From positions 372,001-436,000 of the forward strand of contig SOEU01000001.1 in NCBI GenBank assembly GCA_021646415.1: a stretch of 64,000 nt of DNA, read 5' to 3'. Below the pieces are notes generated by a model, which ran no database searches, had not been told where the DNA came from, and saw only the letters and a list, made by a program, of their open reading frames with translations. The translations under genes and the position numbers were made by a program. Position 1 is the first letter of the stretch. Every line of letters begins with the position of its first letter. Source of the stretch: Candidatus Brocadia sp. Lineage in GTDB: Bacteria; Planctomycetota; Brocadiia; Brocadiales; Brocadiaceae. Below, in pieces: positions 1 to 64,000 of the stretch.

Positions 1-34
1 ATTTGCGCACCTCCTCTTTCATGGCTAACAATGA

Positions 35-51
35 TTATACAATCTGTATAA
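35..51. promoter_or_regulatory. Operator candidate 1 (TTATACA-N3-TGTATAA)
   Basis: A 7-bp inverted repeat with a 3-bp spacer, TTATACA-ATC-TGTATAA. The same 17-bp pattern recurs at 172-188, so this is probably one of a pair of sites for a dimeric repressor. On the minus strand an AGAGGAGG Shine-Dalgarno sequence sits at about 9-16 with a start expected just outside the left edge, so the regulated gene probably runs leftwards out of the window. Confidence 0.5.
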
Positions 52-166
52 AACGGCAATCACAGACCATCTCGCTATATAATATAAGAAGTAGCCATGC
101 CTTCTTGTCACGCGTTGTAACTACTTTCACATCCAGCTATTTCTGCATTTTCTCCCATTGCCCATT

Positions 167-193
167 CCGGATTATACAGACTGTATAATCCGG
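167..193. promoter_or_regulatory. Operator candidate 2, perfect 27-bp palindrome
   Basis: Two perfect 13-nt arms (CCGGATTATACAG and its complement) around one central base. The core at 172-188 is TTATACA-GAC-TGTATAA, matching the site at 35-51. The longer GC-capped arms could also form a hairpin, so operator and terminator readings are both possible; the second copy of the core favours an operator. Confidence 0.5.
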
Positions 194-752
194 CTTACAA
201 CCCATCGCCGGACTTCGGACACCGTGACCTCCTTTGCTCAAGACATAGGTGTAGATCATCGTCGTGCGAACGTCTTTGGCGAAGACAAACAGAGATCATC
301 ATTTACCGTTTTACAATGTCAAGATTCTTTAAATGGAGAGATGATAAGAAACTGCTTTTACTTTAAAAGGGATGATAATACAAAAAATGAAGAAGAATAC
401 AAGCCTTTTTTCGGTTTTTCTTGGGAAAGAACGTGGGTGAATCGTTACAGGTTATCCGGGAACATGAATGCAATAAAAGGCAATATCACAATGGGGTGAT
501 TGGATTGATTGAAAAACCAGAAACACAGGAGACATTAGAAGTCCTTGTGATATTTCCTGAAAAAAAGAACAGAACCAAAAATTGGTGAGCTCTTTAAAAA
601 ATTACGTTCTTATTTTGAAGCCGTGGAAATCTTATTGGAAATTCATTGAAATTATGTTAAAGATAATATTGTAATTCAACAAAGTCACGAAAGAATTACG
701 AGATTGATGTACTATTGTTATTAACGAGTAGTGGAGCTCGATAGGAGGCTTT
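194..752. other. Gene-poor stretch with a possible decayed ORF
   Basis: No intact gene is convincing. On the plus strand from about 437 to 590 one frame reads open with protein-like composition (it contains GVIGLIEKPETQETLEVLVI) and then meets a stop; the following bases continue similar lysine-rich coding in another frame. This suggests a small broken gene of unknown family. The last 20 bases hold the ribosome binding site of the next gene. Confidence 0.3.
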
Positions 753-980
753 ATGTTGACGGTAAAAATTACTTCTAAAGGTCAAGTAACTATTCCCAAA
801 GAAATCAGGGACAAACTTGGTATTCGGCCAGGAGAAGACTTAGCCTTTGAAGAAAAAAATGGTACATTCTATATTAAAAAATCTGTAAAGAAATCCCCTT
901 TTGATAAGTGGGTAGGCAGGCTGAAAAAATATAGAGGGCAAAAAACCGATGAAATAATTAAGGATTTGAGAGGAACGTGA
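753..980 (+). CDS. AbrB/MazE/VapB-type antitoxin
   Basis: A 75-residue protein with a complete N-terminal SpoVT/AbrB swapped-hairpin domain: the signature TSKGQVTIPKEIRDKLGIRP lies at about residues 7-26. The basic C-terminal tail (about 43-75) would wrap around and inhibit the partner toxin. It starts at an ATG behind a good AGGAGG. Its stop overlaps the next gene's GTG start (GTGA), the tight coupling typical of toxin-antitoxin pairs. The family binds its own promoter DNA and normally autorepresses together with the toxin. No clear operator palindrome was seen between 600 and 750. Confidence 0.85.
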   Translation: MLTVKITSKGQVTIPKEIRDKLGIRPGEDLAFEEKNGTFYIKKSVKKSPFDKWVGRLKKYRGQKTDEIIKDLRGT

Positions 981-1444
981 TAACTGCAGTAGATACCAAT
1001 ATATTCCTTGATATACTTATCCCTGATGAGAATTATTGTTTCAAATCAAAAAAGTTGCTTGATGAGCATATCGAAAGAGGGCAACTGATCATAAGCGAGA
1101 TCGTATATGCCGAACTTGCCTCCCTGTTTTTATCGGAAAAGGAATTGAGAACTTTTCTTTCTGATACTGGAACAGAACTTGTTTATTCTGGTGAAAAGGC
1201 ATTGTATATTGCAGGTAACCGATGGGACGAGTATGCAAAAGATAAGAAGCGCTCGTTACAATGTCCTCGATGTGGAAAAGGAATAACCCTTACTTGTCAG
1301 AACTGCCATTCTTCTATTACATTTAGGCAACGAATCCTCAGTGATTTTATTATCGGTGCTCATGCCCTTGTACATGCTGATTTTCTTCTTTCAAGGGATC
1401 GCGGATTTTATAAGACATATTTTAAAGATTTAAAAATCGGTTGA
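977..1444 (+). CDS. VapC-type PIN-domain toxin with zinc-ribbon insert
   Basis: A 155-residue PIN-domain protein, expected to be a Mg-dependent RNase neutralised by the AbrB-type protein encoded just upstream. The first acidic residue is in VDTNIFLDIL (about residues 5-14), a conserved Glu lies in SEIVYAELASLF, and the C-terminal acidic residues are in SDFIIGAHA and LLSRDRGFY. Between the central helix and SDFIIGAHA lies CPRCGKG...CQNCHS, two CxxC knuckles about 11 residues apart, which looks like a zinc ribbon inserted into the PIN fold. It starts with GTG, overlapping the antitoxin stop. Classical VapC proteins are about 130 residues; the insert explains the extra length. Confidence 0.8.
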   Translation: MITAVDTNIFLDILIPDENYCFKSKKLLDEHIERGQLIISEIVYAELASLFLSEKELRTFLSDTGTELVYSGEKALYIAGNRWDEYAKDKKRSLQCPRCGKGITLTCQNCHSSITFRQRILSDFIIGAHALVHADFLLSRDRGFYKTYFKDLKIG

Positions 1445-1673
1445 ACTTATACAAATTTAAAGTCCTATGTTACGATTTAACCATAATACAATAAATCTAT
1501 ACTGTGACCAAATTGTGACCGACCCCAACGGAATCGAAAGAAATCAAACGGAGTTGCCAGAATTTCAAACTTATATTAAGTTGTTATTTTATAAATAGTT
1601 ACAGTCGCAACAGACACAAGGCCACTTAGTTATGAAAAATGCTAAAAATACCCTTTTTAGAAATGGCATTCAA

Positions 1674-1708
<35 letters not shown>

Positions 1709-1713
1709 TAAAA

Positions 1714-2088
1714 TCAAGGGTTTTCAAGCATTTGACACTTCACACTTTTCCTTAAAACCTTGTACCCAGAAATCTTCTTCTGGGTTATCTCCGACAACTT
1801 TTACTGCCCAAAATAGGGATTCAGGTGTTTTAGAGACGAAGCATAGCTTATTTGCATACTGTTTGACACATTTGGTGCATGCTCTCTCATGAACTTTTCC
1901 ATCATGTCTCTAAAAGTTTTGCTATCACCAATAGATTTCTCAAAGTATTTACCTTCGATTATTTCGGTTCTGACCTTTGCCTCTATTGACTGGGCGAGTT
2001 TTTTGTCGGTTGTTTCAAGGCTTCTCTGAATCTTTTTACCTCTGTACCTGATACAAGTCCACCAGACACCGCCACGTTTAAACATCAA
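1714..2088 (-). pseudogene. Tyrosine recombinase (integrase), N-terminal remnant
   Basis: The first 95 residues resemble the arm-binding and SAM-like N-terminal part of phage-type integrases (RGGVWWTCIRYRGKKIQRSL, then a helical core-binding segment). An in-frame stop follows PYFGQ, after which the same frame continues with KLSEITQKKISGYKV, still integrase-like, before ending about 30 residues later near the tRNA 3' fragment. The catalytic domain with the R-H-R-Y residues is absent, so the gene is dead. It is the last gene of a rep-xis-int cassette read leftwards towards the attachment site. Confidence 0.75.
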
Positions 2089-2142
2089 TACCTCCTTTCC
2101 CGTGACTGATTGTGTCTGTATGACCGCTACCAGGGACTATAA

Positions 2143-2370
2143 TTAGTTCCACAAAATATCTCCAGCAATTTTGTTAACCGTTTTTTTATCGTGATTTGTA
2201 TTTCGTTTCAAAGATGCCATTACACTATCAATGTCTTCCAAATCAAAAAGAGCGCGCCTGCCATATTTGATAGAGGGGATTCTTCCCTGACTTGCTCAAC
2301 CGTACAATGTCTTTATAGGCAAAGAGGTATATTCAGATACTTCTTTAATATTTGCGTATCGTTTTTTCAT
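2143..2370 (-). pseudogene. Excisionase-like HTH protein with one internal stop
   Basis: Read on the minus strand from an ATG at 2370, this frame encodes a 75-codon MerR/excisionase-type helix-turn-helix protein (RYANIKEVSEYTSLPIKTLY, then GRIPSIKYGRRALFDLEDID). A single TGA interrupts it after KTLYG, exactly where this family carries tryptophan (LYGWASQGRIP), so a TGG-to-TGA change is the likely lesion. The frame is otherwise open to a TAA at 2143. It lies between the rep remnant, whose stop overlaps this ATG (ATGA), and the integrase remnant, the usual order in small integrative elements. Confidence 0.7.
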
Positions 2371-2969
2371 TTCTGGTTGTTTTCACTCAAATTGCCTACT
2401 GCCTTGTTTAAAACCTTATTATATTTTTTCTTTTTCAGATTTATCTTTGTTCTCAAATAATCTTTATCTTTACCTCGTGTTTCCCTTTTCAGATGGTTTT
2501 GTGCTTCTTCCCGGCAGTTCATTACAGCTTCTTTCGTGTCCGATTTTGTGTGTTGTCATCTATGGCAAGTTTTAACCAATCACATGTACAGTATCTCCAA
2601 ACATCATTAACTTTACTCAAAAGGTCTAAAAACGTTTTTATGGACACCTGGCCTAAAAATTCCCTTCTTAGCTGAAATTCGAGTCTCCATACCCCTTGTT
2701 CTTTATTCCAACCCTGATTAACCCATATTTCACGGAGATATTCTTTACCGCTCTTTTTTTTCAACAGTCTTGTCATATAGCCTTGCAGAAATATGTCCGC
2801 CATAACCTATTGACCAACCGGTAAATGCTTCTCTTTTCCAACGTTTTAAAGTATCCTCGCCCCTAGTTATCCATGATTGCTTTTCAATTTTTTCAAAGTC
2901 CATGTTTGTAACAAAATCGACAAAGATATCTGCCCTGCTTATTGTTTCCGCTTCTATCACAATAAGCAT
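2367..2969 (-). pseudogene. Replication initiation protein of an integrative element, frameshifted
   Basis: Three minus-strand frames join into one Rep-like protein. The first frame ends in the typical GHISARLYDKTVE. The second continues as KKKSGKEYLREIWVNQGW then EQGVWRLEFQLRREFLGQ, a pattern characteristic of RstA/Rep_trans-like initiators of integrative elements. A third frame supplies a lysine-rich C-terminus ending at 2367, overlapping the excisionase start by ATGA. At least two frameshifts and a missing N-terminus make it non-functional. Family assignment rests on motif memory; the cassette order rep-xis-int supports it. Confidence 0.65.
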
Positions 2970-3018
2970 TTAATTTACTATTTTCCTTATTTTTATTAAA
3001 CGCCTATCACGACAAATT

Positions 3019-5787
3019 TCAATTTACTTTAATTATCTTCACAATGTCGCTTCCCTCGAATTTTGTGCCGTCTTCTAGTTCACCGGTTACGGTAAGTTCT
3101 TCATCAGAATCCGAATCTAAGTCTAAGTCTTGTCTTTTAAATGTTGCAATAAATCGATCCTTGTCAACCTTTCCATCGATGGCTTCCGCCCCTTCACATT
3201 CAATTGTGTCTGTTACTATTTTGTTAACATCATAAGGCGAAAGAAGCTTAATAAATGCTTTAAAGCTACTCTTGCTCTTAAGGTTAATAGTTTCGGGTTT
3301 TATATCTACCGCTGCCGGAATAACTTCAGGCTTGGGAGTGGGGGTCACAACTGGACTTGGTGTTGGAGTAGGCGTTGACGTTATTTGAGCAGAAAGATTG
3401 CTGTCAAATTTTGATATAAAGACATCATAATTATCCGAAATATCATTAAAAGAAGTGTCATAGGCGCTAGGAGTTATAGGAAAGTCTGTTGACTTAACTG
3501 CTCCAGACACATATATATTTTCATTAGAATTTATGGCTATGGAGTAGCCTAAATCATCGGCAGACCCTCCCAGATATGTGGATGCAAATAAAATTGTTAA
3601 ATCCCCATTCAACTTTGACAGAAAAGCATCCCACGGATAGCCATTGAAAGATATATCATAAGCCTCCATGGTTGTCGGAAAATCCGTTGAATTAGTCCAT
3701 CCAGTAACATAAATATTTCTACTGGAATTCATGGCCATGGAATATACTACATCAACAATAGTCCCTCCCAGATATGTAGATGCAAGGAGGCTGGTTAAAT
3801 CCCCGTCGAGCTTTGAAACCGTACTATCTATAGAACCATTATGAGAAGTATCATAGGCACCCGCAGTTGTTGGAAAGTTTGCCGAATCTGTTTGAACGGA
3901 TACATATACATTTTCGTCTGCGTCTATAATTATGGGTCCACCATCGTCATTTCCACTCCCTCCCAAATATGTGGATGTAAGGATACTTGTTAAGTCATTA
4001 CTGAGTTTTGATACAAAGGCGTCCCTACCTCCATTATGTAATGTATTATACGCCCCTGTGGTTGTCGGAAAATCTACTGAAGAAGTAGCACCGGTTACAT
4101 ATAAATTTCCGTCTGTTTTTATTGCTATGCGTCCCCCTAAATCATCTTGATCTCCCCCCAGATATGTGGATGCAAGCAAGCTTGTTAAATCTCCATTAAA
4201 CTTTGATACAAAGACTTCTCTACCTCCATTATAAGAAACGTCATAAGCGCCAGAGGTTGTTGGAAAGTTTACTGAGAACGTTCTCCCAACCACGAAGATA
4301 TTTTCAGATGAGTCTATAACCATGGATTCACCATTATCATCTTGATCCCCTCCCAAATATGTGGATGAGAGGAGGCTGGTCAAATCCCCATTGAGCTTTG
4401 ATACAAAGGCATCTCCATCACCACCATTATAAGAAACGTCATAAGCGCCAGTGGTGATTGGAAACTCTGATGAGTCAGTCGTACCAGATAAATATACATT
4501 CCCATCTGAGTCTATAGCTATGGCTATAGCATAGCTAAAATCAGTGCCAGACCCTCCCAAATATGTGGAGGAGAGGAGGCTTGTTAAATCTCCATTGAGC
4601 CTTGATACAAAGGCATCTCCGTTACCACCATTATAAGAAGCATCATAGGCACCCGTGGTTGTTGGAAAGTCTGTTGACAGAGTCTGGCCGGCCACATATA
4701 CATTTCCAACTGGGTCTGTGGCGATACTATAACCAAGCTCACTCGAAGATCCTCCCAAATATGTTGATGCAAGGAGTGGATCAATGACAAGCTCTCTGGT
4801 CTTGTCGTAGGAGGCGACCTTGAAACCGTATTCCATTTTCTGATTTTGGACTTCGGATTTCGGATTATTAAGGTTTGTGTTTGTATTCTGATTTCTGGCT
4901 TCTGACCCCTGAATGTTGTATTCAACAGCCACCTCCACCCGATTCCCACAAATCTCCTGACAAGCTATTGGCCTGGTGAATTTTACAGTTCCGAAATCGG
5001 TCTCTGCCTCAAGCTGTCCTTCCTCATTCACCTTTAATGCCTTTGCGCCACTGAGTTTTACCTTTATTTGATCAGGGTTTGTATCAGGCTTTACATGAAA
5101 GAGCTTTTCCACATTGTTACCGCAAGCTTTCAGCTTTAATTCAATTCCCTCATATACTTCTCCCAACGTTACTACATCGTACGTTGAGATACTGGTCTTC
5201 CATTGGGACGAGTCTTTCCCTTTAAAATAGTTCACCTTGGTTATGGCCTTTGCTTCACCCTTTATCTCGTTCATCTTTCCACCCACCAATTCTTCCTTTA
5301 GGGCAACAGCTTTTATTACGAATTTTGGATTTTGGAATTCGGATTGTGGGATAATAGGATTAGGACTTGAATAAACGATTCTTGATGCCGGTTCATGATA
5401 TGAAATAAGAAATAGATCAAGGATCTCCGATTTTGATCGAATACCGCTTCCCTTTATCCATGGTCCGTAATCCATTTCTCCGAGCCTTGATTCCTGACCG
5501 CTGACCCTTGTTTCATGCCCCTCATCCCTTCCCGGAAAGGCATAGACAATCTCTCCATCCTTCGTGACAAAGACCGTTCCTCCGAAGGTGTTGGCATAGA
5601 ACAGTACCCTTTCATCGGCTTGCCCTTCATTGGCTATAAAAGGCATCTGGAGTTTCTTCGTCCTTTGCATAACCTCTGCCTTTGACGGTTTGCCGGTACC
5701 CTCCTGTGCAGCTATAAGTGTATTTACCGAAAACATAATCAATAAAAGACCTGCAGGTACTACAAGGACCTTGCTCCGCCTTTTCAT
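3019..5787 (-). CDS. Exported seven-bladed beta-propeller (SBBP) repeat protein
   Basis: A 922-residue protein with a signal peptide (residues 1-27: basic start, hydrophobic core, then LIAAQEG). The N-terminal domain (about 40-335) resembles the DUF that usually precedes SBBP propellers. Residues about 340-800 hold seven repeats beginning STYLGG, spaced about 60-70 residues, matching a seven-bladed propeller. A PTPTPTPSP linker leads to a C-terminal domain of about 95 residues. It is probably a surface or periplasmic protein; function unknown. The start is an ATG behind AGGAGG. A c-di-GMP-I riboswitch with a terminator lies directly upstream, suggesting control by c-di-GMP. Segments at about 4850-4915 and 5315-5380 look like intergenic repeat sequence read as protein. 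Confidence 0.85.
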   Translation of the reverse strand: MKRRSKVLVVPAGLLLIMFSVNTLIAAQEGTGKPSKAEVMQRTKKLQMPFIANEGQADERVLFYANTFGGTVFVTKDGEIVYAFPGRDEGHETRVSGQESRLGEMDYGPWIKGSGIRSKSEILDLFLISYHEPASRIVYSSPNPIIPQSEFQNPKFVIKAVALKEELVGGKMNEIKGEAKAITKVNYFKGKDSSQWKTSISTYDVVTLGEVYEGIELKLKACGNNVEKLFHVKPDTNPDQIKVKLSGAKALKVNEEGQLEAETDFGTVKFTRPIACQEICGNRVEVAVEYNIQGSEARNQNTNTNLNNPKSEVQNQKMEYGFKVASYDKTRELVIDPLLASTYLGGSSSELGYSIATDPVGNVYVAGQTLSTDFPTTTGAYDASYNGGNGDAFVSRLNGDLTSLLSSTYLGGSGTDFSYAIAIAIDSDGNVYLSGTTDSSEFPITTGAYDVSYNGGDGDAFVSKLNGDLTSLLSSTYLGGDQDDNGESMVIDSSENIFVVGRTFSVNFPTTSGAYDVSYNGGREVFVSKFNGDLTSLLASTYLGGDQDDLGGRIAIKTDGNLYVTGATSSVDFPTTTGAYNTLHNGGRDAFVSKLSNDLTSILTSTYLGGSGNDDGGPIIIDADENVYVSVQTDSANFPTTAGAYDTSHNGSIDSTVSKLDGDLTSLLASTYLGGTIVDVVYSMAMNSSRNIYVTGWTNSTDFPTTMEAYDISFNGYPWDAFLSKLNGDLTILFASTYLGGSADDLGYSIAINSNENIYVSGAVKSTDFPITPSAYDTSFNDISDNYDVFISKFDSNLSAQITSTPTPTPSPVVTPTPKPEVIPAAVDIKPETINLKSKSSFKAFIKLLSPYDVNKIVTDTIECEGAEAIDGKVDKDRFIATFKRQDLDLDSDSDEELTVTGELEDGTKFEGSDIVKIIKVN

Positions 5788-5804
5788 CTTACTCTCCTCC
5801 TTTA

Positions 5805-5862
5805 AAAATAAAAAAGCCTTACTGCAAAAATGTTTATTGAAAACATCTTCGGCAGTAAGGCT
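5805..5862 (-). terminator. Intrinsic terminator of the riboswitch
   Basis: On the minus strand AGCCTTACTGC pairs with GCAGTAAGGCT across a loop of about 25 nt, followed by TTTTTTATTTTT and then the Shine-Dalgarno of the propeller gene. The 5' arm overlaps the 3' end of the c-di-GMP aptamer, so ligand binding and terminator formation can compete. Confidence 0.75.
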
Positions 5863-5962
5863 GTCTTACCATAAACTGTTGAAACAGTTTAAACCGTTTA
5901 AACGGCTTAGAGAGACCCTTTGCTTTGCGTCCCCTGATCACTCAGGGTATGCCCTTCTCGTG
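5852..5962 (-). ncRNA. Cyclic di-GMP-I (GEMM) riboswitch aptamer
   Basis: The minus strand contains the class I hallmarks in order: GGGCATACCC, a CCTGA-GTGA-TCAGG hairpin with a GNRA tetraloop, GGGACGCAAAGC, GGGTCT, a variable P3 stem (GCCGTTTAAACGG region) and a closing GACAGCC. The G of the GGGC segment and the A of GACGCAAAG that contact c-di-GMP are present. It sits in the leader of the SBBP propeller gene and runs into a terminator. Identified by consensus recall, not a covariance search. Confidence 0.88.
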
Positions 5963-5979
5963 ATGCCTTTTTTGAACGA

Positions 5980-6007
5980 ATCTTACATTTTTTAGATTTG
6001 ATGTCAA
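5980..6007 (-). promoter_or_regulatory. Sigma-70-type promoter for the riboswitch transcript
   Basis: On the minus strand, TTGACA (6002-6007) and TAAGAT (5980-5985) are separated by 16 bp. The start point would fall about 10 bases before the aptamer, the right place for this leader. Confidence 0.55.
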
Positions 6008-6167
6008 AAAAAATTTTTAAATCATAACGCTGATTAAACATGTCAAAAGATGTGCCATAATCAAGAGCAAAAGGCCCCATTGTGTAATTTTTATCAGAAG
6101 ATGTTTGTTTGTTGATTGTTAAGAGAGGTAAAAAATGAAATTGATCAATTGGTGGGACCAAGAAAAA

Positions 6168-6218
6168 AGTGTGTCATGGCACGCAAGTGTGTCGTCACAT
6201 ATATGTGACATGGCACAC
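6168..6218. promoter_or_regulatory. Cluster of palindromes and direct repeats, operator candidate
   Basis: A perfect 16-bp palindrome GTCACATATATGTGAC lies at 6194-6209. It is flanked on both sides by direct copies of CATGGCAC (about 6175-6182 and 6208-6215) and several TGTG/CACA steps. The nearby gene is either the propeller gene to the left or a gene lost when the insertion sequence arrived at 6308. The regulator is not identified; the half-site order TCACA-TGTGA is the reverse of CRP/FNR sites. Confidence 0.4.
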
Positions 6219-6370
6219 AAAATCCTCTGAGAAAGAGATGACGGCATTGTTTATACAGTTTAATGCTTATTGATTTTCGAAGCAAAATAAATTGCCATTT
6301 CCCTCTGTGTCAATATTAGTTGGACACTTTACCCCATATAGTTTAGTGTAGGGCGTAGAGGAGAAAAACT

Positions 6371-6862
6371 ATGAAAAATCGTAGTGCAATAAGTCTGAAA
6401 ACAGATAACATGCCTGTGGAAACGGAAGGAGCCCGTAGGGCGACTGGAGTTTCCACAGGCAGCGCGACCCAAAGTGGTCATTTTCCTGATCCTGAGGTAA
6501 CAGAGAAGGCTGTTCGTCGGAAATTCACCGCAAGATACAAACTCCGCATCCTTCAAGAGGCGGAGGCATGTACTACACAGGGTCAAATTGGGGCGCTTTT
6601 ACGTCGTGAAGGACTCTACTCGTCCAATCTCACCACGTGGCGTCGCCAACAGGAGAAAGGCGCACTGGAAGCACTTTCCCCAAAACATCGTGGCCCAAAG
6701 GCGAAAAACATGGATCCTTCCGTTTGTCGTATTGCTGAACTGGAAAAAGAAAACCAGCAGCTGAAAGAGAAACTCAAACAGGCAGAAACCATTATTGACG
6801 TCCAAAAAAAACTCTCGGAAATACTTCAGATACCGCTCACCCCAACCGGAGAGAAGATATGA
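6371..6862 (+). CDS. IS3-family transposase OrfA
   Basis: A 163-residue protein. Residues about 45-100 form the helix-turn-helix (RRKFTARYKLRILQEAEACT, then GLYSSNLTTWRRQ), which binds the terminal repeats. Residues about 115-155 form a leucine-zipper-like coiled coil (IAELEKENQQLKEKLKQAE) for oligomerisation. The last codons overlap the orfB start by ATGA, allowing coupled translation or frameshifting. The N-terminal 45 residues are not typical of the family. Because orfB is broken, this protein probably no longer supports transposition. Confidence 0.8.
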   Translation: MKNRSAISLKTDNMPVETEGARRATGVSTGSATQSGHFPDPEVTEKAVRRKFTARYKLRILQEAEACTTQGQIGALLRREGLYSSNLTTWRRQQEKGALEALSPKHRGPKAKNMDPSVCRIAELEKENQQLKEKLKQAETIIDVQKKLSEILQIPLTPTGEKI

Positions 6863-7802
6863 TGCATGCTGCTGAATCTCTTGCTCAACAGGTGCGCATC
6901 AAAAAGGCCTGCAAGGCGCTGGGTATCCCAAGAGCGAGTTATTATTACTACCAAAAGTGCAAAAAAGACCTTTCTGGTAAAAGAGTATCTTCGAAGCCTC
7001 CCCTGGCATTGTCAGAGCAGGAACAGCAATCGGTTCTTGATATCTTACATAGCGAACGCTTTCTTGATAAGGCCCCGCATGAGATTTATGCAACGTTGCT
7101 TGATGAAGGAACCTACCTGTGTTCTACGAGAACCATGTACCGTATTCTTACAAAACATGGCGAAGTACGTGAAAGAAGAAACCAGGTGCTCAGACCCAAT
7201 TACCAGAAACCGGAGCTTCTGGCAACGGCTTCTAATCAGGTATGGTCATGGGATATAACAAAACTCAGAGGACCTGCAAAGTGGACATATTTCTATCTGT
7301 ATGTCATTCTCGACATCTTCAGCCGTTATGTCGTCGGATGGATGGTTGCTCAAGCATGACATCTAAGCCTGTGGCGTTTCTTCTGTCTGATCTGGGAATA
7401 ACAAAAAGTCATTCTCGTCCTTACGTCAGTAACGACAACCCCTATTCGGAGTCACAATTTAAAACCCTCAAGTACAGGCCGGATTTCCCAGATACTTTCG
7501 GCTCGATTGAGGATGCCAGGGTCTTCTGTAAGGGTTTCTTTACCTGGTACAATAAAGAACATCGTCATTCCGGCATCGGACTTTTGAAACCCGAAGACGT
7601 CCACTATGGACGTACGGATCAAATTATGAAAGAACGTTGTCTTGTCCTAAAAACCGCCTTTGAAAATCATCCTGAACGATTCAAAGGAATTTCGCCTAAA
7701 CCACCAAGTATGCCTGTGGCTGCCTGGATTAATCAACCAAAACAAAATTCAACTCTACCTTTAGAGTCTAAATTATTTAAAAATGTGTCTAATTTTCATT
7801 GA
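6859..7802 (+). pseudogene. IS3-family transposase OrfB, internal deletion and frameshift
   Basis: The first 166 codons hold the HTH_21-like N-terminus and the start of the rve integrase core, including the first catalytic Asp (WSWDITKL). The frame ends soon after DIFSRYVVGWMVAQA. The rest continues in another frame from SSMTSKPVAFLLSDLGI and includes the catalytic Glu region (NDNPYSESQFKTLKYRP). Comparison with the family indicates about 30-35 residues missing at the junction, including the second catalytic Asp (HADRG motif). The transposase is therefore inactive. Confidence 0.8.
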
Positions 7803-7804
7803 CA

Positions 7805-8139
7805 TATTCCGCCGCAAGAAGAAACGACAGGAAATCGGCAAGAAGATAAAGGCGGCGCTCAAGGCAAACTGGAACAAGCCATTCAAAGAAGTGATACAAA
7901 CAGTCAATGCAATAATCAGGGGCTGGGTGAATTACTTCAGGATAGGCAATAGCAATAGCACCTTCAGCAAAGTCAGGAATTACAGAGAGATGAAGGTGCG
8001 AAAGTTTGTCATGCGCAGAAAGAAACTGAAAGGTTTTGGCTGGAGGAAGTGGAGTAGGGAAGAGATATACGAAAAATGGGATCTGTTCAATGACTACCGA
8101 ATTCGATATGTTTACCCGAAAGCAAATCCAAGCCGATAG
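7805..8139 (+). pseudogene. Group II intron maturase, C-terminal fragment
   Basis: About 110 residues matching the maturase (GIIM) domain at the C-terminus of group II intron reverse transcriptases: AIIRGWVNYFRIGNSNSTFS, KVRKFVMRRKKLKGFGW and the closing RKWSREEIYEKW plus FNDYRIRY. The reverse transcriptase fingers and palm with YADD are absent; the IS3 element lies immediately upstream where they should be. The fragment is followed by an intron domain V sequence, which confirms its origin. Confidence 0.8.
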
Positions 8140-8167
8140 GTGTATATGTCTTGTTGCGAAGAGCATA

Positions 8168-8206
8168 GGAAAGCCGTATGAGGGAAAACCTCACGTACGG
8201 TTTGAC
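8168..8206 (+). ncRNA. Group II intron domain V remnant
   Basis: AAGCCGTATGAGGGAAAA followed by CCTCACGTACGGTTT folds into the 34-nt hairpin typical of domain V: an apical GAAA-type loop and a strong lower stem (GCCGTA/TACGGT). It lies about 30 bases after the maturase fragment. A domain VI and 3' splice site should follow within about 50-80 bases but could not be fixed. The 5' intron half is missing. Confidence 0.7.
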
Positions 8207-8340
8207 GAGAAGATGCTGGAAATAGGGTATGGTTGAGATACTGTGACACTCTCAGAGGAAACGGAGAGAAACGGGTAATACAAATGTCAACCTGTAGCCA
8301 CTTCGCCAGTGTTTTACTCTACAATAATTAGTTAGTTTCG

Positions 8341-8427
8341 TAGGTTGGGTTGAGGAGACGAAACCCAACATTTTCCGTGAGTACTCTGTCAATTGTTGGA
8401 TTTCGCTTAGGCTATACCCAACCTTAC
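8341..8427. repeat. REP-like palindromic repeat (GTTGGGTT family)
   Basis: GTTGGGTT (8344-8351) faces AACCCAAC (8362-8369), and a further CCCAACCTTAC at about 8417-8427 is complementary to the left end, giving nested inverted repeats. Similar sequences are widespread intergenic repeats in many bacteria. With the intron tail it accounts for the gene-free stretch 8140-8518. Confidence 0.55.
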
Positions 8428-8518
8428 ACAACTTGTACTGTCGGGCCAAGGAAGATAACCGGTGCAAGTATTTCAAAAGATGGAGTAAGGGACATTCAGA
8501 AACAAATATGAGAATAAA

Positions 8519-8740
8519 TCACAGGTCGTTAAATTCTTCTATAGTAAGGTCTGCTTGACGTATCAATTTGCGAAGCAAACCAGGACCGAGTTCGCTATGT
8601 TGAGGTATGGATAATGTCCACTGATAGCCGGGTTTTGTTAGCATTATATGAGAACCTTTTTGCCGAACCGCAGACCATCCTGCTTTTTTAAACTTTTGGA
8701 CAGCTTCTGCTCCTGAACAGAGTTTCAGACGCTTACTCAT
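8519..8740 (-). CDS. hicA: HicA-type mRNA interferase toxin
   Basis: A 73-residue HicA/YcfA protein with a double-stranded-RNA-binding-like fold: AVQKFKKAGWSAVRQKGSHI carries the catalytic His in the GSH motif (about residue 31), and the C-terminus has the usual helix ending TIEEFNDL. It cleaves mRNA when free. Its start codon overlaps the last base of the upstream antitoxin gene. Here the antitoxin gene precedes the toxin (hicB-hicA), the less common order that is nonetheless well known. Confidence 0.85.
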   Translation of the reverse strand: MSKRLKLCSGAEAVQKFKKAGWSAVRQKGSHIMLTKPGYQWTLSIPQHSELGPGLLRKLIRQADLTIEEFNDL

Positions 8741-8940
8741 TATACGGCAACTTCAACAAGATTATCAGAGTCAAACGACTGTTTGGACTCCATTACTTCA
8801 AGCCATCCTTCAACAGCCTCCTTTATGTTGGCAATGGCTTCTTCCTGGGTTTTTCCTTGAGAAAGACAACCTGGAAGTGCGGGAACCTCCGCTACATAAT
8901 ATCCTGCTTCATCCTGTTCAACTATCACACGTAATTTCAC
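8740..8940 (-). CDS. hicB: HicB-type antitoxin
   Basis: A 66-residue HicB protein with the partial RNase H-like fold: VIVEQDEAGYYVAEVPALPG, then LSQGKTQEEAIANIKEAVEG. It neutralises the HicA encoded immediately downstream. The short form has no obvious C-terminal DNA-binding domain, so operator binding is uncertain. The ATG follows AAGGAG within a few bases. It is first gene of a two-gene operon; no clear promoter was picked out in the 230 bases up to htpG. Confidence 0.85.
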   Translation of the reverse strand: MKLRVIVEQDEAGYYVAEVPALPGCLSQGKTQEEAIANIKEAVEGWLEVMESKQSFDSDNLVEVAV

Positions 8941-9170
8941 AAAATCTCCTTATTCAGGCTTAAATCTATGTTCGTGATCCCGACGATCTGTGTTTATCGG
9001 TTTCAACATCTAAAACAAGAATTCTTATTTTGGTGAATCTGAGCCGTATTTTGTGGGCAAATATTAGATAAGTCAAACTTTATATATGTTTTGCTAATTT
9101 GTCATCAATAAAGATTTGTCCCCTTTTGCCTTATCCCCCCTTTCATGAAAGCAAAATTATTCTCGTAACA

Positions 9171-11081
9171 CTAAACAATAATCCTCTTCCCTTCCCCAAG
9201 CGTCGCTTTTGTCAATTCTTCCAAAAGCTCATTCAGGCGGGGGGCCATGGACGTGGGGTCGTAGACGACCCCGTCCTGCATTAATGCATTTTCGAAGAGC
9301 TGGTTTACAATCTTTTCAATTAATGGTTGATGGCTTGGATTCTCATTCATCCTTGCCAGGTTCTGGATCATCCGATGTTTCCGGTTAATCTCCATGATCT
9401 TTTTGGATATCTTATAGTTGCTGTCCACCATCTGGATGAGTTTCTGCACGTGCACGCTGGGTACTCCATCGGGGTTTACAAGACAACATGGGCTGTCGAC
9501 CAGCCGGTTTGATTCCTTAACGTCAATAATCCTGTCCGCCAGAGTTACCTTAATCGTCTTCATAAGATGCTTGAACATCTCCTCATAATTCTGAGGCTCT
9601 TCCGTCGTGTCCACAATCTTCTTGTCGCTATCCTTCAGCAAGTCCAGATTTGCCTGGTCGGCCGAACGGATGGGTTTCTTTTCGAATTCATGAAGTCCGG
9701 AGAGGAGAAATTCGTCATTCGGGTCTGTTAAATACAGCACCTCTATGTCTTTTTTCCTGAATATTTCCAAATAAGGGCTTTTTTCCATCGTTTCACGGTT
9801 TACCGCCGTTATGTAATAAACTTCTTTCTGGTCTGGTTTCATCCTGTCTATGTACTCTTTGAGAGAAAGAAGCTCGTCGGGACTCTTGCACATGGAGGAA
9901 TTGAACCTCATCAACTGCGCTAAGGTATCCTTATTTTCAAAATCAAAGTGCACTCCTTCTTTCAGAATCCTCCCGAATTGTCTCCAGAAGGTTTCATATT
10001 TTTCCTTCTCGTTCTTCGCCATATCCTGTAAGAGCGTCAACACTTGTTTCACGAGGATACTCTTCATCTTGTGGATTATCCTGTTGTCCTGAAACGTTTC
10101 TCGTGAAATATTTAAAGGAATATCGGCAGAGTCTACCACGCCGTGGATAAACCTCATATACTCGGGCAAAAGCATTTTACAGTCAGATTGGATCAGGATT
10201 TTATTGGAGTATAGATGAACTCCGTGTTCCAATTTTTTAAAGCCGTATGTTTCATAATTTGTGGAGGGGCAATACATTATGCTGGAAAACTGGATTGGCG
10301 CCTCGGCAGAGGTGTGTAAATGGAAAAGAGGGGTATCTTCTGTGTTTGAGATAAATTTGTAAAACTCGTTATATTGTTCCTCGGTAATATTCTTTTTGGG
10401 TTCTTTCCAGATGGCCGTAATCTGATTAGCCCTTTCACCACAGACCATGATGGGGAAGCTTACAAAGTTCGAGTATTTTTTAATGATAGATTGGATCCTG
10501 GACTTTTCAATATACTCTTTTTCATCATCTTTCAGATGAACTACAATATCGGTTCCCCGTCGTTCTTTTTCGATGGGATTTAAAAAATATTTTCCAGTAC
10601 CATCTGAATGCCATTCAAATGCAGGTTCATCCTTTTTATAAGATTTTGTTCTGATCCTGACCTCATCGGCAACCATAAATACAGAATAAAAACCAACACC
10701 AAATTGACCTATTATGTTTGAATCTTTCTTGGCCTGTTCCGATAGGTTTGCTATAAATTCCAGTGACCCCGATTTTGCAATAGTTCCTACGTTTTGAATA
10801 ATTTCATCCTTCGCCATTCCAATGCCGGTGTCACTGATCGTTAATGTCTTATTTTTTTCATCTACATCTATGTTGATTTCGAGAGGCAAGTCTTTTCCTT
10901 CGTAATCCGGATTTGTGAGGGAGTAATATCGGATCTTGGTCAGTGCATCGGAGGCATTGGAGATGAGTTCCCTCAAAAAAACCTCCTTATGCGTATAAAG
11001 GGAGTGTGAAAGGATGTTTAATAACTTCTTTATCTCCGCTTGAAACTCAAAACCCTCTTCATGTTTCATTTTTTCAGTCAT
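9171..11081 (-). CDS. htpG: Molecular chaperone HtpG (bacterial Hsp90)
   Basis: A full-length 636-residue cytosolic ATP-dependent chaperone. The N-terminal GHKL ATPase domain (about 1-230) shows the N box (LRELISNASDALTKIRY), the G1 box (DTGIGM) and the G2 box (GQFGVGFYSVF). The middle domain (about 240-500) has the conserved ISRETFQ arginine loop, and the C-terminal dimerisation domain ends at about 636. Bacterial HtpG lacks the eukaryotic MEEVD tail, as here. Monocistronic, with no partner genes beside it. Confidence 0.97.
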   Translation of the reverse strand: MTEKMKHEEGFEFQAEIKKLLNILSHSLYTHKEVFLRELISNASDALTKIRYYSLTNPDYEGKDLPLEINIDVDEKNKTLTISDTGIGMAKDEIIQNVGTIAKSGSLEFIANLSEQAKKDSNIIGQFGVGFYSVFMVADEVRIRTKSYKKDEPAFEWHSDGTGKYFLNPIEKERRGTDIVVHLKDDEKEYIEKSRIQSIIKKYSNFVSFPIMVCGERANQITAIWKEPKKNITEEQYNEFYKFISNTEDTPLFHLHTSAEAPIQFSSIMYCPSTNYETYGFKKLEHGVHLYSNKILIQSDCKMLLPEYMRFIHGVVDSADIPLNISRETFQDNRIIHKMKSILVKQVLTLLQDMAKNEKEKYETFWRQFGRILKEGVHFDFENKDTLAQLMRFNSSMCKSPDELLSLKEYIDRMKPDQKEVYYITAVNRETMEKSPYLEIFRKKDIEVLYLTDPNDEFLLSGLHEFEKKPIRSADQANLDLLKDSDKKIVDTTEEPQNYEEMFKHLMKTIKVTLADRIIDVKESNRLVDSPCCLVNPDGVPSVHVQKLIQMVDSNYKISKKIMEINRKHRMIQNLARMNENPSHQPLIEKIVNQLFENALMQDGVVYDPTSMAPRLNELLEELTKATLGEGKRIIV

Positions 11082-11235
11082 ACATTACTCCTGAATTAAA
11101 TGGACTCACATTCTCTTTATTTTATCTGCACATGCAATCAAACTTTAAAAATAACAAATCCGCAAGAGATTGTCAATACCATCACAGGTCTCTGATATTC
11201 CCAAATTCCAGCCCAAAACAATGTCTGATTCTTGC

Positions 11236-11264
11236 TTGACACGATAAACGTATCGTGATACACT
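11236..11264 (+). promoter_or_regulatory. Promoter with embedded inverted repeat upstream of glyQ
   Basis: TTGACA (11236-11241), 17 bp, then TACACT (11259-11264). Between the boxes lies ACGATA-AACG-TATCGT (11241-11256), a 6-bp inverted repeat that could be a repressor site. It lies about 140 bases before the GTG of glyQ. No T-box specifier or GGTGG antiterminator motif was seen in the leader; the rest of 11082-11406 is featureless. Confidence 0.6.
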
Positions 11265-11406
11265 CCGAACTACCTGATTTAGAATGCGTGTAAGATGGAG
11301 GAAAATGGGTGAACGGGGGAGAATATAAGAAAAATAATTAATCCTAACTATGTTTTCCTATCCCCTTTTTCTTTTTTTCAGCACAGTTTGTTAGAACAGG
11401 ACTCCC

Positions 11407-12303
11407 GTGACTTTTCAGGAAATTATCTTAAAACTGCAAAACTATTGGTCTGATTATGGTTGTGTAATATGGCAGCCCTACGATAGTGAAAAGGGTGCCG
11501 GGACATTTAACCCTGCAACATTTCTCAGGGCATTAGGACCTGAACCATGGAAATGCGCTTATGTGGAACCTTCCCGGCGTCCAACCGATGGCCGGTACGG
11601 GGAAAATCCCAATAGACTGCAACATTACTACCAATTCCAGGTAATAATAAAACCAGCTCCTGATGACGCCCAGGATATCTATTTAAACAGTTTAAGGTTT
11701 TTGGGAATTGATCTTGTTAAACACGACGTGCGGTTTGTCGAAGATGACTGGGAATCACCCACCCTTGGTGCTACCGGCCTTGGCTGGGAGGTATGGCTGG
11801 ATGGGATGGAGGTCACCCAGTTTACCTACTTCCAACAAGTGGGTGGTTTTGAACTCGAGCCTATTACACTGGAACTTACCTATGGACTCGAACGCATCGC
11901 CATGTTTATCCAGAAAAAAGAATCTGTTTTCGACCTTGAATGGGTCAAAGGCTGTACCTACGGAGATATTCATAAACAGGATGAAGTCCAATTCTCCACC
12001 TATAATTTTACCGTTGCAGATACTGCCATGCTTTTTCAACTCTTCGAATTATTTGAGAAGGAATGCCGGCGGCTCATAAAAGAGGGATTGGTTCTGCCCG
12101 CCTATGATTATGTCTTAAAATGCTCACATACCTTTAATATGCTGGATGCCCGCGGGGCTATTGGGGTCACACAACGTACCGGTTATATTGGAAGGGTACG
12201 GAATCTTGCCCGTTGTTGTGCAGAAAGCTATGTCCAGTTACGCGAGGCATTGCATTGGCCACTATTGAAGGATAAACTAGTCGCACCAATTTACCACTGC
12301 TAG
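11407..12303 (+). CDS. glyQ: Glycyl-tRNA synthetase alpha subunit
   Basis: A 298-residue class II synthetase catalytic subunit that activates glycine and charges tRNA-Gly as an alpha2beta2 enzyme. Near the N-terminus it shows [16 protein letters not shown] and [14 protein letters not shown], then the class II motif 2 region [19 protein letters not shown], and near the C-terminus [17 protein letters not shown]; length is normal for GlyQ. The start is GTG at 11407, the only in-frame start matching the conserved MTFQEII N-terminus. The beta subunit gene glyS is not next to it and must lie elsewhere. Confidence 0.96.
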
Positions 12304-12330
12304 ACATGGAATCTCACAGAAATGAATCTG

Positions 12331-12350
12331 TAGGGGCACGGTGCCCCTTC
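12331..12350. repeat. GTAGGGGC-type palindrome
   Basis: GGGGCAC-G-GTGCCCC (12333-12347) preceded by TA. Same family as the palindromes at 25605-25698 and 26356-26379. It lies between the convergent ends of glyQ and mnmE, where it may also act as a weak bidirectional terminator. Confidence 0.5.
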
Positions 12351-12400
12351 TGGCGATCCAATATGATTCCGTAAAAATTCGTGATAAATATTTCGATCTA

Positions 12401-13858
12401 TTAAGGCCCCTTTAAACATGAAGTAAAAATGGCTTTCAGTTCATTGATTACTTGAAGCGCCCTATTGGTACTGCCTCTTTCAATCAAACATTCTATTTCT
12501 TGTTTAATCAGGACATTGGCTTTTGTCATCAATAGATACTGCCTTCTATTAAATACTACCGGCCTCATGGGGTTGTATTCTGTATCAAATTCCTCTACAA
12601 GCCTCGTGTATAATTCTTCAAACCCATCCTTCTTCACGGCAGATATGCAACATACTGACTGCCGAAGCGCGGATTCGATTCTGAGCCTGTCTAATTTTAC
12701 AGGCAGGTCACATTTGTTCACTACAGGTGTAATTGCATTCATATTTCCTCTTTGGTGCAGATTGTCAAAATTTTCTGTCTTCAACCATAGGTTTAAGGTA
12801 TTCAGGATCTCCTCATCCTCTTGATCAAAAGACCTGGAATTATCAAACATCGCAATAACTTTATCGGAACGATGAAGTTGTTCCAGCGTCAATTCTATGC
12901 TCATAACCTCCAGTTTATCGCTCGTATCCCGCATACCTGCTGTATCCACAAGCTCAAAGGGAATACCCTCGACCGAAATAAACTCGCTCACATAATCCCG
13001 CGTCGTCCCTGGCTCATGATGGACAAGCATCCGCTCTTCCCCAAGGAGGGTATTTATAATGGTCGATTTACCTACGTTGGGTTTGCCCAGAATTATCAAA
13101 ACTTGCGGGGTGGTCAGCGCCATACCCAAAGAAGCCGTTTTCAACAAGCTCTCAATATGTGCTAGCAGGGCAGAAACTAACACACTATTCTCATCCGACA
13201 ATCCCCCCCCGCACCCCTTTTTCAAAGGAAGAATATTTGAAATCTCTTTTTTGCAAGGTGGGATTAAAGGGGATTTTTCCTCTTCTTTGTGTTGGTCTGT
13301 GTACGAAATTGTTCCATGGTGAGAGGACTCTTTGTACAAGGCTTGCCTGATTTTTTCAATGATCTCTAACCCTTTTTTGAGTGCTTCCGACAGTGCTCCT
13401 GCATTTTGATCCAGTAAGACCTTCATACCTAACCTGGTCCGTGCCCGGACAACCTCCAGAAGTGCCTCCTTCTGGATAAAATCCATCTTGTTATTTTCAC
13501 AGGACTGCAATAGCAACTCATCCCATTCAACACACACAGCACCTGCAAACTTTAGGCATTCATAGATACGCATCAGAACGCGGATACCACCGTGACAATT
13601 TACTTCTACTACATCTTCCCCGGTAAAACTATCCCCTTTCTTTACTATATTTACAATAACCTCGTCAATCCTTTGCCCCCCACCAAAAATATGTCCGTAA
13701 TAAAACTTATGACTAGTGGCTCTGCGAAGATCGTCAATCCCTTTTCCTCGAAATACATTATTGACGACACTCAAAGCGTCCGGACCAGACACAATAGCCT
13801 TACCAATGCCACCTTCACCCAAAGGAGTAACAATTGAGGCTATGGTTTTATATTCCAT
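12401..13858 (-). CDS. mnmE: MnmE/TrmE-family tRNA-modification GTPase, divergent
   Basis: An MnmE-like protein of about 485 residues with the N-terminal folate-binding domain (IVTPLGEGGIGKAIVSG), helical domain and an inserted G domain with all GTPase motifs: GKPNVGKS, EPGTTRD, DTAGMRDT and NKCD. MnmE with MnmG modifies the wobble uridine of tRNAs. It is unusual in two ways. The C-terminus reads AIFTSCLKGP instead of the family's FCIGK. The GEFTKRAFLNGK region is replaced by WDELLLQSCENNK. An in-frame insert (about 13195-13285, KSPLIPPCKKE... ) derives from a repeat. The ATG at 13858 fits the family's N-terminus; upstream in-frame ATGs at 13894 and 13936 are possible but add atypical residues. 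Confidence 0.8.
   Translation of the reverse strand: MEYKTIASIVTPLGEGGIGKAIVSGPDALSVVNNVFRGKGIDDLRRATSHKFYYGHIFGGGQRIDEVIVNIVKKGDSFTGEDVVEVNCHGGIRVLMRIYECLKFAGAVCVEWDELLLQSCENNKMDFIQKEALLEVVRARTRLGMKVLLDQNAGALSEALKKGLEIIEKIRQALYKESSHHGTISYTDQHKEEEKSPLIPPCKKEISNILPLKKGCGGGLSDENSVLVSALLAHIESLLKTASLGMALTTPQVLIILGKPNVGKSTIINTLLGEERMLVHHEPGTTRDYVSEFISVEGIPFELVDTAGMRDTSDKLEVMSIELTLEQLHRSDKVIAMFDNSRSFDQEDEEILNTLNLWLKTENFDNLHQRGNMNAITPVVNKCDLPVKLDRLRIESALRQSVCCISAVKKDGFEELYTRLVEEFDTEYNPMRPVVFNRRQYLLMTKANVLIKQEIECLIERGSTNRALQVINELKAIFTSCLKGP
13195..13285. repeat. Intergenic-type repeat inserted in frame in mnmE
   Basis: CCCCCCCCGCACCCCTTTTT, CAAAGG and further on GATTAAAGGGGATTTTTCC form the two arms of a palindromic repeat found widely between genes in many genomes (CCCCCTTTGAAAAAGGGGG-like). 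Here it sits within the mnmE coding sequence, keeps the frame and encodes about 30 extra residues between the helical and G domains. Confidence 0.6.
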
Positions 13859-13953
13859 AAATCCATTTTCTTTTCGTTCATTTGATCTTTCCATAAAATA
13901 AATGATAACAACTATTATCAGCAACGACAATAACACACTTTGTTAAATTTTAC

Positions 13954-13982
13954 TTGACATAGAACATCGGCCATGTTAAATA
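13954..13982 (+). promoter_or_regulatory. Promoter upstream of the second c-di-GMP riboswitch
   Basis: TTGACA (13954-13959) and TAAATA (13977-13982) with 17 bp spacing. Transcription would start near 13990, about 15-20 bases before the aptamer, and read rightwards into the GGDEF-EAL gene. Confidence 0.6.
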
Positions 13983-14004
13983 AGGCCAGTTAAAATAGAA
14001 TATA

Positions 14005-14080
14005 TGAAAGGCATACCCTGAGCAATCAGTGGACTTAAAGAAAAGTGTCTTTATAAATTTAAAACATGAAAGACAGCCTT
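14005..14080 (+). ncRNA. Cyclic di-GMP-I-like riboswitch aptamer, divergent
   Basis: It parallels the riboswitch at 5852-5962: AGGCATACCC, a CTGA-GCAA-TCAG hairpin with a GNRA loop, GGACTTAAAG (consensus GGACGCAAAG), GTGTCT, a short AT-rich P3 and closing GACAGCC. The ligand-contacting G and A positions are kept but the CG in GACGC is TT, so affinity or ligand may differ. The downstream gene encodes a GGDEF-EAL protein, which would give c-di-GMP feedback. Confidence 0.72.
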
Positions 14081-14130
14081 ACTATCGAAAATTGTCATTG
14101 AAACATTTTTCGATAGTAAGGCTTTTTTGT
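14076..14130 (+). terminator. Intrinsic terminator of the second riboswitch
   Basis: GCCTTACTATCGAAAA (14076-14091) pairs perfectly with TTTTCGATAGTAAGGC (14107-14122), followed by TTTTTTGTTTT. The 5' arm overlaps the last bases of the aptamer, and the gene start follows 65 bases later. Confidence 0.82.
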
Positions 14131-14194
14131 TTTCAGTGTCTTTCAAAGGCAGACACAGACATTAAATTAGGCTTACTGCAGAGAAGTGAAAACT

Positions 14195-17100
14195 ATGAAA
14201 TTCATGATCATCGATAATCACCGGGATGACCGCGAACGGATTAAGCAGGTACTCCAAAAAGAATTTTACGGATTAGAGTTTTTGGAAGTGGTAAGGCGAG
14301 AAGATTTTGATGAGGCAATCGTTCGGGGCTACTCCGATGTGGTGCTCACCGACTACCTCCTGGACTGGGCAGACGGTTTATGGATTCTCAGGATAATGAA
14401 AGAGCGGTTTTCTGACATACCCGTGATCATGGTTACTGATACCGGTAACGAAGAAATTGCCGTGGCGGGGATGAAGTCCGGTTTGAGTGACTATGTTCTC
14501 AAGAGGAATTTGTACCGTTTGCCTGTTGCCGTAAAGGAAAGCCTTGAGAAAATTACCCTGAGCAGGAAGTGTGATGAGGCCAACAAGCAATTGAAGGCTT
14601 CTGAAGAACGCGGCCATGACATCTCCAAATACAGCTCCGACTTTGCATACGACTTCCGCGTTGAGACTGGCGGCTCACTTGTATGCGAATGCGTGACTGA
14701 AGCCTTTGTTTATACCACCGGGTATACACCGAAAGAACTGGACGAGCGCGGCGGTTTGATTAGCCTCATTCATCCTGCAGATATGCCTATCTTCTTACAG
14801 CACCGCGATAGCCTGTTTTCTGGTCGGTCTAACATCAGTGAATTTCGTATCATCACGAAAAGCGGTGAGATACGATGGTTGCGTGATTATGCTCAACCCG
14901 TATGGAGCGAGACACACGGCCGAACTATCCACATCTATGGCACAGCGCAGAATATTACAGGATATAAGCAGTATGCGGAAACATTACGAGACGTTGAAAC
15001 AAAATACCGAAATCTCATCGAAACTGCTCATGATGCTATTTTTATAGCCGATGCAGAATCCGGAAGAATTATCGATACCAATAAAAGGGCAGAAAACTTG
15101 CTTGGGTATTCTCGCGAAGAGATTGTCGGCATGCATCAAACACAACTTCATCCTAAAGAAGAAGTAATGCATTATGCGAAGATCTTTGAAGAACACGTTA
15201 GCGGGAGTATGGCTTTTATTAAAGACCTGTACGCTTGTCATAAAAATGGTCGTAAAATACCTATTGAAATAAATGCCAGTGTTGCGCTTTTAGGTGATAA
15301 GAAGATCGTTCAGTGTGTTTTTAAAGACATTACCGAACGCAGGCAAGCCGAAGAGTGTATTCGACTCTATGCAGAAATCTTGAATAATATCCAGATTGGC
15401 CTGGTCGCCTGGCATCTGGAAAATATTGACGATATACAAACCTGCAAACTTATCGCCGCCAATACTGCCGCGGCGCAATTTACCGGCGTGGCAATGGGGG
15501 GGCTTATTGGAAAGACTATGGCTGAGAGTTTTCCTGCCCTTATGAAGACAGAAGTCCCAAAGGTATATGCCGAAGTTATCCGTTCCGGGAAAATAAGAGA
15601 ATTAAAAGAAAACCATTTTGTCGATACGGGTAATTTTAAAAGTGTCTTATCCGTTAAGGCCTTTCCCCTTTCGAATAACTGTGTGGGTGTCGCATTTGTG
15701 GATATAACCGAAAGCGAGAGGATTCATGAAGAAGTGAAAATATTTAAGATGCTCTTCTCGGAGGTAAGAGACCTCGCGTACATTTGCGATACGCAGGGTA
15801 ACATCCTATATGTAAATAAGATATTTGAAAAATTTACTGGCCATAAACCAGAAGAATTTATAGGAAGGTCATTCTCGCCTCTTTTTGATGAGGAAAACCT
15901 GAAAAAAGCAATGGATGCCCACACAAAAACGGTAAAAGGGGAAAGCCTTCAATTTGAACTCTATTTCAAAAACACTGGAATAGTATGTGAATATAGAAAT
16001 TTTCATCTGAGAGATGGGAAAGGAAATATTATCAGGACTATAGGTATTGCAAGGGATATTACCGACCGGAAGAAGGCTGAGGAGGAATTGAAAAAATATA
16101 AAATACTCTTCACCGAAATAAGAGACCTTGCCTATATTTGCGATACAAAGGGAAACATTTTATTTGTAAATAAGATATTTGAAAAACTTACCGGACACAA
16201 ATCTGAAAAATTTCTTGGGAAACCCTTCTCGCCTCTTTTTGACGAAAAAAACCTGAAAAATGCGTTGGATGTCTATACAAGAACAGTAAAAGGGGAAAGT
16301 CCGCAATTTGAACTTTCTTTTAAAGATACCGGAATAGTGTGTGAATATAAAAATCTTCCATTGAGAGATGAGCAAGGAAATATCGTTGGGGTTATAGGTG
16401 TTGCCAGAGATGTTACAGAACGTAAGCGGGCGGAAAAGGCGTTACATGAATCTCATGAACGGCTTACCTCAATTTTGGATAGTTTGAATGCATTGGTGTA
16501 TGTTGCGGATATGAAAACCTACGAAATCCTTTATGCAAACAAGTGTTTACGGGATATTTTTGGAGATGTAACAGGTAAAATCTGCTGGCAGACATTTCAG
16601 GCGAATCAGCCGCATCAGTGTGGTTTTTGTACCAATGATAAACTTTTAGATGCGAATGGAAATCCTGCAGGTATATATTCCTGGGAATTTCAGAATACCG
16701 TTAATGGCCGATGGTACACCATTTCCAACAAAGCGATAAAGTGGATAGATGACCGCATTGTTCGGCTTGAAATTGCAACAGATATAACTACACACAAGCA
16801 TGTTGAAGAGGCGCTGCGGGAAGCAAACCAAACTCTTCAGGCGTTAATTCAGGCTTCACCTTTGGCTATTATTGCGCGCGATCCACAGGGAAATGTTACA
16901 ATGTGGAATCTGGCTGCCGAACGCATGTTTGGCTGGAGCAAACAAGAAGTACTTGGCCATATTCTTCCTTATGTTCCCGAAGACAGGCAAGAAGAGTTCA
17001 GTGCATTGCGTGAAAAAATATTGAAAGGAGAGTCGTTTACGGGGATAGAGGTGCGCGGACGAAGACGGAATGACTCTCCGATTGACATTGGAATCTCTGC

Positions 17101-19366
17101 AGCACCTCTACGTAATGGGCAAGGTAATGTCTGTGGTATCATGGAAGTTGTTGCTGATATCACGGAGCACAAACGAACAATGGCTATTGATGCCTTGCTT
17201 CACGAAATCGATCAACTTGTATTACAGGGACAAACGCTGGATTTCATCCTGCCTTATGTATGTACACATCTTGTTGATATTTTTGTCTATCCCCTCATCT
17301 GGATCGGCATGAAGGAGCCTGATGGTACCGTTAGTATTTCTGCAAAAGCCGGTACCCATACGAACTATCTTCATGGGCTTAAGGTGCTCTGGGATAATAC
17401 ACCTGATGGCTATTGCACAATGGGCCTGTCTATTCGCAGTAAAAAGACACAGACCAGCAGCAACACACAGGAGCCTGCAATTAAACGATGTCTGGAATGC
17501 GCTTCCAGATATGGATTTCAGTCATTTGCCGCTGTTCCCTTGCTCGTTAATGACAAGATACTCGGCATACTAAGCCTGTATGACCTGAAACCCAATGCCT
17601 TTGATAGGGAAACCATTCGAATACTTGAAAATCTGGCCGCACGCATTAGTGTGACCTTGTTGATAGCGATGGATCAGCAGCAGTTGCGACTGCAAGGCAT
17701 CGCCATGGAGTCGGTAGCTAACGCCGTATTTATTACCGACTGCGATGGGTGCATCAAGTGGGTCAATAGCGCATTTACCATGCTCAGCGGATATACTGCG
17801 GGGGAGGTCAGTGGCAAAACGCCGCGGCTGTTCAAATCAGGCAAGCATGATTCCTCATTCTATCAGCAGGTATGGCAGACCATACTTACAGGAAAAGTCT
17901 GGCGTGGCGAAATTGTCAATCGCCGAAAAGACGGCGATCTTTATACGGTAAACCAGACGATTACCCCGCTTCCGGATGCCCAGGGAAAGGTATGCCATTT
18001 TGTTGCCATACATGAGGATATCTCCGAAAAAAAGGAGGCAGAAGAACGCATTCTCTATATGGCCCATTACGATGCATTAACAAATCTGCCCAACCGCATC
18101 CTGTTTCGCGATCATCTGGAACTGGAACTGGCCCATGCACACCGCAGTGGACGGATGGTTGCGGTTATGTTCCTCGATTTGGACCGGTTTAAAATTATTA
18201 ACGATACGCTGGGACATGCCTTTGGTGACCAGTTGCTGAGGGCGGTCGCAGAACGCCTGAGGGCTTGTGTCCGTGAGGGCGATACCGTGTCACGCCTGGG
18301 TGGCGATGAATTTACGTTTATTATTCCCGATATTGCCAACTCGCAGGATACCGTCCTTATTGCGCAGAAGATTCTCAACGCAATGTCCCGTTCCTTTCAG
18401 GTCGAAGGCCACGAAGTACACGTAACTCCCAGCATAGGCATTGCTCTGTATCCATCAGATGCAGACGACGCAGGCAGTTTGATCAAAAAGGCCGATACTG
18501 CCATGTACCATGCAAAAGAACACGGCAAAAATACCTTTCAGTTCTACAGGGATGACATGAATGTCAGTAATTTTGAAAGGTTAACGCTGGAAAATGGCTT
18601 GCGAAAGGCGCTGGAAAAGGGAGAGTTGTTAGTATATTACCAGCCGCTGATAGACCAAAACACGGGACAAATCATCAGCATGGAGGCCCTGGCGCGCTGG
18701 CAGCATCCAGACCTTGGCATGATCTACCCTACCAAATTTATCCCCATTGCGGAAGAAACAGGACTGATTGTACCCATTGGCGAATGGGTACTGATGAAGG
18801 CTTGTGCCCAAACCAGGACATGGCATGATGCAGGGTTTCACACGCTCCGTGTCACGGTAAACCTCTCAGCGCGTCAATTTAAGCAACAAAATCTCGTAAG
18901 CACGATCATACAAGTATTACAAAAGACAGGCCTTGATCCACACTATCTTGAACTGGAACTCACGGAGGGGATTGTCATGCAAAATGACGTGGCAATCCTG
19001 TTGGCGCTCCGTGAGCTAAAGGCGCTGGGAATACTCCTCTCTATTGATGATTTTGGCACCCAATATTCTTCTCTGAGCTACCTGAAACGATTTCCCATAG
19101 ATACACTCAAGATTGACCGTTCTTTTGTACACGATATTACCACAAACCCCGATGATGCGGCGATTGTCACCGCCATCATTGCTATCGCAGAAAGCCTTAA
19201 ACTGAAGGTAGTCGCCGAGGGCGTCGAAAACAAAGAACAAGCTGCCTTTTTGCATAAACTGCGGTGTGACAATATCCAGGGATATGTCTACAGCCATCCT
19301 CTGCCAGCCGGTGATGTTGAACACTTACTGCAAAAAGGGTATAACGCTGAATATCAAAATAGGTAA
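14195..19366 (+). CDS. REC-multiPAS-GAF-GGDEF-EAL c-di-GMP turnover protein
   Basis: A very large cytoplasmic signalling protein of about 1,723 residues. Order: receiver domain (1-120, phospho-acceptor in VVLTDYLL), seven PAS domains (about 140-990; PAS 4 and 5 are near-duplicates), a GAF domain (about 1000-1160), an eighth PAS (about 1170-1290), GGDEF (about 1295-1460) and EAL (about 1470-1720). The GGDEF has an intact RLGGDEF active site and an REGD inhibitory site five residues before it. The EAL has MEALARW, NLSARQF, ELTEG, DDFGTQYSSL, LKID and EGVE, so both synthesis and hydrolysis of c-di-GMP are possible. An in-frame GTG at 14186 is an alternative start. A c-di-GMP riboswitch precedes it. 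No transmembrane segments were seen. Confidence 0.92.
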   Translation: MKFMIIDNHRDDRERIKQVLQKEFYGLEFLEVVRREDFDEAIVRGYSDVVLTDYLLDWADGLWILRIMKERFSDIPVIMVTDTGNEEIAVAGMKSGLSDYVLKRNLYRLPVAVKESLEKITLSRKCDEANKQLKASEERGHDISKYSSDFAYDFRVETGGSLVCECVTEAFVYTTGYTPKELDERGGLISLIHPADMPIFLQHRDSLFSGRSNISEFRIITKSGEIRWLRDYAQPVWSETHGRTIHIYGTAQNITGYKQYAETLRDVETKYRNLIETAHDAIFIADAESGRIIDTNKRAENLLGYSREEIVGMHQTQLHPKEEVMHYAKIFEEHVSGSMAFIKDLYACHKNGRKIPIEINASVALLGDKKIVQCVFKDITERRQAEECIRLYAEILNNIQIGLVAWHLENIDDIQTCKLIAANTAAAQFTGVAMGGLIGKTMAESFPALMKTEVPKVYAEVIRSGKIRELKENHFVDTGNFKSVLSVKAFPLSNNCVGVAFVDITESERIHEEVKIFKMLFSEVRDLAYICDTQGNILYVNKIFEKFTGHKPEEFIGRSFSPLFDEENLKKAMDAHTKTVKGESLQFELYFKNTGIVCEYRNFHLRDGKGNIIRTIGIARDITDRKKAEEELKKYKILFTEIRDLAYICDTKGNILFVNKIFEKLTGHKSEKFLGKPFSPLFDEKNLKNALDVYTRTVKGESPQFELSFKDTGIVCEYKNLPLRDEQGNIVGVIGVARDVTERKRAEKALHESHERLTSILDSLNALVYVADMKTYEILYANKCLRDIFGDVTGKICWQTFQANQPHQCGFCTNDKLLDANGNPAGIYSWEFQNTVNGRWYTISNKAIKWIDDRIVRLEIATDITTHKHVEEALREANQTLQALIQASPLAIIARDPQGNVTMWNLAAERMFGWSKQEVLGHILPYVPEDRQEEFSALREKILKGESFTGIEVRGRRRNDSPIDIGISAAPLRNGQGNVCGIMEVVADITEHKRTMAIDALLHEIDQLVLQGQTLDFILPYVCTHLVDIFVYPLIWIGMKEPDGTVSISAKAGTHTNYLHGLKVLWDNTPDGYCTMGLSIRSKKTQTSSNTQEPAIKRCLECASRYGFQSFAAVPLLVNDKILGILSLYDLKPNAFDRETIRILENLAARISVTLLIAMDQQQLRLQGIAMESVANAVFITDCDGCIKWVNSAFTMLSGYTAGEVSGKTPRLFKSGKHDSSFYQQVWQTILTGKVWRGEIVNRRKDGDLYTVNQTITPLPDAQGKVCHFVAIHEDISEKKEAEERILYMAHYDALTNLPNRILFRDHLELELAHAHRSGRMVAVMFLDLDRFKIINDTLGHAFGDQLLRAVAERLRACVREGDTVSRLGGDEFTFIIPDIANSQDTVLIAQKILNAMSRSFQVEGHEVHVTPSIGIALYPSDADDAGSLIKKADTAMYHAKEHGKNTFQFYRDDMNVSNFERLTLENGLRKALEKGELLVYYQPLIDQNTGQIISMEALARWQHPDLGMIYPTKFIPIAEETGLIVPIGEWVLMKACAQTRTWHDAGFHTLRVTVNLSARQFKQQNLVSTIIQVLQKTGLDPHYLELELTEGIVMQNDVAILLALRELKALGILLSIDDFGTQYSSLSYLKRFPIDTLKIDRSFVHDITTNPDDAAIVTAIIAIAESLKLKVVAEGVENKEQAAFLHKLRCDNIQGYVYSHPLPAGDVEHLLQKGYNAEYQNR

Positions 19367-19396
19367 TATGTCTCAATATACACCACTCCAGTTCTT

Positions 19397-19798
19397 TTAT
19401 AAGTCCTTTTTTTGCAATATATTTCCTTTACCCTTCATCAGCAGTTCTCTTTCTAATTTCAAAAGGATGAGATAGTGTTCAACGATGTGTTCTGGCAAAT
19501 CATTCAAAATTTGTATAAAGTTTTTTTTGTATGACCTTTTCTTTAGGTAACTGATTTCCTTTTCTGAAACAATGGGAATATCTTCATTTTCTTCTCTGAA
19601 GAACTCGATTATTGGCATTGATAAGGCGTTTGCAATAAGCTCCAATGACTTTTGCGTATAGTTTCTCTTGCCACTCTCCAGTTGGTTTATATAACCCTGT
19701 GATAGTCCACTCATCAGGGCAAGTTCTTCCTGAGTAATTCCGCCCTTTAATCTAAATTTTCTTATATTGCTTCCAACGACATTCTTTTTCTCCATCAA
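19397..19798 (-). CDS. XRE-family helix-turn-helix regulator
   Basis: A 133-residue protein with an N-terminal Cro/C1-type HTH (about residues 8-65: GSNIRKFRLKGGITQEELAL, MSGLSQGYINQLESGKRN) and a C-terminal helical part (about 75-133) of unknown role. Convergent with the large GGDEF-EAL gene. The target is unknown; such small XRE proteins often repress their own or neighbouring genes. The 150 bases between its start and the PAS gene have no obvious palindrome. Confidence 0.85.
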   Translation of the reverse strand: MMEKKNVVGSNIRKFRLKGGITQEELALMSGLSQGYINQLESGKRNYTQKSLELIANALSMPIIEFFREENEDIPIVSEKEISYLKKRSYKKNFIQILNDLPEHIVEHYLILLKLERELLMKGKGNILQKKDL

Positions 19799-19951
19799 AA
19801 TATGATATAGCGCTCTGTTATATGAAGCAATTTCTCAGTGAAATATTTTTCTTGTAAGAATATCACGCCATGTTATAATCAAAGAGAAAATAAAACAATA
19901 AGTAATTAAATCACCCTGAAAAAAACGCGATTGTATTTTCCCTATAACCCA

Positions 19952-20416
19952 ATGAATTTTTTTGAAGAACATTATCATTCCATCTTTAAGCGTATCTCCA
20001 GCTTTGCATATGACTTCCGGGTCGAATCCAACGGTACCCTTATATGTGAATGTGTTACCGCCTCCTTTGTACATATTACCGGATATACTTTTGAGGAAAC
20101 AAATACCTGTGATTGCTGGCTTAATCTCATTCATCCCGATGATATTTCCATCTTTGCTGAACACCTTGATTGTTTGTTATCTGGTCAGTCGGATATAAGG
20201 GAATTTCGTATTATTACGAAAGGTGGTGAAATCCGATGGTTACGCAATTATGCCCATCCGTCATGGAGAAAGACACAAGGCCGCGTCATTCGTATCTATG
20301 GCACAGCCCAGGATATCACAAAACAGATGCAACATGAGGATCGCATTAAGGAACCTGAATCAGGGTATTACACGTTGCTCGAAACTGCAAATGCTACCGT
20401 AGAAGTAAAAATATAA
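19952..20416 (+). CDS. Single PAS-domain protein (paralogue of PAS 1 of the GGDEF-EAL protein)
   Basis: About 154 residues forming one PAS/PAC module: SSFAYDFRVESNGTLICECV, GYTFEETNTCDCWLNLIHPDD, EFRIITKGGEIRWLRNYAHP and IYGTAQDIT. The same blocks occur in the first PAS of the protein encoded at 14195-19366, so one was probably copied from the other. After the PAS there is only a short tail, with no output domain: either a stand-alone sensor or a truncated copy. The ATG at 19952 is preferred over an in-frame TTG at 19931. Confidence 0.7.
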   Translation: MNFFEEHYHSIFKRISSFAYDFRVESNGTLICECVTASFVHITGYTFEETNTCDCWLNLIHPDDISIFAEHLDCLLSGQSDIREFRIITKGGEIRWLRNYAHPSWRKTQGRVIRIYGTAQDITKQMQHEDRIKEPESGYYTLLETANATVEVKI

Positions 20417-20476
20417 AAAGATTACCCGGAGCAAACCGCTTCCGGAGATTGTTACAGGGGGGGGCAATCTTTTTCA
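20417..20476 (+). terminator. Probable terminator after the PAS gene
   Basis: AAAGATTACCC near the left end pairs with GGGCAATCTTT near the right end, with an inner CCGGAG/TTCCGG hairpin, followed by TTTTTC. The run of eight G residues is part of the right arm. Confidence 0.5.
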
Positions 20477-20543
20477 TTCAATAGTCTATTTTAGCCTCTT
20501 CTTTTTTATCAGTCTGTGTAAAGAGAGGAGTTCAATTTGCCCA

Positions 20544-21533
20544 ATGGTAAATCATGGGAAGACCATAGTGTTTTGGTTTGCACTCATATTTACTTTCTCC
20601 GTATCATTCCGGATTTCTGCGGGAATTGCCAAAGAAAGAATCACGCTACCAGGCAGGACTCATGCCAGTGAAAATACCGTCATCATAATTCGAAGCCAGC
20701 AAATTGCGGCTTATAACGAGGCAATGAAAGGTTTTGAGGAAGGGTGCAAAGGGAAAAATATCTCCATAAAGGCAATCTATGATTTAAAAGGAGAAACAGA
20801 AGAATGTAAAAGGGTTATTCAAAATATCAAAGATGATAAACTGAAACCTAAGCTTATTCTGGCTGTGGGTGTACTTGCAGCAACCCTCGCAAAAGAGCAA
20901 TTTACTGATATCCCCGTTATATTTTGCATGGTTATCAATCATGAGCGCTTCAATTTACAGGGAGCTAATGTTACCGGTATTTCTTCAGAGGCATCCTTAG
21001 AAGACCAGTTTGCCATTCTGAAAGAGATCCTTGGCGCACAGAAGAATGTGGGGGTCATTTATGACCCAACAAAAACCGGGAAAATTATTTCAGAAGCGAC
21101 CGCAGTGGCGGGGAAATTTGAATTCAACCTTATCAAAACAGAGGTCTTGTCTGAAAAAGAGGTCGCATCTGCATTAAAAAATAATATCAATAGAATTGAT
21201 GCATTGTGGATAATACCTGACGGTACGGTAGTTACAAAAGATTCGCTCGATGCGATCTTCAAAAAAACCTTGAAAAATCGCCTGCCGACATTTTGTACTT
21301 CATGCGCAATTGTTAAGGCAGGTGCATTAATTTCTATTTCTCCGGATTATCGATACACGGGTCTGCTGGCGGCTCAACTGGCACAAACGTTATTAAACGA
21401 CCCAACGACGACTTCATTGGGTATTCAACAACCAGATAAATTAAAATTGACCTTCAACACCCAAACGGCTGAGATAATCGGGATAAATCTGTCCTCGATT
21501 AAACCCCGCGACGATATAGTCTTGTATCCATGA
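20544..21533 (+). CDS. ABC transporter substrate-binding protein (ABC_sub_bind type)
   Basis: A 329-residue exported protein with an N-terminal signal (hydrophobic IVFWFALIFTFSVSF at about 8-22). The rest is a periplasmic binding-protein fold of the PF04392 type: an N lobe with IYDLKGETEECKRVIQNIK and LILAVGVLAATLAKEQ, GVIYDPTKTGKI at the lobe crossing, and ISISPDYRYTGLLAAQLAQT near the end. Partner permease and ATPase genes are not adjacent, so it may serve as a sensory binding protein for the nearby c-di-GMP/PAS proteins (inference). The ATG at 20544 lies 13 bases after GAGGAG; a TTG at 20537 is better spaced and possible. Confidence 0.8.
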   Translation: MVNHGKTIVFWFALIFTFSVSFRISAGIAKERITLPGRTHASENTVIIIRSQQIAAYNEAMKGFEEGCKGKNISIKAIYDLKGETEECKRVIQNIKDDKLKPKLILAVGVLAATLAKEQFTDIPVIFCMVINHERFNLQGANVTGISSEASLEDQFAILKEILGAQKNVGVIYDPTKTGKIISEATAVAGKFEFNLIKTEVLSEKEVASALKNNINRIDALWIIPDGTVVTKDSLDAIFKKTLKNRLPTFCTSCAIVKAGALISISPDYRYTGLLAAQLAQTLLNDPTTTSLGIQQPDKLKLTFNTQTAEIIGINLSSIKPRDDIVLYP

Positions 21534-21592
21534 TTAAAAATCGAATGTTAGCGTGAATTTGTAAATCCATTATTCAACCAATCAATATCTTC

Positions 21593-22723
21593 TTATGCAA
21601 GGGTCTTTCGAAATCTTCTCGATGCCAGCCATAATGTGGCTAGGCCCATCACGGCCAGCGCTGCCATTTGCGGCCAGAGAATGCCTGGCCCCACTCCCTT
21701 GAGGAAGATGCCGCGGATGATCACCAGGAAGTACCGCAATGGATTCAAGCAGGTGAGCCACTGGACGACTACCGGCATATTGGCAATGGGAAACATGAAT
21801 CCCGAAAGGAGCACCGCGGGGAAATAGAAGAAGAAGACACTCATCATAGCCTCCTGCTGGGTTTTACTGACCGTTGAAATGAAGAGTCCTATACCCAGTG
21901 TTGTCATCAGATAGAGGGCTGTGGCAATGAAGAGTATGAAAAGATTTCCCCTGATCGGCACCCCAAACCAGAATATCCCAATCAGGGTAATCACGATTAC
22001 ATCAGCGATACCTATTATAGCAAAGGGCACGGTCTTGCCGAGTATGAACTCCGTCTGTGTGATCGGAGTGACCATAATTTGTTCCATCGTGCCGATCTCC
22101 TTCTCACGTACAACCGCCATGCTGGTAAGCATCAGGGTGATGAGCATTACGATAATGGCGATTACACCCGGCACGTAAAAGTTGCGGCTCTCAAGGTTTT
22201 CGTTAAACCAGGAGCGCGTTTGCATCTCCACACGTGCGGGTTTCTGGGCTGGGCCTTTTATCCGGGTGAATCTTGTAATCAAAATCTTTTGCGAGAATTG
22301 CCTGACGATCCTGGCGCTGTAATCAAGCACGACCCCTGCCGTATTAGAGTCGGTTCCATCTACGATCACCTGAAGCTGTGCTGTCCGCCCGGCCCGCAGG
22401 TCGTCTTCAAAACCCTTGTTCATGCGAAGGACAACCCGGGCTTTACCCCGGTCAATTAACCTACGGTCATGGTCTTCGTTGGTTATATATTTCACGATGT
22501 CGAAATAGCCTGACTTCACGAATCGGCCCACAAGCTCGCGACTGGCCACGCTGTTGTCCAGGTCATAGACCGCTGTGGTGACGTGTTTGACGTCGGTCGT
22601 CACGGCATAGCCGAAAACAAGCACCTGAATGATGGGTGTCAGGAAGATCATACCCTTCATCTTCGGGTCGCGGAATATCTGGATGAATTCTTTGACGAGC
22701 ATACGTTTGATGCGTTCGTACAT
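21593..22723 (-). CDS. ABC-2 type exporter permease (YbhR-like)
   Basis: A 376-residue inner-membrane permease: one N-terminal TM (MIFLTPIIQVLVFGYAVTTD), a large periplasmic domain (about 45-175), then five C-terminal TM segments (about 180-370) with the signature REKEIGTMEQIMVTPITQTE between the second and third. It is the last gene of a TetR/HlyD/ABC operon and starts 1 base after the paralogous permease upstream. Two such permeases with two ATPases and a membrane fusion protein match the YbhGFSR/YhhJ drug-exporter architecture. The substrate is unknown. Confidence 0.9.
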   Translation of the reverse strand: MYERIKRMLVKEFIQIFRDPKMKGMIFLTPIIQVLVFGYAVTTDVKHVTTAVYDLDNSVASRELVGRFVKSGYFDIVKYITNEDHDRRLIDRGKARVVLRMNKGFEDDLRAGRTAQLQVIVDGTDSNTAGVVLDYSARIVRQFSQKILITRFTRIKGPAQKPARVEMQTRSWFNENLESRNFYVPGVIAIIVMLITLMLTSMAVVREKEIGTMEQIMVTPITQTEFILGKTVPFAIIGIADVIVITLIGIFWFGVPIRGNLFILFIATALYLMTTLGIGLFISTVSKTQQEAMMSVFFFYFPAVLLSGFMFPIANMPVVVQWLTCLNPLRYFLVIIRGIFLKGVGPGILWPQMAALAVMGLATLWLASRRFRKTLA

Positions 22724-22724
22724 G

Positions 22725-23858
22725 TTACATCAACCTTTTCTTGAATTTCACATTCGCCAAAACCATCATGGCGACGCCAAAAATGGTCAGGAGCCCTGCC
22801 TCAAGGGCGAGAATCTCCAATCCCACACCTTTCAGATAGATGCCTTTTAATATGGTCACAAAATATCTTGCCGGAATCGCATAGGTGATTATTTGGATTG
22901 CCTTCGGCATGTTACTGACCGCATACATAAAGTCTGACAGCAGGAACGACGGTAAAAATGTCAGCACCATCGCCAACTGGCTTGCCAGAAGTTGGCTTTT
23001 GGTAAGTATGCTGATCGCCATGCCCAACGACAATGCCCCGGCCAGGAAGACCGCCGCCATGCCAAAAAGCAAGCAAACATTACCGCGAAGCGGAACGTTA
23101 AAGAGATATTCTCCCATGAGCACTGCCAATAGCACATCAAACATGCCTATGGCGAAGTAAGGTATAAGCTTTCCAAGGATCAATTCCTGGCTCTTTACCG
23201 GCGTGGAGATAAGCTGCTCCATTGTGCCTCGTTCCCACTCACGGGCCACGGTCAGTGAGGTAAGGAGTGCGGCAATTACCATCATAATCACAGCGATAAG
23301 GCCGGGGATGATATAGTTTTTCGATTCCATATCGGCATTGAACCAGGCGCGGGTCTGGATATCAACCGGTGGATGAAGCGTGCGTCCGCCGATCCGCTGA
23401 ATCTCGCGAATGGCGACGTCCTGTGAGTAGGTCTGGGCAACCGCATCAACATACCCAATAGCAATAGTGGCTGTGTTGGAGTCGCTCCCGTCTACAATCA
23501 ACTGGACGGGCACCAACCGCCCGGACTCGATGCGCCTGGCAAAATCTGTCGGAATTATGAGGGACACAAAGGCCCGGCCAGAATCGATGGCCTGTTCCAA
23601 CTCCTGGTAGTTGCGTGCATATCCCTTAAGGGAGAAGTAGTGAGACCCTTCGAAGCGACTGATGAACTCCCTGCTTACCTGGGATTCGCTCTGATCCCAA
23701 ACTACCATGGGCACTTCATCCACATCAAGTGTCAAGGCATAGCCAAAAAGCACTAATAGGAGCATTGGAATGGCAATGGCCATACCAAGGCTCCTCGGGT
23801 CACGAACGATATGGATGAATTCCTTGCGGACAATTGCCGAGATTCGAAATAGCTTCAC
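22725..23858 (-). CDS. ABC-2 type exporter permease (YbhS-like)
   Basis: A 377-residue permease with the same layout as its downstream neighbour: N-terminal TM (MAIAIPMLLLVLFGYALTLD), periplasmic domain with IVDGSDSNTATIAIGYVDA, and five TM segments with AREWERGTMEQLISTPVKSQ. It likely forms a heterodimeric channel with the neighbour. The signature glutamate and the GTMEQ motif that couples to the ATPase are intact in both. The start follows the exported hemerythrin gene by 12 bases, so they are co-transcribed. Confidence 0.9.
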   Translation of the reverse strand: MKLFRISAIVRKEFIHIVRDPRSLGMAIAIPMLLLVLFGYALTLDVDEVPMVVWDQSESQVSREFISRFEGSHYFSLKGYARNYQELEQAIDSGRAFVSLIIPTDFARRIESGRLVPVQLIVDGSDSNTATIAIGYVDAVAQTYSQDVAIREIQRIGGRTLHPPVDIQTRAWFNADMESKNYIIPGLIAVIMMVIAALLTSLTVAREWERGTMEQLISTPVKSQELILGKLIPYFAIGMFDVLLAVLMGEYLFNVPLRGNVCLLFGMAAVFLAGALSLGMAISILTKSQLLASQLAMVLTFLPSFLLSDFMYAVSNMPKAIQIITYAIPARYFVTILKGIYLKGVGLEILALEAGLLTIFGVAMMVLANVKFKKRLM

Positions 23859-23870
23859 ATTCTTGTTCCA

Positions 23871-24464
23871 TTACTTTTTGAGTTTTAGTTTCAGATATTC
23901 ACCTATTAAGACTGAAGTTGGATATAAAACCTCTTCCTCAGTTTGTGCGTGCAACATCAATTTCTCAGCAAAATGTATATATTCCATCTTCTTTTCTTCC
24001 TTTGCGGCATCACTTAAAGTCTTCAGGGCAGCAACTATTGCCTTGTGCTCCTGATGCATTTGATGGAGTTCTGCCTTTAATTTATCGGTCATTACAAGAA
24101 CGCTTCTCATTTCTGGCGTAATTTTTCCTTCTGCTAAAAGGGACAATAAACCAAGTGGCGGTAATGCAAATTCTTCCTCCTTCACAAAGTGCGGATGCAA
24201 GATATTCGCAACGGCCTTTGCCGCATCTCCTGTCTTGCCGCCTGCCTGAGTAGCTTTGACAAGTTCAGCATGAAGTTCTTCGTGTTCTACCTGTAATGGT
24301 TGGGGAATTTGGAATTCCATGCTCTTTTCTCCTTTGATCTTATGGGATCCTGATTTATGAACAGGATCCTGCGCCATACATTGAGAAAAATGAGACACAA
24401 AAGGAACACTTGTGAATAAAACAGCCGAAACGGTAAGTGAAATCATTACATTTTTACTTCTCAT
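23871..24464 (-). CDS. Exported hemerythrin-like protein
   Basis: A 197-residue protein with an N-terminal signal peptide (about 1-31, ending SQCMAQ). The rest is a four-helix hemerythrin-type bundle with di-iron ligands in LQVEHEELHAEL, LHPHFVKEEEFALP, MHQEHKAI and LMLHAQTEEEVLYP, giving the usual H...HxxxE...H...HxxxxE ligand set. It would bind oxygen, NO or iron outside the cytoplasmic membrane. It lies inside an ABC exporter operon, between an ATPase and a permease, which is unusual. In an anammox bacterium, protection from O2 or NO is plausible but inferred. Confidence 0.8.
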   Translation of the reverse strand: MRSKNVMISLTVSAVLFTSVPFVSHFSQCMAQDPVHKSGSHKIKGEKSMEFQIPQPLQVEHEELHAELVKATQAGGKTGDAAKAVANILHPHFVKEEEFALPPLGLLSLLAEGKITPEMRSVLVMTDKLKAELHQMHQEHKAIVAALKTLSDAAKEEKKMEYIHFAEKLMLHAQTEEEVLYPTSVLIGEYLKLKLKK

Positions 24465-24527
24465 TGCATTTTTCTCCTCATAAAAAGTTCTCGTGAATTA
24501 AACGATACGATTGAAACAATTCCATCG

Positions 24528-25499
24528 TTATACCTCCTTTTGAGGTTGTTCCGCCCGGTCACGCGCCTCAATAAGGGAAACAAATACGTCTTCAAGAGAG
24601 GGAACAATCTTCCCGACATGTACAATCCGGTAACCTCTTTCGTCAAAGAAACGGTGGACCGCAGAAGCAGCAGCTTCGCCATCCTCAGCTACGATGTGAA
24701 GTCCCTTACCGAACAGGGCAACATCTTTGATACCGTCAACCTTTTTTATTTCATCCATTACATCCTGAGGTCGCTCACACAGGACTTCCAGGACATCCTC
24801 CTGCATAAGTTCTGTCTTGAGCATCTCCGGGGTTCCACAGGCAATCAATTCGCCGCGATAGATAAGACCCACCCTGTTACAGTACTCGGCCTCTTCCATA
24901 TAATGAGTAGTGACAAACACCGTAACACCCCTGCCGGAAAGTTCGTAGATCAGGTCCCAGAACTGGCGTCGGCTGATGGGGTCTACTCCTGATGTCGGCT
25001 CGTCGAGAAAGATAACAGGCGGTTCGTGGAGAATCGCACAACCAAGTGACAACCGCTGCTTCCATCCGCCCGATAGAATGGCCGTCCGGGAGTGACGATG
25101 CTCCCTGAGACCGGCCATCTCGATCACCCACTCTTTCCGTTCCCTCTTCTTTTCCGGGGCGATGCGATAGATACCACTGTAAAAGTCAATGTTTTCCTCA
25201 ACGGTCAGGTCCTCATAGAGTGAAAACTTTTGACTCATGTAACCAATATGGCTCTTGATCTTTTCTGGTTCGGTGCGGACATCGAATCCTGCTACCGTCC
25301 CTGTACCACCGGTTGGTGCAAGAATGCCGCAGAGCATACGGATTGTTGTGGATTTACCGGCACCATTAGGTCCAAGGAAGCCAAATATTTCACCCCTGTC
25401 TACTTCGAAGCTGACACGATTTACGGCAATGAAACTACCGAACCGCTTCTCCAGGCTCTTCACAATGACCGCTTTGGTGTTTTTGGTTTCCATAGACAT
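24528..25499 (-). CDS. ABC transporter ATP-binding protein (exporter)
   Basis: About 323 residues. Walker A is GPNGAGKST, the Q-loop is in YMSQKFSLYEDLTV, the signature is LSGGWKQRLSLGCAI (W in place of the usual M/Q), Walker B is VIFLDEPTSG and the switch His is in VTTHYMEEAEYC. The C-terminal about 80 residues form the accessory domain typical of ABC-2 exporters. The start at 25499 is the ATG giving MSMETKNT; a more upstream in-frame start is possible but adds poor sequence. The paralogous ATPase gene lies upstream, separated by the REP transposase gene. Confidence 0.9.
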   Translation of the reverse strand: MSMETKNTKAVIVKSLEKRFGSFIAVNRVSFEVDRGEIFGFLGPNGAGKSTTIRMLCGILAPTGGTGTVAGFDVRTEPEKIKSHIGYMSQKFSLYEDLTVEENIDFYSGIYRIAPEKKRERKEWVIEMAGLREHRHSRTAILSGGWKQRLSLGCAILHEPPVIFLDEPTSGVDPISRRQFWDLIYELSGRGVTVFVTTHYMEEAEYCNRVGLIYRGELIACGTPEMLKTELMQEDVLEVLCERPQDVMDEIKKVDGIKDVALFGKGLHIVAEDGEAAASAVHRFFDERGYRIVHVGKIVPSLEDVFVSLIEARDRAEQPQKEV

Positions 25500-25604
25500 A
25501 GTTTTGGGTTTTTTTCGGATACACAGATACTTACAGACATAATGCAACCAATTTCATCCCAACCAATATATTTTAAAATTTATTGGTGGCGTGGATGTGA
25601 ATAA

Positions 25605-25628
25605 TAGGGGCGTGGCAACACGTCCCTA
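25605..25628. repeat. GTAGGGGC-type REP palindrome
   Basis: TAGGGGCGTG-GCAA-CACGTCCCTA, a 10-bp stem with a tetraloop and one mismatch. One of several copies around the REP-associated transposase gene. Confidence 0.65.
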
Positions 25629-25675
25629 CATAATGCTGTTGCATCATTTGTTTCGATTCATGTTTTATGATGGAT

Positions 25676-25699
25676 GGGCAGGGGAACCCTGCCCCTACA
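25676..25699. repeat. GTAGGGGC-type REP palindrome
   Basis: GGGCAGGG-GAA-CCCTGCCC followed by CTAC, just downstream of the transposase stop codon. Same family as 25605-25628 and 26356-26379. Confidence 0.7.
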
Positions 25700-25718
25700 A
25701 TTTACATTACATAAAATA

Positions 25719-26345
25719 TTATTGCCTGTTTTCTGGATTTTCACGGTCTAATGCCCATTTTAATGGGTTCTGGATAATATATTCCCGAATTTTATTGAAA
25801 TCATCAACATTTCTGATGATGTGATCGTAATAATTCCTTTGCCATACGTGGTTTCCCGGTGTTTTGTTCAACTGATTTATTATTTTGGTTGTTTGGTATT
25901 TGTAATATCCGATAATTTGACTTAATGTGCGTTTCCATTTGAGTGGGGTTTTGCCCCTACCATTAATTTCATGTATGGGCAAGGTGTATTCAGATTGGGG
26001 GCGGGGAGACACCCCGCCCCTACCATTGTTTACATTCATATTCGATGGGGATGTTGAAACGGCGTCCATGCAATCATCGTTGATTATGATTATTCCGTGG
26101 ATATGGTTGGGCATGACGATAAATGTATCTAATTGGACATTTTTAAAATGATTGGGTATTTCATACCAGAAATCGTTTACTATTTTACCTAACCGGGTCA
26201 ATTCCACAGATTCTATCAGGATATTTCCAAAAATACATTTTTTGTCATAGGAGCGAACGGTTATAAAATAGGCGCCGTTACGGGAATAATCATATTCCTT
26301 TAATCGTAGCGAACGTCTATGGTGTAGTTTTGGATCGTATGTCAT
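25719..26345 (-). CDS. REP-associated tyrosine transposase (RAYT, Y1 HUH family)
   Basis: A 208-residue single-strand transposase related to IS200 TnpA. It has the HUH metal-binding motif in VMPNHIHGIII, the N-terminal YSRNGAYFITVRSYDKKCIF strand, and the catalytic Tyr region WQRNYYDHIIRNVDDF followed by IREYIIQNPLKWA. RAYTs act on REP palindromes, and such palindromes flank the gene on both sides. Two more lie inside it (25944-26023) and encode the glycine/arginine-rich linker at about 108-140 (GRGGVSPRPQ and NGRGKTPLKW). It interrupts an ABC exporter operon, between the two ATPase genes. It appears intact. Confidence 0.88.
   Translation of the reverse strand: MTYDPKLHHRRSLRLKEYDYSRNGAYFITVRSYDKKCIFGNILIESVELTRLGKIVNDFWYEIPNHFKNVQLDTFIVMPNHIHGIIIINDDCMDAVSTSPSNMNVNNGRGGVSPRPQSEYTLPIHEINGRGKTPLKWKRTLSQIIGYYKYQTTKIINQLNKTPGNHVWQRNYYDHIIRNVDDFNKIREYIIQNPLKWALDRENPENRQ
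25944..26023. repeat. Two REP palindromes inside the RAYT coding sequence
   Basis: GGGGCGGGG (25998-26006) faces CCCCGCCCC (26012-26020) followed by TAC, and a shorter copy GGGGTTTTGCCCCTAC lies at 25945-25960. Both have the same orientation and TAC tail as the flanking copies, and the reading frame stays open through both. Confidence 0.75.
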
Positions 26346-26355
26346 AATTTAAATT

Positions 26356-26379
26356 GTAGGGGCGGGGCTTCCCCGCCCC
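26356..26379. repeat. GTAGGGGC-type REP palindrome
   Basis: GTAGGGGCGGGG-CTT-CCCCGCCCC, a 9-bp perfect GC stem 10 bases upstream of the RAYT start codon. A likely substrate of the RAYT. Confidence 0.75.
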
Positions 26380-26509
26380 CCCATATATATGCCGGACATG
26401 GGGGCAGTTGTTTAAAAATTATTATATACCCATTTTTCTTGTTTTTATGTGAAAAAATTCCTGTACAATTCAATTACCAAAAATCAGAAATGCTTCCAGA
26501 ATGCACCTT

Positions 26510-27427
26510 TTATTCCCTGGCGAGGACTGAGACAAAGACATCCTCGAGTGTCGGTTCCACAATCCGAACCTCAACAAGTTTAAGGCTGGCTCCGACGAGG
26601 ATCTCTTCCACCTGCAACGCGGTCTTTTCCGGATTCCGGGTCACGGCGTGAATCCGGTCTCCGAAAAGACCTACCGAATCGGCCTCTAGCCGATCCCGCA
26701 GCAATGACGCGGCCTTGCGCGGCTCCGGGGAACGAATCTCGAGGATTGTCCCTTGCATGAGCTCTTTTACTTCGTCCGGCGTCCCGCAGGCGAGCAGTTT
26801 GCCCTTATGGATGAGTCCTACCCTGTTGCAACGCTCGGCCTCGTCGAGGTAAGCAGTCGACACAAAAATCGTGACCTTCTCACGGAGCAATTGATACAGG
26901 ATACGCCAGAAGTCACGTCGGGAAACCGGATCCACGCCGTTAATCGGCTCGTCCAGAAAAAGCACTCTGGGGGTATGAATCAGCGCACAGACCAGGCCAA
27001 GCTTCTGTTTCATTCCACCCGACAGATTTCCTGCCAAACGTTTCCTGAAGGGTGTCAGGTTGCTGAAGGCGAGGAGTCGGTCAATCTTCTCTCCACGGTC
27101 CTTGCGAGGTACGCCGTAGATGTCCGCATAAAAATGAATATTTTCCATTACCGTGAGATCCGGATATAAACCAAATCTCTGACTCATGTAACCGATTTCC
27201 TCCTTGATCTCCTCTGCCTCTTTCACGATATGATGACCGGCAACCCAGGCATCACCTGACGTTGGTTCCATGATCGCACTCAGAAGCCGCATGGTAGTCG
27301 TTTTTCCGGCACCGTCAGGGCCAACGAGGCCAAATATCTCCCCCTCGGCTACTGTTAGCGTAAGGTTGTTAACGGCGCTCAGATCGTTAAAAGATTTCGT
27401 GAGGGCTTCGATTCTTATAGCATCCAT
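26510..27427 (-). CDS. ABC transporter ATP-binding protein (exporter)
   Basis: About 305 residues. Walker A GPDGAGKTT (Asp in place of Asn), Q-loop YMSQRFGLYPDLTV, signature LSGGMKQKLGLVCAL, Walker B VLFLDEPING, and VSTAYLDEAERC where the switch His is replaced by Ala-Tyr (STAYLDEA instead of TTHYMEEA). Loss of the H-loop His suggests this half-site is catalytically degenerate and the other ATPase is the active one. The C-terminal accessory domain is present. The ATG at 27427 lies within the end of the HlyD gene, overlapping it by about 40 bases; a GTG sits one codon earlier. Confidence 0.9.
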   Translation of the reverse strand: MDAIRIEALTKSFNDLSAVNNLTLTVAEGEIFGLVGPDGAGKTTTMRLLSAIMEPTSGDAWVAGHHIVKEAEEIKEEIGYMSQRFGLYPDLTVMENIHFYADIYGVPRKDRGEKIDRLLAFSNLTPFRKRLAGNLSGGMKQKLGLVCALIHTPRVLFLDEPINGVDPVSRRDFWRILYQLLREKVTIFVSTAYLDEAERCNRVGLIHKGKLLACGTPDEVKELMQGTILEIRSPEPRKAASLLRDRLEADSVGLFGDRIHAVTRNPEKTALQVEEILVGASLKLVEVRIVEPTLEDVFVSVLARE

Positions 27428-28439
27428 CACTTCCCTCCTGGGTTTGGTTTACCAAAATGTCTGCATCGGCGGGCATGCCCGGCTTGAGTTCCATGTCGGG
27501 GTTTGTCATTTCCACTTTCACCCGGTAGACAAGTTTAACCCTTTCCTTCTGTGTTTGGACGTTCTTGGGAGTAAACTCGGCTTCCGAGGCGATGAAGGAG
27601 ATATATCCTTCATACGCCTTGTCCGGGTAAGTATCGGCCGTCACTTTGACCCGCTGACCGACCTTCACACGGCCTAGCTCTATCTCATCGATATAAGCCC
27701 GAAGCCACGGCCTCTCCAGATCGCCAACCGTCACGACTGGTGTTCCCGGAGCAACGTATTCGCCCTGTTCGATGTTCTTCGAGAGGACAACGCCTGAAAG
27801 AGGTGAAATAAGCTTTGTATAGCCCAGACGAATCTGAGCCAGCTTAAGGGCAGCCCTGGCTTGTTTGACCCTTGCACGGGCCTGTTCAATCCGTTCCTTG
27901 CGGGGACCTTCCTTAATGAGCTTGAACCGTTCTTCGGCCTCCTGCATTTGGGCAACCGCAACCTCGTAAGTTCCCTTGGTATGTATATATTCCTCAGCGG
28001 AAATCGCCTGTTTTTGAAACAGTACCATTGCTCTATGGAAGTCGCTCTCCAGATGTTCCTTATCTGCTTTTGCAGCGGCTAGTTTTGCCGCAGCCTCAGC
28101 AATTTCTTCAGGACGCGAGCCGGCTTCAAGCTCGGACAGGTCGGCCTGCGCCATCTGCAGTTCTGCGCGTCGTATCTCCACCTCGCTGGCAAGGTCTGAA
28201 CTGTCCAGCAGTGCTACGACATCTCCTTCTCGTACAACCCCGCCTTCATCCACCAGCCGTTTATCCACACGCCCAGAAATCTTGAAACTCACCTCAGCGT
28301 CAGTGACCTCGATGTTGCCAGAGACACGAATGATGTTTGAACCATGGTGTGACCTGCTGTGGAGGTATAGAAAGGCCAATCCAGTTATAATCAAGACAAC
28401 AGGTATCACAACAACCAGCAATTTCATTTTTTTTCTCAT
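27387..28439 (-). CDS. HlyD/EmrA-type membrane fusion protein of an exporter (YbhG-like)
   Basis: About 350 residues. An N-terminal membrane anchor (LLVVVIPVVLIITGLAFLYL), a biotinyl-lipoyl-like half motif (GNIEVTDAEVSFKISGRVDK), a long alpha-hairpin coiled coil (about 75-205, Glu/Ala/Lys rich), then a beta-barrel domain (SPLSGVVLSKNIEQGEYVAP) and a C-terminal part ending in GMPADADILV. It links the inner-membrane ABC exporter to an outer-membrane channel. First intact gene of the exporter operon after the CBS gene. The start at 28439 (MRKKMK) is well spaced from CAGGAG; an upstream in-frame start exists. Confidence 0.9.
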   Translation of the reverse strand: MRKKMKLLVVVIPVVLIITGLAFLYLHSRSHHGSNIIRVSGNIEVTDAEVSFKISGRVDKRLVDEGGVVREGDVVALLDSSDLASEVEIRRAELQMAQADLSELEAGSRPEEIAEAAAKLAAAKADKEHLESDFHRAMVLFQKQAISAEEYIHTKGTYEVAVAQMQEAEERFKLIKEGPRKERIEQARARVKQARAALKLAQIRLGYTKLISPLSGVVLSKNIEQGEYVAPGTPVVTVGDLERPWLRAYIDEIELGRVKVGQRVKVTADTYPDKAYEGYISFIASEAEFTPKNVQTQKERVKLVYRVKVEMTNPDMELKPGMPADADILVNQTQEGSDGCYKNRSPHEIF

Positions 28440-28488
28440 TGCCTTACTCCTGTGCGAAGAACCGTGCAAGGGTTGTATAATAATCTTT

Positions 28489-29291
28489 CTAACTTGACTC
28501 CTTCAAAAGAAGTGACTTACTTAAACTACCCCGATCGATCTCGTTAAGTTGCTGGAAAAACTGAACAAATCTGCGGAGTACATTCAAATCATCTTCTGCA
28601 ATTCCCTTGGGATCGAAATGCATCACATCGTTCCGAATTCGGCGAACTTCATCAAGGTGTTTCACAAAGATTTTACGATCAATTTGTAGTTCCAACTTTG
28701 TCCAACCGCGAGGATTCTCTAATAGTCGTACATACTCGCCGAATGTTAGATCGAGTACGCCATTAATTTCCCGCCGTGTATCCGATGGATCTTTTATCGA
28801 TGCGAGTTCGTCAGCGGTGAATTTACCATCGATCAGGTGACGAATGGAGTTTTCGATTTCACCGATGAGAAGAAATGGTTCTACAAATTGGCCAAATTGT
28901 TGACTTAGGTCATAAACGGTGACAATACCGCAGATTCGTTTTGTCGAATCGCGCACAAGTACATAACCGTGCCTGGCAATTAACCGGATTGCCTGAAACA
29001 ATGAGTCATCAGCTCTTACTTCATAATGTCTTTCGATGCAATCGTTGACAATTTTGCAAGTGTATCCCAAATCGAGCCGGCTCCCAATTGATTTCCAACT
29101 GACCATCCCTCTTACATCCCTTTCCGATGCCATTACTGCTATTTGCGAAACGTCGTTTGCGAGCATAATCGTTATTGCCTCTTGTAAAAGAGTTTGGGGA
29201 TAAATTGAAACCGGTGGCTGTTTGCAGCTGCAAGTTTACCAATCCGATACGTTGGGTCTTTAAATGATTGGGAAATAGGATTGTTTTTCCA
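28489..29291 (-). pseudogene. CBS-pair protein with HEPN-like C-terminus, frameshifted at the 5' end
   Basis: From an ATG at 29166 a 225-residue frame encodes a CBS pair (VSQIAVMASERDVRGMVSWK, then FQAIRLIARHGYVLVRDS and ICGIVTVYDLSQQF). A C-terminal helical region contains RRIRNDVMHFDPKG, an RxxxxH signature like that of HEPN RNases. CBS-like sequence continues upstream of that ATG in frame (QPPVSIYPQTLLQEAITIML), then in another frame (NPISQSFKDPTYRIGKLAAAN), with no start codon. At least one frameshift lies near 29215-29225. It is either a pseudogene or a sequencing error in a real gene. It lies between the TetR operator and the exporter operon and may be its first gene. Confidence 0.6.
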
Positions 29292-29322
29292 TAGAGATTA
29301 AAGTAACAGTTTAGCTATGTAG

Positions 29323-29404
29323 GATGGGTCAAGCGGAGCAGACCCATCAATAATAGTAACTAATTTGCTGTATGGTCGTAAAGCGACGAGCCTCGTCGCT
29401 CTAC
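29323..29404. repeat. Two small intergenic palindromes
   Basis: GATGGGTC (29323-29330) faces GACCCATC (29341-29348), and AGCGACGAG-C-CTCGTCGCT lies at 29382-29400, flanked by GTA and TAC. They are different families of REP-like repeats side by side. Either could form a hairpin in transcripts. Confidence 0.55.
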
Positions 29405-29420
29405 ATTGGTTGATCATAAA

Positions 29421-29438
29421 TGTGAATAATTATTCACA
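29421..29438. promoter_or_regulatory. TetR operator, downstream copy
   Basis: A perfect 18-bp palindrome TGTGAATAATTATTCACA. The same arms (TGTGAATA, TATTCACA) occur at 30065-30082, so the two sites bracket the tetR gene. This copy lies upstream of the exporter operon, which reads leftwards from about 29290. Confidence 0.8.
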
Positions 29439-29452
29439 TAATGGTTAAAAAA

Positions 29453-30052
29453 TTATTTTACTTTAAGACACTCATTGAAAATCTTCCATGCCTTTTCTGT
29501 ATGCCTTGTCACGTCGAATTCACCGTCACTCATGTGCCAGAGGATTGCCGCCGGTTGGATCATGCCTAAAAACATCAGGGAGACGGTTGCCGGTTCTGCG
29601 TCAGGGCGTATCTGGCCTTCCTGCTGACCCTGGTGAACAATTTCACCTACTCTATCAAGATACCCTTTGACGATCTCATACACTTTGGTCTTTCGTTCGG
29701 GATGTCCATTATAAACATCTTCGGAAAAGATGATGCGTGGGATGCCCTGATTCTCCCGGATCAGCTTGACGTGAAGCATCAACAAACGCCTGAGACAATC
29801 CAGCGGGTCAGAAGTCTCTTTGCAGACAACAGTGGCATTGTCAAGTAATCCTTTCTGGATATAACCGATGGCGGCATCCAGTACTTCGTCCTTGTCTTTG
29901 AAGTGACGGTAGATTGCCGAGGGAACTATACCAACCCGACGTGCAACCCTGGCCATGCTCAATCCCTTCAGCCCATGACTGGCAACCAAACTTAAAGCAG
30001 CTTGGGCTATTTGATCCTGTCTAATTTCTGTGTCCAATTTCTTCATGCCCAT
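29453..30052 (-). CDS. TetR-family transcriptional regulator
   Basis: About 199 residues. The N-terminal TetR HTH lies at about 10-58 (AQAALSLVASHGLKGLSMAR, VGIVPSAIYRHFKDKDEVLD); the C-terminal helical ligand domain (about 70-199) is of TetR_C type (IPRIIFSEDVYNGHPERKTK, EGQIRPDAEPATVSLMFLGM). It very likely represses the adjacent HlyD/ABC exporter operon and itself: matching 18-bp palindromes lie just after and just before the gene. The ATG at 30052 follows AGGGG with good spacing; an upstream in-frame ATG would run through the operator. Confidence 0.9.
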   Translation of the reverse strand: MGMKKLDTEIRQDQIAQAALSLVASHGLKGLSMARVARRVGIVPSAIYRHFKDKDEVLDAAIGYIQKGLLDNATVVCKETSDPLDCLRRLLMLHVKLIRENQGIPRIIFSEDVYNGHPERKTKVYEIVKGYLDRVGEIVHQGQQEGQIRPDAEPATVSLMFLGMIQPAAILWHMSDGEFDVTRHTEKAWKIFNECLKVK

Positions 30053-30064
30053 ATTCCCCTCTGA

Positions 30065-30082
30065 TGTGAATACATATTCACA
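30065..30082. promoter_or_regulatory. TetR operator, autoregulatory copy
   Basis: TGTGAATA-CA-TATTCACA, 12 bases upstream of the tetR ATG. It shares both 8-nt arms with 29421-29438, so repressor bound here would block tetR's own transcription or translation initiation region. Confidence 0.8.
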
Positions 30083-30124
30083 TTTTACAAAATTATGGTT
30101 TTGTGTCAAGAAGAAATGATAGAA

Positions 30125-30331
30125 TTAATAATTATTAAATTCTTCGATGGCAAGTCCAACTTCACTGATTATGGTAGTAAGGTACCTTGGAAATGCCTTT
30201 TCCAGGACGGTTCTGAATGACAGTTCGCTTACGGGTGGTTGGATTATACCGTATTTCGTAGCTTCCTTTGGCATGACGATCAAATTCGAAGCCCGCTTTG
30301 CGCAATTTATGGATACCTTCAATGGGCTCTG
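30125..30331 (-). pseudogene. HicA-like toxin remnant, frameshifted
   Basis: One minus-strand frame reads HKLRKAGFEFDRHAKGSYEI then RYNPTTRKRTVIQNRPGKGI, a HicA/YcfA pattern (in this variant the GSH catalytic His position reads GSY). The last part, IISEVGLAIEEFNNY, is in another frame and corresponds to the family's usual C-terminus. There is no start codon at the 5' end and no HicB partner. The gene is dead by frameshift and truncation. An open frame of 65 codons over the same bases is the wrong frame for most of it. Confidence 0.65.
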
Positions 30332-30399
30332 AAAATAAATTCTATTGACTGTAACAAAGTATTTAGCTATAGTCTTTCTTGCTTAAGAGGGCAAAGGAA

Positions 30400-30957
30400 A
30401 TGAACACGACAACAACAAAAAAAACCTGGACAGAAAAAGAACTTATGTCTTTACCAAAAGAGGGATATAAGTACGAGTTGATACAAGGAGAACTGGTTAT
30501 GGGTCCGGCCGGTATTGAACATGAAGAGATCGGCGCACATCTTCTTACCGCATTGAGAAGATTTGTTTCCGAGCGAAAACTGGGGATCGTATGTGGTTCA
30601 AGCGCAGGTTATTGGATGAAATCGGGAAATCTTCGTTCTCCTGACGTGTCATTTATCTGTAAAGAAAGATTACAAGGATGCAAACGACCGCCGAAAGGTT
30701 TTTTTAAAGGATCGCCGGATATTGCAATTGAAATTCTATCCCCTACCGACACTATAGAAAGCCTCCATGGGAAGATCGTTGAATATTTTGAGAATGATAC
30801 GAAACTGGCATGGGTGGTCAATCCAGAAGAACAAACCGTTTTAGTATACCATTCACCACAACCCAGCAAACTCCTCACAAAAAACGATCGTTTGGATGGA
30901 GAAGAAGTTTTAAAAGGCTTTGCCTTCCCCATCGCTGAATTATTTACAGAAATTTAA
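30400..30957 (+). CDS. Uma2-family (DUF820) putative restriction-fold endonuclease
   Basis: About 185 residues. The family hallmarks are YELIQGELVMGPAG near the N-terminus, the central SPDVSFICKERLQG, and the core SPDIAIEILSPTDT followed by K in the next helix (LHGKIVEYFENDTKLAWVV), which form the PD-(D/E)xK active site. These proteins are abundant in cyanobacteria and planctomycetes and of unknown role. Start at 30400 (ATG, AAAGGA upstream); an in-frame TTG at 30379 is possible. Monocistronic. Confidence 0.88.
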   Translation: MNTTTTKKTWTEKELMSLPKEGYKYELIQGELVMGPAGIEHEEIGAHLLTALRRFVSERKLGIVCGSSAGYWMKSGNLRSPDVSFICKERLQGCKRPPKGFFKGSPDIAIEILSPTDTIESLHGKIVEYFENDTKLAWVVNPEEQTVLVYHSPQPSKLLTKNDRLDGEEVLKGFAFPIAELFTEI

Positions 30958-31035
30958 GCGTTATATTCCGCCCTTTCAGGGCGTTGATGCATATGCACAA
31001 ACTTTGCTTTGCTGTTTTTTTATCAGGCTGATGTT

Positions 31036-31063
31036 GTAGGAACACGGTGCTCCGTGTTCCTAC
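31036..31063. repeat. Perfect 12-bp stem-loop (REP-like or bidirectional terminator)
   Basis: GTAGGAACACGG-TGCT-CCGTGTTCCTAC, between the convergent ends of the Uma2 gene and the cytochrome b/c gene. Without a T run it is a REP-like palindrome rather than a classical terminator. Beside it (31070-31110) is a low-complexity ATTCGA-type repeat. Confidence 0.6.
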
Positions 31064-31117
31064 GATTTATGAGGATTCCAACATCGAATATCGAACAAGA
31101 ATAATGAATGTCGAAGC

Positions 31118-32902
31118 TCAGGACTCGCCTTTAAAGCTCATCACTGTCCTTGGGCTTGTCAGGCCAAACACATATGTTCTCTTCCTTTTTTCCCTCTCGG
31201 AAACAAGCACCCTGTCCTTTGATAATGTAAACAGATATTGTATAAGTGCATCCAATTGACTATCGGTAAGCTTATCAAAGCTAGGCATCTTATTCCTTGT
31301 ACCATAAAATTTCGGATCAGCAGGGTTTTTGATAAACTCTTTTAACCACGTCTCTGACAAATACTCAGTCAAATTTGGTGCGATCTTTTTCAATTCTTTA
31401 TTACCAATGGGATGGCATACAACACAATTTCCCTTCATGACAAGCTCTTTTCCCCTCTCTACTCTTTCGATATTTTGATTGAGCAGACCGCCTGACTGGC
31501 TGAGCAGGAATTCAGACATATCCAGGAGAGATTCGTCAGGGAGTTTTACCGGAGGCATGGTTCCCGATTCCTTAAAATATTTTTTATCTTTGGGATTTTT
31601 TAAGAGTCCCGCAATCCATTCTCGCGACCCAAAAGTGGTAAAATCGGGACCATTTTCTCCTCCCTCCCCTCTTACCATGTGACACCCAATACAACTTTCT
31701 TTAAAAATCTTTTCTCCCAGGTATACAGGATCATTGAGAAAGATAGACATTCCGCCTGCAGGTGGAATACCCCTTGATGCCAGTTTTATGGCCCTAGCAG
31801 CCTGTTTCTCGGCATCTTCTCGCTGATGGATAATATGGACATCATGGCTATCATGATAGATAGCAACGGCGGTTAAGGCAATAATTCCTGCTAATCCAGA
31901 AAATATAGCACCAAAAAATGGCACTCTTTTTGACGGATATTGAGATGGATTTCTGTCGATAAATGGCAGTACAAAAAGGAATGCCAAAGCAAGGGCAGGG
32001 ACAATAACGGTACCCACAATTAGGAATTTTCCCTGACAATATTTTAAGAGCTGGAATAGGAACAAGAAGTACCATTCGGGCCTGGCAAGATAATTCGATG
32101 CAGGATCGGCTGGTGCCTGAAGTTCTGCGCCACCAGCCCAGAAGACCACCCCAGCAAGTGCCGCATATATTCCTATGGCAAATACGGCATCTTTAAATAT
32201 CTGGTCTGGCCAGAAGGGGTCAACACGGTTTTTATATACCTCTTCACTCATTTTCCAATACGGGGTTACACCATGTTTACGGAAAAGCGCTATATGAATA
32301 AAAAGGAAAAAGACGAGTGAAATCGGTAATAAAAATACATGAAGGGTGTAAAAACGGGTGATGGTAAAATTCCCATAGTCACCCCCACCCTGATGTAATA
32401 TTTTAATATATTTTCCGATCACAGGAACAGTGCCCATGATATTGGTAGCAACCTGCGTGGCCCAGTATCCCTTTTGATCCCAAGGTAAAAGGTAACCTGT
32501 TAAGCCAAAACCTGCCAGAAATAAAAGAAGGATTACCCCGGAAATCCAATTCAGTTCACGGGGTTTTTTACATGCACCAAAGATAAAAACCTGGAACATG
32601 TGTACAAGGGCAAGTATTATCATTGCACTTGACCCAAAGTGATGCAAGCCGCGAACAAACCAACCAAAAGATGTCTTATATTGAAGGTAATAAACACTTC
32701 CCCATGCGGATGTCGAAGAGGGAGAGTAAAAGCTGGTCATAATAATTCCGGTAACCGCCTGGAGAATAAAAAGGAATACAAGGCCGCTTCCAAAAATATA
32801 CGACCACTTAGCCCCGCCATGGACAGGCTCATCCAGTGCCGCTTTTAAAAGCTTGCTCAATCCGGTTCTATCTTCTATCCATTCACTTAATTTGTTTGCC
32901 AT
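31118..32902 (-). CDS. Cytochrome b fused to dihaem cytochrome c (Rieske/cytochrome b complex 1)
   Basis: A 594-residue membrane protein. The N-terminal about 370 residues form a full cytochrome b of eight TM helices: haem-binding His in HHFGSSAMIILALVHMFQV and FYTLHVFLLP...FIHIALF, and the Q-site motif PEWYFLFLFQLLKY. The C-terminal about 200 residues hold two c-type haem sites, CIGCH and CVVCH, each with a distal Met (MPPVKLPD, MPSFDKLT). The fused cytochrome c replaces cytochrome c1 as electron outlet. The Rieske gene lies 236 bases upstream on the same strand. Anammox bacteria carry several such complexes for quinol-dependent proton translocation on the anammoxosome membrane (known for the group, inferred here). 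Confidence 0.93.
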   Translation of the reverse strand: MANKLSEWIEDRTGLSKLLKAALDEPVHGGAKWSYIFGSGLVFLFILQAVTGIIMTSFYSPSSTSAWGSVYYLQYKTSFGWFVRGLHHFGSSAMIILALVHMFQVFIFGACKKPRELNWISGVILLLFLAGFGLTGYLLPWDQKGYWATQVATNIMGTVPVIGKYIKILHQGGGDYGNFTITRFYTLHVFLLPISLVFFLFIHIALFRKHGVTPYWKMSEEVYKNRVDPFWPDQIFKDAVFAIGIYAALAGVVFWAGGAELQAPADPASNYLARPEWYFLFLFQLLKYCQGKFLIVGTVIVPALALAFLFVLPFIDRNPSQYPSKRVPFFGAIFSGLAGIIALTAVAIYHDSHDVHIIHQREDAEKQAARAIKLASRGIPPAGGMSIFLNDPVYLGEKIFKESCIGCHMVRGEGGENGPDFTTFGSREWIAGLLKNPKDKKYFKESGTMPPVKLPDESLLDMSEFLLSQSGGLLNQNIERVERGKELVMKGNCVVCHPIGNKELKKIAPNLTEYLSETWLKEFIKNPADPKFYGTRNKMPSFDKLTDSQLDALIQYLFTLSKDRVLVSEREKRKRTYVFGLTSPRTVMSFKGES

Positions 32903-33138
32903 AGATTTAGGCCACCTCAGAAATATGCTATAGTAGTATCTGTAAATTTAATTCCAGCCATTATAAGCTCCAAACAACAATCTCCAAATTACAAATAAAT
33001 TTCAATGCGTTTCTGACAGGTTCAGGAATCCAAAACAAAGGGGATTTGAACATTTGACATTGTAATTTAGAATTTGTTTGAAATTTGTTACTTGCAATTT
33101 GGAATTTTAAATTTTATTCTCCCGCTGGTCTGCCCGGG

Positions 33139-33687
33139 TTATGTGAAGCTCCCGAATTTTATGAGGATATTATTGTTTTCTATCTTTGTTTCAAAACTGT
33201 AAAGATCACGCGGGGCAGGCCCCGATATTTTCTTACCGTTTATGTCAAAAACACCTTCGTGGCAAGGACAAAGAAACTGTTTAACGTCCTCTCCCCAATT
33301 TATTCCACAACCAAGATGCGGGCAATTAACAGAAAATACGTTTAACGTATTATCCTTTTTTCGTATTACCCATACAGACCCCATAACCAATCCTTCAAAA
33401 ATATTCCATGCATCCATTTTCGAAGACGTGACAGTCGTCTTTTTTGGTATGCCAACAGGAAAATCATCCACTCTGCCGATATTGATAAAGTCTTCTGTGC
33501 CGTATACCGTTTCTTTCATTAATGGGTGCACTGCCAGGCCTACAAGCGGTGCCACTACACCTGCTGCTAAAGTCCCTCCCAATGCATGCGATGCGATCTT
33601 TAGAAATTTTCTTCTGCTGTTTTCCACTTTTTTATCCTTTTCCTCCCTTAATATAAACGTACAGGATGACCCTTTATTTTTCGGCAT
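33139..33687 (-). CDS. Rieske iron-sulfur protein (complex 1)
   Basis: A 182-residue protein with an N-terminal Tat-type signal anchor (SRRKFLKIASHALGG plus a hydrophobic stretch to about 55) and a C-terminal Rieske domain with both cluster motifs, CPHLGC and CPCHEG, and the Pro loop GPAPRDLYSF. It passes electrons from quinol to the cytochrome c part encoded downstream. The 236-base gap to the cytochrome b gene is filled with AATTT-rich low-complexity sequence (33000-33110) rather than a gene. Confidence 0.94.
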   Translation of the reverse strand: MPKNKGSSCTFILREEKDKKVENSRRKFLKIASHALGGTLAAGVVAPLVGLAVHPLMKETVYGTEDFINIGRVDDFPVGIPKKTTVTSSKMDAWNIFEGLVMGSVWVIRKKDNTLNVFSVNCPHLGCGINWGEDVKQFLCPCHEGVFDINGKKISGPAPRDLYSFETKIENNNILIKFGSFT

Positions 33688-33940
33688 ATTCCAACAATTA
33701 AAACATGGATATTATATACTTTTCTCATAAAAATAAAGTAAAAATTAAAATAGCACAAATGCTTTAAAAAGCTATCATGGTTTTGTGATAATTTATGTGT
33801 TTATTAAATAATTGTATTCCAATTGCAATAATTGATTTTGTGTTTTTCTCTTGCATGTATTCGAAATTTTTGCTTGATTAACTATTAAAATTTGCGGCTA
33901 TTTTGACACTTAAGATATTTCTATAATATAAGGATATCCC

Positions 33941-34306
33941 ATGAGAAAAAAAATACTCATTATAGAAGATGAAGAAGAGTTTTTCTTCTTTTATGAAACA
34001 ATGCTGGAGGATAGAGACTATATCATCCTGCACGCAACCGAAGGAATGCATGCTTTTGAGTTGCTAAAAAAAGAAAATCTGGACCTCATCATTCTGGATT
34101 TATTACTCGATCAAATGTCGGGCGATGAATTCCTCAGGCAACTGAGATTAAACCCTATGTATACTACTATTCCAGTCATTATTGCAAGCAATTTTTCACC
34201 ACGGTCGTATAAAACAATATTTGAGATAGATCCAAATCTGATTTTTCTTGAAAAACCTTTTACCCAAGAAAGATTGCTTGCCGAAATCAGAGCCAAGTTG
34301 GGGTAG
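33941..34306 (+). CDS. Single-domain response regulator (CheY-like)
   Basis: A 121-residue receiver domain only: acidic pocket in IIEDEEEFF, phospho-acceptor Asp in LIILDLLLD (about residue 50), the switch Ser in IIASNFSPR and conserved Lys in FLEKPF. There is no output domain and no kinase gene next to it, so it probably acts by protein-protein contact. It is divergent from the Rieske gene; the 250 bases between hold only AT-rich sequence. Confidence 0.9.
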   Translation: MRKKILIIEDEEEFFFFYETMLEDRDYIILHATEGMHAFELLKKENLDLIILDLLLDQMSGDEFLRQLRLNPMYTTIPVIIASNFSPRSYKTIFEIDPNLIFLEKPFTQERLLAEIRAKLG

Positions 34307-34335
34307 TGCTTGAATTATTTCCAGCATAAACATTT

Positions 34336-37098
34336 TTAATAACTGGGGAATAGACTTATTGCCAACTCTTTGCCATAAAATTTCACTTTAACACTTTTAC
34401 TATTACAAAATTTAAGATCTTCAATTTCGTCCAACCTTATTCCCGCTAATTTATTTTGTATAATGCCTTTTATTTGATTTTCCATTTCCCCTAATCTTAC
34501 CTTTTCATTTGCCGTTAAATTTTTGGAGAGAATAATTTCTTCGAGAATTAATCTGTCAAAATCTCTTCCCTTTTTTACCCTTTTGACGAACTCCAACTCT
34601 CTTTCGCCCAATTGTAAAGGCAATTGTTTTAAGAGATTTTTGACTTCATCAATTACAGTTTCAACTGTACTAATAAATTGAAGTTCTCCAAAAATATCCT
34701 TAATTGTAGCCTTTAAATAATCATAGTGTGTACAAGCCAGACAGATATGTGATATTTTATTGCGTGTAATAAATTCTTCCAGATTTGCCTGAATTATTTC
34801 CCTTGCAATCCTTAAAAACTCTCTTTGCATTTCTTCCGTATCAAAACTCTTTTTATACAACATTTCAGATAACACGGCCAACAAAGGGGTAGGCTTAACA
34901 ATAACGCTGTATCCGGCTTCTCTTATAAGTTTTTCATAGATGCCGCTTTTTATTGTTCCTGTGGTGCCAATAACGCCTATTTTAGTTTCCGGAGGCAATT
35001 TTTTAATTTTCGCTATGGTATTTTGCACTGGGCCAATAAACCGTATATGTGGAAACCTTTTTCTCAGCCTGCGATGGTCGACTAAAGTGTCCACAGTATT
35101 ACAGGCAAAGCAGATGATGATGTCCCTGGAAACTCCTCCTAATTTCACGAGTAAGCGTTTCATCAGATACGGTGTTTTATCAAACACTTTGTTGAAAAAT
35201 GCATTTGATTTTTTTGTGTTTCTACACCGTTCGTTTATTTCGGAAATAGCCTGTAATGTTATTTTATTTATTTCGTCTTGAGTTTTTTGACCAAATGGAA
35301 AATTTGCTTTGTCTGTAAGAAGCAAAAGTTTTATGTTACCTTCGGAAAGCATTTTATTTAATTTCTCTGCCACAATAATACCACCCTGACCGGAATCAAA
35401 AATTCCAATAATTACGGGTTTTTTTTGGACTTTTTTTGTCCTTTGTAAATATTTCGCATCTATTGTACTGACAATCCTTTTTATAGCTACCACGTCTCCA
35501 GCTAAAGACATATCCATACCGTGCTTTTCCACTTGATTCTTAATAACGTTATTTTTTAGAACATTCTCTACCCGTGCCATAATATCTTCAAAAACATACT
35601 TCTTTTCCCATGTATCATTTTGAGCATTTTGAATTTTTTCCAGATATGAAGCAATGATTCCACCAGATTTTGCAATGGAATCACTTACAACCATTTTTCC
35701 ATTTTCCCTTAGAATATGATATCCTTCCTGAGTAATTCCACCATTAACTGCAGAAATAACGTAGTTAGCTTGAATATTGAAAGCATTGTAAGCATCAATT
35801 TGATTTTCTAAAGCTGCTAGAAAAAGGATATCAGCATTTTCTTTTAATAATTGGCAAGGATCTTCATATATTTTTGCCTCTTCAAACATACAAATACTGT
35901 CGCGTTTTTCTTTACATTCAACTAATGCCGGTATGTTTAATCCCGGAATATTGTAAATGGCTACCATCTTCTTTTGTTTCTGGTCATATTCACTTACTGC
36001 TATAACTTTCGCACCCGTTAAGGTAAAGTATTTGGCTGCATTGAGACCTACTTTTCCAAAGCCCTGGACAGCAACAGTTTTTCCCTCCAAATAATTTTTC
36101 CGTTCCCTTCCAACTCTTAGCTTTAAATAATCTTCAGGATTTTCATTATACCACACTAATAAATTTGTGATTTCTACTGCTGCAAATGCCGTTGCTTCTG
36201 TTCTGCCTTCCAAACCACTATATGTTTTAGATGTAACTGCCCCTAATTCGGGAACGCTTTGTTTTCCATCCCCATATTTTCTTGCCTTCTTTGAGAATTC
36301 ATCCGCCACCTTTAAATACGGCATTCCCGATGTCCATATAATCTCAGAATCCCTTATATTTTTTAATCTTTCCAAAAGTCCTTTTTCCTTAATTTCTTCC
36401 GTTTCTGCTAATGCCCTAAAATGCCCGTCCGCCATTGCATCCATCATCGTTTCGTCCGTTCCAAAATCTGGTCCCGGAGAATATGTATTATGCCCCATAA
36501 TGCCTTCCATCGTAAGTAAATAGCCTATTTCTCTAAACAACCTCTGTTTTTCATCATTTGACAATTCAATAGATTGCAGAGACATCTCTCCATTGATTTC
36601 TCTCAATTCTCCCAAGAAAACTCCACATATACCACCTCCTAACGGCAAGGAATAAAGTGCCAGCTTTAATGTTGTTACGATAGAGAGGGCTTCAATCTCT
36701 TCTGTCACCCATTTACAGCAAAACTTCCATGTTTCTTCGATGGAAGCCTTTCGGTCTCTGAGGCTATTAAAGGTTTTAAAGAAATCTCTCCCCAAGATTT
36801 GCGGGGAAATGAGTATTGCGCCTCCCTTCGGGGGACCAAGGGCAGTATTGTGAAATATAACAGATGAATACAAGACTATCTTTTGTCCATTATCCTTACA
36901 AAACTCTACATGTCTTTTCCAAATGCTCTGAGGTTGTTTGAGCAGAGCGAATAGTTTGTTACAATTTTTATAAAATACAGGATCTTTTTTCTTTATTGCA
37001 TCTATGGCTTCATCAAGCCGATTATGAATACTCTTCAATAGCGTATTCGTAATTTCTCGTTTCTTTAACCGAAAAGAAGAATAAACAAAAACATTCAT
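34336..37098 (-). CDS. Glutamate-dehydrogenase-like domain fused to glutamate racemase (MurI)
   Basis: A 920-residue two-domain protein. Residues about 30-555 follow Glu/Leu/Phe/Val dehydrogenases: substrate loop GPPKGGAILISP with K91, D211 in GPGPDFGTDE, Rossmann motif GFGKVG (347-351) and the late VNGGITQEGY. The catalytic-lysine motif reads LPLGGGICGVFLG (151-163) where GDHs have GG(A/G)KGG, so the catalytic Lys is missing. Residues about 560-835 match MurI with D568-S569, C666 in ACNT and C789 in ACTH, so racemase activity is likely. The last 85 residues are unassigned. Taken together: D-glutamate supply with the dehydrogenase domain altered or regulatory. Confidence 0.85.
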   Translation of the reverse strand: MNVFVYSSFRLKKREITNTLLKSIHNRLDEAIDAIKKKDPVFYKNCNKLFALLKQPQSIWKRHVEFCKDNGQKIVLYSSVIFHNTALGPPKGGAILISPQILGRDFFKTFNSLRDRKASIEETWKFCCKWVTEEIEALSIVTTLKLALYSLPLGGGICGVFLGELREINGEMSLQSIELSNDEKQRLFREIGYLLTMEGIMGHNTYSPGPDFGTDETMMDAMADGHFRALAETEEIKEKGLLERLKNIRDSEIIWTSGMPYLKVADEFSKKARKYGDGKQSVPELGAVTSKTYSGLEGRTEATAFAAVEITNLLVWYNENPEDYLKLRVGRERKNYLEGKTVAVQGFGKVGLNAAKYFTLTGAKVIAVSEYDQKQKKMVAIYNIPGLNIPALVECKEKRDSICMFEEAKIYEDPCQLLKENADILFLAALENQIDAYNAFNIQANYVISAVNGGITQEGYHILRENGKMVVSDSIAKSGGIIASYLEKIQNAQNDTWEKKYVFEDIMARVENVLKNNVIKNQVEKHGMDMSLAGDVVAIKRIVSTIDAKYLQRTKKVQKKPVIIGIFDSGQGGIIVAEKLNKMLSEGNIKLLLLTDKANFPFGQKTQDEINKITLQAISEINERCRNTKKSNAFFNKVFDKTPYLMKRLLVKLGGVSRDIIICFACNTVDTLVDHRRLRKRFPHIRFIGPVQNTIAKIKKLPPETKIGVIGTTGTIKSGIYEKLIREAGYSVIVKPTPLLAVLSEMLYKKSFDTEEMQREFLRIAREIIQANLEEFITRNKISHICLACTHYDYLKATIKDIFGELQFISTVETVIDEVKNLLKQLPLQLGERELEFVKRVKKGRDFDRLILEEIILSKNLTANEKVRLGEMENQIKGIIQNKLAGIRLDEIEDLKFCNSKSVKVKFYGKELAISLFPSY

Positions 37099-37142
37099 AT
37101 CTTCTTCATTTAATTAGAGATTTTGTAAAATTTTGTTTTTTG

Positions 37143-37169
37143 AAAACCCGTAAAAAAGTCGGGTTTTTT
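37143..37169 (+). terminator. AAAACCCG/CGGGTTTTTT hairpin in the leader of the GDH-MurI gene
   Basis: AAAACCCG (37143-37150) pairs with CGGGTTTT (37160-37167). The T run is best on the plus strand (TTTTTT), but TTTTC follows on the minus strand, so it may act either way. On the minus strand it lies in the leader of the GDH-MurI gene, where it could be an attenuator. The leader up to 37560 has no gene. Confidence 0.45.
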
Positions 37170-37585
37170 CAGTCTGGTGCAGGGAAGGAGCATCTGCTGA
37201 AATTACCATAAGAGATATTCCTTGCAAAACCAGAAAATACTTTGTCCTGCGGTAATACAACAAATACAAGAGACATCCCTTTCTAAGAACTAAATTATTA
37301 AGAGATTTCTCATATTTTACCAGTAATTACAACCAGAGTTAAAGAGAAAATGGAATGTATTTGCAAGTACAAAACATAGTACGCAAAGAGGTAATTGTGT
37401 AGAGTATTTTACAAGGATAGATTCTGGATTTATTGCTGTAAAATATTTTGACGCTTTTTTTACACGCAGAAAAAAAGTGACAAAACGTGATATGGCGAGA
37501 AAATAATCTTAAAAACTGCCATAATAAAAATACTTGTGAAACTATTGACACAGAGGGACGGATCCTACCCTTTTTATTATATTGA

Positions 37586-37774
37586 TGTACCTGACTCTCG
37601 TAAGTATAGTACCGATGATATACGGATAAGGAGGATTGCCCGTATAACTGTACCTTTTCTCGTAATAAACTTTCTATAGATTCAGTTATAAGCAATATTA
37701 TTTGCTCCAGTTTTATCAAGATGTATACACATACCTTTAAGTTGCATGAATTCCAGTAACGGGAGTCATGTACA
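37586..37774. repeat. 189-nt element with long terminal inverted repeats, copy A
   Basis: The left arm TGTACCTGACTCTCGT (37586-37601) and right arm ACGGGAGTCATGTACA (37759-37774) pair with 14 of 16 positions matching, one change being G-U compatible. Inside, ATATACGG and CCGTATA close a loop holding TAAGGAGGATTGC. The same design occurs at 51266-51470 with different arm bases that still pair. It lies just downstream of ridA on the minus strand. Frames are closed in both copies. It may be a MITE or a structured RNA. Confidence 0.6.
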
Positions 37775-37836
37775 CAATTCTATAATATTTAGGCGATGAG
37801 CCTTATATTATAGGAACCTGCTCGTTTATTATGAAA

Positions 37837-38349
37837 CTATTTTGCAACTTTGTAAGCAATAACGTTTACTATTTCTATTTGATATGTTTTATTGAGGTCC
37901 TGTATACCGATGGCTGCACGAGTCGGACATGATTTAATAAACTCTCGATACACAGCGTTCATATCACCCCAGTAATCCATATTTTTAAGAAAAATGATCA
38001 TATTTACAATTCGATTTAAATTTGATCCCATGCTCTCTAATGCTTTTTTCAGGTTTGAAAAAACTAATCTAAATTGCTCTTTTTGGTCTAAAGACGGCAC
38101 TTCGCCTGTAGAATCAATAGGAATAAAACCACCACAACGTATTTGTGTTGCACGTACCTTAACAAATCTAACAATATCTTCCTCAAAATAATCACTCATT
38201 AATCCTATTTGTCTTTCCGGTTGTTTTCCAACGTTTCTCAAGGCGTCTTTAATTATCAAATCTAATAACTTATTTCTGTCTTCAAAAGATAACTTATGTG
38301 CTGCTTCAATCGTCATTCCGTCTAAATCAGCCAATGTTATATCTGCCAT
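37837..38349 (-). CDS. RidA/YjgF/UK114-family enamine/imine deaminase
   Basis: About 170 residues with the RidA trimer fold in the C-terminal two-thirds: FSNLKKALESMGSNLNRIVN, IIFLKNMDYWGDMNAVYREF and SCPTRAAIGIQDL, which carries the substrate-binding Arg, and IEIVNVIAYK with the conserved Glu. RidA proteins hydrolyse reactive enamine/imine intermediates released by PLP and flavin amine enzymes. The N-terminal 45 residues (helical, ERQIGLMSDYF) are extra. The ATG at 38349 has AGAGGA upstream. It lies downstream of the FMN enzyme but behind a terminator at 38433. Broken RidA fragments lie at 51125-51590. Confidence 0.88.
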   Translation of the reverse strand: MADITLADLDGMTIEAAHKLSFEDRNKLLDLIIKDALRNVGKQPERQIGLMSDYFEEDIVRFVKVRATQIRCGGFIPIDSTGEVPSLDQKEQFRLVFSNLKKALESMGSNLNRIVNMIIFLKNMDYWGDMNAVYREFIKSCPTRAAIGIQDLNKTYQIEIVNVIAYKVAK

Positions 38350-38432
38350 TTTGTCCTCTTTCAAATGAATTAAAATACCGTTCTAAAATAGATACGCAAA
38401 TAATCCGTTAAATTCCGGAATCATTCACCAAG

Positions 38433-38466
38433 AGAGAAAAAACTACTTTTCAAAGTAGTTTTTTCT
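38433..38466 (-). terminator. Intrinsic terminator after the glutamate-synthase-like gene
   Basis: GAGAAAAAACTACTTT and AAAGTAGTTTTTTCTC form a perfect hairpin with built-in T run on either strand, 15 bases after the upstream gene's stop. It separates transcription of the FMN enzyme from ridA. Confidence 0.75.
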
Positions 38467-38480
38467 CCCATCTAAAAACT

Positions 38481-40058
38481 TTAAGCATCTAAGACTCTTT
38501 CGGCTTGTTCCATATCATAATCCATAATATATGTAATACCTGTTACATCCGTCGCTTCCCTGGTTAGCGTGAAGATATCGTTGCGTGTTATGTTGTTAAT
38601 TGACCACCTTCTTGAACCAGCCATAAGTTGCTTCAATCCTGTTGCCAATCTTTGATAATAAGAATACATGCCCATAGCGCCTGCAGGAATATTGCCAAAT
38701 TGCTCTTTAATCTTCCCTGAATAATAAAAGATTTGATCATTTGATGACCCATATTCCGAAACAGGTTTTGGTACTTTGCCTTCTGCAACAGCTTTACCAA
38801 TCGTATTTCCAACCATAGCTGCACAGATGGTTGATCTGGACATTCCCACTGCTTTTATGAAAGGAGATAAAAGGGCAAATGCCTTGTAAATATGATCTTC
38901 TGAAACCAAACCACCCGCAAGTACGATATTAGGAACATACTCACCGCGGTCTGCTAGGCGTTTACAATATTTATATGTTAACGCAGCAATATAAACCGTA
39001 GGCAAACCCCATTCATTCATCATGCGCCAAGGGCTCATTCCTGTACCACCACCAGAACCGTCAATTGTTAAAACGTCTATTCTGGCCCACGAAGCGAATT
39101 TAATTGCTCGTGCTAAGTCAAAAGGTCTGTAAGAGCCCGTCTTCAAAAAGATATATTTAGCCCCTGCATCACGCAAATGTTGCACATTATCCATAAAACC
39201 ATCAAACGCTTGTGCCATAGCATCCGGAATGGCACAAATCCGTGTATGTCTTTCAAAACCTTTAATTGTACCGTTCTGAAAAGCTTGTTGTGTTATTGGG
39301 TCTTCTGGATCAGGGATGACAACATACCCTAACTTTTTTAATCGGATCGCCTTTTCAATGGAGGTTAATTTAACCTCACCACCAATATTTTTAGCGCCCT
39401 GTCCCCATTTTAATTCGAGGGCATCACTTCCTAATTTTTCTAAACAATACGGCAATACGTCAAGACGCCAATCTTCCTGATTTGCTTGTATTGCAATAAA
39501 TCCATAGCCGTCTTTCTGGTAATCCTTAAATGATTTAAAACGTCTGACTAATTCAGGACTATTTGCGACTTTACCATCCGTGATTGTTGATTTATCGTCC
39601 ATTGCTGCCACATTTTCGCCAATAACGATACCAGAACCGCAGATCGCAGCGCCAATTCCTAATGATTCAAAGTGCTTCTGGGCAATCATAGTTGACCCAA
39701 GACCTGTACAAATTATAGGTATTCGTAATTTAAGACCTCCATCGCGCCCCATAGAAGTTTCAATGCTTGCGTTTGTGAAAAGGTCATATTCTTTCTGATG
39801 GTGCCCGGTAATTGAACCAGTAATATTAAAATGGGAAAAATCAACAGGGTAATCTTTTTGTGCTGCTGCGGTTACCTCGCCAAACGGGCCAGGATAAATT
39901 GCCTCTGAACCTCTGTAAGCCGATTTCCCAATTTCACAAAAGCCTGGACAACCATCCAGACACGTAACACACATACCACTTTGAGGCAAAACTTCATCAC
40001 CCAACCGAGTCCATGTACCCGTAGCCCGCGATCTGTTTGGAATAAACAATGAGCTCAT
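38481..40058 (-). CDS. FMN-dependent glutamate-synthase-like protein
   Basis: A 525-residue protein like the FMN (synthase) domain of glutamate synthase. It has a TIM-barrel core (IICTGLGSTMIAQKHFESLG, ELKWGQGAKNIGGEVKL with the KxGQGAK loop, VLTIDGSGGGTGMSPW, IVLAGGLVSEDHIYKA). The N-terminus carries four Cys (CVTCLDGCPGFCEIGKSAYR) that could bind a cluster. The usual 3Fe-4S Cys set (CxxNxCPVG) is absent from the C-terminal part, and there is no glutaminase domain, so ammonia or another amine donor is likely. Good AGGAGG-type start. Its neighbours RidA, MurI and the di-iron protein suggest amine chemistry. Confidence 0.85.
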   Translation of the reverse strand: MSSLFIPNRSRATGTWTRLGDEVLPQSGMCVTCLDGCPGFCEIGKSAYRGSEAIYPGPFGEVTAAAQKDYPVDFSHFNITGSITGHHQKEYDLFTNASIETSMGRDGGLKLRIPIICTGLGSTMIAQKHFESLGIGAAICGSGIVIGENVAAMDDKSTITDGKVANSPELVRRFKSFKDYQKDGYGFIAIQANQEDWRLDVLPYCLEKLGSDALELKWGQGAKNIGGEVKLTSIEKAIRLKKLGYVVIPDPEDPITQQAFQNGTIKGFERHTRICAIPDAMAQAFDGFMDNVQHLRDAGAKYIFLKTGSYRPFDLARAIKFASWARIDVLTIDGSGGGTGMSPWRMMNEWGLPTVYIAALTYKYCKRLADRGEYVPNIVLAGGLVSEDHIYKAFALLSPFIKAVGMSRSTICAAMVGNTIGKAVAEGKVPKPVSEYGSSNDQIFYYSGKIKEQFGNIPAGAMGMYSYYQRLATGLKQLMAGSRRWSINNITRNDIFTLTREATDVTGITYIMDYDMEQAERVLDA

Positions 40059-40175
40059 TTGAAAGCCTCCGTTTTACAAAAAATATCGAAACTATAATAA
40101 ACAAATAAGCTGACACAAGAGCATCTTTATAAACAAAGCGACTTTCATTCTCCCTTGTTCAATAAAGAATTTCAG

Positions 40176-41121
40176 ACTCAATTTTCAAAATCAACTAAAA
40201 TTGCTTGCCCTCTCCAAACCATTCCACAATACACCCCTTGTGTTAAGAAAACTCATAGCTCCCTTCCTAATCCTCGCCTGATCCTCATCTGTCTGACTGC
40301 AGAATTCTAATGATTTTCTTATATTCGCAGCATGCTCAACATCCAATTCAATATGGGCGGAGAAAAACAGAACATCATCGTCACTTAAACCGGCATGTTT
40401 CAATCCATCACGAATAGGAACATACATTGTTGGAACGATGAATTCTGTTCCTGGTCCCAGCGCTCCCAACGCTTCAACATAATTCATATAATGAATATTT
40501 AAATATTTCTCTACAAATAACTCCGTTTCCGGCAACATCTGAATGTTGTCTAATGCCTTTTTGGAGGTATCAACACCTACGGCTTTTAAAAACCTGCGGA
40601 AAAGAGCGGGGTGCGTAAGCTCAGGATTCATGCCTTTCTGTTCTTCAGATCTACCACCATACTCTTCAAACAAATTTTTAATTAAAGGCGCCCTCCCTGC
40701 TTCATCAGGGCATATTGCAACGGCGCCGGCCAGATATCGAGAAAAATGCCTTGAGAAACAATAATATTGTTCAGCATAAAGTTTAGCAGCCTTCTTATCT
40801 GCCTTTTTACTGAATTTTTGTAAATATGAATGATTTTTTACTGCCGGATGCTTCAAAATCTCCGCTTCCAATTCATCATAAAATACATCTACAGACTTGG
40901 CCATAATTCTTTCCCTCCAAATAATTAAAAATCACTTATACGTAAAATTTACATTTCCTCTACTGTTACAGTGTCTTGGAAATAACCCTTCCCCCTTTCC
41001 ACCCATTACAATTTTTCAAAAAAATATTACCGTATAAAATCACTTCCCTATATTCCTTGTGTTCCTTTTATTTATGTTTTTCTCAAGGTCTTAACATTAT
41101 TGCAAATATTTCTGCTTTACC
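40176..41121. repeat. 946-bp near-identical repeat, copy A
   Basis: It covers the whole di-iron oxygenase-like gene and about 215 bases upstream. The partner is 51594-52540 (offset 11,418). By direct reading the coding sequence is identical in both; upstream they differ at two bases and one T in a homopolymer. Identity stops abruptly at both ends. On the right the boundary lies in the last codons of the PAS gene. Confidence 0.9.
40191..40904 (-). CDS. Haem-oxygenase-like di-iron oxidase (HDO/CADD/PqqC-like), copy A
   Basis: A 237-residue all-helical protein of the iron-containing redox enzyme (TenA/PqqC/CADD) fold. Likely metal ligands are E80/E81 (NLFEEYGG), H98 (ELTHPALFRRFL), E144 (YVEALGALGPGTE), H184, D188 and H191 (AHIELDVEH). 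The H-x3-D-x2-H spacing equals that of CADD, which makes p-aminobenzoate from tyrosine. Related enzymes also oxidise fatty acids, so the substrate is unknown. An O2-type di-iron enzyme in an anammox context is notable. The identical copy lies at 51609-52322. The gene has GGAGGG-like sequence before its ATG. Confidence 0.82.
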   Translation of the reverse strand: MAKSVDVFYDELEAEILKHPAVKNHSYLQKFSKKADKKAAKLYAEQYYCFSRHFSRYLAGAVAICPDEAGRAPLIKNLFEEYGGRSEEQKGMNPELTHPALFRRFLKAVGVDTSKKALDNIQMLPETELFVEKYLNIHYMNYVEALGALGPGTEFIVPTMYVPIRDGLKHAGLSDDDVLFFSAHIELDVEHAANIRKSLEFCSQTDEDQARIRKGAMSFLNTRGVLWNGLERASNFS

Positions 41122-41507
41122 GAAATATCGTTGCCCTCTCTGCCAACCAGAACAACGCCTTGAACATTTTTGAGTCTATTGTAAATAGGATATGTTTTTA
41201 AAAGGACAGGCATACACGTCTCTGGATTTAAAACCTCGCTGGTTGCCGTTTTACCCGTCTTTAGCGTTTGCCAAATCGGGCAATTTTTGCAAGCAAGCGC
41301 AAACTTGTGTTTCGTAGAAAAACACTTTTTTCCTACCGGGTACCCTGTAAAAAACACTTTTGCAGCCGTGTTTATCTTTACGATATTGAATTCTGAATCA
41401 AAAACAATTATAGGATCCATGGTAGAATTAAATATATAATCAGATACCATCGTTATCTTATTAGAAAAAAGTTTCTTTTGATGTGTCTGCATACTTCCAA
41501 CATCCAT
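41097..41507 (-). CDS. Small PAS-domain sensor with Cys cluster
   Basis: A 136-residue PAS protein: MVSDYIFNSTMDPIIVFDSE, NIVKINTAAKVFFTGYPVGK, and a Cys-rich stretch C...ALACKNCPIWQTLKTGK (about 74-95), a pattern common in redox-sensing PAS domains where it may bind a metal or Fe-S cluster. There is no output domain. The last eight codons lie inside the 946-bp repeat, so the second copy of the repeat carries the tail (VKQKYLQ) of this gene without the rest. Start at 41507 behind AGGAAG. Confidence 0.75.
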   Translation of the reverse strand: MDVGSMQTHQKKLFSNKITMVSDYIFNSTMDPIIVFDSEFNIVKINTAAKVFFTGYPVGKKCFSTKHKFALACKNCPIWQTLKTGKTATSEVLNPETCMPVLLKTYPIYNRLKNVQGVVLVGREGNDISVKQKYLQ

Positions 41508-41700
41508 GTGTCTTCCTGTTTTATCCCACGTTCAGCGCTTTTGTATGATATTTCTTTCTGATACCCTAACAGGAGGATAGACCTTTTATCAAAACATAAC
41601 CTGCACAATTTCAATAGCATAAACATTCTTAGTGCAGAATGTACGACTGTCATATCGAAGCGCAAGAACAATGCCAATAAAGAACCATAACTTTTCAAAC

Positions 41701-41747
41701 AATACTTAAGTATTTAGTTTTCGTGATTTAGAACAATTATATTGTTC
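41701..41747. promoter_or_regulatory. Palindrome pair upstream of the PAS/di-iron genes, copy A
   Basis: AATACTTAAGTATT (41701-41714, perfect 14-bp palindrome) and GAACAAT-TAT-ATTGTTC (41731-41747, perfect 7-bp arms). Both reappear at 52617-52663 upstream of the second di-iron gene, although flanking bases have drifted, which suggests selection. It lies within 41508-41895, an otherwise gene-free AT-rich stretch. Confidence 0.6.
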
Positions 41748-41895
41748 GCATAACAAAAAATATCAAAACAAAAAATTCCACTTTCACGAAAAATTTGCGC
41801 AAAACACAATTTTTGGCAAAAATTCCACGAAAATATTTCTCTCCAAAATCTCTTCAGTATTACCCTATTTTATATATTAGTGTTTTTGCGCAGGT

Positions 41896-42498
41896 TTAGG
41901 AAGTTACAATAATTTTCGTAACTCTTCTTATGTTAACGTAGACCGTTGAAGGTCTGAGTTCCTGATGTTCAATGGGCAATCCTTCTCTCCCACGATGACT
42001 CATACGGGCAAGGAGTTCCGTCCGCTTGCCAAACTCAAGGGCGCCCCTTGGACACGAAACAACACAGGCCGGCAAATTCTCTAATCGCCCACTATCTTTA
42101 TTCCCATGGCGGTGTAAACAGAGTGTACAGTTATCCGCAACAAACTGACCTTTCGAATTTTTGCGTGTGCTCAGTTTAATCAGCCCAAAAGGACATGCTG
42201 TAACACAAAGACTGCACCCCGTACAATGTTCTGGGTTAACGGCAACGATTCCATCGTCTTTCCTTTTGGTAATTGCCAGACCCGCGCGTGGGCAGGAGGA
42301 CACGCAGGCAGGATTTTCACAATGATGACAACTCTGATGCCAGGGAGATTTTCCGGCATGATCAGAAGTATTTGTTTCTTTTAATATCATCTCATTTCGC
42401 CGCCACTGGCCGTTCAGACCGTTCTCAACATCGCATGCCGTAACACACTTTTTACAATAAGAACATTTTTCTGGATCAAACATCAATGCCTTTTGCAT
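41896..42498 (-). CDS. Four-cluster 4Fe-4S ferredoxin subunit (NrfC/DmsB-like)
   Basis: About 200 residues with four Cys clusters in the DmsB/NrfC/HycB arrangement: CSYCKKCVTAC (residues 13-23), CHHCENPACVSSCPRAG, CTGCSLCVTACPFG and CTLCLHRH with a later CVVSCPRGAL. It would carry electrons between a quinol or cytochrome site and a soluble partner. Last gene of the operon containing Rieske/cytochrome b complex 2. No signal peptide, so it is on the cytoplasmic side. ATG at 42498; a TTG one codon earlier is less likely. Confidence 0.88.
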   Translation of the reverse strand: MQKALMFDPEKCSYCKKCVTACDVENGLNGQWRRNEMILKETNTSDHAGKSPWHQSCHHCENPACVSSCPRAGLAITKRKDDGIVAVNPEHCTGCSLCVTACPFGLIKLSTRKNSKGQFVADNCTLCLHRHGNKDSGRLENLPACVVSCPRGALEFGKRTELLARMSHRGREGLPIEHQELRPSTVYVNIRRVTKIIVTS

Positions 42499-42542
42499 CA
42501 AAAATCATATCTCCATTAAATTAGTTCTTTATTTCGTACAAA

Positions 42543-42794
42543 TCAAAAACCAAAGGCCTGTAACATTTTTTCAATCCATTCAACCTTTTGTATATCCCCA
42601 ATTTCGTCATACGATGTGACTCGGTTTACATTTACAGACCCTTTCTTCAAAATAACCGTGACTTTCCCTTCGGCAAAATCAGAAAATCCCTCTCTTACTT
42701 CGAAGTCTATACCATCGCCATATCTCTCCAATTTTTTTTCAATACACCGTCTGAATTCATGTAATTTTTGTGTTCTTTTTTCACCTGTGTACAT
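42543..42794 (-). CDS. Hypothetical 83-residue protein in the complex 2 operon
   Basis: A small acidic-basic mixed protein (RCIEKKLERYGDGIDFEVRE, EGKVTVILKKGSVNVNRVTS) with predicted alternating strands and helices; no motif recognised. It sits between two operon genes with short gaps and in the same direction, which supports it being real. It contains one Cys only, so it is not another ferredoxin. Confidence 0.6.
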   Translation of the reverse strand: MYTGEKRTQKLHEFRRCIEKKLERYGDGIDFEVREGFSDFAEGKVTVILKKGSVNVNRVTSYDEIGDIQKVEWIEKMLQAFGF

Positions 42795-42903
42795 AAATAC
42801 CTGCTTTGCGATTCCAATTAAACGTTATTTTCTTTGAATAAAAGATAAAATTAAACTAACATGCAAACAGTTTAAGTTTCAAAAACCGAGGCGATGTTTT
42901 GAA

Positions 42904-43182
42904 TTAAACGTTCAGGATTTGCATTTTTATCTTTGATTCTAACGCCAAGAACTGCACTTCAGTCATCGGAGGGAAACCAAGGCTACAGCTTTTACCTTCA
43001 ATGGGAAATTTTTCCCCAAAACTAACATTAGGATATTTGGCGCGGGTTGCTCTTAAATCATTACAAAGTTGTTGAAATACTTCCTTGGTGATAATAGGGT
43101 CATTTTTCCTGTATCTATCTATGAGATTGTCAAGTACTCCCATATAACCACCTAATTGTGCTCCATCATAACCGACAGCCAT
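42904..43182 (-). CDS. Hypothetical 92-residue protein in the complex 2 operon
   Basis: A small soluble protein of unknown family (GAQLGGYMGVLDNLIDRYRK, ITKEVFQQLCNDLRATRAKY, CSLGFPPMTEVQFLALE). The ATG at 43182 is chosen because AAAGGAG lies 7 bases upstream; an earlier in-frame ATG would start inside that site. Gene order and spacing suggest it is a subunit or maturation factor of the Fe-S part of complex 2. Confidence 0.65.
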   Translation of the reverse strand: MAVGYDGAQLGGYMGVLDNLIDRYRKNDPIITKEVFQQLCNDLRATRAKYPNVSFGEKFPIEGKSCSLGFPPMTEVQFLALESKIKMQILNV

Positions 43183-43217
43183 TTTGCAATCTCCTTTCAT
43201 TCAATTTGATTATATAA

Positions 43218-43643
43218 CTATACCTTACCTACCTTTTGCATATCTAAAGCTTCTTTGGCGCAAATCTCTGCGCACTGGCTGCAACTTACGCACTTCCCCG
43301 GTTTTCTGAGAACTGGATACCAACTATCAGCGGAAAGTAGACTATCCCCTTGCATTTCCAAGCAATCGAAAGGGCAAATACTTACACAACATCCACAACC
43401 CGAGCATAGTTCCATATCTAAAACAGGCTTTGGCCGTTCCTTAAGACCTACCCTGAGGCAGGTTTTTTCTTTTGGGTCAACAATTGCAGCAGAAGGACAC
43501 GCCATTCCACAAACGCCGCACTCTATACATTTAGCAGTATTAACTATAAATCTTTCTTTTGTTTTGCCATAAATTGCTGACGTTGGACACTGTTTCGAAC
43601 ATGCGCCACAACCAATACATTTTTCAGTAATATAATATGCCAT
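43218..43643 (-). CDS. Poly-ferredoxin with four CxxCxxCxxxC motifs
   Basis: A 141-residue protein with four complete 4Fe-4S binding motifs: CIGCGACSKQCP (residues 9-20), CIECGVCGMACP, CSGCGCCVSICP and CVSCSQCAEICA. It acts as an electron wire in the cytoplasm. It lies 4 bases downstream of the ATC-hydrolase-like gene, with which it is presumably co-translated. No other domain is present. A second poly-ferredoxin in the same operon as a bc-type complex is unusual. Confidence 0.92.
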   Translation of the reverse strand: MAYYITEKCIGCGACSKQCPTSAIYGKTKERFIVNTAKCIECGVCGMACPSAAIVDPKEKTCLRVGLKERPKPVLDMELCSGCGCCVSICPFDCLEMQGDSLLSADSWYPVLRKPGKCVSCSQCAEICAKEALDMQKVGKV

Positions 43644-43647
43644 AAAT

Positions 43648-44340
43648 CTAACACTCCCTTATTATTTCGAACTCATACTTATGCAAACAATCCTCTGAAC
43701 CACCAGCAATAGTCCGTTCCAATTGATAATTTATTGCAGGATCTATTCCTTTTCCAAACCCGGCAATCCATGAGTTTACATAATTACAAAGAATCGTAAA
43801 AGATGCTCCCGCCTTGTCCCAATTCTTTTTGTGAACGCATTCGATATGGTCCCAACTGGTATTTTCTGCCGATTCCGTGACAACCTGTGTCCCACGATCG
43901 CATGGCATCCCATCTAAATGATAATCACCCAATAACTCGAATACCTTAACCGTAGTACAGGTACTCGAATCGAGATGTTTTTCCCTGGCTGCGAGTTTCC
44001 CGTAGTTCATGCCGTGTTCTGATGCAGATATATTAATGACGTCAACCGCCTTTTTACCGAATTCTGCCACAAAGGCAGTAATAATCGCCGCCTCTCTTGT
44101 TTCAATAGTATTGATAAGTCCCACAATACCTGGATGTAAAGCCTTCTCCCTGATAAGTTCTTCCAAAGAGGCTTTGGTAAAATCGGTCTGGGGAAATTTC
44201 ATATAAACAGGCTGGAGTATCTCTCCTGCGTCAGAACCAAATTCTCTCTTAAGCACTCCTGTCAACGCCATCTCTCGTGCTTCAGCAATTTTGATCTTGT
44301 TAAATTGCCAATGATGAATTGGACCGAGCACTAAACCCAT
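43648..44340 (-). CDS. L-2-amino-thiazoline-4-carboxylate hydrolase-like family protein
   Basis: A 230-residue protein. The C-terminal half shows the family pattern SWDHIECVHKKNWDKAGASF, a central LCNYVNSWIAGF and TIAGGSEDCLHKYEFEI, with conserved Cys residues. I assign it to the ATC hydrolase family (PF14196-like) from these motifs. The N-terminal half (GLINTIETREAAIITAFVAE) is helical. In this operon it may bind a cofactor or act on an electron-carrier-related substrate; the true reaction is unknown. Good AAGGAGG start. Confidence 0.6.
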   Translation of the reverse strand: MGLVLGPIHHWQFNKIKIAEAREMALTGVLKREFGSDAGEILQPVYMKFPQTDFTKASLEELIREKALHPGIVGLINTIETREAAIITAFVAEFGKKAVDVINISASEHGMNYGKLAAREKHLDSSTCTTVKVFELLGDYHLDGMPCDRGTQVVTESAENTSWDHIECVHKKNWDKAGASFTILCNYVNSWIAGFGKGIDPAINYQLERTIAGGSEDCLHKYEFEIIREC

Positions 44341-44454
44341 AAATGTAATCCTCCTTAACGATTTACGGCAATTACTTATTTTCTGATTCTTCCGGATCGC
44401 TTAAGCATTGAATTATCAAGAGAGTCCCATACTATTTTTTAGACTTATGTTGGT

Positions 44455-44856
44455 TCAATCGTCCACGATTGACCTAATATACACTATCACATCCTTAATT
44501 TCGTCTGCAACCAGTGTATGTCCCCAGGGAGGACACAACACAGACTTCTCCATGGCTGCGGAACCCCTCGTGATGAAATCAAATAAATAGGCGTTGCTTT
44601 TATTGCTCATTACTTCAGCTTTGGTAAAGTCTGCAGGTTTTGTCTCAAGCTCAGAAACATAATATCGACCATTTCCCTTCCCATTTTCGCCATGGCAGGC
44701 AGCACAGTATACCTTGAAAATCTCGCCCCCATTTCTTATACTGAATGTTGTTTTTTCTTCCTTTGGTGCCGTTGGTTTTGCATTCGAAAAAGCAACAGTT
44801 AAGAAAAAACACGCAAGAAATCCTGCTGCCATACCTATGTAAGACTTTTTCTTCAT
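44455..44856 (-). CDS. Monohaem cytochrome c (complex 2)
   Basis: About 133 residues with an N-terminal signal/anchor (YIGMAAGFLACFFLTVAF) and one class I haem site, YCAACHGENGKGNG, with a candidate distal ligand in the helical C-terminal part (AAMEKSVLCPPWGHTL). Located outside the cytoplasmic membrane. It is a likely electron acceptor for the eight-haem subunit. The ATG at 44856 has AAAGGAA upstream; an in-frame upstream Met adds residues before the signal and is less likely. Confidence 0.88.
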   Translation of the reverse strand: MKKKSYIGMAAGFLACFFLTVAFSNAKPTAPKEEKTTFSIRNGGEIFKVYCAACHGENGKGNGRYYVSELETKPADFTKAEVMSNKSNAYLFDFITRGSAAMEKSVLCPPWGHTLVADEIKDVIVYIRSIVDD

Positions 44857-44925
44857 AACTTTTATTCCTTTTACAAAGATGAGATAAATCAACATTTTAC
44901 TCTTTGTACTTTTTCGTTTTCGCCT

Positions 44926-47475
44926 TCAGTCTTTTAACGATGACAAATAACTTGTGATCTGCCCCGCCTCATTATCAGACAAATCATAGTCTGGCGTTAT
45001 CGGCAAAAATCCCCATTTTGCGGGATGCTTGACGTGATTAAAAATATATCCAACTGTCAACCTGTTGCCTGTATCACTAAGGTTGGGACCTACCGCACCG
45101 CCTGCATTGCCTATCTGATGACAGGCCTGACATCCCTTCCTATAATAAATACTTTTACCATCGTTAGCATCCGTTTCCCAATCTGCCGGCAAGTCAAACT
45201 TTCCGTCAACCCCTCTTGTTTCATTATCAGAAGGCAGCTCCCATTCGCCAGCGACAGATAATTTTTTTAACAACAATTCATCATTCACTAACACAGTTTG
45301 TAAATAATCTGTAATTACCTTTACCTCATCGGCAGAAAAACCAAATTTCGGCATTTGCTGTAACATGGGTCTTATAAGGTCCGGCGACGTCAGAAATTTC
45401 TCCAGCCATTTCCTATTCACTCTGCTTCCTTCGTATGTCAACGGTGGAGCGTATTTCCCTCCCCGTCCATTTATTTCATGGCAAATAAGACAGTTGACTT
45501 CGTTTACAATTTTTCCAAACGCGCCCTGGGGCTTATATGAGAACACCTTCCTTGAAACCTTAAATTTCTCAGGCACGGTCTCTTCGGTAAACCCCACCAA
45601 CAGAGAAGTTAGAACTTTGATTTCCTCTGTGGTAAATCCGAATTCAGGCATCTGTAACCCATCCCTGAATATTCTTGGGTTTTCCAACTTGGTTGTAACC
45701 CATCCTTCCAATGTGTGGGGCACATGCTTAACCTTACCAAAATCTAGCAAGTCCGCTGATTTACAGCCAAAACCCGTGAGTTCCGGCCCTACCTTACCCA
45801 GTCCCTCAAATCCCTTTATCTCATGACAACCGAAGCATCCATACTTTCTTACCAATGCCTCGCCTTCTTTTATTAATTTCTGGTCAAGCTCGCCAGCAAC
45901 GTCTAGAATTTCTCCCTTTTCCTCCAGTTCCATTACATCCCAATCTACATACTCATAACTAATGAATTCCACAATCTCTTTTATAGCGTCTTCCCCTTCG
46001 AAGCGGAACTGAGGCATCGCCGTCGAAGGGTTGTGCGATTTCGGTTTCTTCAAAAATCCTGTCAACCACTCACGATTCACCTTGCTTGCCACCCTTACTA
46101 AATCAGGTGCATGTACATAGTAAACGTCACCCCCTTTACCATCAACCGGATGGCAGATAACACACCGGTGTTGATTAAACCGAGCCTTGCCTTTTTCTGC
46201 CAACTTCTCATCTGATTCTACCTGTTGTGCAGATACCAGATTTCTCTTCTCCACGCTCAAACTCATTAAAAAATCAGATATCGCCTTTATCTCTTCATCA
46301 TTTAACTTAAAATTTGGCATGCGTGCTTTCGGAAGGTAGTCTTGCGGATTTTTTAACCATCTTATCAGCCAGTTATAATTTACCTTTTTTCCTATCTCGT
46401 TTAAATTCGGACCGATTCTTTCGTCTTCAAAACCCTTTGCCTTGTGACAACCGCTGCATCCCCGGTCTCTAAAAATCTCAACACCTTTTGCCAAAAACTT
46501 TCCGCCTTTTAAATCATTAGCATTACCATGGCATTTTATACAACCTGCCTGTATCTGTTGCCCTTTCAAAATTGGCGTTAGCCAAAATTCTACCTCACCA
46601 TGCGCCTCTTCAACTGATGATGTAGCTCTTCCTTGTCCCCTATGACATGATACGCATCCAAATTGGTTTGTCGGGTGATTTTTTATATATATATACCCAC
46701 CAGGATGCTTTGAAAAAGGCTGCTCATCAGTCACACTTTTCTCTTTATCTATTCCCACATGGCAAGCCATACACCTGTCGGCATCATTCGTCTCTTCGAT
46801 ATAAACCTGCTTGTCGTCCAGACTGGGACGTTTTCTCCTAACCGCATCCATGTCGTTACGCAATTTATCTCTCTTTGCAGTAAAAGATTCTAACTCCTTA
46901 GTATATTTATCCATATCCCCGGTAATAAGGGCAATTTTACCGCTGATCTGCTCTATGTGTGTATTGAACCCCTTTATCCTTTCGCCAATCTCTACACCCT
47001 TTTTCTGCAGTTCCTCCAATTTCCGTTTGTTTTCCTCTTTCCCAAATTTCGTATATAAATAATCCTCCTCCATCCGTTTATTCTGCGCATCCATCAATTC
47101 GAACCGCAGGGGTTCAAGTTCCTTCTTTAATCTATCCATCTCCGCTTGTAATTCCCGATACTTCTTTTGTACTTCAGGTCTGTTAAAGGTTTCTCTCGCC
47201 TTTTTAATCCGTTCTTTCGCATCCTTATACTCAATGGTTTTTTCGGGTGTATCCATTTCCTGCAAAACTTTATCGTATTCTGCTTGTAACTTTTGATATT
47301 CAAGCTTGTTGAATTGCTTCTGAAATGCCTTCCACGGCCTCCGCGCCACAACTTCATTACATAATACCCATACCGATACCCCTACCAGCGCAATTCCTGA
47401 AAAAAAGTATAACAAGGCATACGACCGCTCTTCTTCTTTTTTCTCGATTTTCAGCTTCTGCTCGTTTTCTGACAT
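44926..47475 (-). CDS. Eight-haem c-type cytochrome with coiled-coil stalk (complex 2)
   Basis: An 849-residue protein. A single TM anchor near the N-terminus (YALLYFFSGIALVGVSVWVL) is followed by a long Lys/Glu-rich coiled coil (about 45-215). Eight c-type haem motifs follow, in order CMACH, CVSCH, CIKCH, CSGCH, CVICH, CFGCH, CLICH and CQACH. Several are followed by MP residues of class I cytochromes c (for example ARMPNFKLND and TAMPQFRFEG). The fold is thus several linked mono- and dihaem domains on a stalk. It probably receives electrons from the Rieske/cytochrome b part and passes them across the compartment. No close family is recognised. Confidence 0.9.
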   Translation of the reverse strand: MSENEQKLKIEKKEEERSYALLYFFSGIALVGVSVWVLCNEVVARRPWKAFQKQFNKLEYQKLQAEYDKVLQEMDTPEKTIEYKDAKERIKKARETFNRPEVQKKYRELQAEMDRLKKELEPLRFELMDAQNKRMEEDYLYTKFGKEENKRKLEELQKKGVEIGERIKGFNTHIEQISGKIALITGDMDKYTKELESFTAKRDKLRNDMDAVRRKRPSLDDKQVYIEETNDADRCMACHVGIDKEKSVTDEQPFSKHPGGYIYIKNHPTNQFGCVSCHRGQGRATSSVEEAHGEVEFWLTPILKGQQIQAGCIKCHGNANDLKGGKFLAKGVEIFRDRGCSGCHKAKGFEDERIGPNLNEIGKKVNYNWLIRWLKNPQDYLPKARMPNFKLNDEEIKAISDFLMSLSVEKRNLVSAQQVESDEKLAEKGKARFNQHRCVICHPVDGKGGDVYYVHAPDLVRVASKVNREWLTGFLKKPKSHNPSTAMPQFRFEGEDAIKEIVEFISYEYVDWDVMELEEKGEILDVAGELDQKLIKEGEALVRKYGCFGCHEIKGFEGLGKVGPELTGFGCKSADLLDFGKVKHVPHTLEGWVTTKLENPRIFRDGLQMPEFGFTTEEIKVLTSLLVGFTEETVPEKFKVSRKVFSYKPQGAFGKIVNEVNCLICHEINGRGGKYAPPLTYEGSRVNRKWLEKFLTSPDLIRPMLQQMPKFGFSADEVKVITDYLQTVLVNDELLLKKLSVAGEWELPSDNETRGVDGKFDLPADWETDANDGKSIYYRKGCQACHQIGNAGGAVGPNLSDTGNRLTVGYIFNHVKHPAKWGFLPITPDYDLSDNEAGQITSYLSSLKD

Positions 47476-47505
47476 ATCTTTATCCCAATGCTCCTGTTTA
47501 TACCC

Positions 47506-48396
47506 TTAAATGTTAAACCATGGGGTTACCCATACATATTTTAAATTCATCATTAACCGTAACAATATCTTGATCGGCAGGGCCAACATCGTCCAAAAAA
47601 GGAACGCAACTAATGCATACCTTACTATCCCCAATTTAGCCATCGTTTTGCCTTTCCTCATCACCACATACGGAATGCCCATCCCCAGAACATAATAAAG
47701 CGCTACTACCCATCCACCGATAAAAAATCCCAGGAGCGATTTCGAGTCTATACCAAAAAATTGGGTAAAATCGTAATTCGTCTCTGCCACAATCCTGTGC
47801 GAATCCCACTCTTGCCATGGCATAAATATTAACCATCCTGGCCCACGCAAAAACACACCCACTACTATCAACATTATCCAGAGCACCAAGAATCCAAAAC
47901 AAAATACCGTTATGGCAAATATCCTCTCGCGAAACGTATAATACCCATTTCCTTTCGGATTAATATCCACATAAGGAATAGCCATTAAACCTACAATGAT
48001 TAAACTGGGGAGTATAACCCCTGCAATCCATGGATCAAAATAGACAAGCATCTCTTGCAGCCCCAGAAAATACCACGGCGCTTTTGACGGATTCGGCGTC
48101 ACATTTGGATTGGCAAATTCCTCCAAAGGTGCATCAGTTATACATCCCCATACAAGCAGTCCAATGGTCAGCCAAATACATACAATAAACTCTTTTCTTA
48201 CAAGATAAGGCCATACCTGTATTTTATCGTTTGCTTGCTCCTCTTTTGTGTCTTTTGCTGCAGTAGACTTTCTCTTCAAACGATCATTTTTTATTGCCCG
48301 CACAAACGCTACAATCGTAAAAAAGATTACAATAATACCGCAGAGAGCTATTACTTCATTGTCTTTTACCAATAAAACCTTTAAGAAATTTTCCAT
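47506..48396 (-). CDS. Cytochrome b C-terminal half (subunit IV-like), complex 2
   Basis: A 296-residue membrane protein: one N-terminal TM (EVIALCGIIVIFFTIVAFVR), then LVWGCITDAPLEEFANPNVTPNPSKAPWYFLG, where PWYF replaces the PEWY of the quinol-oxidation site (the Glu is lost but Trp-Tyr are kept), then five more TM helices. This corresponds to subunit IV of b6f-type complexes, split from the haem-bearing half encoded directly upstream. In the usual motif the Glu takes part in quinol oxidation, so the chemistry may differ. The gene starts 14 bases after the cytochrome b gene. Confidence 0.9.
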   Translation of the reverse strand: MENFLKVLLVKDNEVIALCGIIVIFFTIVAFVRAIKNDRLKRKSTAAKDTKEEQANDKIQVWPYLVRKEFIVCIWLTIGLLVWGCITDAPLEEFANPNVTPNPSKAPWYFLGLQEMLVYFDPWIAGVILPSLIIVGLMAIPYVDINPKGNGYYTFRERIFAITVFCFGFLVLWIMLIVVGVFLRGPGWLIFMPWQEWDSHRIVAETNYDFTQFFGIDSKSLLGFFIGGWVVALYYVLGMGIPYVVMRKGKTMAKLGIVRYALVAFLFWTMLALPIKILLRLMMNLKYVWVTPWFNI

Positions 48397-48409
48397 AAAT
48401 TCGCTCTAC

Positions 48410-49192
48410 TTACAGTTGTCCGGTAGATCCTCCATCCTTTCTGACCCTCCAGAAATGCAGTCCCATAAGTATGGACGTCATTAAGGGAAAGGCAATGCAA
48501 TGCCAGATATATGCCCGCAGCAAGGCATTACCTCCGACCTCCGATCCCCCCAATATTGCAAACCGGATGTCATTAAACGCCGTCATCCCCAACTGCTCTC
48601 CAAATGGCCCTTCGTGTCCCAAAAAAGGCGTCGCACGCGCCATATTCGTTCCTACTGTTATTGCCCAAAATCCCAACTGGTCCCACGTCAACAAATACCC
48701 GCTAAAACTCAACAGAAACGTTAATACCAACAAGATTACCCCTACCACCCAGTTAAACTCCCGAGGCGGCTTGTATGACCCGGTCATAAACACCCTGAAC
48801 ATATGAATCATCACCGTTATCACCATCAGATGAGCTCCCCACCGGTGAGTATTCCGCAAAATACTACCGAAGACCACGTTATATTTCAGATCCTTTACGT
48901 CCCAATAGGCATTTCTCGTGTCGGGATGATAGTAAAACATGAGCAATACACCAGTGAGGGTCAGGAATAAAAACAAAAAGAACGTTATCCCACCCATACA
49001 CCATGTATGATTCGGCTTTATTGCTTGACGGGCGATCATCACCGGATGCAAATGCATGAAGAAATTCCCCACAATCGCCAGCGTCCTGCTGCGACGGGTA
49101 TCGTCATGCCTGCGCCTGAAGAAAGATCTCCACATGTGCGTTCGGGACATTTCTCCAATTACCTGTCGAATCTTATTAATAAACCGTTCCAT
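48410..49192 (-). CDS. Cytochrome b N-terminal half (b6-type), complex 2
   Basis: A 260-residue protein of the split b6 type with four TM helices and the two bis-His haem pairs ([19 protein letters not shown] and [19 protein letters not shown]). The GxFxW-type motif [20 protein letters not shown] is present. It has a polar N-terminal extension of about 45 residues rich in Arg ([13 protein letters not shown]). Located in the membrane, downstream of the Rieske gene by 18 bases. Confidence 0.93.
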
Positions 49193-49209
49193 TTTTACCT
49201 ATTCTCCGC

Positions 49210-49755
49210 TTATACTTTCAAATACGAGCCAAGTTTTTCCCACTCTCCTCGTTCCCCGCGAAAACGAATCCCTTTGTCAACCAGTATCTGCCCATCCTCG
49301 GCTACACCCACCTTAAATCTCTCCAACGGGCGAGGCGCAGGACCTTCCACATTCATACCATCCGGCGTATACCCGCTTCCGTGGCATGGGCACTTAAATT
49401 TCCCCTCCGCCGCAAGCCAATTCGGCGTACACCCAAGATGGGTACATTTTGCCTGAATCACGTACAGCTTATCCACCTCACGCACAACCCATATCCTGTG
49501 TTCCTGCTTATACCGCTCACTTATTCCCATCGTGTATTCAAATGGAAACCCTATCTTGAATTTTGTAGGAGGCTCAAAAAGCATCCTCGGGAAAAAAAAT
49601 CTTGCAATTGAGAAGACACATCCAGCGATAAAAAACCATACACAACTCCAGCCACCCCATCTCAATACATCGCGTCGGTTAACCCTGTACTCCGGCTGCA
49701 CACTCGCCGCTCCACCCTTCTCGTTTCCTATACCTCTCTCTTCTTCTACCTTCAT
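49210..49755 (-). CDS. Rieske iron-sulfur protein (complex 2)
   Basis: A 181-residue protein with one TM anchor (WGGWSCVWFFIAGCVFSIAR, about 32-52) and a C-terminal Rieske domain with CTHLGC and CPCHGSG and the GPAPRPLERF loop. First gene of the long operon 41896-49755: Rieske, b6, subunit IV, eight-haem c, monohaem c, ATC-hydrolase-like, poly-ferredoxin, two small proteins and the four-cluster ferredoxin. The 190 bases upstream up to the aquaporin stop are AT-rich with no clear promoter picked out. Confidence 0.94.
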   Translation of the reverse strand: MKVEEERGIGNEKGGAASVQPEYRVNRRDVLRWGGWSCVWFFIAGCVFSIARFFFPRMLFEPPTKFKIGFPFEYTMGISERYKQEHRIWVVREVDKLYVIQAKCTHLGCTPNWLAAEGKFKCPCHGSGYTPDGMNVEGPAPRPLERFKVGVAEDGQILVDKGIRFRGERGEWEKLGSYLKV

Positions 49756-49946
49756 TCCTTTTTATTTCCTGACATTCATTAAAAACATTGCTTTGTTAAA
49801 AGATACGTGATCCAAAAGATTTTTTAAAAAGAATCAAAAAGAAACAAAAAACTGTTTTAAGGATTTTTGAAACAAGCATTGCCATTTTGTTCATCCATAT
49901 TTTGTCCAACAACAAGCTTAGGGGAGTCGTCATGCTTCAACCTCGT

Positions 49947-51092
49947 TCAAAATGATATCCTGATATCATTCTTGGCGGAGTCAATGGGTTGTTGTTTATT
50001 CTTTGCTTTTTCGGCAAAAAAGTTTTCATATACTAATCCGGCGAGTACACCACCAGCAATAGGGCCAAGCCACCAAATATAATGGTTATCAAAATGGCCG
50101 GACGCTAATGCAGGCCCAAACACGCGTGCTGGATTCATCGAACCGCCACTAATTGTGCCTCCAACCATAACTCCGAACAAAACTACCAAACCGATAGCCA
50201 ATCCGGCTAGGGCAGGGGTTGCCCTTTTGTCGATCACTGTTGCATATACTACAAAAACCAGAAAAAACGTTATTACTGCTTCCATAATGATAGCTTGTAA
50301 TATTGTAACTCCTGAACCAAGGGTGCATGTCCCCAGATTTACTGCCATCGCCGCGGGAAAAAGCATTTTCAACAAATACCCGCCCAATATAGCCCCTCCT
50401 AATTGCGAGACAATATACAGGAATCCCGTTTTCGCATCCATCCTGCTTGAAACAACCATGGAGATTGTAACCGCGGGATTGATATGAGCACCGGATACAT
50501 AACCGAATGCATATGCAATAGCAACCACAACAAAGCCGAATGCAACAGCAATTCCAAGCAGTCCAAATCCTTGAGAACCGGATTTTACTAAATAGTAGTC
50601 GGCGCACACACACCCCGCCCCAACAAAAATCAGAGCAAACGTTCCCAGAAATTCTGATATATATTTCACGGCATTGCTCATGATGCTGGCTCTCCATAAG
50701 CTAAAAATGACACCCAATAGAATAATCGTCGGGATCAATAGCCATGCCAATGCTGTTTGTGTTTTTTCAGGTTGCTGCCGTGTAGCAGATGGCAGCTCGA
50801 AGAGTTTGAGTTGATCATTCCAATCAATTATTGGCAGCGATACATGGCTCATTTCAGATTCATTTTGCACTGGAGACTGCAATCCTGACAAAGGTTCTCC
50901 TTTCTCGGTGGATTTTCCAGTCTCTGACATGGGTTTTTTATTTGTCACGTTCGTTTGAGCTTGGAGACTATGAGTAAATAACCCAGGCATAGACCATTCC
51001 ACGACATAAACGAAAACAGCGATCTGTAGTGCCATTACAATGTAAAAACAACCCCGTACAGACATGAAGTTACGCAAAAAATAGTTCCACAT
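49947..51092 (-). CDS. Aquaporin (MIP family) with long N-terminal extension
   Basis: About 381 residues. A canonical MIP fold occupies about 150-370 with both pore motifs, GAHINPAVTISM and GGSMNPARVFGP. The position that is His in water-selective aquaporins (AQP1-like ALGHLLA) reads LFGVMVG, a hydrophobic residue as in wider or archaeal AqpM-like pores. The first about 145 residues are unusual: one TM helix (CFYIVMALQIAVFVYVV), a polar linker with EKGEPLSGLQSP, then another TM (LAWLLIPTIILLGVIFSLW). Possible substrates include water, ammonia or glycerol-size solutes. The ATG at 51092 has GAGGTGAT upstream; an in-frame GTG three codons earlier is possible. Confidence 0.88.
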   Translation of the reverse strand: MWNYFLRNFMSVRGCFYIVMALQIAVFVYVVEWSMPGLFTHSLQAQTNVTNKKPMSETGKSTEKGEPLSGLQSPVQNESEMSHVSLPIIDWNDQLKLFELPSATRQQPEKTQTALAWLLIPTIILLGVIFSLWRASIMSNAVKYISEFLGTFALIFVGAGCVCADYYLVKSGSQGFGLLGIAVAFGFVVVAIAYAFGYVSGAHINPAVTISMVVSSRMDAKTGFLYIVSQLGGAILGGYLLKMLFPAAMAVNLGTCTLGSGVTILQAIIMEAVITFFLVFVVYATVIDKRATPALAGLAIGLVVLFGVMVGGTISGGSMNPARVFGPALASGHFDNHYIWWLGPIAGGVLAGLVYENFFAEKAKNKQQPIDSAKNDIRISF

Positions 51093-51124
51093 ACATATCA
51101 CCTCACATTTTATTTTTTATGAAC

Positions 51125-51202
51125 TTACTGTTCCGGAATAGGACCACCCTTGACCAGACAATCGCTCGTCAACCCTATTTGCCGTTCCGGCGGCTTTCCG
51201 AG
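51125..51202 (-). pseudogene. RidA-like fragment (internal N-terminal part)
   Basis: In one minus-strand frame the codons read LGKPPERQIGLTSD, matching VGKQPERQIGLMSD in the RidA encoded at 37837-38349, and then continue KGGPIPEQ to a TAA. There is no start. It is a leftover of a second RidA copy in the duplicated island. Confidence 0.6.
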
Positions 51203-51265
51203 ATAAAATATTCGTGAAACAATTGTGCTTGGAAACGGGTTCTGTCATTTTTATTATCACGGGGA

Positions 51266-51470
51266 TATGTACCTGACTCCCGTAAGCACTGTATAGAAGA
51301 TATACTGGTAAGGAGGATTGCCGTATATATCGCCTGTTCATGTGGAAAAACCATGTTACAAATGCTTGGTGCAAGCAACATTATTTGAGGTAAGTTTATC
51401 AGAGGACATGTATGATAAAGTCACATACTCTTAAGCCACATGATTTGCCGTAACGGGAGTCAAATGCATA
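51266..51470. repeat. 205-nt element with long terminal inverted repeats, copy B
   Basis: Left arm TATGTACCTGACTCCCGT (51266-51283) and right arm ACGGGAGTCAAATGCATA (51453-51470) pair with 15 of 18 positions matching. Inside, ATATAC and GTATAT surround TAAGGAGGATTGC, the same loop as in copy A (37586-37774). Shared outer flanks (TGTGAAAC/CGTGAAAC to the left; AACTAT TT.GCAACTTT to the right) show both were part of one duplicated segment. Confidence 0.6.
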
Positions 51471-51532
51471 GGTCTACATATTCGACTATCGGGCATTAAA
51501 ACTTAAATAACGAATGATTATTTATTGTTAAA

Positions 51533-51590
51533 CTATTTAGCAACTTTATGCTCAATAACGAAAACCCGAACCGCAGAACGCACACCGATT
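51533..51590 (-). pseudogene. RidA-like C-terminal remnant
   Basis: A frame reads VRSAVRVFVIEHKVAK then TAG, homologous to the end of the intact RidA (VNVIAYKVAK). Its upstream part is cut off a few bases before the 947-bp repeat containing the second di-iron gene. The intervening ridA body and FMN enzyme have been deleted in this copy. Confidence 0.7.
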
Positions 51591-51593
51591 CCT

Positions 51594-52540
51594 ACTCAAT
51601 TTTCAAAATCAACTAAAATTGCTTGCCCTCTCCAAACCATTCCACAATACACCCCTTGTGTTAAGAAAACTCATAGCTCCCTTCCTAATCCTCGCCTGAT
51701 CCTCATCTGTCTGACTGCAGAATTCTAATGATTTTCTTATATTCGCAGCATGCTCAACATCCAATTCAATATGGGCGGAGAAAAACAGAACATCATCGTC
51801 ACTTAAACCGGCATGTTTCAATCCATCACGAATAGGAACATACATTGTTGGAACGATGAATTCTGTTCCTGGTCCCAGCGCTCCCAACGCTTCAACATAA
51901 TTCATATAATGAATATTTAAATATTTCTCTACAAATAACTCCGTTTCCGGCAACATCTGAATGTTGTCTAATGCCTTTTTGGAGGTATCAACACCTACGG
52001 CTTTTAAAAACCTGCGGAAAAGAGCGGGGTGCGTAAGCTCAGGATTCATGCCTTTCTGTTCTTCAGATCTACCACCATACTCTTCAAACAAATTTTTAAT
52101 TAAAGGCGCCCTCCCTGCTTCATCAGGGCATATTGCAACGGCGCCGGCCAGATATCGAGAAAAATGCCTTGAGAAACAATAATATTGTTCAGCATAAAGT
52201 TTAGCAGCCTTCTTATCTGCCTTTTTACTGAATTTTTGTAAATATGAATGATTTTTTACTGCCGGATGCTTCAAAATCTCCGCTTCCAATTCATCATAAA
52301 ATACATCTACAGACTTGGCCATAATTCTTTCCCTCCAAATAATTAAAAATCACTTATACGTAAAATTTACATTTCCTCTACTGTTACAGTGTCTTGGAAA
52401 TAACCCTTCCCCCTTTCCACCCATTACAATTTTTCAAAAAAATATTACCGTATAAAATCACTTCCCTATATTCCTTATGTTCCTTTTATCTATGTTTTTT
52501 CTCAAGGTCTTAACATTATTGCAAATATTTCTGCTTTACC
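51594..52540. repeat. 947-bp near-identical repeat, copy B
   Basis: Partner of 40176-41121. Contains the second di-iron gene, its upstream region and the last codons of the PAS gene. To the right, homology to the sequence upstream of copy A resumes at about 52550-52803 but at clearly lower identity. Confidence 0.9.
51609..52322 (-). CDS. Haem-oxygenase-like di-iron oxidase, copy B
   Basis: The protein is identical in all 237 residues to that encoded at 40191-40904, with all six candidate metal ligands, so both genes may be expressed. It has no FMN enzyme downstream; instead a RidA C-terminal remnant follows. The 5' flank and the palindromes at 52617-52663 are kept, so regulation may be shared. 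Confidence 0.82.
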   Translation of the reverse strand: MAKSVDVFYDELEAEILKHPAVKNHSYLQKFSKKADKKAAKLYAEQYYCFSRHFSRYLAGAVAICPDEAGRAPLIKNLFEEYGGRSEEQKGMNPELTHPALFRRFLKAVGVDTSKKALDNIQMLPETELFVEKYLNIHYMNYVEALGALGPGTEFIVPTMYVPIRDGLKHAGLSDDDVLFFSAHIELDVEHAANIRKSLEFCSQTDEDQARIRKGAMSFLNTRGVLWNGLERASNFS

Positions 52541-52616
52541 TTCTTAATACAGAAAGTATGACTGCCATCCCAAAAGCGCAAGAATAATGCCAACAAAGGA
52601 CTATAACTTTTCAAGC

Positions 52617-52663
52617 AATACTTAAGTATTTAGTTTTCGTAGTTTAGAATAATTATATTGTTC
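52617..52663. promoter_or_regulatory. Palindrome pair upstream of the di-iron gene, copy B
   Basis: AATACTTAAGTATT (52617-52630) is unchanged from copy A; GAATAATTATATTGTTC (52647-52663) has one change in its left arm. Spacing is the same within one base. They lie about 300 bases before the gene's start. Confidence 0.6.
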
Positions 52664-53377
52664 GTATAACAAAAAATATCAAAACCAAAAACTCCAATTT
52701 CACGAAAATATTGCGCAAAATACGGTTTTGGCAAAAATTATACGAAAATATTTCTCTCCAAAAACCTCTTCAAGCATTACCCTATTTTATGCATTAGTGT
52801 TTTTGGAATTTTTTTATCCGTTAATATTGTTCTCCATAATTTACTGTAAATATATATTACAACTATTTTTTGCTTGACTTCTCTTTTTTATAAGTTGCAT
52901 AAATAAACCCTTCATATAAACGTCAACAACAAGAGCAAAAGATTTTTGTATAGTAATGCAAATATTTCACTGTAAAAAACGAGACTGTGCAATTCTTTGG
53001 AGTAAAAGCCTTTATCCAATCTCACACAGTACAACCATCTTCTTTTTGGAAAACAGGGATTCTGCGTGCTCAAACAAAATTATTTTTGGAAGATTTTTTG
53101 CCCTTCTTGATGACCGCATCTAAAAAGGACAAAACCAACGTGCGGTAAAATTGCTGTGAAGAAACAAATTTATCGTTATAAAAACAGGGAGAAGATGGTA
53201 AATCGACAAAGAGGTGCGTTTGAAGACCTGTACGTTTTTAATAAGAGTGGAGGGAAAAAGATGTTCAATAAATCTTCAACAAACTGTATGCTGTTTTGAA
53301 TGGGAATAAGGTCATACAGATATGGAGATAAAAAAACGATGCACTTAGATACAATGTCGCACTAAAGGCACAGCTCC
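52664..53377. other. Gene-free AT-rich stretch
   Basis: 52664-52803 is diverged homology to 41748-41893. From there to 53377 no ORF has protein-like features and no strong hairpin was found. The MurI-like gene's stop lies at its right end. Confidence 0.5.
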
Positions 53378-54193
53378 TTAAAAATTAAAATTTACTTCAG
53401 CCACTTCTTCATCAATGCCCAATTTCTTTATAATAGACTCAAACAATTTTTTATCTTGGGAAACGATGATCCGAAAGTATCCAGCGCCCTTTTTTTCAAT
53501 ATTATTTTCTCTCAAATATACCATGACTTTTTTTGCAATTATTTCTGCAGGATCAATAAAACAAACGTCAGGTCTTAATGAGGAAAAGTAGTTCTTGAGG
53601 AATGGAAGGTGAGTACTGGAGAGAGTCATCGTATCTATATCTGCATCAATTTCTGCCAATTGTTTCAACTCCCTTTCTATTATTAATCGACTTTTTTCTT
53701 TCTCTAACAAAAAAGAACCCGATTCAACCAGTTCTACCATTGGAGATGCATTAAATTTTGTAATCTTTATAGTCGGTGGAATTTTTTTTGATTTTATATA
53801 CTCTTCTAACTCCGGACTTTCTACAGTACTGCGGGTAGCTAAAATAGCGATATGACCTGTTTTTGAACAATCCACTGCCTCTAAAACCGGAGGAAATACA
53901 CCAAATATTTTTGTGTCACTCGTTTTTATTTTATGAAGGACCTGAATAGACGGTGTATTGGAGGCAATTACAATAAGTTTAGGACAAAATTGCTCAGTAA
54001 GATATCCAATGGTGTTTTGAATAATATGGAGTAAATCATCATGCTTTTTTTGACCATAAGGGAAATGTTTTTTATCAGCAAGATAAATGTAATTTTCACA
54101 AGGAAGATAACGTCTCAATTCTTTGATTATTGAAATACTGCCAATCCCAGAGTCAAAAACTGCTATTGAGGACTCACTTTTTAAATGTTCCAT
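53378..54193 (-). CDS. Glutamate-racemase-like protein lacking both catalytic cysteines
   Basis: A 271-residue protein of the MurI/aspartate-glutamate racemase fold: VFDSGIGSISIIKELRRYLP with the conserved DSG, ADKKHFPYGQK, then IASNTPS (S78 where MurI has Cys in ACNT) and LSSTHLPF (S193 where MurI has Cys in GCTH). Racemisation needs both cysteines, so this is not a normal glutamate racemase; it could bind glutamate or be a regulator. A GDH-MurI fusion with both cysteines is encoded at 34336-37098. The start ATG at 54193 gives MEHLKSESS. Confidence 0.82.
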   Translation of the reverse strand: MEHLKSESSIAVFDSGIGSISIIKELRRYLPCENYIYLADKKHFPYGQKKHDDLLHIIQNTIGYLTEQFCPKLIVIASNTPSIQVLHKIKTSDTKIFGVFPPVLEAVDCSKTGHIAILATRSTVESPELEEYIKSKKIPPTIKITKFNASPMVELVESGSFLLEKEKSRLIIERELKQLAEIDADIDTMTLSSTHLPFLKNYFSSLRPDVCFIDPAEIIAKKVMVYLRENNIEKKGAGYFRIIVSQDKKLFESIIKKLGIDEEVAEVNFNF

Positions 54194-54416
54194 ATTTTAA
54201 ACTGCCCTCCCAATACAATTCATAATCATATGGTAAAAAATTTAGACTGCCCGACATCCTGATCCAAACGAGTTGGAAGAGGAAAATGCAAAATGTATAA
54301 TGAAAAATTTACGATATATACCGTACCGTAAGGTTAATTTCGCATTTTACACGTTTCATTTCACACTCGTTTTTTGCAGAAATTGGCAAAAAAATATTTT
54401 GAAAAGATACCAGGAT

Positions 54417-54995
54417 TTATGCCCGCGTGTTTAGCTTGGACAGATTAAAAACAACATCAACTTCATTTTTAACCTTTAGGGTTCCTAAAAAAGCCTTGTA
54501 AGGTTTTATCCCGTAGTCTTTTTGGGATATAGTTACTTTCCCTTGCAAAGCATCCCCCACAACAGTTTTTACATCAAATTCTATAGGGCGAGTAACCCCA
54601 TGTAACGTTAATTCACCTTTTACGTGGTAGTCTCCTTCACTTGTCTGTTTAATATCATGAGAACGGAAATTAATGGCGGGATATTTAGCAACATGGAGCA
54701 CATCCTTGAAGGTAGCTTCTTCAATATCTGCCTTATCTTTCTCTTTTAATATATCATACTGGCACTGTCCATCTTTCATGGCACATGCCACCCTTAGTGA
54801 ATCTGCTTTGATTTGTGCTTCGACGCTCATCGAAGAAGGAATTGCATCAGTTGAAACATGAAGATTGACCGTGAAGTTAGTTACCTCAATTAACAGATCA
54901 TGGGCTATTGCGCTCAGAACCCCTTCTTTATAAGTATAAACAGATATTTTTCCAGTGTCGGCGGTAATACGATAAGTACCAGCATTTAATGTCAT
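54417..54995 (-). CDS. YceI-family lipid-binding protein
   Basis: About 192 residues with the YceI lipocalin-like beta barrel: TYRITADTGKISVYTYKEGV, AIAHDLLIEVTNFTVNLHV, YPAINFRSHDIKQ and VKGELTLHGVTRPIEFDVK, the last being the family signature. No signal peptide from the ATG at 54995 (AGGAGG upstream), so it appears cytosolic, unlike many YceI proteins; an in-frame upstream start adds non-signal residues. Binds isoprenoid or other lipid ligands in characterised members; ligand here unknown. Confidence 0.88.
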   Translation of the reverse strand: MTLNAGTYRITADTGKISVYTYKEGVLSAIAHDLLIEVTNFTVNLHVSTDAIPSSMSVEAQIKADSLRVACAMKDGQCQYDILKEKDKADIEEATFKDVLHVAKYPAINFRSHDIKQTSEGDYHVKGELTLHGVTRPIEFDVKTVVGDALQGKVTISQKDYGIKPYKAFLGTLKVKNEVDVVFNLSKLNTRA

Positions 54996-55119
54996 ATTCT
55001 CCTCCCATTTGAGATTAATATTGTAATCAATTTCTCTTTTCGGTCTCAAAAATGAATCTAAATAGTATCCCAATTTTTCCTGCTAATGTCAATCTGCTAT
55101 AAATTTTGCATCTTTTCAC

Positions 55120-55148
55120 TTGACTTGTAAAAATATTGAATATAAAAT
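55120..55148 (+). promoter_or_regulatory. Promoter for the citrate synthase/sucCD operon
   Basis: TTGACT (55120-55125), 17 bp, TAAAAT (55143-55148), with a TATAAA two bases earlier. The distance to the ATG at 55222 leaves a leader of about 65 bases. Confidence 0.6.
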
Positions 55149-55221
55149 GAAATATTTAATCTATTCATTTGGTTTTTTTGCGCGTTGATATTAAAAATAA
55201 CTAGTAAAGGGGAATTTGAAG

Positions 55222-56631
55222 ATGCTTCGATTTAATAAACATCGTAACACATTAGAACCCGAAGAGTACATTTTCCAATTGCAGGATTCGACAGAACCTA
55301 ATCTCTTTAGGGATGTCTTCCCCTATGACAAAATACCAAAGATACCATTCAATTATCGCCTCAATCCTATGAACCCACCCGAAGAGATATGGATCACGGA
55401 TACAACTTTCAGGGATGGGCAACAATCCCGCCCGCCATATACTGTCAAACAGATTATTGATCTTTTCGATCTGATTCACAAACTTGGCGGTAAAAAGGGG
55501 CTTATTCGCCAGTGTGAGTTTTTCCTGTACAATGCAAAAGATCAGGAAGCGGTTAGGAAATGCATGGAACGTGGGTATAAATATCCAGAGGTTACCGGAT
55601 GGATCAGGGCTGTTAAGAGTGACTTCAAATTGGTTAAAGAAATGGGGCTTAAAGAAACTGGTATCTTATGTTCGTCATCAGATTACCATATCTATTTAAA
55701 ATTAAATAAAACCAGGAAACAGGCAATGGATATGTATCTGGATATTGTGCGAGCCGCGTTGGAAGAGGGTATTATTCCCCGCTGTCACTTCGAGGACATT
55801 ACCAGGTCCGACTTTTACGGTTTCGTCGTACCCTTTGCCAAGGAGCTAATGAAATTATCTAAAGAAAGCAAACTTCCTGTGAAGATCCGCGCCTGTGATA
55901 CCATGGGGATGGGAGTCAGTTATCCAGGTGCTGCTTTGCCGCGCAGTGTACCTGGTATTATTTACGGACTCAACCACTTTGCAGGTGTTCCTTCTGAATA
56001 CCTTGAATGGCATGGTCACAATGATTTTTACCTGGCGGTAAGCAACGCCACTACCGCATGGCTTTACGGATGTAGTGGAATTAATGGTACATTGTTAGGA
56101 TTGGGAGAACGTACAGGAAATACACCGATAGAAGCTCTGGTAGTTGAATATCTGGCATTACGAGGCGACGATGAACTATTTGATACCACAGTGATCACGG
56201 AAATTGCAGATTATTACAGAACTGAAATAGGGCATCCAATCTCTCCAACACAACCCCTTGTGGGCTCAGAATTCAATGTCACCCGTGCAGGTATCCATTC
56301 AGATGGGCTACTGAAAAATGAAGAAATATACAATATTTTTGACACCAAGAAACTCTTAAACAGACCCATTGGTGTTTCCGTAACTGACAAATCTGGTATA
56401 GCGGGAATTGCACAGTGGATTAATATCTTTTTTGAACTGAAAGGAAACGAGCAAATTCCGAAAAGCCACGAAGGCGTCTTAAAGATAAAGGAATGGGTGG
56501 ATAAACAATACATCGAGGGACGCATTACCTCTATTTCTGATGACGAAATGGTAGAGCAGGTGAGTATCCATCTCCGGGATTTTATTAAATCAGATAAATT
56601 ACAACAATCCGGAACTGCTAAAACAAAATAA
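55222..56631 (+). CDS. HMGL/isopropylmalate-synthase-family acyltransferase, probable Re-citrate synthase
   Basis: A 469-residue TIM-barrel enzyme of the DRE-TIM family: WITDTTFRDGQQSRPPYTVK near the N-terminus (metal and catalytic residues), GWIRAVKSDFKLVKEMG in the middle and metal-binding HGHND in YLEWHGHNDFYLAVSN. TTFRDGQQ with RPPYT and the IRQCEFFLYNAKDQEAVRKC block fit the group that includes Re-type citrate synthase of clostridia, which joins acetyl-CoA and oxaloacetate. sucC and sucD follow directly, and no Si-citrate synthase is seen. Isopropylmalate or homocitrate synthase remain possible. The ATG at 55222 suits AAGGGGAA; an in-frame TTG lies two codons earlier. Confidence 0.75.
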   Translation: MLRFNKHRNTLEPEEYIFQLQDSTEPNLFRDVFPYDKIPKIPFNYRLNPMNPPEEIWITDTTFRDGQQSRPPYTVKQIIDLFDLIHKLGGKKGLIRQCEFFLYNAKDQEAVRKCMERGYKYPEVTGWIRAVKSDFKLVKEMGLKETGILCSSSDYHIYLKLNKTRKQAMDMYLDIVRAALEEGIIPRCHFEDITRSDFYGFVVPFAKELMKLSKESKLPVKIRACDTMGMGVSYPGAALPRSVPGIIYGLNHFAGVPSEYLEWHGHNDFYLAVSNATTAWLYGCSGINGTLLGLGERTGNTPIEALVVEYLALRGDDELFDTTVITEIADYYRTEIGHPISPTQPLVGSEFNVTRAGIHSDGLLKNEEIYNIFDTKKLLNRPIGVSVTDKSGIAGIAQWINIFFELKGNEQIPKSHEGVLKIKEWVDKQYIEGRITSISDDEMVEQVSIHLRDFIKSDKLQQSGTAKTK

Positions 56632-56646
56632 TACCGTATAATACCT

Positions 56647-57819
56647 TTGAAGTTATATGAGTTTCAAGCAAAGAATATCCTCAAAACATATGGTGTTTGT
56701 ATTCCTCGTGGTAAAGCCATATCAAAAGGTAATGATGCATCAGCAATATTCCGGGAAATTGGTTGCAACCGTTGTGTTGTAAAGGCACAGGTCCTTGCCG
56801 GCGGCAGAGGGAAAAGCGGAGGTATTCAATTTGTTAACACCCCCGAAGAATCCCAAGCGTGCGTAACAGGCATGCTCGGCACACACCTCGTAACAAGGCA
56901 AACTGACCAAAGCGGCGCAGAAATTAAATATGTTCTCGTTGAAGAGGCCGTTTCAATTAAAAAGGAATTGTACCTCGCTATAACGATTGACCGTTCCCTT
57001 TGTAAGCCTGTGCTGATTGCCAGCGATGAAGGGGGTGTGGAAATCGAAGAGGTTGCAAAACGAACACCTGCCAAAATCATCAGAGAACCAATTGACATAT
57101 TCTTTGGTGTACCTCCATTCCAGGCGCGACGTATTGCTTCTCAATTAAACATATCCGGGGCGCTTTCAACAAAGCTGAATAACCTTATCATGAATCTGTT
57201 TCGTGCCTTTACAGAAAATGATTGTTCATTACTGGAAATCAATCCATTCGCTGTGACGACAGATGATGAGGTATATGCACTCGATGCAAAGATGGACATC
57301 GACGATAATGCCCTTTATCGCCACCCGGAATTCGACCAACTCATGTCATACCAAGACATCTCTCCTGCTGAGGCATTAGCCAGGAAATACAGGCTGAATT
57401 ATATAAGTCTTGATGGAAATATTGGATGCCTCGTAAACGGTGCAGGCCTTGCCATGGCTACAATGGATATTGTCAAACTCCATGGTGGAGAACCTGCCAA
57501 CTTTTTAGATGTCGGTGGTGATGCGTCTTTGGAACAGGTCACACAGGCATTCAAGATCATTTTATCCGACCCCAAAGTGAAGGCTGTTTTGATTAATATC
57601 TTTGGGGGAATCATGAAGTGTGATATTATCGCGTCCGGTATCATTCAAGCTATCAAAGAAGTAGGCATTCATATCCCTTTGGTTGTCCGGCTGGAGGGGA
57701 CTAATGTTGAATTGGCAAGAAAAATACTCGACAATTCGGGTTTAAGTATCCTTTCTGCAAAAGATATGAAAGAAGCTGCAAGCCTGGTAGTGACGGCATC
57801 AAAAAAGAATACAAAATAA
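56647..57819 (+). CDS. sucC: Succinyl-CoA synthetase beta subunit
   Basis: A 390-residue subunit with ATP-grasp domain (about 1-240; [20 protein letters not shown]) and the CoA-ligase beta domain (about 245-390; [39 protein letters not shown]). TTG is the start giving MKLYEFQAK, conserved in the family. It acts in the TCA cycle or its reverse branch with the alpha subunit encoded 2 bases downstream. 15 bases separate it from the citrate-synthase-like gene. Confidence 0.96.
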
Positions 57820-57821
57820 AA

Positions 57822-58694
57822 ATGGGTATATTAATAGATAAAGATACGAAGGTAATATGCCAGGGCATAACCGGTCATGCAGGAAGTTTTCACGCCAAAC
57901 GAATGCTGGAATATGGCACCAAACTTGTCGCAGGTGTTACCCCTGGCAAAGGTGGCACAAAACAGCATGCCGTTCCTATTTTTGACAGTGTAGTCGATGC
58001 AGTAAGAAATACGGGGGCAAATGCTTCTGTCATTTACGTACCTGCACCGTTTGCGGCAGATGCCATTATGGAGGCTGCTGAGGCAGGTGTTGAATTGGTG
58101 ATCTGCATCACAGAAGGTATACCCGCACTGGACATGGTCAAGGTAAAAAGATATCTCTCAAATGGGAAGACACGTCTTATCGGACCCAACTGCCCTGGGG
58201 TTATTACGCCTGGTGCATGCAAGATAGGCATTATGCCCGGATATATCCATAAACCAGGTGAGGTGGGTGTTGTTTCACGCAGTGGAACTCTCACATACGA
58301 AGCCGTCTGGCAATTGACTCAGAGAGGCTTAGGGCAATCCACGTGCCTGGGTATTGGAGGTGACCCCATTCTGGGAACCAATTTTGTGGATATATTGAGA
58401 TTGTTCCAGGGTGACAAAGAAACACAAGTAATTGTATTGATAGGAGAGATTGGAGGAAGCGCGGAGGAGGAAGCCGCAGAGGTAATAAAACGAGAGATCA
58501 CAAAACCAGTCATTGGTTTCATTGCAGGAAGAACGGCGCCACCGGGCAAACGCATGGGTCATGCCGGGGCTATTATCTCAGGTGGCAAAGGTACAGCAAT
58601 TTCAAAGATTGCTGCGCTTGAAAATACGAATGTTATTATGGTTGACAGCCCTGCCGATATCGGAGAAACCGTAGCAAAGATAATTTTACCGTAA
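57822..58694 (+). CDS. sucD: Succinyl-CoA synthetase alpha subunit
   Basis: A 290-residue subunit with the CoA-binding Rossmann domain ([20 protein letters not shown]), the CITEGIP and IGPNCPGVI motifs, and the phospho-His in [17 protein letters not shown]. It forms the active enzyme with SucC. Translation starts with ATG 2 bases after sucC stop, so the two are co-translated. Length and motifs are normal. Confidence 0.97.
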
Positions 58695-58847
58695 TGGTGT
58701 AATAGTTTCTTTGTAGTGCGAGTACGTCGGAGAAGTTTTGTTTTACGATTGTTTCGCATTATTATCGACTCCCTGGTCGTATTACCCAGAAAAACTACAA
58801 ACTCTTCATGGTAAATCGGCGATTTTCCACAGATTTCTAACAGGGCA

Positions 58848-59672
58848 ATGCAGAAATTTATATTTACTCGTGAAGATGACATACACACACTGCTACATTT
58901 TATTGCCCAGAAACTAACCTTATCCAAAAAAAAGGCGAAACAACTCCTGGATGAACGATTGGTTTTTGTAAATAAGAGACGTATCTGGATTGCATCCTAC
59001 CAGCTACACAAGGGGGACGTGGTTGAAATCCTTACGAAAGAAGTGAAATCCCAAAAATTTCAAAAAAATGCTATCCTCTATAAAGATGACCATTATCTGG
59101 TCATTTCAAAACCTCCTGATATTGTAACAAATGGTCCTGAAAGTCTTGAAAGCAACCTGAGGGTGTACTTTAAAGACAACCATATTCAGGCTGTTCATCG
59201 ACTCGACAAAGATACCTCTGGTGCTGTTATCTTTGCGACGAATAAGGATGCCTTCGAGCGTATGAAGGAATTATTTGAAAAAAATCTTATGAAAAAGGTC
59301 TACAGGGTGATCGTGAAGGGTGGTGTAGGGAAACAAACCTTTACCAGAGATAGCCCAATCCATGGACAAAAGGCCGTGACACATGTAAGACTCTTAAAGA
59401 AGGGTAAAGACGCCTCCTATCTGGAGGTAAATATTGAGACTGGCAGGACGCATCAGATCAGGATACACCTCGCCTCTGTGGGGCACCCTGTCATAGGTGA
59501 AACGGCATATGATCTCAAACCTATCGAACACCCGCTATTAAGACAAATCCGAAGACAAATGCTCCACGCTTATCAAATATCCTTTATCCATCCCTATACC
59601 CACAAGACGATATCTGTCACAGCGGATATCCCCGATGATTTTCGTCAGTGTCTTAAACTTTTAGGTTTATAG
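58848..59672 (+). CDS. RluA-family pseudouridine synthase
   Basis: A 274-residue enzyme with an N-terminal S4 RNA-binding domain (LTLSKKKAKQLLDERLVFVN) and the RluA catalytic domain: VISKPPDIVT, HRLDKDTSGAVIFA with catalytic Asp, and TGRTHQIRIHLASVGHPVIG. It isomerises uridine in rRNA or tRNA; the exact site cannot be told. It starts 150 bases after sucD. The gap holds no terminator with a clear T run. Confidence 0.93.
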   Translation: MQKFIFTREDDIHTLLHFIAQKLTLSKKKAKQLLDERLVFVNKRRIWIASYQLHKGDVVEILTKEVKSQKFQKNAILYKDDHYLVISKPPDIVTNGPESLESNLRVYFKDNHIQAVHRLDKDTSGAVIFATNKDAFERMKELFEKNLMKKVYRVIVKGGVGKQTFTRDSPIHGQKAVTHVRLLKKGKDASYLEVNIETGRTHQIRIHLASVGHPVIGETAYDLKPIEHPLLRQIRRQMLHAYQISFIHPYTHKTISVTADIPDDFRQCLKLLGL

Positions 59673-59717
59673 ATAACTATGAGATCGTTTCAGAAAAAAG
59701 GTATACAGTACAAAATT

Positions 59718-59804
59718 CATTGCGAGGTACGGAGTGACGAAGCATCTCTTTCTATGATAGAGTACTGCTGAAGATTGCTTTTCTACCGCTCGCAATGACA
59801 ATAT
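59718..59804. repeat. CATTGCGAG...CTCGCAATGA intergenic palindrome
   Basis: CATTGCGAGGTACGGAGTGA at the left and CTACCGCTCGCAATGA at the right form a long imperfect inverted repeat, a widespread family of intergenic repeat. It lies between the convergent rluA-like and hflC genes and may act as a terminator for both. Confidence 0.6.
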
Positions 59805-59833
59805 ACCTGTAAATGCCTTAATTACTTCATCTA

Positions 59834-60796
59834 TTAGTCTTGCGCTGGTTTGCCTTCGTGTTGGAAACTCTTCAGATACCTGAAGTATTCTCCATCAGTG
59901 CTAAGGATGAAATGGGTTTGTTTATTAAAGGTCGATTCGTAGGTTTCCAGGGTTTTTGTAAAGGAATAAAATTCAGGCGCCTTTTCGTATGCCTCGGCAT
60001 AGATCTTCACGGCCTCGGCATCTGCCTGCCCCTTGATTTCCTCTGCGGTGCGATATCCTTCTGATTCTATACGTTCCAGTTCCCTTTTCATGGAACCCAG
60101 GATTTCGGCCTCTTCTTTCCGTCCCTCTGATTCGTACTTGTTGGCAATACGGATACGTTCGGAGCGCATTCGATCGTATATCTTGGGAATGACGGCCTCC
60201 ACATAATTAATGTACTTTATCCGAACATCCACCAGCTCAATCCCATAACGACTTTCCAGTGCGCGTGCAGCCATTTTCCTGATTTCTTCAACGATATTGT
60301 CGCGGCCCATTTTGATCAATACCTTTTTAATATCTTCCGCCTCTTCTAATTCCTTTGTCGTATATTCCAACTTACGATTAGTATTTCTTAAGACTTCCTT
60401 TAAGGTATATGCACTGACCACGTTTTTGACTGCCGATTCGATTACCTCATCCAGTACCCCTTGACCTCGCGCCTCTGTTCCTAAAGAGGTATAGAATCTT
60501 AGTGGATCAATGATTTTCCATCTTGCCCAGGTACCTACACCGATATTTTCCTTGTCTCTCGTCAGGATATCGCTTGGTTCTCCTATCCAATCCAGCAATC
60601 GCTTGTCAAAATATCTGACCTCCTGAATGAAAGGCACTTTTCCATAAAGTCCGGGTTCTGTAACTGTTCGAATAGGCTTCCCAAATTGTGTGATAACAGC
60701 CTGTAACCGTACGTCCACAACATATAACGATGCCTTTAGACATATTAATACGGCAGCCACAGAGATGATTGTAATGATAATAACCGTCTTTTTCAT
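59834..60796 (-). CDS. hflC: HflC-type SPFH/band 7 membrane protein
   Basis: A 320-residue stomatin/prohibitin-family protein: N-terminal TM (TVIIITIISVAAVLICLKAS), SPFH domain (about 25-190; VVDVRLQAVITQFGKP, YGIELVDVRIKYINY) and a helical C-terminal part rich in Glu/Lys/Arg (RSERIRIANKYESEGRKEEA). With HflK it forms large ring assemblies that control the FtsH protease. The start overlaps the end of the upstream hflK by 4 bases (ATGA). Confidence 0.92.
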   Translation of the reverse strand: MKKTVIIITIISVAAVLICLKASLYVVDVRLQAVITQFGKPIRTVTEPGLYGKVPFIQEVRYFDKRLLDWIGEPSDILTRDKENIGVGTWARWKIIDPLRFYTSLGTEARGQGVLDEVIESAVKNVVSAYTLKEVLRNTNRKLEYTTKELEEAEDIKKVLIKMGRDNIVEEIRKMAARALESRYGIELVDVRIKYINYVEAVIPKIYDRMRSERIRIANKYESEGRKEEAEILGSMKRELERIESEGYRTAEEIKGQADAEAVKIYAEAYEKAPEFYSFTKTLETYESTFNKQTHFILSTDGEYFRYLKSFQHEGKPAQD

Positions 60797-61797
60797 TTTT
60801 TCACTCCTTCCCCGGCGAGATCAAGGATGGGGAGAAACCCTTTCACCTCGTTGTCGAAGATGTATAACTTTTCACATTTTGGGATAACCTTTGACATAGT
60901 TTCTAAAAATAGCCTGCGCCTGGTAACATCCTCTGCTTTCTTGTATTCTTCATAGACAGCCAGGAATGCCTTGATATCTCCTGTGGCCTCATTGACCCTT
61001 CTGATTCGGTATCCTTCAGCCTCTTTAATTACCTGCTGTTTTTTCCCCTCCGCAGCGGGCAGTATTTTATTCTTCTGCCCTTCAGCATCATTAATGATTC
61101 TGTCCCTTATTTGAATCGCCTGGTTTACCGCATTAAAGGCGTCTTTTACGGGTTCTGGTGGGTCAACTCCTTTAAGCAGTACAGTCTGAATGTCAATACC
61201 ACATTTATAACTATCTAAAATCTTTTGAATATCTTCCTTGGACTTTTGCTCGATCTCCGTCCTTCCAATGGTCAAGACCTCATCAATTGAGCGATCACCG
61301 ATTAAGGTGCGCATGACGGCCTGTGAAACACCACGAATGGTTTCCCTGACATCCCTTACATTAAAAAAATACTCTTCCAGTGCCTTTATTTTGTATCGGA
61401 TAACCCAATGCACTTCAGCGCAGTTGAGGTCCCCGGTGAGCATTAATTTCTCTTCTTTTGCATCGGGGTATTCGTAATCAATCATGCTGGAAAAGCCACG
61501 TTGTTCAGTCCTGAATCCGAACTCTTCATTATAGATACGTTTGACTTCCCCTTTGAGCACCTTGTCAATGCCATAGGGAACCTTCGTGTGAAGTCCGGAA
61601 CCGACTGTTTCTCTATATTGGCCAAACCTTAGAATAACAGCTTCTTCGTTGGCCTTTACCGTATAAAAGGCCGTATATCCTGTAATAATGACAAAGATGA
61701 TAACTAATATGGGCGGTATAAATTTTTTTATCGATCCCCATGGGATATCCTCGAAACGTATTTCTTGCGGTCTTTTGTATGGTCCGTAATCGGGCAT
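60793..61797 (-). CDS. hflK: HflK-type SPFH/band 7 membrane protein
   Basis: A 334-residue partner of HflC: N-terminal TM (IPPILVIIFVIITGYTAFY), SPFH domain (ANEEAVILRFGQYRETVGSG) and helical tail with IQIRDRIINDAEGQKNKILP. The usual Gly/Gln-rich N-terminus is short. Order hflK-hflC and ATGA overlap are conserved features. ftsH is not nearby. Confidence 0.93.
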   Translation of the reverse strand: MPDYGPYKRPQEIRFEDIPWGSIKKFIPPILVIIFVIITGYTAFYTVKANEEAVILRFGQYRETVGSGLHTKVPYGIDKVLKGEVKRIYNEEFGFRTEQRGFSSMIDYEYPDAKEEKLMLTGDLNCAEVHWVIRYKIKALEEYFFNVRDVRETIRGVSQAVMRTLIGDRSIDEVLTIGRTEIEQKSKEDIQKILDSYKCGIDIQTVLLKGVDPPEPVKDAFNAVNQAIQIRDRIINDAEGQKNKILPAAEGKKQQVIKEAEGYRIRRVNEATGDIKAFLAVYEEYKKAEDVTRRRLFLETMSKVIPKCEKLYIFDNEVKGFLPILDLAGEGVKK

Positions 61798-61809
61798 ATT
61801 ATTCCCTCC

Positions 61810-62823
61810 TTATAAAACCTTTGTGATCTCATCTACCGTGAAAGTCTGCATTTTTTTAAGCTTACCGTTTTTTAAAAGGTTTAATCCCTCGTTTTTTTTG
61901 GTAAGTCTTCCGATCAGAGTACATACTATACCATTCTTTGCAAGGATGGCAATAACTTCTTTTGTATCCTTTGGATCGAGCGCAATCAACAAAGCTCCCG
62001 ATGCGATGAGACCGAGTGGCTGGATATTGAATAGTTTGCAAATTTGTTCTGTTTCTTCATAACACGGGATTTTTTCTGTATCAATGACAACTCCTGTCCC
62101 TGATGCCTTTGCAAGTTCCAGAATACCGGTGGTCAGTCCGCCTTCCGTTGGATCGTGCATGGCATGGATTCTGGTTACCCTATTGGCTAACAAGGCATCT
62201 GAGACGACACTCAATCCCGGTTTGTCGATGAATGCCTGTGCCCTTTTAAGGAATTGGTCACCAAACTTTTTTCGTATTACTGCTGCCTTTTCTCGTGCAA
62301 TAATGGCCGTCCCTTCAATGGCAATACCCTTTGTGAGCAAAAGGTCATCGCCTGGTTTCGCATTTGCGTTTACCACAAGTTTATCCTTTTCGACCTCACC
62401 CAGCATAAGGCCAACGACAATGGGTCGATCGATTTTATAAGAAATTTCGGTATGTCCGCCACACAGGGTGATATTGAGTTTTTGGGTTGATTTAATAATG
62501 TCCTTAAAAATTTGCGTAGCCAGTTTTGCATTCGTCTTTCCTTCAGGTAGCAATAGTGTTGCCAGAAACCACTTTGGAGTTGCCCCCATCGTGGCAATGT
62601 CATTGGCATTTACGTTGACGGCATACCAGCCGATGCGATGTGTGGTAAAGGTAATGGGGTCCGTCTTGGCTACAAGATATTTTTTCCCAAAGTCGATGAC
62701 GGCTGCATCCTCACCAATCCTTGGACCTACAATAATTCTCGGGTCATTGATGGGATTTAAATTGAGGAGTTTTTCCAGGAGTTGATAATCAAACTTTCCA
62801 ATAGGGAAACGGTTCATAGACAA
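61810..62823 (-). CDS. AIR-synthase-related ATP-binding protein (HypE/SelD/ThiL-like)
   Basis: A 337-residue protein of the PurM fold: GEDAAVIDFGKKYLVAKTDP near the N-terminus, VNVNANDIATMGATPKWFLA, then LCGGHTEISYKIDRPIVVG and, in the C-terminal domain, HAMHDPTEGGLTTGILEL. It resembles HypE and AIR-synthase-like proteins of unknown role that lie in many genomes next to hflKC. No hypA-F genes are nearby, so a specific reaction cannot be named. The gap to hflK is 12 bases; ATG at 62823 or two codons on. Confidence 0.85.
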   Translation of the reverse strand: MSMNRFPIGKFDYQLLEKLLNLNPINDPRIIVGPRIGEDAAVIDFGKKYLVAKTDPITFTTHRIGWYAVNVNANDIATMGATPKWFLATLLLPEGKTNAKLATQIFKDIIKSTQKLNITLCGGHTEISYKIDRPIVVGLMLGEVEKDKLVVNANAKPGDDLLLTKGIAIEGTAIIAREKAAVIRKKFGDQFLKRAQAFIDKPGLSVVSDALLANRVTRIHAMHDPTEGGLTTGILELAKASGTGVVIDTEKIPCYEETEQICKLFNIQPLGLIASGALLIALDPKDTKEVIAILAKNGIVCTLIGRLTKKNEGLNLLKNGKLKKMQTFTVDEITKVL

Positions 62824-62948
62824 TCGTGCAATACCCTTTCTTCTTCGCTTTGTAATAGAATAATTGTAATCCGCAAATCGTAAATTTTGGCAAATTTATA
62901 AGGTACTGGTCTATTTAATAAGTGGAAGGGTTGTATGAACTCTCATGT

Positions 62949-63635
62949 TCAAACAATATCCCGTATATCCTTTAAACCAACCTGTTCGCGACTCATAAAG
63001 GGTTCCCCATAATCGGCGCGTATCAAGTTGCCGTAATATTGATTCTTTGCGGTGATCGAACTATTAATATATTTCCAGCGTGCGTCATCGTAGGCGAACT
63101 GGGATTGATAAACTTTTGCAATCTGTAATTTCTTTTCAAACTCCTTGCTGATATCCAGGATAAATGAGGGTGTGACGTGTACGCGAAAATGGGAACAGAG
63201 GTAATAAAAAATATGTGAAGGATAACAGGGCTCTCCGGGAATATCCGATTTCGTCAGTTTAGCATAGAATCGGGCGGCTTCACCGAGCAGTGTTGTTTGG
63301 ACGTGGTCGGGGTGAGCATCAATCCAGTAAGGGAGGAAGATTATCTGTGGGCGTATCTTTCGGATTACGGCAGCAACCTTTTTACGGGCTTCTATCTCAT
63401 CCATAAGGTAGCGATTTGGCAGGTCGAGCACCGTTCTGCTCTTTATACCGAGCAATGCGGTTGACCTTTCCCATTCTTTTTTTCGAATTTCTGGACTGCC
63501 ATGCGGGGTGGGTTCTCCGTTAGTCAGGTCAAGGATGTGGACATCATATCCCAGGGTGACTAATTTCAGAATACTTCCCCCCATACCGCCTTCTACATCA
63601 TCAGGATGAGGTCCGATTGCAAGAATAGTTGTCAT
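62949..63635 (-). CDS. LmbE/PIG-L family deacetylase (BshB1-like)
   Basis: A 228-residue zinc deacetylase with AIGPHPDDVEGGMGGSILKL (HPDD metal site) near the N-terminus and IDAHPDHVQTTLLGEAARFY with the third metal ligand. This fits the bacillithiol biosynthesis deacetylase BshB1, which removes acetyl from GlcNAc-malate; other PIG-L enzymes act on different GlcNAc conjugates. bshA and bshC are not in the window, so the pathway is unproven. It may share a transcript with the AIR-synthase-like gene and hflKC. Confidence 0.8.
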   Translation of the reverse strand: MTTILAIGPHPDDVEGGMGGSILKLVTLGYDVHILDLTNGEPTPHGSPEIRKKEWERSTALLGIKSRTVLDLPNRYLMDEIEARKKVAAVIRKIRPQIIFLPYWIDAHPDHVQTTLLGEAARFYAKLTKSDIPGEPCYPSHIFYYLCSHFRVHVTPSFILDISKEFEKKLQIAKVYQSQFAYDDARWKYINSSITAKNQYYGNLIRADYGEPFMSREQVGLKDIRDIV

Positions 63636-64000
63636 ATAATGTACTTTAAGAGTCGATGCTTCTTTTTAAGAGAAAAGCAAACCATTTAGACCGAGAAGTT
63701 GCTATTGTACTTAATGAGTATAAAAATGCAAGGAAAAGGTACAGTAAGGCCTAATTTTCTCGGATGCAAAGGTATCTGAGGTTTGAGTGTAGTTTAGTTA
63801 TTGTTGCAGATATAGTTTTATTAAAATGGATAGCACAAATCGCACGGTTTTTTCCCAGTAAAGATTCAATTTGACAAATAATAACCATCGTCCTATATTT
63901 GAATCAACCGGTCTATTTTTAATGTTAAGGAAATTTATCATAGTACTTAAAATTTTCAAATGTTGGTTACTAAAACTATAGCAAAGATAACCTCACAATC
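63636..64000. other. Right-edge AT-rich stretch, no gene recognised
   Basis: No convincing ORF, RNA gene, repeat or terminator. It may be a promoter region for a gene beyond the edge. Confidence 0.4.

Follow-up and report, generated by a model that had tools for sequence, protein, structure and literature searches.

A glutamate dehydrogenase-like domain without its catalytic lysine is joined to a glutamate racemase-like domain in anammox Brocadiales

Which function is left to a glutamate dehydrogenase (GDH) that has lost its catalytic lysine and is fused to a glutamate racemase (MurI)? This question is raised by a gene in a 64,000-nucleotide stretch of DNA of a Candidatus Brocadia sp. (contig SOEU01000001.1), which is called the window here. 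Pfam domains were assigned to the gene product at residues 56-224 (ELFV_dehydrog_N, 7.6e-11), 334-545 (ELFV_dehydrog, 8.5e-37) and 662-816 (Asp_Glu_race, 1.6e-12). Thus, a GDH dimerisation domain is followed by an NAD domain, both with Pfam matches above cut-off, and then by the racemase part. The fusion and its parts are located as follows.

34336-37098 (-), GDH-like/MurI fusion protein, an open reading frame of 920 amino acids with an ATG start and without internal stops
36349-37059 (-), N-terminal part of GDH domain I (residues 14-250), ELFV_dehydrog_N-like, with K91, K145 and D211 retained
36619-36639 (-), GGGICGV (residues 154-160) at the site of the canonical GG(A/G)KGG, the catalytic Lys being replaced by I157
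35599-36228 (-), GDH NAD (Rossmann) domain (residues 291-500) with GxGxxG, missing in the short forms described below
35449-35598 (-), C-terminal helices of GDH domain I (residues 501-550), retained in the short forms despite the loss of the Rossmann domain
34618-35415 (-), MurI domain (residues 562-827) with D568, S569, PFG at 601-603, C666-N-T and C789-T-H
34339-34617 (-), C-terminal tail (residues 828-920), conserved in the long forms and apparently related in the short ones

The full-length protein (long form) was found in six genomes including that of the window (64-100% identity; 59 close relatives searched). In a second family of the order, frames of about 720 amino acids, newly reported here, matched the query in its N-terminal GDH portion and in MurI. 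From this short form the NAD domain has been excised, whereas GDH domain I is retained in both of its sequence pieces, the N-terminal one and that with the last helices. An order-wide search detected the fusion in 20 of 62 Brocadiales genomes, the long form in 6 of 33 Brocadiaceae and the short form in 14 of the 17 genomes of the second family (f4), which probably represents the Scalinduaceae; it was absent from the remaining families of these 62 genomes. Hydrazine synthase alpha was found in both fusion-bearing families, which marks them as anammox bacteria. The alpha subunit encoded in one long-form genome (G020) did not visibly differ over 675 residues from PDB entry 5c2v, the hydrazine synthase of Kuenenia stuttgartiensis, and this genome was assigned to K. 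stuttgartiensis on the basis of this match.

Across 392 planctomycete genomes, strong scores were obtained only in Brocadiaceae and f4, and the other, weak ones apparently stem from ordinary GDHs. No plasmid record covered 80% of the fusion. A common architecture, which the database search proposed in the earlier note might have revealed, is thereby ruled out for Planctomycetota and plasmids; other phyla were covered by one pattern scan of genome contigs, sensitive to close relatives only. Among the 392 planctomycete genomes, the fusion is a conserved family confined to anammox Brocadiales. An assembly or binning artefact was ruled out as well, the long form being present in six genomes and the short form in 14, with one of the genomes consisting of a single contig. 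One short-form gene (G050:C39:23149-24814) is distributed over two open frames of 254 and 473 amino acids, due to either a frameshift or an assembly error. The N-domain profiles of long and short forms matched each other with 80-110 bits, compared to 9-42 bits for canonical GDHs, and the MurI parts of both forms clustered in the tree (96/80), albeit on long branches. The simplest reading would be a single fusion event, after which the short lineage lost the NAD domain.

For the GDH half, the functional residues K89, K113, K125, D165, R205 and S380 of the Clostridium symbiosum enzyme served as reference. K91, K145, D211 and S484 of the fusion are equivalent to K89, K113, D165 and S380, respectively, and R299 (cf. 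R205) is retained; all five are present in the six long forms. The role of the Asp (D165) in GDH is treated in PMC12018205. The long form thus resembles GDHs of the ELFV type (RocG of Bacillus subtilis, 3k92; C. symbiosum, 1bgv) in having both domains and most residues of the glutamate site, but the catalytic Lys (K125) is replaced by Ile in the window protein, by Met in its five orthologues and by Ser or Cys in all 13 short forms aligned. Further differences to these GDHs are additional segments within domain I and ahead of the NAD domain, the missing NAD domain in the short form and the connection to MurI. The alignment with RocG is ungapped across the GGGICGV segment and places I157 at the position of the catalytic Lys. 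As a Lys moving in from elsewhere had been considered in the earlier note, a gapped multiple alignment was inspected as well; the Lys column reads N/N/D/N/K/R, with K in only one of six sequences, so that no conserved Lys enters the active site from another position. The GxGxxG motif is intact in five of six long forms, including the window protein, and carries Asp at the second Gly in K. stuttgartiensis. In the short forms, the ligands of the glutamate site are mostly gone except for the Asp; the equivalents of K113 and S380 were lost in all of them and that of R205 in all but one. As predicted from the lost Lys, the GDH half should be unable to perform normal oxidative deamination. Two ordinary GDHs are encoded elsewhere in the genome of the window, both with GGAKGG.

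The racemase half shares with MurI (TIGR00067; Asp_Glu_race, PF01177) the two catalytic cysteines within Cys-Asn-Thr and Cys-Thr-His motifs. D568, C666-N-T and C789-T-H are invariant across 19 sequences (6 long and 13 short forms). The claims of the earlier note about retained residues, i.e. K91, D211 and the Rossmann motif in the GDH half and D568, C666 and C789 in the MurI half, were all borne out, as was the loss of the catalytic Lys at GGGICGV; the racemase part appears intact. The Asp-Ser motif of MurI is present in the fusion, with Ser replaced by Thr in the short form. At the substrate loop P-Y/F-G, the long forms read PFG and the short forms LGG. Glutamate racemase gave the best profile matches for this part; the TIGR00067 scores (87.9 bits for the long and 96 bits for the short form) are below the curated cut-off of 146.65. 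Unlike MurI, the fusion carries the N-terminal GDH half and an extra C-terminal tail, and the long form has an insertion of about 30 residues ahead of the first Cys.

For N-domain, Rossmann and MurI parts alike, pairwise dN/dS ratios (Nei-Gojobori) were approximately 0.05-0.28 and mostly 0.07-0.2; linkers and some very close pairs accounted for most of the higher values. The N-domain contains many invariant residues. All parts of the fusion are under purifying selection; low ratios in the GDH parts together with the lost Lys indicate that the GDH half is maintained, though not as a dehydrogenase.

The fusion is the sole MurI-type protein with both cysteines in K. stuttgartiensis and the other Kuenenia-like genomes (three in total), in which TIGR00067 matched only the fusion and a MurI paralogue with both cysteines replaced by Ser (Ser/Ser MurI). 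It is also the only TIGR00067 match in 11 of 12 short-form genomes tested, the remaining one (G035) harboring an additional normal MurI. The genome of the window encodes a normal MurI besides the fusion, and 27 of 33 Brocadiaceae lack the fusion. MurD is present in all relatives, and peptidoglycan is present in K. stuttgartiensis (PMC4432595), which together with the racemase inventory makes the previously suggested link to D-glutamate for peptidoglycan a reasonable one. Class-IV aminotransferases resembling D-amino-acid aminotransferase, scoring below cut-off, are encoded in nearly all relatives, so the fusion need not be the sole source of D-glutamate. In the Brocadiales families f2, f3 and f5, MurD was found but no convincing MurI (TIGR00067), apart from one weak match with an internal stop in G036; D-glutamate must have another source there. 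Hydrazine synthase is encoded in most f2 and both f5 genomes.

The long fusion is part of a gene module with further putative functions in glutamate metabolism. Its genes and other relevant neighbours in the window are listed below.

33941-34306 (+), stand-alone response-regulator receiver, convergent with the fusion and adjoining it in G031 and G032 too
37837-38364 (-), RidA-family protein (Ribonuc_L-PSP), module gene
38481-40058 (-), FMN glutamate-synthase-like protein (Glu_synthase), module gene
40191-40904 (-), Haem_oxygenas_2 protein, module gene, first copy
49947-51101 (-), MIP-family channel, located between ridA and the fusion in the relative G032
51609-52322 (-), Haem_oxygenas_2 protein, second copy, within a 947-bp direct repeat (99.7% identity)
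53378-54193 (-), MurI paralogue with Ser in place of the two catalytic Cys

The order Haem_oxygenas_2, FMN glutamate-synthase-like protein, RidA and fusion is shared by the window, G032 and two Kuenenia-like genomes. In K. stuttgartiensis the fusion lies apart from the module, and the short forms have a gene context different from that of the long form. Copies of the Glu_synthase-like gene with at least 90% and orthologues of the Ser/Ser MurI were each present in exactly the six long-fusion genomes and in none of the 27 other Brocadiaceae (Fisher p ~1e-6, ignoring phylogeny, for genomes from three genera). The Ser/Ser MurI scores above the TIGR00067 cut-off and would receive an automatic annotation as glutamate racemase. 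Its motifs read ASNT and SSTH, both Ser are invariant in the six genomes, and it is under purifying selection (dN/dS approximately 0.06-0.18 where measurable). In G031 it adjoins the Haem_oxygenas_2 gene in divergent orientation, and its 5' end is located at the same place in G032.

With regard to the function of the fusion, we see about an even chance that it is a cofactor-independent glutamate racemase in which the former GDH is retained for a non-catalytic task. Its activity as a racemase, the substrate used and the roles as a scaffold and for the cell wall are inferred: C666 and C789 would serve as the bases in the interconversion of L- and D-glutamate, D-glutamate formed by the fusion would supply peptidoglycan, and the GDH half would most likely act as an oligomerisation scaffold. 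Domain I of GDHs forms the interface of the GDH hexamer. The scaffold idea draws on such general knowledge, the structure predicted for the fusion by AlphaFold2 with three close sequences as input having a pLDDT of 32. In the long form, the GDH half may additionally bind glutamate or 2-oxoglutarate and thereby tune the racemase. A more active part, in which glutamate, 2-oxoglutarate or NAD(H) bind allosterically to the long-form GDH half and switch the racemase according to nitrogen status, appears rather doubtful. It would fit the equivalents of the glutamate-site residues K91, K145, D211, R299 and S484 in all six long forms, the mostly intact GxGxxG, the purifying selection on the Rossmann part and the further glutamate genes of the module, but not the Asp in the NAD motif of K. 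stuttgartiensis or the short form without NAD domain and most substrate ligands. The earlier suggestion of glutamate sensing is therefore conceivable for the long form and does not extend to the short one. Its furthest extension is unlikely: the dead GDH as a built-in nitrogen sensor with the Cys-less MurI as partner subunit, cell-wall D-glutamate being set by the glutamate/2-oxoglutarate pool, and Scalindua-type cells having kept the scaffold only.

The substrate may not be glutamate, given the TIGR00067 score below cut-off and the short form without the P-Y/F-G loop. We hold it improbable that the racemase acts on another substrate or that the module handles reactive imine or N-oxygenated 2-oxoglutarate adducts, e.g. 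from anammox hydroxylamine or hydrazine. According to a review (PMC8142540), MurI can convert N-hydroxy-glutamate to an imine by elimination, and an excess of Asp/Glu racemase protects Salmonella against aminoacrylate stress; RidA, the FMN glutamate-synthase-like protein and a haem-oxygenase-like iron protein as neighbours of the long form would be in line with such a role. The different gene context of the short forms and the best profile matches to glutamate racemase argue against it. A remaining redox step in the GDH half that feeds the racemase, by a slow dehydrogenase or imine reductase activity, is very improbable. D211, K145 and the NAD motif persist in most long forms, but the catalytic Lys is missing in every member, K. 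stuttgartiensis has a damaged NAD motif and the short form has no NAD domain, which also disfavours the channelling of glutamate from dehydrogenase to racemase that was proposed in the earlier note. Highly unlikely, too, is a GDH half drifting as baggage without any role: the stepwise loss of GDH residues and then of the NAD domain would be expected in this case, but all domains show dN/dS values of about 0.1-0.2, which contradict it, as do the many invariant N-domain residues. As a racemase with a retained non-catalytic GDH, the family would be a rare series in which a metabolic enzyme is deprived first of the catalytic Lys, then of the substrate ligands and finally of the whole NAD domain, with the fused partner staying conserved. 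If this reading is correct, the fusion is the likely source of cell-wall D-glutamate in K. stuttgartiensis and most Scalindua-type anammox bacteria, a source that the paper on its peptidoglycan (PMC4432595) leaves unnamed in the main text.

In the open-licence literature, to which the search was confined, no description of a GDH-MurI fusion was found, in line with the earlier note. For K. stuttgartiensis, two GDHs, KSMBR1_1085 (gdh_1) and KSMBR1_2236, and the glutamate-synthase homologues KSMBR1_1164 and KSMBR1_3563 have been listed (PMC7438415). In G020, the two glutamate-synthase-like genes are located at 1257.8 and 3851.8 kb. The fusion lies at 1166 kb and a normal GDH (GGAKGG), the only GDH-like locus besides it, at 2445 kb. 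By linear interpolation of the locus tags, the fusion would be numbered around 1079 and the normal GDH around 2262. Hence, gdh_1 is probably the fusion. It is described as an ammonium-assimilating GDH in PMC7438415, whereas the sequence of the fusion is that of a non-catalytic GDH with a racemase, and the number of functional GDHs ascribed to K. stuttgartiensis would need correction.

The module of the window is divided. Each unit of a 947-bp direct repeat (99.7% identity; 40176-41121 and 51594-52540) carries one Haem_oxygenas_2 copy, and the units flank a segment of about 10.5 kb that encodes ferredoxins, a multihaem cytochrome and the MIP channel; the Ser/Ser MurI gene is located near the second copy. 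A recent duplication or insertion appears to have interrupted the module. Two neighbouring proteins (43648-44340 (-) and 41097-41507 (-)) had no Pfam match at E <= 0.001. Between the genome of the window and its g10 relatives, dS was 0.40-0.44 for the fusion and the neighbouring response regulator, compared to approximately 1.3 for the normal MurI. This suggests lateral transfer within the family, in which the fusion and the response regulator (33941-34306) probably moved together.
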